A stretch of DNA of 38,144 nucleotides. It comes from Deltaproteobacteria bacterium GWF2_42_12. Its GTDB lineage: Bacteria; Desulfobacterota; GWC2-55-46; UBA9637. Under the pieces are notes generated by a model, which was not told the DNA's origin, did not search any database, and worked only from the letters and a program-made list of their open reading frames with translations. The position numbers and the translations under genes were made by a program. Where the stretch lies: NCBI GenBank assembly GCA_001797665.1, contig MGQA01000110.1, positions 6,157 to 44,300 on the forward strand, in the 5' to 3' direction. Of the stretch, positions 1-38,144 are shown piece by piece. Position 1 is the first letter of the stretch, and the number at the start of each line of letters is the position of its first letter.

Positions 1-492
1 GTAAAGGTAATGATAATTGCTTTAATAGCAACAGGACTCACAAGCACAGTATTCTACTTATACAGTAACCAGGAGGTAGGTCAGTCATTTAAACAATTTC
101 ATATCAATGCCAGAAACTTTTTAGACTTTCTTTTTCCGGCGATTATAATTGCGCTTGTTATTGGAGTTATCATAGCTTTTGGCATGGCTATCTTTTTTCC
201 TCATAAAATAGCCGGCCCTTTATACAGAATAGAACGAGATATTAAGGAAAAGATTGGGGAAGGGGATTTTACTGTAAAGTTTACGGTTCGTAAAGGCGAT
301 GAGGTTGCAGATCTTGCTGACGCCTTGAATACCATGATGGCAAAGTTGAGATTAAAAATAGACAGAATCAAAAACACAGCAGAGAACCTTTTGTTACATG
401 CGGATACTATGAATAAGGACGATGAATCTGTAAGAAGGGTTTCAGAAATTGCACGAAGATTAGAAGAGGCAGTTAAAGAATTTAAGCTATGA
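1..492 (+). CDS. HAMP-domain membrane protein, probably 5'-truncated by the window edge
   Basis: TM segment followed by HAMP-like sequence (PHKIAGPLYRIERDIKEKIGEGDF...KGDEVADLADALNTMM); reading frame is open to base 1, track ORF starts at 10. Confidence 0.75.
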   Translation, partial: VKVMIIALIATGLTSTVFYLYSNQEVGQSFKQFHINARNFLDFLFPAIIIALVIGVIIAFGMAIFFPHKIAGPLYRIERDIKEKIGEGDFTVKFTVRKGDEVADLADALNTMMAKLRLKIDRIKNTAENLLLHADTMNKDDESVRRVSEIARRLEEAVKEFKL

Positions 493-1097
493 CAAGCTGT
501 GAATGTTTGAGGGTAAGGCCAAGTTTTAAGGTATATTGCATACTCTTGACACAGGTGCTTTTTTTAATCCATGCATTTTTTGTTATGGGTTGTTCGGCTC
601 TATCAAAACCCATACCCGCTTCGGAAGCATTAAAAAATATAAGGAAGGTAGCTGTGCTTCCCTTTAATAATATATCCGGACAAAAGGAGGCAGGTAAAAT
701 AGTTGCAAATGTATTCGTTACTGAAATATTTAAAATCGGGAGATTCCATGTCGAAGAGCCAGGTAATGTCTTTCAATTTATGGTACAGGAGAGAATAAGC
801 ACAATTGGTGAGATTGAAATAGAGAGGGCAAAGATTCTTGGCAGACGTCTTGGGGTTGATGCGGTTATAGTCGGGACGGTAGATGAGTTTGATGATGGTA
901 AAGGCGGTAGGTACCCAACGCCTGTAGTTTCAATAACCGCCAGGATGATTGAATCAGGTAGTGGAAAACTTATATGGTCTGCTCAAAATAAAAAGAAAGG
1001 AGACGATTATATTATCATACTTGACTTTGGAGAAGTGAGATCGGTTACAACACTTGCTCAAAAAGTTGTCAGGGAGATGATAGAGACAATTAGATAA
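489..1097 (+). CDS. Putative lipoprotein, CsgG/LpoB/GNA1162-like fold
   Basis: Lipobox-like FVMGCSA; KVAVLPFNNISG...ADAVIVGTVDEF pattern; overlaps the upstream stop. Confidence 0.55.
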   Translation: MTSCECLRVRPSFKVYCILLTQVLFLIHAFFVMGCSALSKPIPASEALKNIRKVAVLPFNNISGQKEAGKIVANVFVTEIFKIGRFHVEEPGNVFQFMVQERISTIGEIEIERAKILGRRLGVDAVIVGTVDEFDDGKGGRYPTPVVSITARMIESGSGKLIWSAQNKKKGDDYIIILDFGEVRSVTTLAQKVVREMIETIR

Positions 1098-2638
1098 TGA
1101 TAAATATATTATTAGGAGCATCAGTGAAATCAAGGTTGGGATACATGACATTCATGGTCTTGTCTTTAATTTTTTTGATCGTCATATGCAATTCTACAGA
1201 TTCCTTAGGGTTTTGGCCATTTACCCCAAAGAAGAAAGATATAATGGCTATAGTTGGGGATGAGATTGTAACGAAAATTGAGTTTATAGAAGAGATAAGT
1301 AGACTTCATAAGAGTAATCGTGCAGGTGAAGCCTTATCTCGGGAAAGTTTATTTGCAAAGCAGGATTTTATTAAATTTTTGAATGAACTTGTAGATAATA
1401 AGCTCATGGTAATAGAAGCTATTAATCTTGGTCTGGATAAAGAGGCAGGATTTATAAATCAAAGAGATAATTATATTCTAAACTTATCCCTCGAAAGACT
1501 TCGACAAAATGAGATAATCAATAAAATTAAGGTAGATGAAAAAGAGGTAGAAGATTATTATCAGGAACAATTGAAGAGGAAAGAGGAAGAAAAGAAAAAG
1601 GGACAGGAGAAGTCTGGAGGACAAAAGGCAGATGAAGAGAAGGGCGATACTGCTAAAGAAGAAATAAAAGAGGCAGTGGAGACACAAAATGGGAGTGGTG
1701 ACAGTAAAATAGGAGGACACAAATCGGCAGCGCCAGACGAGAAAGAAACAATTAGAAGAAATTTATTTAATGGAAAAGTGCAAGCGAGGGAAAAAGAATA
1801 TTTTGCCTACATTAGACAGAAGGCTCGCGTAAAAATAAATAACGAAACTTTGAATGCGCTTACTCATGATAACACTGAATTCTTTGGTAAAGAAGTAGCA
1901 AGTGTAAATGGCGAACCCATATTGGGGATAGATGTTTTAAGGAATTTAACCAGAGTTAATATTAAGGATGAGGCGATAAGGAAAGAAGCGCTGGAGAAAC
2001 TTATCTGGTATAAAGTCCTTGATCAAGAAGCATTGAGCAGAGGTTATGAAAGAGAAAAGGAAATTAGCGAAAAGATAAAAAGGTATAGAGAGCAACTACT
2101 TATTAACCAGTTCAAGAGAAAGGCTATTTTACCTGCAGTAAAGGTTGAGGAAAAAGACATTATGGAATACTATAATGTTAACAAGGAGAAATATAAGCTG
2201 TCTGATAAGGTAAACTTAAAGATGATACATGTGTTGCATGAAAGAGAAGCCAATGCCATATTTGAGGAACTAAAAAAGGGCGCGGATTTTGCGTATCTTG
2301 CGAGAGAAAAGTCAATAGATCCCACAAAAGAAAAAGGTGGAGATATTGGATGGGTGATGGTAGACCAGTTAACGGATGATATTACGCACGCAGTTGCAGA
2401 GGCAAAGCGAGGAGATATCCTCGGGCCATTTAAAGTGCAGGCCGGATATGTAATTGTAGAATTTTATGGTTATGAAAAGGGTGGGTATATACCGCTTGAA
2501 AATGTAAGAAATGAGATTGATAAAACTATTGGCACTGAAAGATACAACGCCACGCTTAAGACCTATATAGAGCAATTAAGACAGATTATACCAATAGAAA
2601 TAAATCAGGCAGAACTTAATAGATTTCAAGGCAATTAA
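1097..2638 (+). CDS. SurA/PpiC-type parvulin peptidylprolyl isomerase with a charged low-complexity insert
   Basis: SurA-N-like region plus rotamase motif (MIHVLHEREANAIFEELKKGADFAYLAREKSIDPTKEKGGDIGWV). Confidence 0.85.
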   Translation: MINILLGASVKSRLGYMTFMVLSLIFLIVICNSTDSLGFWPFTPKKKDIMAIVGDEIVTKIEFIEEISRLHKSNRAGEALSRESLFAKQDFIKFLNELVDNKLMVIEAINLGLDKEAGFINQRDNYILNLSLERLRQNEIINKIKVDEKEVEDYYQEQLKRKEEEKKKGQEKSGGQKADEEKGDTAKEEIKEAVETQNGSGDSKIGGHKSAAPDEKETIRRNLFNGKVQAREKEYFAYIRQKARVKINNETLNALTHDNTEFFGKEVASVNGEPILGIDVLRNLTRVNIKDEAIRKEALEKLIWYKVLDQEALSRGYEREKEISEKIKRYREQLLINQFKRKAILPAVKVEEKDIMEYYNVNKEKYKLSDKVNLKMIHVLHEREANAIFEELKKGADFAYLAREKSIDPTKEKGGDIGWVMVDQLTDDITHAVAEAKRGDILGPFKVQAGYVIVEFYGYEKGGYIPLENVRNEIDKTIGTERYNATLKTYIEQLRQIIPIEINQAELNRFQGN

Positions 2639-2719
2639 AAAAAATTTAACAAATAGTAATAAAAATTTAATTCTGACTATAGTAGTATGCATTGCGTAGG
2701 TCGTTAAGGAGGAAAGCAG

Positions 2720-4657
2720 TTGAAATCTAATCGGTTAATTATACTTGGTATTTTGATGAGTTTAATTATAACGAGTTGTATCGGGCCAAGGGTTGTAAGA
2801 AAATCCTGTGTTGACTGTCACCAGAAGGAATTTCTGCAATATAAAGAAGGGAAACTCCATAAACCCCTTATAGACAATAACTGTGAGGGTTGCCATATTC
2901 CTCATGGTCTTATCGGTGCACTTAAGCTAAAGGCGCCTGACGCAAAGCTCTGCTATCAGTGTCACGAAAAAGATAAGGAAAAATTAGAAAAACCAATGCT
3001 ACATACACCATTAAAAGAGGGTGTATGTCTAAAGTGCCATAATCCGCACTCTTCAAAGATAAAGGGACTTATACGGGTAGAAGGAAATGCTCTCTGTTAT
3101 CTTTGTCATTCTCAAGAACCTTTTGCAAAACAGACTGTGCATAAAGCAGGTTCTGACGGATGCAATAATTGCCATAACCCGCATTCCTCAGAGCATAATA
3201 ATAATTTACTTGATAAGGGCAACAAGCTTTGCGAAAAGTGCCATGATGTGGAAGCTGGGAAATTTGTAAAGGCGCATTTTGATTATAAGGTGGCAGGTTC
3301 AGATTGCCTTACATGTCATGAACCTCATTCATCGTCAGGCGACAAGCTTGTAAGAGAATACAGCCATAATCCGTTTAGTCAAAGAAAATGTAATGATTGT
3401 CACAATCCACCTGATTCGAAAGAGCCATTAAAGACCATGCTTGAGGCTGATAAGCTTTGTTATAATTGTCATACAACATTAGAAGGTCAATTTAAAAAGG
3501 AGAATATTCACCCGCCGGTTACGAAAGGAGAGTGTATAGCCTGTCATAACCCACATGTATCTGATTATAAAAATGAGCTTATCCTGGCAGAGAAGTCCCT
3601 TTGCTACAGTTGCCACAAAGATACTGAAAATAGGCATGCAAAGAAATTCACTCATACTCCAATAAGCAAGGGAAATTGTTCAGGCTGTCACGACCCCCAT
3701 GCTACAGAGAATAAGGGTATGCTAAAGGCAGTTGGTGCACAACTTTGTTATAGTTGCCATACTAAGGATGGTTTCGTTAAGACAGTAATGCACGCTCCTG
3801 TTGCTCAAAATGATTGCGTCTCCTGCCATGATTCACATGCTTCTGACTTTAAAAATGTCCTTGTCTCATCTATTGGAGACTTGTGTTATAGTTGCCATAC
3901 TCAGGAAAAGAGGAAATTTGATAAGGTTACACAGCATCCGAGGGTGCGGAACGGAGATTGTACTGTATGTCATAACCCACATGGAGCCCAAGAAAAAAAG
4001 TTGTTATTATCAAATGATAGGGAATTATGCTTTAAATGTCATTCCAATTTGTCAGAGAGTGTAGGGCAGGATGGGGTACATACGGTCTTCAAGGAAGGTA
4101 AATGTCTTAGTTGTCATGATGCTCACGCCAGTAATAACATAAAGCAATTAGTAGCAGAGGGGGGAGAACTCTGTTATAGCTGTCATAAAGATGCAAAGAT
4201 TGCTATAGGGATTGCGAAATCTCAACACAAGCCTGTCGTTGAAGAAAAATGTGTTGTGTGTCATAGGCCGCACGGCAGCAAAATAAAGGCTTTTCTACCA
4301 CGACCACTTAATAACCTCTGCCTTTCCTGTCATGCAGAACTGGAAAAGGGCATGAAAGAAAAAGGCGTCATTGTGCATAAACCCGTTATAGATGGCGCTT
4401 GCCAGAAGTGCCATTCATCGCATTATGCGGGTGAGAAAGCTCTGTTAAAGACTAAAAGAGAATTGCTTTGCAATGAATGTCATTCAAATCAGGGTGATGT
4501 AAAATTTGTAAAGGCACACGGAAATATACCTACCAGAAATAGCGATTGTCTTGGTTGTCATGAGCCACACATTGGGAAAGGTAAAGGGCTGCTGCATCGC
4601 CTTATGCATGCACCTTTTGAAAAGGGTGAGTGCAAGAGATGCCACGAGAGGCTATAA
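2720..4657 (+). CDS. Multihaem c-type cytochrome lipoprotein (doubled CXXCH family), 26 CXXCH motifs
   Basis: 26 CXXCH motifs counted in 645 aa; lipobox LIITSC; repeated CXXCHxPHxS...LCYSCH modules; RBS aggaggaaa upstream. Confidence 0.95.
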   Translation: MKSNRLIILGILMSLIITSCIGPRVVRKSCVDCHQKEFLQYKEGKLHKPLIDNNCEGCHIPHGLIGALKLKAPDAKLCYQCHEKDKEKLEKPMLHTPLKEGVCLKCHNPHSSKIKGLIRVEGNALCYLCHSQEPFAKQTVHKAGSDGCNNCHNPHSSEHNNNLLDKGNKLCEKCHDVEAGKFVKAHFDYKVAGSDCLTCHEPHSSSGDKLVREYSHNPFSQRKCNDCHNPPDSKEPLKTMLEADKLCYNCHTTLEGQFKKENIHPPVTKGECIACHNPHVSDYKNELILAEKSLCYSCHKDTENRHAKKFTHTPISKGNCSGCHDPHATENKGMLKAVGAQLCYSCHTKDGFVKTVMHAPVAQNDCVSCHDSHASDFKNVLVSSIGDLCYSCHTQEKRKFDKVTQHPRVRNGDCTVCHNPHGAQEKKLLLSNDRELCFKCHSNLSESVGQDGVHTVFKEGKCLSCHDAHASNNIKQLVAEGGELCYSCHKDAKIAIGIAKSQHKPVVEEKCVVCHRPHGSKIKAFLPRPLNNLCLSCHAELEKGMKEKGVIVHKPVIDGACQKCHSSHYAGEKALLKTKRELLCNECHSNQGDVKFVKAHGNIPTRNSDCLGCHEPHIGKGKGLLHRLMHAPFEKGECKRCHERL

Positions 4658-4740
4658 AATTTTAGTCGTGAAGTTTTGAATATAACTAATAAAGGTAGAA
4701 GTTGAATATTGTTTAAAACAGGCAGGGGAAGAGGATATAT

Positions 4741-5964
4741 ATGAAGTTCTTTAGCTACGCACTGGGAATAATAATTTGTTTCGTGGTTATTGTCGGCTTT
4801 GAGGAGACATCAATCTATGCGAAGAGCAAGGTAGACACCTTCGCTTTGTGTTTGGAATGCCATCCAAAGACAAAAGATTTAACCATGAAGGGGCGCGTCC
4901 ATCAACCGCTTAAGGAGGGTAAATGTACTGAGTGTCATAATCCACATGTTTCAAAACACCCCACTCTTTTATCTGATATAGGCGGCGAGCTATGTTATAA
5001 CTGTCATGATAGGAAGAAAGGGTTTATTGGCATAGTTGTCCATAGGCCGGTAGAAGAAGGTAATTGCCTTGTCTGTCATAATGCGCACTCATCAGATATT
5101 AAAGCTTTATTGAAAAAGGCAGGTGGAGATGGGTGTTTTTCATGTCATCCCAAGGAAGGTATAATTGCTAAAAAGAATATACACCCCGAGGTCAGAAAAG
5201 GCAACTGTTCATCATGTCATAACCCACATGCCTCTGATAGAGAAGGTTTGCTGAATAAAGATAGAAGAAGTCTTTGTGCTGGTTGTCATACTGAGACAGT
5301 AGCATTTGCAAATATGCACATGGGTTATAAGGTTGGAGGTTCCGATTGCTTAGGGTGTCATAGTCCTCATTCTTCAAATAGAAAAGGTATATTAAAGGCC
5401 TCGTTGCATAAACCATTTGAAGAAAACAAGTGTTCAAGTTGCCATGTTGCTGGCTCTACAGCTGTTGTGAGAACTGGTATGAGCTTATGCGTAGATTGCC
5501 ATAAGACTTCAATGGAAGGATTTAATAAAATAAGTAATCACTTGATTTTAGGCAAAAACGATAGTTTCTGTAATAGCTGTCATAATCCTCATGCGTCTGA
5601 TGAAAGGTATCTGCTGAAGGATAAAGAAAAGAGAGTCTGCTATGAATGCCATACTGACACAAAGGATTATGTTGCAAAAAGCGCCCATAAACATCCCAAA
5701 ATTGGCGAATGCTTAGATTGCCATGTAGCCCATGGCTCAAATGCTCTCTTCTTCCTTTCAAAAGGGAGTAATACATGCTCTCAGGAGAAATGCCATGAGA
5801 CACAGGGTACCTTTACTCACCCCATTGGAGAGAAAATAATAGATCCACGTTCCAAAGTCGCTATGGATTGCAGTACGTGTCATAACCCAATGGGTTCACC
5901 AGAAAGTAGTATACTGAGATTTGAAAAGGATAAAGAATTATGTGTTCAATGTCATCAAATGTAA
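4741..5964 (+). CDS. Multihaem c-type cytochrome (doubled CXXCH family), 15 CXXCH plus one CX4CH
   Basis: N-terminal hydrophobic signal; 15 CXXCH motifs and CSQEKCH counted in the translation. Confidence 0.93.
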   Translation: MKFFSYALGIIICFVVIVGFEETSIYAKSKVDTFALCLECHPKTKDLTMKGRVHQPLKEGKCTECHNPHVSKHPTLLSDIGGELCYNCHDRKKGFIGIVVHRPVEEGNCLVCHNAHSSDIKALLKKAGGDGCFSCHPKEGIIAKKNIHPEVRKGNCSSCHNPHASDREGLLNKDRRSLCAGCHTETVAFANMHMGYKVGGSDCLGCHSPHSSNRKGILKASLHKPFEENKCSSCHVAGSTAVVRTGMSLCVDCHKTSMEGFNKISNHLILGKNDSFCNSCHNPHASDERYLLKDKEKRVCYECHTDTKDYVAKSAHKHPKIGECLDCHVAHGSNALFFLSKGSNTCSQEKCHETQGTFTHPIGEKIIDPRSKVAMDCSTCHNPMGSPESSILRFEKDKELCVQCHQM

Positions 5965-5978
5965 GTGGGGCCAAAGTT

Positions 5979-6941
5979 ATGATACGCAAAATCAATACTA
6001 ATGATAATGGACAACAGGCAAGTTATATAAGCTGGAAGGTTTTTTCTTATATTCAGCTTCTGATATTATTTGTTCTATATTTTCTCTTTCCAGTTCAGTT
6101 ATATTCAAAAGAAAAGGCTGAGATAAAAGTGGTTGCTGTAATAAGCGGAGATGAGATTGTGGGTAAATTAAATAAGCCTTCTGGTCTATTCTTTGATGAA
6201 ATAAGAAAAAGATTATATGTTGCAGATAGTGGCAACAATAGGCTTATTTCTTTTGACTCAGAATTTAAGTATCTTAATGAGTTGTCCCACGAAGAACTCA
6301 TACTGCCTACAAGTATTGTTAGGAATAAGGAAGGGCATTTCTTTATACTGGATAATGGGAAAGCTGATATAATATTTATTGACCTTGAAAAAAAGGTAGT
6401 TGAACCTCTTTCATTAACTGGAATCCCACCCGGAAAAGAGAAATTCGTACCCGGTAGGATAGCAATTGACAAGGCCAATAGACTTTATATCATCGATAAA
6501 CTAAACAAAAGGCTCCTTATAGTGGAGCAAACGGGTAAATTTGTAAGGGAGATTACTGTAAAGGATAAGAACTTTTTAGGGCTTACAGATGTAAGAGTTG
6601 ATAATAATGGGGATATATATGCAGTAGATGCAGTAAGTGGCAGTGTTTATGTATTTGACAATAAAGGTGAAATGGTTTCACGATTTGGTGGCAGAGCAAG
6701 CAGCATCGGTACTTTACGTTTTCCGGTGAGCCTGGCGATAGATAAAAATGGACTTATATACGTAGTCGACCAGCATGCAGGAAAGGTATCTGTCTTTGAT
6801 AAAAAAGGGAGTTTGCAATACACAATAGCAAAGCCAGGTGTAAAAGAAGGTGAGTTGTCTAATCCATCTTATATATTTATAGACAGAGAAGGGAGAATAT
6901 ATCTTATAGATGGTAATAGAATCCAGGTTTTTAAAGAATAG
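5979..6941 (+). CDS. NHL-repeat beta-propeller protein (track ORF starts at 5940; ATG at 5979 more likely)
   Basis: Repeated RLYVADSGNNRLISFD / LYIIDKLNKRLLIV / IYAVDAVSGSVYVFD / IYVVDQHAGKVSVFD units after an N-terminal TM/signal. Confidence 0.85.
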   Translation: MIRKINTNDNGQQASYISWKVFSYIQLLILFVLYFLFPVQLYSKEKAEIKVVAVISGDEIVGKLNKPSGLFFDEIRKRLYVADSGNNRLISFDSEFKYLNELSHEELILPTSIVRNKEGHFFILDNGKADIIFIDLEKKVVEPLSLTGIPPGKEKFVPGRIAIDKANRLYIIDKLNKRLLIVEQTGKFVREITVKDKNFLGLTDVRVDNNGDIYAVDAVSGSVYVFDNKGEMVSRFGGRASSIGTLRFPVSLAIDKNGLIYVVDQHAGKVSVFDKKGSLQYTIAKPGVKEGELSNPSYIFIDREGRIYLIDGNRIQVFKE

Positions 6942-6946
6942 AAAGG

Positions 6947-7645
6947 GTGATATATATTCTTTATATTCGTATCAGTATATTATTATGGTTAATTTTTATT
7001 TGTGGCTGCATAAAGGATGTTAAAGAAGTGGGGGAAAACCCAGGTTTAGATACTATTCCATTTTACCTGGCCGGCTCTCTTGCTTTTGATACGAAAGGTG
7101 CACTTAAGGTAATGGAAGAGGAGAAAAAACTTGAAGTGCAGCGTAAAGCAGGGCTTGAAGAAGAATTGAAAAAGAGATTAGAAGTTCAGTCTTCTCAGGG
7201 AGACGTGCCAGATCCGTGGATTCCTCCGGCTAATAGAAAACTCAAAGATCTTCCTCCCGCTCTCAGGGGGTTTCCAAAAGATAAATTTGGATATCCTGAT
7301 TGGACCGCTGCTGTAAGACAAGAGATATTAAAGCCGAGGGGCACTATCATAGAAGAGGCACCAGATGACCCTCCATTTGACCAAGATATTATTTTTGAAA
7401 TTAATGATAGATTAATGGCAGATGTGCGTTTTTCGCACAAGGTACACACCTTCTGGCTTTCCTGCAAGATATGCCATCCGTCAATATTTATAGATAGGCG
7501 TGGGGCTAATAGATTTACTATGTATGATGTATGGCAAGGCAAGTACTGCGGCAGATGTCATGGTAAAATAGCATTCCAACCAAAAGGATTCGAGAACTGC
7601 CAGCGGTGTCATAGTGTTCAAAAGAAGGTTCGTGGTATTAGGTAG
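6947..7645 (+). CDS. c(3)/c7-like three-haem cytochrome domain protein
   Basis: GTG start; signal/lipobox-like ICGCI; C-terminal FSHKVHTFWLSCKICHPSIF...YCGRCHGKIAF...CQRCH. Confidence 0.8.
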   Translation: MIYILYIRISILLWLIFICGCIKDVKEVGENPGLDTIPFYLAGSLAFDTKGALKVMEEEKKLEVQRKAGLEEELKKRLEVQSSQGDVPDPWIPPANRKLKDLPPALRGFPKDKFGYPDWTAAVRQEILKPRGTIIEEAPDDPPFDQDIIFEINDRLMADVRFSHKVHTFWLSCKICHPSIFIDRRGANRFTMYDVWQGKYCGRCHGKIAFQPKGFENCQRCHSVQKKVRGIR

Positions 7646-7784
7646 TTGAATGAAACTATCCAGCTCGGCTATTCATGGCGATTAGATTAGATGTGATAGT
7701 TAAGTAGTGAGAAATTACGTTGCATTTATTCTTAAAATATGTTAATGTATGCGCAAAAACTATATATAGGGAGGTTATTTTAAG

Positions 7785-8399
7785 ATGATAAGGGTGTTAG
7801 CAAGGGGGGTATTGGTATTTTGTTTAATGGTTGGGATTATTGCATGTAGTAAACAAGAAAAAAAGGAAGAAGGTGCAAGTAAAATTGAAGAAAAACAGGA
7901 GGTTATGGTAGAAGGGGAAGAAAAGAAGCTTCCTGAAGGTCATCCGGCGATCAGCGGTAATAAAGAGAGTGGTGTAAGTAGTGTTGAGGAGCCTACCAGG
8001 GCGGCTGCAGGCCATCCAGTAGGGTCAGAAGTTAAGAGAGAGGTAAAAGTACCTAATGAAGTTAAGACAAAATGGAAAAGTGTTAATCTGAAGGTTAGAG
8101 ACATGGAGAAAAACTCCGAAGAATTGATCTCTGTAAATATAGGTAAAGAGACTTCTATAAAGGGCGGTAATTTTGCTGTAAAGGTTGAGGCGTTTTTGCC
8201 AGATTATACCATTTATGACACTTATATAAGCTCAAAATCGAATGAACCAGTTAATCCTGCGGTATTAATAGAACTTTTGCAGGGGGGGAAAAGTGTGGCA
8301 AAGGGTTGGGTGTTTACAAATTTAACAGCATTCAATTCGTATAAGCATAATCGATATGAAGTAGTTCTTCCCCCTGTTTCTTCACCATCTAAGAAATGA
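7785..8399 (+). CDS. Lipoprotein with DUF2155-like C-terminal domain
   Basis: Lipobox VGIIACS; C-term AVLIELLQGGKSVAKGWVFTNLTAFNSYKHNRYEVVL. Confidence 0.6.
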   Translation: MIRVLARGVLVFCLMVGIIACSKQEKKEEGASKIEEKQEVMVEGEEKKLPEGHPAISGNKESGVSSVEEPTRAAAGHPVGSEVKREVKVPNEVKTKWKSVNLKVRDMEKNSEELISVNIGKETSIKGGNFAVKVEAFLPDYTIYDTYISSKSNEPVNPAVLIELLQGGKSVAKGWVFTNLTAFNSYKHNRYEVVLPPVSSPSKK

Positions 8400-8496
8400 G
8401 GAAACAGCTTTGGGTAGACCAAGATTTAGTTTTTAGATATTTAAGATAACCAACTTTTATAGACAGCAACAGATCAATTGTGGAGAGAAAAGGACT

Positions 8497-9513
8497 ATGT
8501 CGTTGCCTGCAGCAAACATAAAGGAAGCAAATAATAAAATAAATGATGCCATTATTAATATAATGGTGGTAGACGACAACTATAGTAATGTGGAACTTCT
8601 GGATGCCCTGTTATCATCAAGAGGATATAATGTTCTTAAGGCATATAACGGAGAGGATGCCCTGAAGTTAGCCGAAGATGTGCGCCCCCACTTAATACTT
8701 TTAGATGTTATGATGCCCAAAATGGATGGTTATGAGGTATGTAAAAGAGTAAAAACAAGCGACGTGACCAAGTTTATTCCAGTTATTATGCTGACTGCTT
8801 TGAGCAGTGTGGAAGATAAAGTGAAAGGGATAGAGGCTGGGGCAGATGATTTTATATCTAAACCATTTCAAAAACCTGAGCTTTTGGCAAGAGTTAGGTC
8901 TCTTGTAAGGGTTAAAAATCTATTAGAAGAATTAGAAGACGCTAGAAATGTAATCTTCAGCCTTGCAATTGCTTTAGACTTCAATGATCCTTATACCCAT
9001 GGGCACTCTCAGCGGGTTTCAGAACTTGCTGTAAAGTTATCTGGCTTCCTCGGCTTATCATACATGGAGCAAGAAAATATTCGAGATGCTGGGTTATTGC
9101 ATGATATTGGGAAGATAGCAACCGATAAGGGTGTTTTGCACAAACCCGGGGCGTTAAATGGTATAGAATATGAGCATGTAAAACAACATCCTGTTGTAGG
9201 AGAAAAGATATGTAGTCCCCTTAACTTTGCCAAGCCGCTTCTGCCCATAATTCGCAGCCATCATGAAAGGTTTAACGGGGCAGGTTATCCGGATGGCCTT
9301 TATGGTGATAATATACCGCTTGGGGCTCGAATAATTGCAATTGTGGATCTTTATGACGCGTTGACATCTGCACGACCTTACAGGCGAGGGATGATGCAGG
9401 ATGTGGCATTAGAGGTTATGAAAATAGAGGCTGGCAAGGGATACTGGGATAGAGAAATCCTTATGTCATTTATTGCAACGTTAAAAGATACCCCAAAATA
9501 CAAATCCTGTTAA
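8497..9513 (+). CDS. Response regulator with HD-GYP output domain
   Basis: REC (VVDDNYSNVELL...LLDVMMPKMDGYEV...SKPF) then HD-GYP (GLLHDIGKIA...HHERFNGAGYPDGL). Confidence 0.95.
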   Translation: MSLPAANIKEANNKINDAIINIMVVDDNYSNVELLDALLSSRGYNVLKAYNGEDALKLAEDVRPHLILLDVMMPKMDGYEVCKRVKTSDVTKFIPVIMLTALSSVEDKVKGIEAGADDFISKPFQKPELLARVRSLVRVKNLLEELEDARNVIFSLAIALDFNDPYTHGHSQRVSELAVKLSGFLGLSYMEQENIRDAGLLHDIGKIATDKGVLHKPGALNGIEYEHVKQHPVVGEKICSPLNFAKPLLPIIRSHHERFNGAGYPDGLYGDNIPLGARIIAIVDLYDALTSARPYRRGMMQDVALEVMKIEAGKGYWDREILMSFIATLKDTPKYKSC

Positions 9514-9587
9514 TTCCATTCTTTTCTTTTATTTCTCTCCTCATTAAAAGTTTTGACTTTAAAATCAAAAAATGTTAGAAACTTGAA

Positions 9588-9660
9588 TGCCGTTATACGT
9601 GTGCGTTATACGTGGCATATAAGAAAAATGATGTATAACGTATTACGCATTACGGTTTTT
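9588..9660. repeat. Inverted tandem-microrepeat array (unit about 7 nt, CGTTATA-like), followed by T5
   Basis: gccgttatacgtgtgcgttatacgtggc ... gtataacgtattacgcattacggttttt. Confidence 0.75.
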
Positions 9661-9666
9661 ATATTT

Positions 9667-9757
9667 GGAGAGATGGCCGAGAGGCTGAAGGCGGTTGACT
9701 CGAAATCAACTGTCCCGCTTAGCGGGACCGGGGGTTCAAATCCCTCTCTCTCCGCCA
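9667..9757 (+). tRNA. tRNA-Ser(CGA)
   Basis: GGAGAGA/TCTCTCC acceptor stem, GTTGA-CTCGAAA-TCAAC anticodon arm, long variable arm gtcccgcttagcgggac, GGTTCAAATCC T-arm, encoded CCA. Confidence 0.97.
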
Positions 9758-9764
9758 AAAAGCA

Positions 9765-9810
9765 GTTTAAACCGTTTAAACGGCTTAAACTGTTTAAACC
9801 GTTAGTTTAC
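9765..9810. repeat. Tandem 9-nt array of self-palindromic GTTTAAAC units between the two tRNA-Ser genes
   Basis: GTTTAAACC GTTTAAACG GCTTAAACT GTTTAAACC GTTAGTTTAC. Confidence 0.85.
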
Positions 9811-9811
9811 T

Positions 9812-9904
9812 GGAGAGATGTCCGAGCGGCTGAAGGAGCACGACTGGAAATCGTGTGTACATCCAAAAGGTGTACCGAGGGTTCAAATCCCTCTCTCTCC
9901 GCCA
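9812..9904 (+). tRNA. tRNA-Ser(GGA)
   Basis: GGAGAGA/TCTCTCC acceptor, CACGA-CTGGAAA-TCGTG anticodon arm, long variable arm, encoded CCA. Confidence 0.97.
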
Positions 9905-9937
9905 AGCTCAGCTTGGTATAGGCACGCTTAGCGTGCC
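9902..9937. repeat. Two adjacent palindromes after tRNA-Ser(GGA)
   Basis: ccaagct-c-agcttgg (9902-9916) and ggcacgc-tta-gcgtgcc (9921-9937). Confidence 0.8.
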
Positions 9938-9954
9938 GCCAGAAAAACAGTAAA

Positions 9955-10033
9955 TGGCTATCAAGCTACCCAGCTATCGAGAATGGGCCTCTGAAACTTG
10001 GTAGCTTGATTGCTTGGTAGCTTGAGTGCTAAG
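9955..10033. repeat. Inverted tandem-microrepeat array (unit 8 nt, AAGCTACC/AGCTATCN)
   Basis: tggctatcaagctacccagctatcgag ... cttggtagcttgattgcttggtagcttgagtgctaag. Confidence 0.85.
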
Positions 10034-10043
10034 TTGTGTTTAG

Positions 10044-10154
10044 TATTGATAGCTGGGTCTTGCGCAATGGAAGGTTGCAAATCCCGCCAGGTCCGGAAGG
10101 AAGCAACGGTAGCAACATGATTCTATGTGCCGCAAGGGTGCCTAGCTATCAATA
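10044..10154 (+). ncRNA. ffs: Bacterial small signal recognition particle RNA
   Basis: Core gccaGGTCCGGAAGGAAGCAacgGTAGCA...gtgccGcaAGGGTGcc; closing helix tattgatagct/agctatcaata; next to dnaX. Confidence 0.95.
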
Positions 10155-10168
10155 GTAAACATAAATTA

Positions 10169-10245
10169 AGACTGAGGCCGAGGGTGATGTTGAGGGTGTG
10201 AAAGCTATAGATTTTTATCTTAAACTTAGCCTGAACCTCAACCTG
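10169..10245. repeat. Inverted tandem-microrepeat array (unit about 6 nt, GAGGNT-like)
   Basis: gactgaggccgagggtgatgttgagggtg ... ttaaacttagcctgaacctcaacct. Confidence 0.6.
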
Positions 10246-10255
10246 TTTCTAAAAT

Positions 10256-11833
10256 ATGTCCTATATAGTTTTAGCAAGAAAATGGCGCCCTACGGTTTTT
10301 GAAAATGTAGTTGGCCAGAGCCATGTCACCACAACATTAAAGAATGCTATTGCGGAAAAAAAGATTGCCCATGCATACCTCTTCTCAGGCCCGCGTGGTG
10401 TAGGCAAGACCACTGTGGCCAGAATATTTGCAAAGGCCTTAAATTGTTCGCATGGCCCTACACCGTCGCCCTGCAACGAATGCCAGTCTTGTAAAGAGAT
10501 AACCACTAATATTTCTGTGGATGTTATTGAAATAGATGGTGCGTCAAATACAAGCGTAGATAATGTAAGGGAGATTAGAGAAAATATTAAGTATCTTCCT
10601 TCTCGAGGGAGGTATAGGATTTACATCATAGATGAAGTTCATATGCTTTCGAATCCTGCATTTAATGCCTTACTAAAGACACTTGAAGAGCCGCCTTCTC
10701 ACGCCATCTTTATTTTTGCTACCACGGAATCTTATAAGATCCCTGATACAGTACTTTCACGATGCCAGAGGTTTGATTTTAAACGCATATCTTTAAAAGA
10801 GATTCAGGATCATATTAAATTTGTCGCAAAGACTGAAGGTGTAAATATTACTGAAAGTAGTATATATCTTATAGCGAAAGAGGTTGATGGCAGCCTTAGA
10901 GACGCCCATAGTTTGCTGGACCAAGTGATAGCATTTGCAGGGACTGATATAAAGGAGAATAGTGTTACAGAAGCCCTTGGGCTTATGGACAGGATGCTCT
11001 TTTTTGAGTTATTAGAGGCTATTATTGGCAAAAATGGCAGGGACTGCTTAAAAATTATTGAAAAGATATATAATTTTGGTTATGATTTAAAGAGATTTTG
11101 TCAGGATCTCCTTGAGCATATAAGGGACCTGGTTATCACAAAAACGGTGGATGAGCCACAGGGCATTCTGGATATGCCCGAGAGTGAGATAAAAGAGTTA
11201 CAGAGGCTGGCCGGTAAGGTTAGTCTTTTGAACCTACAATGGATGTTTACCCTATTGAGTAAGGGTTATGAAGACATATCCAGGTCTCCCTCCCCAAGAT
11301 TTACATTAGAGATGACCCTCCTTAAGATGGTTCATCTGGAAAATCTTGAATCAATTAATACTATAATAGGCAATCTGGAAGGATTAAATTCATCTATATC
11401 AAATAAGGGAGATATTTCTACAAAATCTATTGAGAGAAAATTTACAAGTGAGATATTAGAAGAAGCCCCATCCTATAAGAAATTGGCTGATTCGTCTGCA
11501 AAGACTGAGCAATGGCCTGATTTTCTAAACTTTATAAGAAAAAAAAGGCCGGCCCTGGCTTCACATCTTGAACTTGTGAGCCTAACTTTTGAAGAGGGGG
11601 ATATTGTGTTAAATGTAAAGGGGGGGCCTTATTACACATATCTTACTGAGAACAAGAAAATTCTCGAACAACTTTCTAAAGAGTTTTTTGGAAGGCAAAT
11701 TCCAATAAAAATCAAGGCTGATGAGAATAATACTACTTCCGCCAAATCAAAGGAAGATGATAAAATTATAAAAGATGCTGTTAAGACCTTTGGAGGAAGG
11801 ATAGTAGAAGAACGCAGGTCACGCTTAACGTGA
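10256..11833 (+). CDS. dnaX: DNA polymerase III subunit gamma/tau
   Basis: Walker A GPRGVGKTTVARIFAKALNC, zinc-module cysteines, DEVHML, SRC box. Confidence 0.97.
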   Translation: MSYIVLARKWRPTVFENVVGQSHVTTTLKNAIAEKKIAHAYLFSGPRGVGKTTVARIFAKALNCSHGPTPSPCNECQSCKEITTNISVDVIEIDGASNTSVDNVREIRENIKYLPSRGRYRIYIIDEVHMLSNPAFNALLKTLEEPPSHAIFIFATTESYKIPDTVLSRCQRFDFKRISLKEIQDHIKFVAKTEGVNITESSIYLIAKEVDGSLRDAHSLLDQVIAFAGTDIKENSVTEALGLMDRMLFFELLEAIIGKNGRDCLKIIEKIYNFGYDLKRFCQDLLEHIRDLVITKTVDEPQGILDMPESEIKELQRLAGKVSLLNLQWMFTLLSKGYEDISRSPSPRFTLEMTLLKMVHLENLESINTIIGNLEGLNSSISNKGDISTKSIERKFTSEILEEAPSYKKLADSSAKTEQWPDFLNFIRKKRPALASHLELVSLTFEEGDIVLNVKGGPYYTYLTENKKILEQLSKEFFGRQIPIKIKADENNTTSAKSKEDDKIIKDAVKTFGGRIVEERRSRLT

Positions 11834-11844
11834 TAGGAGGATAA

Positions 11845-12159
11845 ATGCAAAAAGGCATGGGAAATCTGTTAAAACAGGCAAAAATGATGCAAGAAAAGAT
11901 TGCAGAGGTTCAGAAGGAGCTTGCAAATAAAACTGTAGAATTTTCATCTGGTGGCGGTATGGTTGGTGTGATAATAAACGGCAAACAGGAGCTCATGTCT
12001 ATTAAGATAGACCCATCCGTGATTAATCCTAATGATGTAGATATGCTTCAGGATTTAATTGTAGCAGCGGTCAATGGGGCGGTCAAAAGATCGCAGGAGA
12101 TTATGTCTGAAGAGATGGGAAAGGCTACTATGGGGCTGAATATCCCGGGGCTTTTTTGA
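11845..12159 (+). CDS. ybaB: YbaB/EbfC nucleoid-associated protein
   Basis: LLKQAKMMQEKIAEVQKEL...VINPNDVDMLQDLIVAAVN; dnaX-ybaB-recR order. Confidence 0.95.
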   Translation: MQKGMGNLLKQAKMMQEKIAEVQKELANKTVEFSSGGGMVGVIINGKQELMSIKIDPSVINPNDVDMLQDLIVAAVNGAVKRSQEIMSEEMGKATMGLNIPGLF

Positions 12160-12169
12160 GGAAAGTTGA

Positions 12170-12769
12170 ATGACCTATTATGCAGAGCCGATAACCCGTC
12201 TCATAAAAGAGTTGTCAAAACTTCCTGGGGTAGGTGAAAAAACCGCGTCCCGTTTTGCCTTTTTTGTGCTCAATGCAAATAAGGAATATGTTGAAAGCCT
12301 TGTAAAAAGTCTGATTGACGTAAAAGAAAAGATTGCGCTGTGCTCAAAGTGTTTTAATCTCTCTGATAGAAATCCGTGTTCAATATGCAGCAATATTGCA
12401 AGAAGGGATGATATTATATGTGTGGTAGAGGATGTCAAGGACATGGCGGCGATTGAGAAGATGGGTGAGTTTAAAGGGAAATACCATATTCTGCATGGCG
12501 TACTTTCACCCCTGAAGGGTATAGGGCCGGATGACATAAAGGTAAACGAACTAATGGACAGGGCAAAAGGAAATGTGATAAAAGAAATAATTCTGGCTAC
12601 AAATGCTGATATGGATGGAGAAGCAACTGCCTTATATATAACAAAACTTTTAAAGAAAGATGGTATAGTAATTACCAGGATTGCAACAGGGGTGCCGATT
12701 GGAAGCGACCTTGAATATATAGATGGAGCAACGCTTAAGAAGGCTATAGAGGGCAGGAGGGAGATGTAA
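12170..12769 (+). CDS. recR: Recombination protein RecR
   Basis: LPGVGEKTASRFAF, C4 zinc finger CSKCFNLSDRNPCSIC, Toprim, ATGVPIGSDLEYIDGATL. Confidence 0.97.
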   Translation: MTYYAEPITRLIKELSKLPGVGEKTASRFAFFVLNANKEYVESLVKSLIDVKEKIALCSKCFNLSDRNPCSICSNIARRDDIICVVEDVKDMAAIEKMGEFKGKYHILHGVLSPLKGIGPDDIKVNELMDRAKGNVIKEIILATNADMDGEATALYITKLLKKDGIVITRIATGVPIGSDLEYIDGATLKKAIEGRREM

Positions 12770-12783
12770 ATACAGGCAAAGAG

Positions 12784-12840
12784 AGGTTCAGGTTAAGGTT
12801 GAGAATTTATGAGTTTCTTATCCTTAACCTTAACTTTTTA
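12784..12840. repeat. Inverted tandem-microrepeat array (unit 6 nt, AGGTTN) ending in T-run
   Basis: aggttcaggttaaggttgag ... cttatccttaaccttaacttttta. Confidence 0.8.
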
Positions 12841-12854
12841 AGAGGAGTATATGC

Positions 12855-13460
12855 ATGACTGCTTATATTGAGATAAGATGGCATGGAAGGGCGCAGCAGG
12901 GTGTAGTGACTGCTGCTAAGGTGCTTGGAGAGGCGTGTTTAAGATTGGGTAAATATGTGCAGGCTTTTCCTGAATTTGGACCGGAGAGGATGGGCGCACC
13001 AGTAAGGGCATTTAATAGAATTTCAAGTGAGCCTATTCGGCTTCACTGTCAGGTCACAGAGCCTAAGTATGTGCTGATAGCTGACTCAACATTGATAGGG
13101 ACGGCCTTATCTAAAGGGATAGAGTCTTCTGGCAGTGTAACTGAAGGCGCTACAGAGGATGCGGTGTTTATTGTGAATACGCCTAAAAGCCCTGATGAAA
13201 TGCGCTCTGAGCTTGGTCTTAAAGGTAAAAAGGCGCATGTATATACTGTAGATGCTTCAAAGATATCTCTTGAGACAATTGCCAGGCTTATGCCCAATAC
13301 GCCATTGCTTGGTGCATTAGCTAAAGCGACAGATGTTATTACATTGGATGCGCTCGTAGAGAATTTCAAGGAAAACTATTCAAAAAAGTTCAGCCCTAAG
13401 GTTGTGGAAGGCAATATTGCAGCTATGAACAGGGGCTTTCAAGAAGTAAAAGGGGAATGA
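12855..13460 (+). CDS. porG: 2-oxoacid (pyruvate):ferredoxin oxidoreductase gamma subunit
   Basis: IEIRWHGRAQQGVVTAAKVLGEA...FPEFGPERMGAPVRAF. Confidence 0.9.
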   Translation: MTAYIEIRWHGRAQQGVVTAAKVLGEACLRLGKYVQAFPEFGPERMGAPVRAFNRISSEPIRLHCQVTEPKYVLIADSTLIGTALSKGIESSGSVTEGATEDAVFIVNTPKSPDEMRSELGLKGKKAHVYTVDASKISLETIARLMPNTPLLGALAKATDVITLDALVENFKENYSKKFSPKVVEGNIAAMNRGFQEVKGE

Positions 13461-13744
13461 ATATGGGTAAGATGAAGGATTTGCCTATCGGTGGGGTGAT
13501 AACCGAAGGAGGAACAGCCCATGAATATGTAACAGGCGGTTGGAGAAAATTAAGGCCTGTACTTGATAAAGACAAGTGTACCGATTGTCTCATTTGTTGG
13601 GTAATGTGTCCTGATTCTGCAATTATTGTTGAAGATGGCAAAATGGTAGGGTTTGACCTTGAGCACTGCAAAGGGTGCGGTATATGTGCAGAAGAATGTC
13701 CTGATAAGGTCAAGGCAATAAAGATGGAGGAGGAGACTGGCTGA
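13457..13744 (+). CDS. porD: 2-oxoacid (pyruvate):ferredoxin oxidoreductase delta subunit, 2x[4Fe-4S]
   Basis: CTDCLICWVMCPDSAI and CKGCGICAEECPDKV. Confidence 0.9.
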   Translation: MNMGKMKDLPIGGVITEGGTAHEYVTGGWRKLRPVLDKDKCTDCLICWVMCPDSAIIVEDGKMVGFDLEHCKGCGICAEECPDKVKAIKMEEETG

Positions 13745-14934
13745 TGGCAGTAACTATGGTTAAGAAACAGGCAGGACTTACAGGAAACTCTGCTGTTGCA
13801 TATGCTATGAAACAGATAAATCCGGATGTGTGTGCAGCATATCCAATAACCCCATCTACGCAGATTATGGAGGATTTTTCAAGCTATGTTGCTGATGGTA
13901 AGGTTGATACAGAACTGATAACGGCGGAGAGTGAACATTCTGCCATGAGTGCCTGTATCGGTGCTTCTGCTGCTGGTGCCAGGGTGATGACAGCAACATC
14001 CTCACAGGGACTGGCTCTTATGTGGGAGATGCTCTATATTGCCTCTGGATTGAGGCTTCCCATCGTACTCGCCAATGTAAATAGGGCTCTTTCCGCTCCT
14101 ATCAACATTCACTGTGACCATTCTGATTCAATGGGCGCAAGGGATTCTGGCTGGATACAGATATACTCTGAGACAGTGCAAGAGGCTTATGATAATCTCT
14201 TTCAGGCCGTAAGGATTGCAGAAAGTGAAAAGGTGTTATTACCTGTTATGGTATGTCTCGATGGCTTTATAACAAGCCACGCCATTGAAAATATATCCCT
14301 CCTTGAGGATGCAGAGGTTAGCCAGTTTGTAGGAGGATATAAAGCACAGCATCCAATGCTTGATACGGATAATCCTGTGACCTATGGGGCTATGACGCTG
14401 CCTGACAGTTATATTATATTCAAACACCAGCAGTCAGAGGCTATAGGGAGGGCAAAGGATGTGGTTGTGGAGGTTGGCAAAGAGTTTGGAAACAGGTTTG
14501 GCAGGGAATATGGTCTTATGGAAAAATACCGGCTGGATGACGCTGATGTCGCCATCGTTATATTAAGTTCTGCTGCTGGTACTACGAAGGTTGCTGTGGA
14601 TGAGTTGAGGGCAAAAGGTAAAAAGGTTGGATTATTACGGCCGAGGCTTTTTAGGCCATTTCCATTTAAGGAGATAGCTGATGCGCTTAAAAGCATAAAG
14701 GCTGTTGCATGTCTGGATCGCGTGGATTCATTTAGTGGTTTTGGTTCTCCACTTTTTAATGAAATACGTTCTACTCTTTACGAATTTGAAAAGCGGCCCA
14801 AGGTAATAAATAAAATATTTGGTCTCGGCGGCAGAGATTATAAAGTCAAGGATGCCGTTGGAGTCTTTGAAGAGCTTTTGAAAATTGCAGAGACGGGGAA
14901 GGTTGAAACATTAATTAAATATATTACGCTATAA
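13744..14934 (+). CDS. porA: 2-oxoacid (pyruvate):ferredoxin oxidoreductase alpha subunit
   Basis: GNSAVAYAMKQINPDVCAAYPITPSTQIMEDFSSYVADGKVDTELITAESEHSAMSACIGASAAGARVMTATSSQGLALM. Confidence 0.93.
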   Translation: MAVTMVKKQAGLTGNSAVAYAMKQINPDVCAAYPITPSTQIMEDFSSYVADGKVDTELITAESEHSAMSACIGASAAGARVMTATSSQGLALMWEMLYIASGLRLPIVLANVNRALSAPINIHCDHSDSMGARDSGWIQIYSETVQEAYDNLFQAVRIAESEKVLLPVMVCLDGFITSHAIENISLLEDAEVSQFVGGYKAQHPMLDTDNPVTYGAMTLPDSYIIFKHQQSEAIGRAKDVVVEVGKEFGNRFGREYGLMEKYRLDDADVAIVILSSAAGTTKVAVDELRAKGKKVGLLRPRLFRPFPFKEIADALKSIKAVACLDRVDSFSGFGSPLFNEIRSTLYEFEKRPKVINKIFGLGGRDYKVKDAVGVFEELLKIAETGKVETLIKYITL

Positions 14935-14995
14935 GAATATTAAGCTTAAGAAATTTTTAAATCCTCAGTCTTAAGCATATAGAGGTAAAAATATC

Positions 14996-15928
14996 ATGGC
15001 AACACTTAAAGAACTTGCAAAAAAAGATGAGCTTTTTTCCGGTGGACACAGGCTATGCACTGGATGTGGCATTCCGCCCATAGTAAGACTTATATTAAGG
15101 TCTGCAAATGCCCCCGTAGTTGCAACGACAGCTACGGGTTGTTTGGAAGTCGGCACAACCATCTATCCTTACACAGCATGGAGGATACCATGGATACATT
15201 CAGCATTTGAGAATGCTGCTGCGACTATAAGTGGAATAGAGACAGCCTATAAGGCTTTGAAAAAGAGGGGGAAGATTCCCAAGGATAAAGAGATAAAATT
15301 TGTTGCATTCGGAGGAGATGGTGGAACATATGATATTGGTATCCAGGCATTGTCCGGTGCGCTTGAAAGGGGCCACAACTTTCTCTATGTATGCTATGAT
15401 AATGGCGCATACATGAACACAGGCATCCAGCGTTCAGGCGCTACACCATTAGGAGCGGCCACAACGACCTCGCCAGCAGGCGATGTTATTTTAGGCAAGC
15501 AAGAAACAAGGAAAGACCTGACGCGGATAGTTATTGCCCATAATGTACCTTACGCTGCTCAGGCGTCACCTCACAACTGGGCAGACCTCTCAAAGAAGGC
15601 TGAAAAGGCCCTTAAGATAGTCGGCCCCACTTTTCTAAATGTTATATCTCCATGTCCTTTGGGCTGGTATTCAAAATCAGAAGAATCTATAGAGGCAGCC
15701 AAGGTAGCGGTTGATACATGCTATTGGCCGCTTTATGAAGTTGAGAATGGCGTCTTAAAGATTACCTATAAACCAAAACAGAAGAGGTCCATAGAAGATT
15801 GGCTTAAGATGCAGGGCAGATTCAAGCACCTATTAAAACCTGAGAATAAGGCAATATTAGACAAGTTGCAAAAATATATAGATGCAGAGTGGGAGAGGCT
15901 GTTGAGCCTTGACGGGAAAGTAATTTAA
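14996..15928 (+). CDS. porB: 2-oxoacid (pyruvate):ferredoxin oxidoreductase beta subunit, TPP-binding
   Basis: HRLCTGCGIPPIVRL...FGGDGGTYDIGIQALSGALERGHNFLYVCYDNGAYMNTGIQRS. Confidence 0.93.
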   Translation: MATLKELAKKDELFSGGHRLCTGCGIPPIVRLILRSANAPVVATTATGCLEVGTTIYPYTAWRIPWIHSAFENAAATISGIETAYKALKKRGKIPKDKEIKFVAFGGDGGTYDIGIQALSGALERGHNFLYVCYDNGAYMNTGIQRSGATPLGAATTTSPAGDVILGKQETRKDLTRIVIAHNVPYAAQASPHNWADLSKKAEKALKIVGPTFLNVISPCPLGWYSKSEESIEAAKVAVDTCYWPLYEVENGVLKITYKPKQKRSIEDWLKMQGRFKHLLKPENKAILDKLQKYIDAEWERLLSLDGKVI

Positions 15929-16002
15929 TTAGCGAATTAGTGAATTAGAGAATTAGATTTTCGCCAATTCGCTAATCTCCAATCAACTAATCTCTAATAA
16001 CT
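15927..16002. repeat. Inverted tandem-microrepeat array (unit 8 nt, AATTAGNN)
   Basis: AATTAGCG AATTAGTG AATTAGAG AATTAGAT ... ttcgccaattcgctaatctccaatcaactaatctctaat. Confidence 0.85.
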
Positions 16003-16014
16003 AGGGATCTGGCT

Positions 16015-16500
16015 ATGCCAACAAGCTCGCTTATAATGTTTGAGGAAGAGTTTAAGCAGATTACTGCTATTATTGATCGCCTTTTGAAAGATGCTAATGC
16101 AAAGCTTGTATTTCTTGTAGATAAGGATGGACAACTGATTGCATCAAGCGGCGACACAAGAGATTTGGATACAACTTCCCTCGCTTCTTTAACGGCAGGC
16201 AATATCGCTGCTACAGGAGGGCTTGCAAAACTTTTAGGCGAGAAGGAGTTTTCAATACTCTTTCACGAAGGCGAGAAGGACAATATTCATATTTCTATTG
16301 TAGGGCAGCGAGTTATACTGGTTGTCATTTTTGATAATAGGTCATCCCTTGGTTTGGTAAGGCTTAGGGTTAAGAAGGCAAGTGAAGAACTCAACACAAT
16401 AATAAAAAAGCTTCTGCATAGGGTGGAGGCGAAGCCATCTGCCGAGGAGAACCTTCTTGCAGAGATTAGCGATGCTGATATAGATAAATTGTTTCATTAA
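16015..16500 (+). CDS. Roadblock/LC7 domain protein (MglB-like)
   Basis: LVFLVDKDGQLIASSGDTRDLDTTSLASLTAGNIAATGGLAKLLGE; directly upstream of an MglA-like GTPase. Confidence 0.85.
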   Translation: MPTSSLIMFEEEFKQITAIIDRLLKDANAKLVFLVDKDGQLIASSGDTRDLDTTSLASLTAGNIAATGGLAKLLGEKEFSILFHEGEKDNIHISIVGQRVILVVIFDNRSSLGLVRLRVKKASEELNTIIKKLLHRVEAKPSAEENLLAEISDADIDKLFH

Positions 16501-16512
16501 GGACTTGAGCGG

Positions 16513-17100
16513 ATGTCTTTTATAAACTATTCATCCAGAGAAATCAACTGCAAGATTGTCTATTATGGTCCTGGGCTTTGCGGCAAGACCACAAATTTAC
16601 AATTTATTTACAAAAAAACCAACCCAGAGCATAGAGGCAAGATGATATCCCTTGCAACTGAGACGGAAAGGACCCTTTTCTTTGATTTTCTTCCTCTCTC
16701 TCTCGGGGACATTAAGGGTTTTAAGACAAGGTTCCATCTCTATACAGTGCCTGGCCAGATATTCTATGATGCTTCGCGAAAGCTTATCTTAAAAGGCGTG
16801 GACGGCATAGTATTTGTCGCAGATTCTCAGGTAGAGAGGATGGATGCCAATATTGAGAGCTTCGAGAATATGAAGGCGAACTTAAAAGAGCAATGTTATG
16901 ACCTTGCGAATATACCGTATATCATTCAATATAATAAAAGAGACCTTCCAAATGTGGTTCCGGTAGTAGAGATGAAGAAAGTTTTGAATGTTAGCGGTGT
17001 TCCGGATTTTGAGGCAGTTGCCGCAACAGGTCACGGTGTTTTTGAGACATTAAAGGCTGTAATAAAACTTGTGCTTATTGAGCTTAAGAAAGGAACATAA
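16513..17100 (+). CDS. mglA: MglA-like small Ras-type GTPase
   Basis: [20 protein letters not shown]...[32 protein letters not shown]...YNKRDLP. Confidence 0.93.
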
Positions 17101-17104
17101 TAAT

Positions 17105-17184
17105 GAATTACGATTTACGAATTACGATTTACGAATTAAAACCCCAAATCGTAAATCTAAAATCGTAAATCGAAAATTGTAAAG
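17105..17184. repeat. Inverted tandem-microrepeat array (unit 7 nt, GAWTTAC)
   Basis: GAATTAC GATTTAC GAATTAC GATTTAC GAATTA ... aaatcgtaaatctaaaatcgtaaatcgaaaattgtaaag. Confidence 0.9.
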
Positions 17185-17203
17185 CGGAGGGGGTGAAAAC
17201 TTA

Positions 17204-17401
17204 ATGCCAGGTGTGAGAATAAAAGAAGGTGAATCCTTTGAGAGCGCCCTGAAGAGATTTAAAAAGCAGTGCGAGAAGGCCGGAATACTGAGCGAGGTAA
17301 GAAAGCGGGAGCATTATGACAAGCCGAGCGTAAAAAAGAAGAAGAAGGCGATAGCGGCAAGGAAAAGGGCGCTCAAGCGCGGCAGGAAACGGGAGTATTA
17401 A
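17204..17401 (+). CDS. rpsU: 30S ribosomal protein S21
   Basis: Small basic protein [49 protein letters not shown] ggaggggg. Confidence 0.95.
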
Positions 17402-17869
17402 ATGTCTCTGAGAGAAGAAATTGTTAGACAGATGAACGAGGCTGCAAAGGCTGCCAAAGATGAGGCAGGTAGGCAGAGGCTTGAAACGCTGCGCAATGTT
17501 CTGGCGCAGGTAAAAAATAAGGAGATAGCGCTCATCAAGCGTTCTGAGGGCTTGAGTGATGAGGAGGTTATTTCCGTTGTCAGGACTATGATAAAGCAGT
17601 GTTTCGAGTCCATAGAGATGTTTAAAAAGGGTGGAAGAAATGATTTGGTTGATAAGACCGAGGCAGAACTAAAGATACTTAAGTCATTTCTTCCACCTGA
17701 GCTTTCAAGAGATGAAATAAAGGGTATTGTCAGCGAAGTGGTAAAAAGCCTGAACGCCTCTGGCCCTAAGGATATGGGCAGGGTCATGAAAGAGGTTATG
17801 CCAAAGGTTGCCGGAAAGGCTGATGGTAAACTCGTAAATGAGGTTGTAAGAGAGCTTCTTGGCCAGTAA
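17402..17869 (+). CDS. yqeY: GatB/YqeY domain protein
   Basis: RLETLRNVLAQVKNKEI...FKKGGRNDLVDKTEAELKILKSFLPPELS. Confidence 0.92.
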   Translation: MSLREEIVRQMNEAAKAAKDEAGRQRLETLRNVLAQVKNKEIALIKRSEGLSDEEVISVVRTMIKQCFESIEMFKKGGRNDLVDKTEAELKILKSFLPPELSRDEIKGIVSEVVKSLNASGPKDMGRVMKEVMPKVAGKADGKLVNEVVRELLGQ

Positions 17870-17875
17870 GGCTTG

Positions 17876-17955
17876 AATATGGAGCAAGGCAACCGTGTTG
17901 CCTGTTATCGCCATGATTAGGACGCCGACACGGTCGGCTTGCTCCGTATTTTTTG
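17876..17955 (+). terminator. Structured intergenic hairpin followed by T-run, after yqeY; candidate intrinsic terminator or structured RNA
   Basis: aatatggagcaag (17876-17888) pairs with cttgctccgtatt (17938-17950) with one wobble, followed by T-rich tract. Confidence 0.6.
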
Positions 17956-17964
17956 AGGGATAAA

Positions 17965-18918
17965 ATGAAGATAAAAGATATCTATACAAAGGCTGTTCAA
18001 TGCGGTATAGAACTTGACCCACGCGGCAAGTCTGAGGTCGAGGCTGAGCTTAAAAGGGCTAAAAAGGATTTTGACGAGCTGAAAGAAGACAAGAAAAAAG
18101 AATTTGATAAAGAGAAGCTAATAAACCCCTATGCGGATACCCGTATATTATATGGAGACCCTGATAGAGATGTAAAAGTTGTTTTTGTCGGTATTGATAT
18201 GGAGGTTGGCGAAGTTCTCCTTGCTGACAGACTGACGGGCAAGGGCAAATCTATTGACCTGGTAATTTCTCACCATCCAGAGGGAAGGGCTATGGCAGCT
18301 CTTTATGAGGTTATGGATATGCAAGCAGGCATTCTCCTGAAATATGGTGTTCCCATTAATGTCGCCGAAGATATCATGTCTGAGCGGATAAAAGAGGTTG
18401 AGCGAAGGCTTCTCCCGATCAATCACACCAGGGCAGTAGATGCTGCAAGGCTTCTGGAAATACCTTTTATGTGTATTCATACACCTTCAGACAATGCTGT
18501 TACGAACTATCTGCAGAAGATTTTTGATGAAAAAAGACCGGATACGGTCTCAGATGTCATTGACATCTTGAAAGGTATTCCTGAATATAAAGACGCAATA
18601 ACTGAAAAGGCAGGACCCAGGGTGATCGTGGGAGCAGAAAAGAGAAAGGCAGGAAAGATTTTTGTTGATATGACAGGCGGCACAGGCGGCAGCAAGAGTA
18701 TCTATGAAAAACTGGCAGCTGCCGGTGTTGGCACGATTGTTGGCATGCACATAAGCGAAGACCACAGGAAAGAGGCAGAAAAGCATCATGTGAATGTGGT
18801 CATTGCAGGACATATGAGCAGTGATAATCTTGGCATGAATCTGCTTCTGGATGATATACTGAAGGATGTAGAAGTTATTGCAGCATCTGGTTTTAGAAGG
18901 TTCAGCAGAAAGAATTAG
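17965..18918 (+). CDS. NIF3-like (NGG1p-interacting factor 3 family) protein (track ORF from 17953)
   Basis: VVFVGIDMEVGEVLLADRL...LVISHHPEGRA...HTPSDNAVTNYL...VIAGHMSSDNLGMN. Confidence 0.8.
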   Translation: MKIKDIYTKAVQCGIELDPRGKSEVEAELKRAKKDFDELKEDKKKEFDKEKLINPYADTRILYGDPDRDVKVVFVGIDMEVGEVLLADRLTGKGKSIDLVISHHPEGRAMAALYEVMDMQAGILLKYGVPINVAEDIMSERIKEVERRLLPINHTRAVDAARLLEIPFMCIHTPSDNAVTNYLQKIFDEKRPDTVSDVIDILKGIPEYKDAITEKAGPRVIVGAEKRKAGKIFVDMTGGTGGSKSIYEKLAAAGVGTIVGMHISEDHRKEAEKHHVNVVIAGHMSSDNLGMNLLLDDILKDVEVIAASGFRRFSRKN

Positions 18919-18990
18919 GTTTTACAATCCCCTCCATTTGCAGTAAAAAATCCTGCTATGTATAAACCACCACACCAAAATCTTTGGTGT

Positions 18991-19101
18991 GTGGATAAAA
19001 AGAACATCCTCCTTACCGGCCGTCCGAGAATCGGTAAATCAATCCTTCTTTTACGCATAATTGAGACAAAAACTTGCAAGTTTCTTTTTTTATGCTATTA
19101 A
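18991..19101 (+). pseudogene. N-terminal remnant of a THEP1-like P-loop NTPase
   Basis: GTG-initiated reading VDKKNILLTGRPRIGKSILLLRIIETKTCKFLFLCY*: intact Walker A, then stop. Confidence 0.5.
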
Positions 19102-19134
19102 TTACAATTGTTTATAGCAATAATCTCACTCCTT

Positions 19135-19217
19135 ACCCCGTTAGAAGTTTTCTTGTCCGATGGTTTCTTGTTGGTTGATTTTTTTATTACTTTCCCTATG
19201 TGGACTTCTAACGGGGT
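19135..19217. repeat. 83-bp element bounded by 14-bp perfect inverted repeats
   Basis: accccgttagaagt (19135-19148) / acttctaacggggt (19204-19217). Confidence 0.75.
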
Positions 19218-19277
19218 TTACAGGGTAAAGCGAGCCGGTGAGCAGACGTTGCTTTCTTTCACAAGGAGGGATATCTT

Positions 19278-22200
19278 ATGTCCTTTCGGATCCGCACAAA
19301 ACTCACCATTGCATTTTTTGGAATAATATTCCCATTCCTTATCATTGCCGGCATTATAACAGTCCATAATGTAAATAATATCAGCAAGTTTGCTCTTAAG
19401 GCTGAGGCAATATCAGAAGAGATGCATTCTGTTATGTCCCTTCAGATTGCATTGGATAGAGCCCTTATGCCCGGGAATGACTACATCATTACAGGTGATA
19501 AAAAATATATTGATGAGTTTAATAATACATCAAAAAATGTAGAGGCATTGATTGAGAAAGCAGAAGATGCATTGATTAGATTAAAGGGCATTGATACTCC
19601 CGAAGTAAAGGATGAGATGGAGATTTTTAATGATGTAAAGAGTGCGTGGCAGCATATTAAAGAAATCTCATTAAAGATATTTGCAATCCAGAACCCGGTT
19701 GGCAGCGAAGAGGCTGCAACACTCATGGAGGAGATGGACTACAAATGGAGTTATCCTGCGATAGAGAAACTTGACAGACACCATGAGATAGACAGAAAAG
19801 AGCACGAGGAGGCGATAGAAAAAGTGAATAGGGCATGGAAGATGTCATGGATAATTATGATTTCAGGCGCTATGCTTCTCATAGCGTTTGGTACATCCTT
19901 TGCCGCTTTTTATTCAAGGATGTTTACAAAACCAATAGAAATCATTCACAATGGTGCAGATGCCATAGCCAGCGGCGATTTTAAGGCAAGGCTTGATATA
20001 AAAACAGGTGATGAACTCCAGCAGCTTGCCAACGCCATGAACGAGATGGCAGCGCAGTTGGACAGCTTTTATTCCAATTTGCAGGGTATGCAGGGTATGG
20101 TTGATGAAAGGACGAGGGAGGTTCAGGAGAGAGAGGAGAAGTTCCGGCTATTTTTTAACAGCGGGAACGATGCTGTCTTTGTCCACACGATAGGGGCCGA
20201 CGGCAAGCCCGGTAATTTTATTGAGGTCAACGAAGTTGCCTGTAAGAGACTTGGTTATGCGAGTGAGGAACTGCTCAATATGTCGCCCTATGATATTGAT
20301 GCCTCTGATATGGTGGAAAAACGCGAAGTAGTGTTAAAAGGCTTCATTGCAAACGGACAGGCCCTCTTTGAGATGGTTCATGTTGCAAAGGACGGCACAA
20401 GGATACCCGTAGAGATTAATGTCAGACTTTTTAATCTTATGGGGAGACCGATGGTCATATCTTTTGCCCGCGACATTGCAGAACGGAAAAAAGCAGAAGA
20501 GGCATTGCGGCAAAGCAGGGCGCTCTATCTAAATACGTTAGAGAGTATGATGGAAGGCTGCCAGATTATTGATTTTGATTGGCGCTATATTTACGTCAAT
20601 GACGCTGTTGCCAGACATGGTCGCAAAGCAAAAGAGGATTTAATCGGGCGTAAAATGATTGAATTATACCCTGGCATTGAAAATACAGAGATGTTTGCAG
20701 CTTTACGGCGCTGCATGGATGAGCGCGCTCCGCAACGCATTAACAATGAATTTATCTATCCTGATGGAAGCAAAAGGTGGTTTGAGCTTAGTATTCAGCC
20801 TGTGCCTGACGGCATTTTCATACTTTCTATTGACATCACCGAGCGCAAACAGGCGGAGGAAATGGTGAAAGAGTCAGAAGAAAAGTACAGGAGGCTGATC
20901 GAAAACCTTAAAGAAAGATATTTCTTTTACTCGCATGCTGCCGACGGCGTATTCACATATGTGAGCCCGTCCGTAACCAATATCCTTGGTTACGCGCAGG
21001 AAGAGTTCCTTACTCACTATAGCGAATATCTCACGGACAACCCAGTCAACAAAGACGTGGTCTACCATACGGAGTTAAGCATAAAAGGGATACCCCAGCC
21101 TCCTTATCTGGTCGAGATATTTCATAAAGATAGAACCACCCGGTGGCTGGAGATAACTGAAGTGCCGGTAGTTAACAAGAAAGGAAAGGTTATTGCGGTG
21201 GAGGGGGTTGCCTGCGATATCACTGAGAAGAAGAAGGCGGAAGAACGGCAGAAGGCCCTCTATGAATTCAGCCAGAGGATTGTTTCTAACCTTGACCTTG
21301 ATTCCAGAGTAAAATCCGTTTGTCAGACGATATCTGAGATGGGTTTCAAAATGTCCTGGATAGGCATTTTAAAGATGGATACAAAGGATGTTATCCCTAT
21401 GGCCCACGGCGGTTTCGAGGAAGGTTATCTTTCTTCAATAAAAGTAAAGTTCGATGATTCTCCTCAGGGACAAGGCCCAACGGGAAGGGCCATAAAAAAC
21501 AAGAGGCCTGAGGTGCAGGAGCATATCCAGACAGACCCAAGGTATGTGCCGTGGAGGGAGGCCGCTACCAAGAGGGGATATAAATCATCAGCGGCCTTCC
21601 CCATCATAGATGATGATAAGGTCATAGCCGTCTTAAATGTCTATAACACAGCGGAAGAATTTCCTCCACGGGATTTGGAGTTCCTGCAGACATTTGCGAA
21701 TCAGGCGGCCGCCTACATAAGAAATGCCAGGCTGTTTGAGGAGGTGAAGAAATCATCGGAGAGGATCAAGGAAGAGATGGAGGCAACGACCCATCTTCTG
21801 ATGATTGCGGAGGCGACTGCCAAGACAACAGATATAGATAAACTCATGGGGCAGGTCATGCAGTGCGGTCATAAGATTATGGGGTGTGATGTGTGTCTCT
21901 CATACCTGTGGGATAAAGAGGCAAGGGTTTTTAGACCTGCACAGTGTTATGGTTTGGCGCGTGAGTTCATTCCAATCTTCAGGACAGAGCTATTGGATGA
22001 GAAGATAGAGTTTGTGAGAAAGATAGTAGAGGGGAAGGAGGCGGCGATAATTTCTCAACCTCTTAGCCCCTCAACTTCTGCATTTTCCTGGCTTCCAGAC
22101 ATAAACACCCTCGCCGTCATCCCGCTTATCGGCAAAACACAATATCTCGGTCTGATTATCGGCACATATTTGGGGACAGATTTCAAATCTGTCCCCAGTT

Positions 22201-22778
22201 TTACAGACAGAGACAAAAAGGTTATGCAGGGCATTTCACATCAGGTCTCTACAGCCCTTGAGGAAGCGAGGCTTTATAAAGAGACGGTCAACAAGTCAAT
22301 GGAACTATCCCATAAGATTGAAACCATTCAGGTCATGCACGAGATAGACAGGAGCATCCTTTCAACATTGGAGGCAGAAGATATACTTGAAACCGTTACA
22401 AGGCTGATTTCAAAGGTAATATCGTGCGACAGGGCAACGATTGTCCTTGTTGACAATGAAAGACAGGGATTTATCTATAAGGCAGGGTTTGGCGTCCCCT
22501 TTATTCAAAAAGGGCAACTTGTGCCGTTTAAAGATACATCTGCTGCAGAAGTAGTGGTAAAGGAAGGGAGAATCAACCACATATCTAATCTTGCAGAGGT
22601 TAAGGGACTCTTACCAGTGGAAGAGAAATTCTTGAAACACGGCTTCTTATCCCACATAAGGCTTCCATTGCTCGTGAAAGGAGAGATTTACGGCTTGTTG
22701 ACTGTGGGGGAGCAAAAAGGCCGTCAGCGTGGACGCCTGAAGACCTTTCAACATTGGAAAAGATTGCATCTCAGATAG
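19278..22778 (+). CDS. Multidomain sensor (extracytoplasmic helical sensor, HAMP, PAS and GAF domains), truncated by a frameshift before its HD-GYP domain
   Basis: Two N-terminal TM segments, HAMP (FTKPIEIIHNGADAIASGDFKARL), several PAS/PAC (DITERKQAEE) and GAF (QAAAYIRNARLFEE) signatures. Confidence 0.9.
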   Translation: MSFRIRTKLTIAFFGIIFPFLIIAGIITVHNVNNISKFALKAEAISEEMHSVMSLQIALDRALMPGNDYIITGDKKYIDEFNNTSKNVEALIEKAEDALIRLKGIDTPEVKDEMEIFNDVKSAWQHIKEISLKIFAIQNPVGSEEAATLMEEMDYKWSYPAIEKLDRHHEIDRKEHEEAIEKVNRAWKMSWIIMISGAMLLIAFGTSFAAFYSRMFTKPIEIIHNGADAIASGDFKARLDIKTGDELQQLANAMNEMAAQLDSFYSNLQGMQGMVDERTREVQEREEKFRLFFNSGNDAVFVHTIGADGKPGNFIEVNEVACKRLGYASEELLNMSPYDIDASDMVEKREVVLKGFIANGQALFEMVHVAKDGTRIPVEINVRLFNLMGRPMVISFARDIAERKKAEEALRQSRALYLNTLESMMEGCQIIDFDWRYIYVNDAVARHGRKAKEDLIGRKMIELYPGIENTEMFAALRRCMDERAPQRINNEFIYPDGSKRWFELSIQPVPDGIFILSIDITERKQAEEMVKESEEKYRRLIENLKERYFFYSHAADGVFTYVSPSVTNILGYAQEEFLTHYSEYLTDNPVNKDVVYHTELSIKGIPQPPYLVEIFHKDRTTRWLEITEVPVVNKKGKVIAVEGVACDITEKKKAEERQKALYEFSQRIVSNLDLDSRVKSVCQTISEMGFKMSWIGILKMDTKDVIPMAHGGFEEGYLSSIKVKFDDSPQGQGPTGRAIKNKRPEVQEHIQTDPRYVPWREAATKRGYKSSAAFPIIDDDKVIAVLNVYNTAEEFPPRDLEFLQTFANQAAAYIRNARLFEEVKKSSERIKEEMEATTHLLMIAEATAKTTDIDKLMGQVMQCGHKIMGCDVCLSYLWDKEARVFRPAQCYGLAREFIPIFRTELLDEKIEFVRKIVEGKEAAIISQPLSPSTSAFSWLPDINTLAVIPLIGKTQYLGLIIGTYLGTDFKSVPSFTDRDKKVMQGISHQVSTALEEARLYKETVNKSMELSHKIETIQVMHEIDRSILSTLEAEDILETVTRLISKVISCDRATIVLVDNERQGFIYKAGFGVPFIQKGQLVPFKDTSAAEVVVKEGRINHISNLAEVKGLLPVEEKFLKHGFLSHIRLPLLVKGEIYGLLTVGEQKGRQRGRLKTFQHWKRLHLR
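22171..22197. repeat. 27-nt palindrome inside the sensor ORF
   Basis: tggggacagattt-c-aaatctgtcccca, 13-bp perfect arms. Confidence 0.9.
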
Positions 22779-23377
22779 GCGTTGCATTGGAAAATGCGAG
22801 GCTTATTACAGACCTTGAAGAGCTTTTCTTAAACACAATCAAGACCCTTTCATCTGCTATAGATGCCAAGTCGCCATGGACGAGGGGGCATTCTGAAAGG
22901 GTGACAGGATATGCCTTATCAATTGCCAGAGAGATGAAGTTTGATGAAAAGGGGTTGAAGGATATGGAGATTGCAGGGCTCCTTCACGATATAGGAAAGC
23001 TTGCTACTTATGAAGCAATCCTTGATAAGCCGGGAAGGCTTAATGACGATGAATTGAAGCTCATGAGGATGCATCCTGGAAAAGGCGCTGAAATACTTGC
23101 GCCTATAAAACAACTTAAGCATATAATCCCTGCAATAAAATACCACCACGAATTTTATGACGGCAAAGGCTATCCTGAAGGATTGAAGGGCGCGGCAATT
23201 CCTCTGTCTGCAAGGATAATGGCTGTTGCCGATACTGTGGACGCAATGGGCGCTGACAGGCCATACAGGAAGGGGAGGACTATGGATGTCATCAGTGCAG
23301 AGCTTAAGAGATGTTCAGGCACACAGTTTGACCCAAATATGGTGGAGACGTTTTTGAAAATCAGCGGCGAGAGGTGA
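22754..23377 (+). CDS. HD-GYP phosphodiesterase domain, probable C-terminus of the preceding gene
   Basis: IASQIGVALENARL GAF ending continues in this frame, then HD-GYP (GLLHDIGKLA...HHEFYDGKGYPEGL); TTG start with no clear RBS. Confidence 0.9.
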   Translation: MEKIASQIGVALENARLITDLEELFLNTIKTLSSAIDAKSPWTRGHSERVTGYALSIAREMKFDEKGLKDMEIAGLLHDIGKLATYEAILDKPGRLNDDELKLMRMHPGKGAEILAPIKQLKHIIPAIKYHHEFYDGKGYPEGLKGAAIPLSARIMAVADTVDAMGADRPYRKGRTMDVISAELKRCSGTQFDPNMVETFLKISGER

Positions 23378-23529
23378 TAGGCAATAGGCGGGAGGCTAAA
23401 GGTGAGGGAGGTGGATAGCTGGCGAGAGGGCATATAAAAACATTAAAAAAATATTGCGGTTGAATTAAAAATAAGATACTTTATAGCGGTTACATAAAAT
23501 ACGATACTACCCATTTTGGAGTTTGAATA

Positions 23530-26211
23530 ATGGCATCTAAGAAATATGTCTATTTCTTCGGAGGCGGGAAGGCCGAAGGTAAAGGGAGCATGAAGGAACT
23601 ACTCGGGGGCAAGGGAGCAGGGCTTGCAGAGATGACTAATATCGGCCTGCCTGTGCCTGCCGGATTTACTATAACAACAGAGGTATGCGACCTTTATTAC
23701 AGGAGCAACAAAAAATGTCCGCCGGGGCTTGAGGCAGAGGTTGCAAAAAATATTGCGAGGCTTGAGAAGCTTGTTGGCAAAAGGCTTGGTGATAGCGAGG
23801 ACCCTCTGCTTATATCAGTGCGTTCAGGCGCGGCAAGGTCAATGCCAGGGATGATGGAAACGATATTGAACCTTGGGCTAAATGATAAATCTGTTGAGGG
23901 GCTTGCAAAAAAGACAAATAACCGCAGATTTACATTAGATGCCTACCGTCGGTTTATCGTTATGTATGGTTCAATCGCAATGCATATCCCGAGAGAGGAG
24001 TTTGAACAAGAACTTGAATGGATTAAGCATAACAGAACAAGGCAGAGGCTAAATAAAGGAAACAACAAAATTATTGATACAGATGTAAATGAACAGGAAC
24101 TTGAAGAGCTGATATCTTTGCTAAAGGCTGTCTATAAGAGGCATACCAAAAAGGACTTTCCTCAGGACCCCGAAGAGCAGCTTTGGGGCGCTATCAATGC
24201 TGTTTTTGGTTCGTGGATGGCTGAAAAGGCTGTTACATACCGCCGTGTTGAGAAGATTTCAGGGCTTCGCGGCACCGCAGTCAATTTGGTGCAGATGGTA
24301 TTCGGAAACAAAGGCGATACCTCGGGGACAGGCGTCTGTTTCACCAGAGACCCCAACACAGGGGAGAATATCTTCTATGGCGACCTGCTCATGAATGCCC
24401 AGGGAGAGGATGTTGTCGCGGGCATCCGCACGCCGCTTCATCTTAGCGACCTTAACAGGAGCATGCCTCGGATATATAAGCAGCTGTGCGATGTCCGAAA
24501 AAAACTCGAAAAGCATTACAGAGACATGCAGGATATAGAATTTACTGTTGAAAATGGCAGGCTTTACATTCTTCAATGCCGTTCCGGTAAACGGTCGCCA
24601 ACCGCAGCGTTCTGTATGGCAGTTGACATGGTAAAAGAAAAACTTATAACAAAAAAAGAGGCAATCCTGAGGATTACAGATAAAGAGATTGAAGGTCTTT
24701 TCTATCCCGTCATTGATCCAAATATTTCTTTTAGTGAATTGGAAAAATACCGCTTTGCACGAGGTATAGATGCTGTGCCGGGCGCTGCATGCGGCAAAGT
24801 TGTATTTACTGCAAAGGATGCAGAGGAGTGGGCAGTGCGAGGCGAGAAGGTAATCCTTGTCCGAAAAGAAACCAGCCCTGAAGATGTAGGCGGCATGCAT
24901 GCTGCACAGGGAATACTCACTGCTACAGGCGGCAAGACCTCTCATGCAGCAGTTGTTGCAAGGGGTTGGGGCAAGTGCTGTATAGTGGGATGCGAAGAGC
25001 TTGTTATAGATTATATTCATAAGACCGTTGTTGTGGGAAACAAGGTTCTTAGAGAGGGCAGTGAGATAACCATTAACGGTTCCACAGGCGAGGTGTTTCA
25101 GGGCAGCATGAATCTTATAAAGCCTGAGCTTCCACAGGCGTATTACACGCTTATGAAATGGGCTGACGAAGTAAGAAGATTACATGTCAGGACAAATGTT
25201 GACACGCCATATGACGCTGAAAATGCCATAAGGCTTGGCGCAGAAGGCATAGGTCTTTGCAGGACAGAACATATGTTCTTTGACACAGACGAGCGCCGTC
25301 TTGCCATACAGGAGATGATAGTTGCGGATGACCTTGAAACAAGAGAAATTGCGCTTGCAAAACTTCTTCCATTCCAGAGAGAGGATTTTAAAGGTATATT
25401 TAAGGCAATGGATGCAAAGCCTGTGACGATTCGGCTCATAGACCCGCCTTTGCATGAATTTGTGCCTCATACAGAGGGTGAGCAGAGGCATCTTGCAGAT
25501 AAGATAGGTGTTCCGTATGAACAAGTAAGGCGCCGTGTTGAAAGGCTTAAAGAGGCAAACCCAATGCTCGGACACAGGGGATGCCGCCTTTGCATTACCT
25601 ATCCTGAAATCCTTGAGATGCAGGTCCGGGCAATTATTGAGGCTGCGTGTGAGTGTGTTAAAGAAGGAATTAAAGTTCATCCTGAGATAATGCACCCGCT
25701 TGTAATAGACGGCAAGGAGTTAAAGATTCTTGAAACAAAGACCAGAGAGGTTGCTGAAAAGGTTATAAAGGAAAAAGCCGTTAAGATAAAATACCTTGTA
25801 GGCACAATGATAGAGGTGCCGAGGGCAGCCTTGCTTGCAGATAAGATTGCAGATGTCGCAGAATTCTTTTCATTTGGCACAAACGACCTTACTCAGATGA
25901 CCCTCGGTATGTCAAGGGACGATGCAGGAAGATTTTTGCCAGACTATGTGGACGAGAAAAAGGCAGGCATTTTAAAAAGCGACCCGTTCCAATCCCTTGA
26001 CCAGGAGGGCGTTGGCATGCTCATAAAGATTGCTATTGAAAGAGGAAGAAAGGCAAGAAGGGATTTAAAAATAGGCATCTGCGGTGAGCATGGCGGAGAC
26101 CCGGCTACTGTTGAATTCTGCCACAGGAATGGCTTTAACTATGTTTCATGCTCTCCATTTCGGGTGCCGATTGCGCGGCTTGCGGCTGCGCATGCGGCAC
26201 TGAAGAAGTAA
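23530..26211 (+). CDS. ppdK: Pyruvate, phosphate dikinase
   Basis: LLGGKGAGLAEMTNIGLPVPAGFTITTE, TGGKTSHAAVVARGWGKCCIVG (catalytic His), GTNDLTQMTLGMSRDD, GICGEHGGDPATVEF. Confidence 0.98.
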   Translation: MASKKYVYFFGGGKAEGKGSMKELLGGKGAGLAEMTNIGLPVPAGFTITTEVCDLYYRSNKKCPPGLEAEVAKNIARLEKLVGKRLGDSEDPLLISVRSGAARSMPGMMETILNLGLNDKSVEGLAKKTNNRRFTLDAYRRFIVMYGSIAMHIPREEFEQELEWIKHNRTRQRLNKGNNKIIDTDVNEQELEELISLLKAVYKRHTKKDFPQDPEEQLWGAINAVFGSWMAEKAVTYRRVEKISGLRGTAVNLVQMVFGNKGDTSGTGVCFTRDPNTGENIFYGDLLMNAQGEDVVAGIRTPLHLSDLNRSMPRIYKQLCDVRKKLEKHYRDMQDIEFTVENGRLYILQCRSGKRSPTAAFCMAVDMVKEKLITKKEAILRITDKEIEGLFYPVIDPNISFSELEKYRFARGIDAVPGAACGKVVFTAKDAEEWAVRGEKVILVRKETSPEDVGGMHAAQGILTATGGKTSHAAVVARGWGKCCIVGCEELVIDYIHKTVVVGNKVLREGSEITINGSTGEVFQGSMNLIKPELPQAYYTLMKWADEVRRLHVRTNVDTPYDAENAIRLGAEGIGLCRTEHMFFDTDERRLAIQEMIVADDLETREIALAKLLPFQREDFKGIFKAMDAKPVTIRLIDPPLHEFVPHTEGEQRHLADKIGVPYEQVRRRVERLKEANPMLGHRGCRLCITYPEILEMQVRAIIEAACECVKEGIKVHPEIMHPLVIDGKELKILETKTREVAEKVIKEKAVKIKYLVGTMIEVPRAALLADKIADVAEFFSFGTNDLTQMTLGMSRDDAGRFLPDYVDEKKAGILKSDPFQSLDQEGVGMLIKIAIERGRKARRDLKIGICGEHGGDPATVEFCHRNGFNYVSCSPFRVPIARLAAAHAALKK

Positions 26212-26262
26212 AGAATGGCTGTTTGTTGAGAACACACCTTCTAAGCAACAGGGATATTAAGT

Positions 26263-27729
26263 ATGTATCCATCTCACGAATTCATTCCGGTAACCATTGA
26301 CAAAAGCCATATAATTACCATAGGCGAGAAGCTGTACGCAGAAAGCATTGAGTTTGTACGAGAGCTTGTAAATAATGCTTATGATGCAGATGCAACATTG
26401 GTAGAAATTATTGTTGCAGAGGATATGATTGAGATAAGGGATAATGGAAGCGGCATGGATGTTGAAGGACTTAAACAGTATTTTAATATCGGCTCGCAGC
26501 AGAAGTTTTATTCTCCAAAGTCGCCAATATACAGCAGGGACAGGATTGGCCAGTTCGGCATCGGCAAATTTGCAAGCCTTGCTGCGTGCAAGCGGTTTGA
26601 GGTGCTTACAAAGAAAGGAGAGTTTGTTGGTAGGGTTATCTTTGATAAGGAAGAGTGGGAGAAGACATCCGATATATGGCAGCTACCGCTTGAGATACTC
26701 TCTCCTGAGTTCAGGAAGCAGAATGGAACTACTGTTATCTTAATGGGGTTAGACAGGAAATTTGAACCGCATGATATTGAAGCAAAGATAATAGAAGGTA
26801 CGCCGATCAAGGCCCCTAATTTTAAGGTTAAAATAAATAACCATACAGTAACCCCTCGCAGCCTTTCAGGTCATAGAATTCCATTCCTTGAAGGAACTTC
26901 TTTTGGGCCTGTAACCGGAGAGATAATAATACTTCCTGAGACAGCCGTGACGGATACAGACCTTGGGATAGAGGTCAAGGTTAAACAGGTTACAATAAAA
27001 AGAGAACTCTTTGGCATGGAGACATGGGGCAAGGCGATGTCAAGGGTCAGGGGAGAGGTGAATGCAGATTTTCTTCCAATAACAAGCGACAGGACAGGTT
27101 TTATAAAGGACTCTGAAGAATACCGTGAGTTTCTGAGGATTATGGGGAAGGTGATGGAGGATGTAAAGACCTCCCTTCAGAAACTGACCATGAAAAAGGA
27201 AGGGAAAAAGGTAAGCCGCGCCCTGAAAGAAGCGCTTCAGAGAATATATAAAGCATTGGCAGCAAATCCTGATTTGTCGCCCTTTGGCGCAATCCCGGTC
27301 GGCGAAGAGATAAAGGGAATAGGCGGCGCTGCCTCAGTTTCACAGGAAAAGGAGAGGGGCGCAGAAGTTGAGATAAAAACCGAAGAAAAGGTTAAGACAG
27401 AGAAGAAGAGAAAGGAAAAGCCAAAGGTAAAACAGCTTACGCCCAATGCAATTATAAAGAGAATCAAGTTTGGAGAGACTGGCGTTTCATGCGTTATTGA
27501 TAGTTTTGGCGAAGACGGTGCAGAGGTCTTTTCAGAGGGGACCGTAATCTATATCAACAGAGACCATCCGCTCTATAAAAGGGAATCAGCAAAGATTGAC
27601 ACGCATACCTTAAACCTCGCTCGGCTCATCACCCAGGAAATCGCACTTATGAAAAACCCCAGAAATCCGAGACAGGCATTTGAACGACAGAGCAAGCTCC
27701 TCAAAGATGCATTTGTTGACGGAAAGTAA
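26263..27729 (+). CDS. Standalone GHKL-type ATPase (Hsp90/MutL/MORC-like N-terminal fold)
   Basis: Bergerat motifs ELVNNAYDADAT, IRDNGSGM, IGQFGIGKFAS, NGTTVIL; charged Lys/Glu linker; distinct C-terminal about 100 aa. Confidence 0.85.
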   Translation: MYPSHEFIPVTIDKSHIITIGEKLYAESIEFVRELVNNAYDADATLVEIIVAEDMIEIRDNGSGMDVEGLKQYFNIGSQQKFYSPKSPIYSRDRIGQFGIGKFASLAACKRFEVLTKKGEFVGRVIFDKEEWEKTSDIWQLPLEILSPEFRKQNGTTVILMGLDRKFEPHDIEAKIIEGTPIKAPNFKVKINNHTVTPRSLSGHRIPFLEGTSFGPVTGEIIILPETAVTDTDLGIEVKVKQVTIKRELFGMETWGKAMSRVRGEVNADFLPITSDRTGFIKDSEEYREFLRIMGKVMEDVKTSLQKLTMKKEGKKVSRALKEALQRIYKALAANPDLSPFGAIPVGEEIKGIGGAASVSQEKERGAEVEIKTEEKVKTEKKRKEKPKVKQLTPNAIIKRIKFGETGVSCVIDSFGEDGAEVFSEGTVIYINRDHPLYKRESAKIDTHTLNLARLITQEIALMKNPRNPRQAFERQSKLLKDAFVDGK

Positions 27730-27903
27730 TTTTTGACAAATCAAATAATAGAAAGATTTACATGGGATAGATATATCTACACAGGGGCTAACCGCAGGAT
27801 GCCCACTATATATAGTAGTATTAAGGATAAACTTACCCATCTTATTGTGTATTTTTTCCTTTACAAGGGATTAAAACTCTGATAGGATTTGCACAAAAAT
27901 GCC

Positions 27904-27982
27904 CCTTACCCTGCCCTCTCCCCGCAGGGGTGAGGATTAAGCTTGCCCTGAGCACAGCCGAAGGGGTGAGGGGGAAGGTGTT
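27904..27982. repeat. Dispersed REP-like G/C-rich repeat abutting smc
   Basis: ccttaccctgccctctccccgcaggggtgagg...gccctgagcacagccgaaggggtgaggggg, self-complementary blocks. Confidence 0.6.
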
Positions 27983-27986
27983 TTAG

Positions 27987-30900
27987 ATGAAAATCAAAAA
28001 AATTGACATCCACGGCTTTAAATCCTTTGTAGACAAGACTTCTCTTCTATTTCCAAGGGGTGTTACTGGCATTGTGGGGCCCAATGGTTGCGGCAAGAGC
28101 AATATTGTTGATGCGATTAGGTGGGTGCTTGGCGAGCATAATCCCAGGCATTTGCGCGGCAAGCTTATGGAGGATGTTATATTCAATGGAAGCGAGTCAA
28201 GGAAACCCATAGGCATGGCAGAGGTTGCTCTCACGCTTTCGAATGATGAGGGCATTGCGCCGGCTGAATATGTGAATTTTACTGAGATAGAGATTGCGCG
28301 GAGGCTCTACCGCTCAGGCGAGAGCGAATATTACATCAACAAAGTGCAGTGCAGGCTCAAGGATATTGTTGACCTTTTTACAGACACGGGCATCGGCACA
28401 CGGGCATATTCAATAATTGAGCAGGGTCAGGTCGGCTGGCTTGTGAATGCAAAACCTGACGAAAGGCGCGCTCTTTTTGAAGAGGCTGCCGGCATCAATA
28501 AATACAAACACCGCAAGGATGCGGCTTTAAGAAGGCTTGAAGGAACAAAACAGAATCTTACGAGAGTGAATGATATTATCAGTGAAGTAAAGAGGCAGAT
28601 GAACTCCTTAAATCGCCAGGCCAAAAAGGCTGAACGATATAAAGCTATGAAAGAGGAGTTAAAAGGGTATGAATTGTTTGTAGCATCTGAGGAATATAAG
28701 GCGCTTAAGGAAAATAAGGCTGAGGCAGAAAAGAAACTGGTAGTTCTCAAAGAAAAGGACATTGAACTTTCTACAGCCATATCTCAGAAGCAAAGTAATC
28801 TCGAAGAGGCGAGGGTAAGATATTTGAAGGAAGAGATTGCTTTGAAAGAAATAAGGCAAAAGGTTTTTGAGATAGACAGTAATGTTAAGGGCAAGGAAAA
28901 AGAGCTTCAGGCCTCAGAGATGAGGACAGCGGAACTTAAAAGGAATGAGGAGAGGCTTGTAAAAGAAATAGATGGTTTGACCAGCCAGCAAAACGCCGTA
29001 GGTCAAGAGATAGATGCGCTCGATAATCATTTAAAGGAAATACAGACAGTTGTAGAGGCTGAAGAGGCAAGGCTGTTAACTGAAGAGACTCAACTGAAAG
29101 ATATGGCGACTATCCTTGTTCAAAAAGGTGAAAACCTTAAAGAAAAAAGGGAGCGACTCATAAATCTTTTAAACAGGACTGCTGAGATAAAAAACAATAT
29201 CGCAGGATATTTGAAAGATGAGGATAGCCTTTCTCTAAGATTAGGCAAGGCCTTGAGAGAGAAGGAGGAACTGGGAGTCAAAATTTCGGATTTTGAATTT
29301 CGGATTTCAGATTTGAAAAACAAAAAAGAGGCAGTAGAAAAAGGTAAAGATGATATAGAAAGAACACAGCTTTTGACCTCTGAGGAGCTTAAGGTATTGG
29401 AGGATAGCCTTGTAGAAAAGGAAAACAGGCTTAACAGTCTGAAAGAAGAACTTACTCACACATCTTCAAGATTGCATACGCTAAAAGAGCTTGAGAAAAA
29501 CTTTGAAGGCTTTAAAGAAGGTGTAAGGGCTATTATGCTTGCCCCTGAAAGTTTTAATCAGGGGCTCAATAAGAATGAAGATGATGGAGAATATAGACGC
29601 GTCCATGGTCTTGTGGCAGATGTGATTGAGACGTCTGCGCAGTATGAAAAGGCGGTTGAGGCTGTTCTGGGTGAGAGGCTTCAATATGTCATTGTGGAGA
29701 GCCATGATGCCGGAGTTCAAGCTGTTGAGTATTTGAAGACGCAGGCAAAAGGGAGGGGAAGCTTTGTGCCACTAAAAGGGGCACGGATAAAAAATAATGG
29801 TGAAAAGCCTGGACATGCTCATCCAAATACCGAAGAGCTGCTTGAGCATGTCAGAATAAAAGACGGTTATTATCCTATTGCCCAGTATCTTTTAGGAGAT
29901 GTGCTTTTGGTGCATAACTTAAATGACGCCATTGAACTGTGGAGGTCAAACGGCTTAGATAAAACATTTGTTACACTGGAAGGCGAGATGGTTGACCATC
30001 AAGGTGTTATTACAGGTGGTTATTCGAATGGGGCAGATGGTAACATACTCCGAAAGAGGAGAGAGATAAAAGACCTTTCTGCTGCCCTTTCAGATTTAGA
30101 AAGCAAGATTGCAGAAACATACAATGGGATAAAGAGTTTGAAATATAATATAGATACGAATCAGAGGAATCTGGATGGTTTGAAAAAAGACAGCCATTCT
30201 AAAGAAATAGAGCTTATAAATATTGAGGCGGAATTAAAAAGGGAAGAGGGAGAATTTGGTCGTTTGAATCAACAAATTGCGACTCTTGTCACAGAAGTCA
30301 GCGATATTGAAAGAGGGCAGAAGGAGGTATCTTCGAAAAAGGCTCAGCTTTTAAAAGACATGGAATCAGTTGAAAGAGAGCAGAAAGAAATAGAGACTAC
30401 AGTGCATACAGTCACAGATGAGGTATCGGCTCTTCAAAAGAAAAAGGAGGAACTTTCGAGCGTTGTTACAGATATAAAGGTTAAGCTTGCATCTTCAAAT
30501 GAGAGGCTTGAAGGCATTAAAGGCCAGATTGATGATAAAAAAAGATTTCTTGCCGAGATAAGTAATAGAATAGATGAAAAACAGGCAGAGATAGAAAACG
30601 GAAAATTGGAGATAGCTGGACATGAGCTTAAGGCGGCAGAAATAAAAGGCGGATTGGAAGAGGCTTTGAAAACGATGGATGTTGACCGCAGACAGGAAAT
30701 CAGGCAGGAAGAACAGCTTAATCAGACTATGACTGATGCAAATCAGCTTGAAGAGGCGCTTAGTGAAATTAAAAAGGATATTGCTCAGCTTCAGGAGGAA
30801 ATCAACTCGGTCAATCTTGATTTGAAAGAAATAGAATTAAATCTCGCACATCTTGCTGAGAGGATGGCAGAGCGTTATAGGGTTGCCATTGAGAGTTATA

Positions 30901-31574
30901 ATCCAACTGAAGAGATTAAAACTCTTGATAGAGGTGTAATAACAGAGAGAATGAATGAGCTTAAGACAAAGATAGCTGAGCTTGGCGAGGTTAGCATAGG
31001 CGCAATTGAGGAATACAGAGAGCTTGAGACAAGGCATCAGTTTCTGCTGGACCAGCAGGCAGACCTCAACAAGTCTGTTGAGAGCTTGCATAAGGTAATC
31101 AATCGGATAAACAGAACAACGAGACAACGTTTCAGAGAGACATTCGATGCAATCAATCTGAAATTTCAAGAAGTCTTCCCGAAATTTTTCCGGGGGGGCA
31201 AGGCAGAGCTGAGGCTTGTTGATGAAGGGGATTTGCTGGAATCAGGTATTGAGATTGTTGCTCAGCCGCCCGGTAAAAGACTTCAGAACATAAGCCTTCT
31301 ATCAGGTGGTGAGAAGGCCCTTACAGCCACTTCTCTGATATTTTCGATATTCTTAATCAAACCAAGCCCATTCTGTCTTTTAGACGAAGTAGATGCGCCT
31401 CTGGATGACGCCAATATAGACAGGTTCAACGGCTTTTTAAAAGAGATGGCCCAAAAGTCCCAGTTTCTTCTTATAACCCACAACAAGGGGACAATGGAGA
31501 TAGCTGATACACTTTTTGGCGTTACCATGGAAGAGGCTGGTGTGTCAAAGATTGTGTCAGTTCAATTGAATTAG
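27987..31574 (+). CDS. smc: Chromosome segregation protein SMC
   Basis: IDIHGFKSFVDKTSLLFPRGVTGIVGPNGCGKSNIVDAIRWVLGE, hinge, LLSGGEKALTATSLIFSIF...PFCLLDEVDAPLDDAN. Confidence 0.98.
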   Translation: MKIKKIDIHGFKSFVDKTSLLFPRGVTGIVGPNGCGKSNIVDAIRWVLGEHNPRHLRGKLMEDVIFNGSESRKPIGMAEVALTLSNDEGIAPAEYVNFTEIEIARRLYRSGESEYYINKVQCRLKDIVDLFTDTGIGTRAYSIIEQGQVGWLVNAKPDERRALFEEAAGINKYKHRKDAALRRLEGTKQNLTRVNDIISEVKRQMNSLNRQAKKAERYKAMKEELKGYELFVASEEYKALKENKAEAEKKLVVLKEKDIELSTAISQKQSNLEEARVRYLKEEIALKEIRQKVFEIDSNVKGKEKELQASEMRTAELKRNEERLVKEIDGLTSQQNAVGQEIDALDNHLKEIQTVVEAEEARLLTEETQLKDMATILVQKGENLKEKRERLINLLNRTAEIKNNIAGYLKDEDSLSLRLGKALREKEELGVKISDFEFRISDLKNKKEAVEKGKDDIERTQLLTSEELKVLEDSLVEKENRLNSLKEELTHTSSRLHTLKELEKNFEGFKEGVRAIMLAPESFNQGLNKNEDDGEYRRVHGLVADVIETSAQYEKAVEAVLGERLQYVIVESHDAGVQAVEYLKTQAKGRGSFVPLKGARIKNNGEKPGHAHPNTEELLEHVRIKDGYYPIAQYLLGDVLLVHNLNDAIELWRSNGLDKTFVTLEGEMVDHQGVITGGYSNGADGNILRKRREIKDLSAALSDLESKIAETYNGIKSLKYNIDTNQRNLDGLKKDSHSKEIELINIEAELKREEGEFGRLNQQIATLVTEVSDIERGQKEVSSKKAQLLKDMESVEREQKEIETTVHTVTDEVSALQKKKEELSSVVTDIKVKLASSNERLEGIKGQIDDKKRFLAEISNRIDEKQAEIENGKLEIAGHELKAAEIKGGLEEALKTMDVDRRQEIRQEEQLNQTMTDANQLEEALSEIKKDIAQLQEEINSVNLDLKEIELNLAHLAERMAERYRVAIESYNPTEEIKTLDRGVITERMNELKTKIAELGEVSIGAIEEYRELETRHQFLLDQQADLNKSVESLHKVINRINRTTRQRFRETFDAINLKFQEVFPKFFRGGKAELRLVDEGDLLESGIEIVAQPPGKRLQNISLLSGGEKALTATSLIFSIFLIKPSPFCLLDEVDAPLDDANIDRFNGFLKEMAQKSQFLLITHNKGTMEIADTLFGVTMEEAGVSKIVSVQLN
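29281..29316. repeat. Short tandem repeat inside smc (ATTTCGGATTT units)
   Basis: atttcggattttga atttcggatttcag atttgaaa, encodes ISDFEFRISDLK. Confidence 0.75.
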
Positions 31575-31609
31575 AAAATATATCCTTTTTTAAAGATGGT
31601 GGTCTTACA

Positions 31610-32554
31610 GTGTGGTCAATCACTGTATTAATCTTTATTGCTGGCCTTATTGCGCTTTACTTTGGCGCTGACTGGCTTGTCAAGGGCGCATCACGCCTTG
31701 CAATCTCCCTGAATGTTCAGCCTGTTATTGTAGGTCTTACGGTCGTTGCCTTTGGTACATCACTACCTGAGTTAGTTGTGAGTTTTATAGGCGCACTCAG
31801 GGGTTTGTCAGACATTGCTTTGGGAAATATTGTTGGAAGCAATATTGCAAATATAGGCCTTATCCTTGGATTATCTGCACTTATATTTCCGCTTTCCGTT
31901 CACATGAAGCTCATCAAGTTTGAGACCCCTTTTATGATATTCGTAGCAATTTTGCTCTTTGTGGTTTCGATAAATGAGATAATTTCAAGATTAGACAGCA
32001 TTTTATTTGTTGTGGTATTTGCAGTTTATATTTTCTATACGATCACGATTTCCAAAAAAGAGGCTAAAGATGTTCAGAAGGAATACAAAGAATTTCTGCA
32101 AGGAAGGGGCAGTCTCATTAAGGATAGTACCCTTATTATCATTGGGCTTGCGGTGCTGATTCTTGGCGCAGAGATGCTGATAAGGTCTGCTGTTTCTATA
32201 GCGAGGGCAGCAGGCATTAGCGAATTAATTATAGGCATGACCATAGTTGCTGTTGGCACATCACTGCCTGAGCTTGCAACCTCCACAGTTGCTGCATTAA
32301 AAAAAGAGGCGGATATAAGCATTGGTAATATTGTTGGCAGCAACATATTTAATATACTGTTTATACTCGGCCTTACCGGGACGATACAGCCTATAGCAGT
32401 GAATCCAGATGCAGTAAAGCTTCATATGCCTATCATGATATTTTTTAGCCTCCTACTTTTCATATTTATGGGTAGAGGGGGTATATTAAGCCGTCCGAGA
32501 GGTGCGTTACTGTTAATTCTCTATGCAGCCTATGTGACCTCTCTGCTTAAATGA
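31610..32554 (+). CDS. Calcium/sodium antiporter (CaCA family, YrbG-like)
   Basis: Duplicated VIVGLTVVAFGTSLPELVVSF / IIGMTIVAVGTSLPELATS with GNIVGSNIANIGLILG / GNIVGSNIFNILFILG. Confidence 0.93.
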   Translation: MWSITVLIFIAGLIALYFGADWLVKGASRLAISLNVQPVIVGLTVVAFGTSLPELVVSFIGALRGLSDIALGNIVGSNIANIGLILGLSALIFPLSVHMKLIKFETPFMIFVAILLFVVSINEIISRLDSILFVVVFAVYIFYTITISKKEAKDVQKEYKEFLQGRGSLIKDSTLIIIGLAVLILGAEMLIRSAVSIARAAGISELIIGMTIVAVGTSLPELATSTVAALKKEADISIGNIVGSNIFNILFILGLTGTIQPIAVNPDAVKLHMPIMIFFSLLLFIFMGRGGILSRPRGALLLILYAAYVTSLLK

Positions 32555-32624
32555 CACTGTCAAACATACCGCATAGATCTCATTTCCGCATCATTCCTAA
32601 CGTAATATTATCCTTAAATTTTTC

Positions 32625-32653
32625 TTGACAAATAAGTAAAGCAGGCATATAGT
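32625..32653 (+). promoter_or_regulatory. sigma70-type promoter of the mraZ/dcw cluster
   Basis: TTGACA (32625-32630), 17-nt spacer, TATAGT (32648-32653). Confidence 0.8.
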
Positions 32654-32660
32654 CTCTGCC

Positions 32661-32710
32661 AAGTGGTATAAAGTGGTATAAAGTGGTATAGGTGTCTATA
32701 GAGTGGTATG
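32661..32710 (+). promoter_or_regulatory. MraZ operator boxes
   Basis: GTGGT repeats starting at 32663, 32673, 32683 and 32703, exact 10-nt register, just upstream of mraZ. Confidence 0.75.
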
Positions 32711-32738
32711 GGATGACCAATAAGAAAGGGGCTAATCT

Positions 32739-33182
32739 TTGTTTAGGGGAAGATTTGAACATACTATTGATTCCAAAGGAAGAATTAGCATCCCGTCTAA
32801 ATTTCGGGAAGTTTTAGTAGATAGGTATGATGAGAGGCTTGTCATTACAAATAGCTACGATGGATGCCTTGTTGCCTATCCTTTTAAGGAATGGCAGATT
32901 GTAGAAGAGAAGGCCAGCAAGTTGACGACGATAAAGAAAGAGACATCAGACTTCTTACGGTTTTTTATCTCTGGCGCAACTGAGTGTCCTATAGATAAGC
33001 TCGGCAGAGTTCTTATACCACCGGTTTTACGGGAACATGCGAAATTGGAAAAGGACATTGTGCTTGTTGGCACCCTCAAGCAGGTTGAGATTTGGGCTAA
33101 AATAAGGTGGGAGGCAATTATAGCACGGGCTCAACAGGATGAGGGTGGGGTCAGAGAGGTTCTTGCAGGGTTGGGACTATAG
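32739..33182 (+). CDS. mraZ: Transcriptional regulator MraZ
   Basis: MFRGRFEHTIDSKGRISIPSKFRE...DKLGRVLIPPVLREHAKLEKDIVLVG; TTG start. Confidence 0.96.
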   Translation: MFRGRFEHTIDSKGRISIPSKFREVLVDRYDERLVITNSYDGCLVAYPFKEWQIVEEKASKLTTIKKETSDFLRFFISGATECPIDKLGRVLIPPVLREHAKLEKDIVLVGTLKQVEIWAKIRWEAIIARAQQDEGGVREVLAGLGL

Positions 33183-33260
33183 TTTAACAACTCTATAGAA
33201 AAATGCAAAGTGCAAATTTCAAGTTAAAAAATAAAAGCATCCTTAATTTCAAAATTTGCA

Positions 33261-34193
33261 ATGATTAAGCATATCCCTGTAATGACAGATGAGGTGATAA
33301 AGTTTCTTAACTGCAAACCCGATGGTATATATGTAGACGGAACACTTGGCGGCGGAGGACACACTGCTCAAATACTGGATGCAAGCGCTCCGACAGGCCG
33401 GGTAATAGGAATAGATTGGGATGAAGATGCTATTAAAGCAGCAAGGACGGAGCTCAAGGATTATTCTCAGAGGCTTACTATAGTAAGGGAGAATTTTGCC
33501 AATATAAAGGAGATAATGGATAGTCTAACTATAAAAGGGGTTGATGGGATTTTGTTAGATTTAGGCGTATCTTCTTATCATCTTGAAAGTCAGGAGAGGG
33601 GATTTAGTTTCAGATTCGATTCGCCGCTTGATATGAGGATGGATAGAAGACAGGGAGAATCAGCATATGATATTGTAAATAAATATTCTTGCGGCCAATT
33701 AGAAGATATCATACGAAAATTCGGGGAAGAGCGATGGGCAAAAAAGATTGCGAAAGCAATTACTGAGAGACGGCGTCATGGGCCAATAGCTACAACAAAG
33801 GAACTTTCTGACCTGGTGTCATCTGCCATACCAAAAAGGTTTCATCCGACAGATATTCACCCTGCTACAAAGACCTTTCAGGCAATAAGGATTGCCGTAA
33901 ATGACGAACTTAATAATTTGAAAAAGGCGATTGATGACTGTGTAGACCTTCTTTTTCCAGGCGGAAGGATTGCTATAATATCATTTCATTCGCTTGAGGA
34001 CAGAATTGTTAAAATATCTTTCAGAAGAATAGAGAAGGGTTGCACATGTCCCGATGATTTTCCGAGGTGTGTTTGTGGTAAAAAACCAAGGCTTAGCATT
34101 GTAACTAAAAAACCTGTAACTCCGTCATTACAAGAGATATCAAAAAACCCCAGGGCAAGGAGCGCCAAGCTCAGGGTAGGAGAGAGGCTGTAG
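33261..34193 (+). CDS. rsmH: 16S rRNA (cytosine(1402)-N4)-methyltransferase
   Basis: HIPVMTDEVIKFL...YVDGTLGGGGHT...GILLDLGVSSYHLESQERGFSF...IISFHSLEDRIVK. Confidence 0.97.
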   Translation: MIKHIPVMTDEVIKFLNCKPDGIYVDGTLGGGGHTAQILDASAPTGRVIGIDWDEDAIKAARTELKDYSQRLTIVRENFANIKEIMDSLTIKGVDGILLDLGVSSYHLESQERGFSFRFDSPLDMRMDRRQGESAYDIVNKYSCGQLEDIIRKFGEERWAKKIAKAITERRRHGPIATTKELSDLVSSAIPKRFHPTDIHPATKTFQAIRIAVNDELNNLKKAIDDCVDLLFPGGRIAIISFHSLEDRIVKISFRRIEKGCTCPDDFPRCVCGKKPRLSIVTKKPVTPSLQEISKNPRARSAKLRVGERL

Positions 34194-34541
34194 ATGTCCA
34201 ATATTGCTATAAAGGGAACATTTACCGCAGGAACATTATCACGTCAGAGGATTGGGCGAAGAGATTCTGCGAAAGGAAAGAGTTCTCTTATTTCCGCTGT
34301 TAAGGTAATAGTAATAATCCTATTTGCAGCGCTCTTTTACCTCTGGAGCAGACTTGAGGTTGTAAGTGTTGGCTACGAGATAGCAGAAGCTAATAAAGCG
34401 AGAGCAGAACTTATGTCTGATAACAAAAGGCTTAAACTTGCACTATTGTCTTTGAAATCTCCAGAAAGGATAGAGAATATTGCGGCTAATAAGTTTGGTC
34501 TGGTCTATCCAAAAGGAGAACAGGTGGTAATAGTAAGATGA
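34194..34541 (+). CDS. ftsL: Cell division protein FtsL-like
   Basis: Short single-TM protein between rsmH and ftsI; ERIENIAANKFGLVYPKGEQVV. Confidence 0.8.
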   Translation: MSNIAIKGTFTAGTLSRQRIGRRDSAKGKSSLISAVKVIVIILFAALFYLWSRLEVVSVGYEIAEANKARAELMSDNKRLKLALLSLKSPERIENIAANKFGLVYPKGEQVVIVR

Positions 34542-34657
34542 TTGGATAGGGTTGGTTATATTCCCTCTGAGTTAGCACCTTATGAGTTAAATTCTACGCA
34601 AACATGTCCCCGAAGGTTTTAATCGGGGAATGGAAAGAAAATTTAAACGCCCTGTTG

Positions 34658-34794
34658 TCATTCCCGCCTCCCCCTGTCCCCCTCATAGAGGGGGATAAAG
34701 GAGGAGGCGGGAATCCAGTCCCCGGTTAAAGATTTCGGGGACAAGCATTAAAAAATAGAAAACTGGATGCCCGATAGAGACATTCGGGCATGAC
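34658..34794. repeat. Cluster of REP-like palindromes in the ftsL-ftsI gap
   Basis: attcccgcctcc/ggaggcgggaat; gtccccg/cggggac; tgcccga/tcgggca. Confidence 0.8.
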
Positions 34795-34833
34795 ATAAAT
34801 TTGGTTCCAGCTTGTCCGGGTTAGGAATAAAGA

Positions 34834-36780
34834 ATGAAGAAAATGAAAGAAAATACATCTTGGTTAAGATTTCGTATTTTTATAGTTTTGGTCAGTTTCA
34901 TTTTTGTATTTATAGCAATCTTTATAAGGGCGTTTCAGCTTCAGGTCTTGGAGAGGGATAAGCTTAAGGCGTTAGCAGACAGGGCGCATCTGAAGGCCGT
35001 AAGCATTATACCCAAAAGAGGAACTATCTATGACAGAGGGATGCGTGAACTTGCAGTGAGCACTGAAGTTGAGTCGGTTTATGCTCAGCCTGCCAAGATT
35101 GAGAATATAAAAAAGACCTCTGGCCTTCTTGCCTCTGCCCTGTCAATAGACAGGAAAGAATTGGAGTCAAAATTTACATCTAAAAAATCCTTTGTGTGGG
35201 TCAAGAGACAATTAGATTTTGCCGAGGGTGAACAGATACAGAGGCTGAATATCCAGGGGATAGGCTTTGTTAAAGAGGGGAGAAGATTTTATCCGAATCC
35301 TCAAATAGCCGGGCATATTATTGGCTTTGTTGGAGTGGATTCTAAGGGTCTTGAAGGCGTAGAGTTGGAGTATGAAGAATATATGGCTGGCGCATCTGCG
35401 CGCCTGATAGGAGAAAGGGATGCGCATGGTAATGAAATCTTATTTGATAGTACTGATAAGGATGCTTCTAAAGGTATGAACTTAATTCTTACTATAGATA
35501 AAACCATTCAGTATATAGCTGAAAAGGAGCTTTTTAAGGCTGTTTCAAACAATAAGGCAAAGGGCGGTATGGTTGTAGTGATGGATCCATCCACCGGAGA
35601 AATCCTCGCAATGGCTAATGCCCCGCATTTTAAGCCAAATAATTTCTATGAATATAGTAATCCGAGTATCTGGCGTAATAAGGTGGTTACTGATGCCTTT
35701 GAGCCCGGTTCGACTTTTAAAACATTTCTTGTAGCCGCTGCCTTTGAAGAGGGGGTTGCTAAACCCAATGACTTGTTTTTTTGCGAAGAGGGCAGTTATG
35801 GTGTTGCAGATAGGGTGTTTCATGATGTGAAAAAGTTTGGCTGGCTTAGTCTTGCGCAGATAATCAAGCATTCCAGCAATATAGGGGCTGCGAAGATTGG
35901 TAATAGGCTGGGGAAGGATAGATTTTACAGGTATATAAATGATTTTGGTTTTGGGGCAAAGACAGGCATAGATCTTCCAGGGGAAAGTAGCGGTTCAATT
36001 CCGCATTTGAGAGGATGGTCTAATGTGGCTCTTGGCAATATATCCTTTGGTCAGGGCATCTCGGTTACAGGAATTCAATTGATATCAGCCTTTTCAGCTA
36101 TTGCAAATCATGGATATCTTATGAGGCCATATATAGTGAAAGAAATAGTTGATGGGAATGGAAATATTGTTAAAGAGTTCAGGCCTGAGGTAATAAGAAA
36201 AGTTGTATCAGAGGAGACTGCCCGAAAGGTGACTGCTATCCTGAAAGAGGTAACAAAAACAGATGGCACAGGAATCAAGGCTTCAATAGATGGTTTTGAT
36301 GTGGCTGGCAAAACAGGGACTGCTCAGAAACCAGATTTGTTCCAGGGAGGTTATGTCTCTGGTAAATATATAAGTTCTTTTGTAGGATTTGTCCCTGCTG
36401 ATAATCCTGAACTTGTTATACTGGTAATAATTGACGAACCCTCTGTTGGTGAGTTTTATGGGGGCGTTGTAGCAGCCCCTGTTTTTAAAGAGATAGCTAC
36501 TCATGGTCTGGCATATCGTGGTGTATTTCCAAGGGGGACGCATGATACAATAAAGCCCTTGCAGGTTAATTTGTCGAGTATTGATTTTCGGGAAGACGAG
36601 CATGAGGACTTTTATCGTATGCCAGACCTCAAGGGCAAGACTGTGCGCTCAGTCCTGAGATTAGCAAGAGAAATCCCACTTGAGGTTAAGGTTTTTGGCA
36701 GTGGGAGAGCTGCATATCAGCGTCCGCTTCCAGGCGAAAGAATTACGCAGGATACTTTAGCGGAGGTGTGGTTTAAATAG
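34834..36780 (+). CDS. ftsI: Division-specific transpeptidase (PBP2/PBP3-type) with C-terminal PASTA-like domain
   Basis: EPGSTFKTFLV (SxxK), SSN, KTGTAQ motifs; C-term MPDLKGKTVRSVLRLA. Confidence 0.96.
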   Translation: MKKMKENTSWLRFRIFIVLVSFIFVFIAIFIRAFQLQVLERDKLKALADRAHLKAVSIIPKRGTIYDRGMRELAVSTEVESVYAQPAKIENIKKTSGLLASALSIDRKELESKFTSKKSFVWVKRQLDFAEGEQIQRLNIQGIGFVKEGRRFYPNPQIAGHIIGFVGVDSKGLEGVELEYEEYMAGASARLIGERDAHGNEILFDSTDKDASKGMNLILTIDKTIQYIAEKELFKAVSNNKAKGGMVVVMDPSTGEILAMANAPHFKPNNFYEYSNPSIWRNKVVTDAFEPGSTFKTFLVAAAFEEGVAKPNDLFFCEEGSYGVADRVFHDVKKFGWLSLAQIIKHSSNIGAAKIGNRLGKDRFYRYINDFGFGAKTGIDLPGESSGSIPHLRGWSNVALGNISFGQGISVTGIQLISAFSAIANHGYLMRPYIVKEIVDGNGNIVKEFRPEVIRKVVSEETARKVTAILKEVTKTDGTGIKASIDGFDVAGKTGTAQKPDLFQGGYVSGKYISSFVGFVPADNPELVILVIIDEPSVGEFYGGVVAAPVFKEIATHGLAYRGVFPRGTHDTIKPLQVNLSSIDFREDEHEDFYRMPDLKGKTVRSVLRLAREIPLEVKVFGSGRAAYQRPLPGERITQDTLAEVWFK

Positions 36781-36975
36781 TTCACGCTGAAAAACGCCCA
36801 TAAGGTTATTTATATCGAAGCTGGTTTAATGGGTGAGGAAACTCGTAACGAAGCTTGATTCTTGAAGCTTGATGCACGGAAGGAACCAAGTATCAAGTCT
36901 CACCAACCAGCATCAATACAAGCCTCGACACCGATAAACCTTTATTGCATCTGGGACGTTTCTGAGCGTGAACTA
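36778..36975. repeat. About 200-nt intergenic imperfect palindrome between ftsI and murE
   Basis: Ends tagttcacgct (36778-36788) / agcgtgaacta (36965-36975), with further partial complementarity inward. Confidence 0.7.
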
Positions 36976-37028
36976 TGAAGAAGGCATTTTTCAGTATCAA
37001 CTAAATAAAATAGCAGTAATTCATAGGT

Positions 37029-38144
37029 ATGAAGAAACTTTCAGAGATTATAAAAAATATGCCAATTAAAAGTATAATTGGCAATCCTGACACGCAGATA
37101 AGGGGTATTGCCTATGACTCAAGGCAGATAGGTAAAGACTTTGTATTTGTTGCCATTAAAGGGCAGCACCTGGATGGTAATAAATTTATTCCTGATGCTG
37201 TGAAAAGTGGGGCATCGGTAGTTCTTGTAGAAGAGCAACCCCCCCTCTCCCCCCCTTTAATAAAGGGAGGCAAGGGGGAGGTTACTCAGGTAATAGTGCC
37301 TGATGTTAGAGAGGCGATGGCAAAATTATCAGCCGTATTTTATGGAGAGCCTTCTAAGGGTATGACACTTATTGGCGTAACAGGCACAAACGGGAAAACA
37401 ACCACAACATATCTTATAGAATCTATACTGACATCTGCTGGTTTAAATCCTGGCGTTATTGGGACGGTCAATTACCGCTATAATGGCAGTATATTTGATG
37501 CCGCACATACTACACCTGAGGCATCAGACCTTCAATTGATTTTCAGAAATATGGCTGATAGCGGCGTTACCCACTGTGTAATGGAGGTTTCTTCCCATGC
37601 GCTTGCCCAGAAAAGGGTGGATGGAAGCAGATTTATTGGCGCAGCATTTACGAACCTTACCCAGGATCATCTCGATTATCATAAGACAATGGATGACTAT
37701 TTCAAGAGTAAGCGCAGGCTTTTTACTGATTTTATAGCCAAGGAAGAAAAGGGTTTTTCCGTAATAAATATAGATGATGAATGGGGTAGAAATCTGATGG
37801 ATATGATTATGGATAAAAGACAGGATGTGAATAAGCAAAGACGAATTATTAGATATAGTCTCAATGGAAATTCAGAGGTGGCGCCTAAAACGAGTATATT
37901 TTCTGAAAGAGGGATAGAGGCAAGCCTGAATACACCGATAGGTTTTATAAATATCTCTTCGCCTCTTTTGGGTGAATATAATCTCCAGAATATTATGGCA
38001 GCAGTAGGTGTTGGCGTAGGGCTTGGACTTGATAAGGGTGATGTGGAGAAGGGGATTAATAATCTTAAGCTGGTTCGTGGAAGGCTTGAAAGGATTGTCT
38101 CAAGAGAAGGTTTCCAGGCTATAGTTGATTATGCCCACACAGGA
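37029..38144 (+). CDS. murE: UDP-N-acetylmuramyl-tripeptide synthetase MurE, 3'-truncated at window edge (not in ORF track)
   Basis: Manual translation: MKKLSEIIKNMPIKSI...IRGIAYDSRQIG...LIGVTGTNGKTTTTYLIE...HTTPEASDLQLIF...VMEVSSHALAQKRV...FTNLTQDHLDYH. Confidence 0.95.
   Translation, partial: MKKLSEIIKNMPIKSIIGNPDTQIRGIAYDSRQIGKDFVFVAIKGQHLDGNKFIPDAVKSGASVVLVEEQPPLSPPLIKGGKGEVTQVIVPDVREAMAKLSAVFYGEPSKGMTLIGVTGTNGKTTTTYLIESILTSAGLNPGVIGTVNYRYNGSIFDAAHTTPEASDLQLIFRNMADSGVTHCVMEVSSHALAQKRVDGSRFIGAAFTNLTQDHLDYHKTMDDYFKSKRRLFTDFIAKEEKGFSVINIDDEWGRNLMDMIMDKRQDVNKQRRIIRYSLNGNSEVAPKTSIFSERGIEASLNTPIGFINISSPLLGEYNLQNIMAAVGVGVGLGLDKGDVEKGINNLKLVRGRLERIVSREGFQAIVDYAHTG
37239..37282. repeat. C-rich/G-rich imperfect palindrome inside murE
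   Basis: cccccccctctccccccctttaataaagggaggcaagggggagg, in frame, encodes PPLSPPLIKGGKGEV. Confidence 0.85.

Follow-up and report, generated by a model that had tools for sequence, protein, structure and literature searches.

A probable REPIN of a TGGA-foot repeat family lies between yqeY and a nif3-like gene in a deltaproteobacterial genome

The 38,144-nt stretch of Deltaproteobacteria bacterium GWF2_42_12 analysed here (the window) carries, in this order and on one strand, an S21 gene, yqeY (17402-17869, + strand; Pfam PF09424, 147 bits) and a Nif3/DUF34-like gene (17966-18918, + strand; PF01784, 23.2 bits, just below the 23.4 cut-off), for which we picked the ATG start through comparison with relatives. 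The closest named homologues of a 310-aa protein from the window, at 88-89% identity, put the host among uncultured groundwater 'Deltaproteobacteria' MAGs. Between the latter two host genes lies a head-to-head dimer of a short palindromic repeat (17876-17950), the single copy of this repeat in the window. Arm 1 (17880-17902, + strand) consists of the foot TGGAGCAA (17880-17887) and the hairpin GGCAAC-CGT-GTTGCC (17888-17902) and matches the family consensus exactly. Arm 2 (17924-17946, - strand) is inverted and consists of the foot CGGAGCAA, read on the - strand, and the hairpin GCCGAC-CGT-GTCGGC; its single mismatch to the consensus is the first base of the foot. The spacer between them (17903-17923), at 21 nt, is unusually long for the family.

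An earlier note on this DNA had described two hairpins with complementary loops, enclosed by a closing stem, lying after yqeY and running into a T-rich tract. Direct reading of the sequence bears out the parts: the outer arms aatatggagcaag (17876-17888) and cttgctccgtatt (17938-17950), whose stem includes one T.G pair; the hairpins ggcaaccgtgttgcc (17888-17902) and gccgacacggtcggc (17924-17938), which belong to arms 1 and 2, respectively; the loops ccgtg and cacgg; and a T-run from 17949. The position after yqeY also holds, as the PF09424 gene ends at 17869. Both hairpins are present, but they are best described as stems of 6 bp closed by a loop of 3 nt (as in GGCAAC-CGT-GTTGCC) rather than as the 5 bp first proposed, and the bases for twin hairpins within a closing stem exist although the predicted minimum-energy fold is one long rod, for RNA and single-stranded DNA alike. 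In this copy, 4-nt AATA/TATT flanks lengthen the rod. The strong folding of the element is not due to chance: over 111 nt the predicted folding energy is -44.8 kcal/mol (z -4.45), and none of 200 shuffles did equally well.

Searching the element against its own genome (G000, 2.44 Mb) returned 45 matches. A 23-nt pattern of the half-unit matched 138 times, against 2 for a reversed-pattern control, and the corrected consensus TGGASCRAGSCRACCRTGTYGSC identified 132 half-units against none for the reversed control. Across 61 genome stretches we read 128-135 arms, according to how many mismatches were allowed. An arm comprises an 8-nt foot, TGGAnCnA, followed by a 6-bp hairpin with the loop CGT or CAT. 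Almost every foot reads TGGA[GC]C[AG]A, and positions 1-4, 6 and 8 are nearly invariant. High copy number, dispersal and a short palindrome with a conserved 5' foot are together what marks a REP.

The 6-bp hairpin is intact in 119 of 128 arms, and four stem types dominate the 128 (GGCAAC, 58; GCCGAC, 31; GGCGAC, 18; GCCAAC, 12). Two of the six stem pairs show double-sided changes: pair 10/22 is G-C in 82 and C-G in 45 of 135 arms, and pair 12/20 is A-T in 75 and G-C in 58, so that both sides change and pairing is retained. The inner hairpins are thus true conserved units, maintained through compensatory change. According to the earlier note, the proposed structure would be refuted by homologous copies that failed to preserve inner stems or loop complementarity; across the 135 arms the inner stems are preserved, but loop complementarity among the dimers is not.

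Arms are mostly arranged head to head, with 58 such dimers in G000 and 28 in relatives, and the feet lie outside in all 58 inverted pairs of G000. Nine neighbouring arm pairs in G000 are in direct orientation, and lone arms also occur. Start-to-start offsets between arms are mostly 28-35 nt; that of the yqeY copy is 44 nt. It is very rare for both arms of a dimer to carry the same stem type: 1 of the 58 G000 dimers is homotypic where about 14-15 would be expected, and none of the 28 in relatives is. Counting distinct arm-pair types, 1 of 49 is homotypic against 14.0 expected, with a minimum of 4 in 20,000 shuffles, figures that overstate significance since dimers are copied as units and are non-independent, a bias that the use of distinct haplotypes lessens but does not remove. 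This near-strict rule of unlike stems suggests avoidance of long perfect palindromes, which lets the small hairpins form.

In 16 of 58 dimers the two loops are identical and therefore complementary; this complementarity is broken in the orthologous copy beside yqeY in relative G004, which belongs to another genus. On the loop data from the 58 dimers we rejected a kissing-loop RNA, and with it the kissing interaction that the earlier note had drawn from the loops. The loop complementarity of the yqeY copy is a by-product of its arms being inverted copies of one repeat. Its perfect closing stem is likewise a by-product, because the two 9-nt feet match completely in just 4 of 58 dimers. With its near-perfect closing stem and matching loops, the yqeY copy is an unusual member of the family.

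A Pfam search identified ten Y1_Tnp genes, one of which, P0001, is an intact RAYT of 181 amino acids on contig C22 (2766-3308), outside the window. It passes the NCBIfam model REP_Tyr_transpos (NF047646) with 91.7 bits against a cut-off of 80, and its sole PDB match is E. coli TnpA-REP (4er8, E 1.4e-10). Four REPs of the same family surround it, two direct copies immediately before the start and an inverted pair immediately after the stop. A second RAYT, 77% identical to P0001, is a fragment at the edge of contig C13 (L026/L107, 1-284), where the contig breaks inside the gene; three direct REPs lie upstream of it. A genome_contigs scan with the RAYT as query gave no close homologue, and no copies of the repeat were found near the nine other Y1 genes.

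Because the repeat occurs in high copy and mostly as inverted pairs, and its copies flank the intact RAYT, adjoin the RAYT fragment and are absent at the nine other Y1 genes, we conclude with high confidence that the feature at yqeY is a REPIN, inserted between yqeY and the nif3-like gene and belonging to a dispersed REP family that is very probably copied by a RAYT. By analogy with REP-RAYT biology, the RAYT would act as a single-strand HuH/Y1 nuclease that reads foot and hairpin on single-stranded DNA, cleaves beside them and copies the dimer to new sites. The scarcity of identical-stem dimers would prevent arm-to-arm pairing into one long, perfect palindrome, and different stems would favour two small hairpins, to which the RAYT would bind. 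An element of MITE type, mobilised by a DDE transposase instead of a RAYT, would also be non-autonomous, short, bounded by inverted repeats and present in many copies. Yet here each arm forms a hairpin of its own whose stem covaries, some arms stand alone or in direct pairs, copies flank the RAYT, and inspection by eye of the printed flanks revealed no constant target duplication; we therefore consider a MITE highly improbable.

Some observations count against the REPIN reading. The foot is TGGA instead of the usual GTAG; cognate RAYTs were not found in the assemblies of relatives G001 and G003-G006 though copies are present; some copies are old and common to different genera, a slow turnover for a mobile element; and the rod, not twin hairpins, has the lowest predicted energy in the yqeY copy. 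In G001, the RAYT may be absent through an assembly gap, since the contig ends just past two REPs whose neighbour gene is also the one found in G000.

At the yqeY locus itself, G004 carries an orthologous dimer with a homologous spacer, and this spacer occurs nowhere else in the eight genomes searched. The G004 copy is 90% identical to that of G000, against 42-43% identity at the four-fold sites of yqeY and nif3; one arm has partly decayed and the loops no longer match, while the overall rod and the T-run are kept. In G005 the site is empty, with a hairpin-free 8-bp gap before the nif3 start, and in G001, G002 and G006 unrelated inverted repeats fill the slot. A GTAG-bounded hairpin at this slot in G002 was considered as another dispersed REP, which its single copy in G002 does not support.

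These comparisons bear on two further readings of the locus. One is a locus-specific structured RNA with two kissing hairpins, for instance one that serves in regulation or processing of the yqeY-nif3 transcript. The strong predicted folding and the G004 orthologue, which retains rod and T-run at an identity far above that of the neighbours' four-fold sites, would fit such an RNA, but the same element is dispersed across the genome, loops match in a minority of dimers and not in G004, the slot is empty or holds unrelated inverted repeats in other relatives, and nothing in Rfam 15 overlaps the element even at E up to 1. We give this reading scarcely any credence. The other, which is compatible with a REPIN as a secondary role, is that an ancestral copy was co-opted as a terminator or attenuator between yqeY and nif3. 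Here a long stem leads directly into a T-run, an arrangement kept in G004, and the locus-unique spacer is ~86% identical between genera. A terminator scan found none, although it allows short loops only; a T-tract on either side accompanies only 14 of 58 sister dimers; and the G005 gap lacks any hairpin. In addition, the T-run (17949-17954) looks like part of the nif3 leader, because similar TTTGAGGG-type sequence precedes nif3 in relatives that lack the element. Co-option seems unlikely. As a side effect of insertion, a transcribed dimer may, as a long rod, dampen expression into nif3. Of the earlier interpretation, then, two points stand, that the element is more than a simple terminator and that its small hairpins are real units; the kissing loops do not, and what lies here is a repeat copy, with no sign of an RNA particular to the yqeY locus.

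Beyond G000, the repeat is found in five other genomes of the family (G001 and G003-G006), with 6-30 half-units each; in the 33 genomes searched outside this family it is absent save for one two-mismatch match. Flanking sequence places 17 of the 35 relatives' loci examined at a G000 locus. In nine full-element comparisons, orthologous elements are 87-100% identical, and 96-100% in seven of them, the lowest values being those of the yqeY copy and of the most distant uvrA copy (87%); at a distance of 61-200 bp, identity of the flanking DNA is for the most part 75-90%. Arm identities are subject to ascertainment, as relatives' copies were found by consensus similarity. Spacers are free of it, and over seven pairs about 108 of 114 spacer bases match (~95% pooled, counted manually from the alignments). 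Outside the nine comparisons, the dnaE and PAS/HisKA pairs in G005 are clearly diverged and gapped. The pairs L042/L241, L064/L242, L068/L227 and L073/L217 are inter-genus orthologous REPINs that are 98-100% identical including spacers, exceeding the surrounding DNA.

We also checked L031, a region with five dimers, without selecting on the presence of repeats. Only one of its five slots is filled by the repeat in any relative (G004), and there both arm and spacer have changed. Shared dimers as the rule were accordingly rejected; turnover is high, and those dimers that are both conserved and shared form a selected minority. The idea that REPINs are held in place as functional sites at the nucleotide level, or return to their sites through homing between genera, strikes us as doubtful. 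With the shared, unusually conserved dimers, some of them in core genes, one can test whether REPINs are passive passengers, have been domesticated or act as homing elements.

A number of dimers sit in open frames spanning the whole stretch examined, nine of these frames with Pfam matches. In-frame copies (loci L042, L047, L049, L057, L058, L063, L067, L073 and L079) occur in genes for UvrA, DNA polymerase III alpha, IleRS, an HhH-GPD repair enzyme of endonuclease III type, LptD (a single arm), an RND pump, a PAS/HisKA kinase, a P-type ATPase and a BcrAD-type ATPase. In UvrA, an insert of 28 residues separates two blocks that align with solved UvrA, and this insertion is common to three genomes; in DnaE and the endonuclease III-like protein, the inserted residues fall in a gapped or unaligned stretch. 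Well-conserved shared copies include those within uvrA, the endonuclease III-like gene and the RND pump gene. Such in-gene copies are typical REP behaviour, because in other bacteria uvrA, uvrB and dnaE contain REPs, according to PMC3733652.

Other repeats share these neighbourhoods. Before the S21 gene, the window holds a different dispersed inverted repeat (17104-17182; ATTACGATTTACGAATT... / ...AAATCGTAAATC), a 31-nt stretch of which has four places in the genome within 3 mismatches, and an element resembling it at L031:3032-3098 has many matching places in all seven relatives. The REPIN slots of L031 (356-429, 576-629, 1042-1169, 1875-1942 and 2891-2947; orthologous loci L246-L257) hold unrelated inverted or tandem repeats in relatives, and the window slot 17870-17965 is likewise filled by a REPIN here and by unrelated repeats in relatives. 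It is as if the same intergenic gaps were repeatedly filled by different palindromic elements.

The TGGA-foot REP family with its divergent RAYT appears to be undescribed, although its kind, the REPIN, is already known; the open-access papers searched yielded no description of the TGGASCRAGSCRACCRTGTYGSC repeat. As a non-GTAG family with an identifiable RAYT partner in an uncultured deltaproteobacterial lineage, it is useful for testing how RAYTs read the foot. With REPINs and BIMEs and their RAYT (TnpA-REP), among them the E. coli Y-Z BIMEs and Pseudomonas REPINs as described in PMC3116915, PMC2817692 and PMC8266576, it shares the short palindrome, conserved 5' foot, high copy number and inverted pairs, as well as a RAYT flanked by copies and two related arm types per dimer. 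Unlike the E. coli and Pseudomonas elements, with their GTAG or GTGG, it has the foot TGGAnCnA, a short 6-bp stem 8 nt from the foot start, and an uncultured deltaproteobacterial host. Among the arms read in the genome, no GTAG or GTGG tetranucleotide stands at the hairpin foot, which is of TGGA type, and no CGTC tag at the arm ends.

P0001 also differs from E. coli TnpA-REP, lacking W94, Q95, H101 and R104, at which a manual count in one pairwise alignment with 4er8 gives F, D, A and S, with D at E100. PMC6006769 ties these residues to the recognition of GTAG and reports good conservation of W94, Q95 and R104 within the GTAG-type subclasses; in that one pairwise alignment, the residues of P0001 fit a RAYT that may read a foot other than GTAG. 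RAYTs of Y1 subclass 2.6 type with atypical REPs, treated in the same source, likewise have REPs without GT[AG]G near the RAYT. Hairpins preceded by GTAG (for example GTAG-GGTGCGC...GCGCACC) flank other Y1 transposase genes of the same class, at L088, L091, L096 and L099; systems of GTAG type and of TGGA type thus occur side by side in this class.

GTAG- and CGTC-tagged palindromic repeats (PMC3733652) resemble the present family in their head-to-head dimers, heterodimers with different stems and copies in DNA repair genes including uvrA and dnaE; unlike them, the TGGA-foot family bears neither tag. Rickettsia palindromic elements, covered in the same source, are also palindromic repeats in frame within conserved genes, but they differ in sequence from the family described here, which has a RAYT in its genome.
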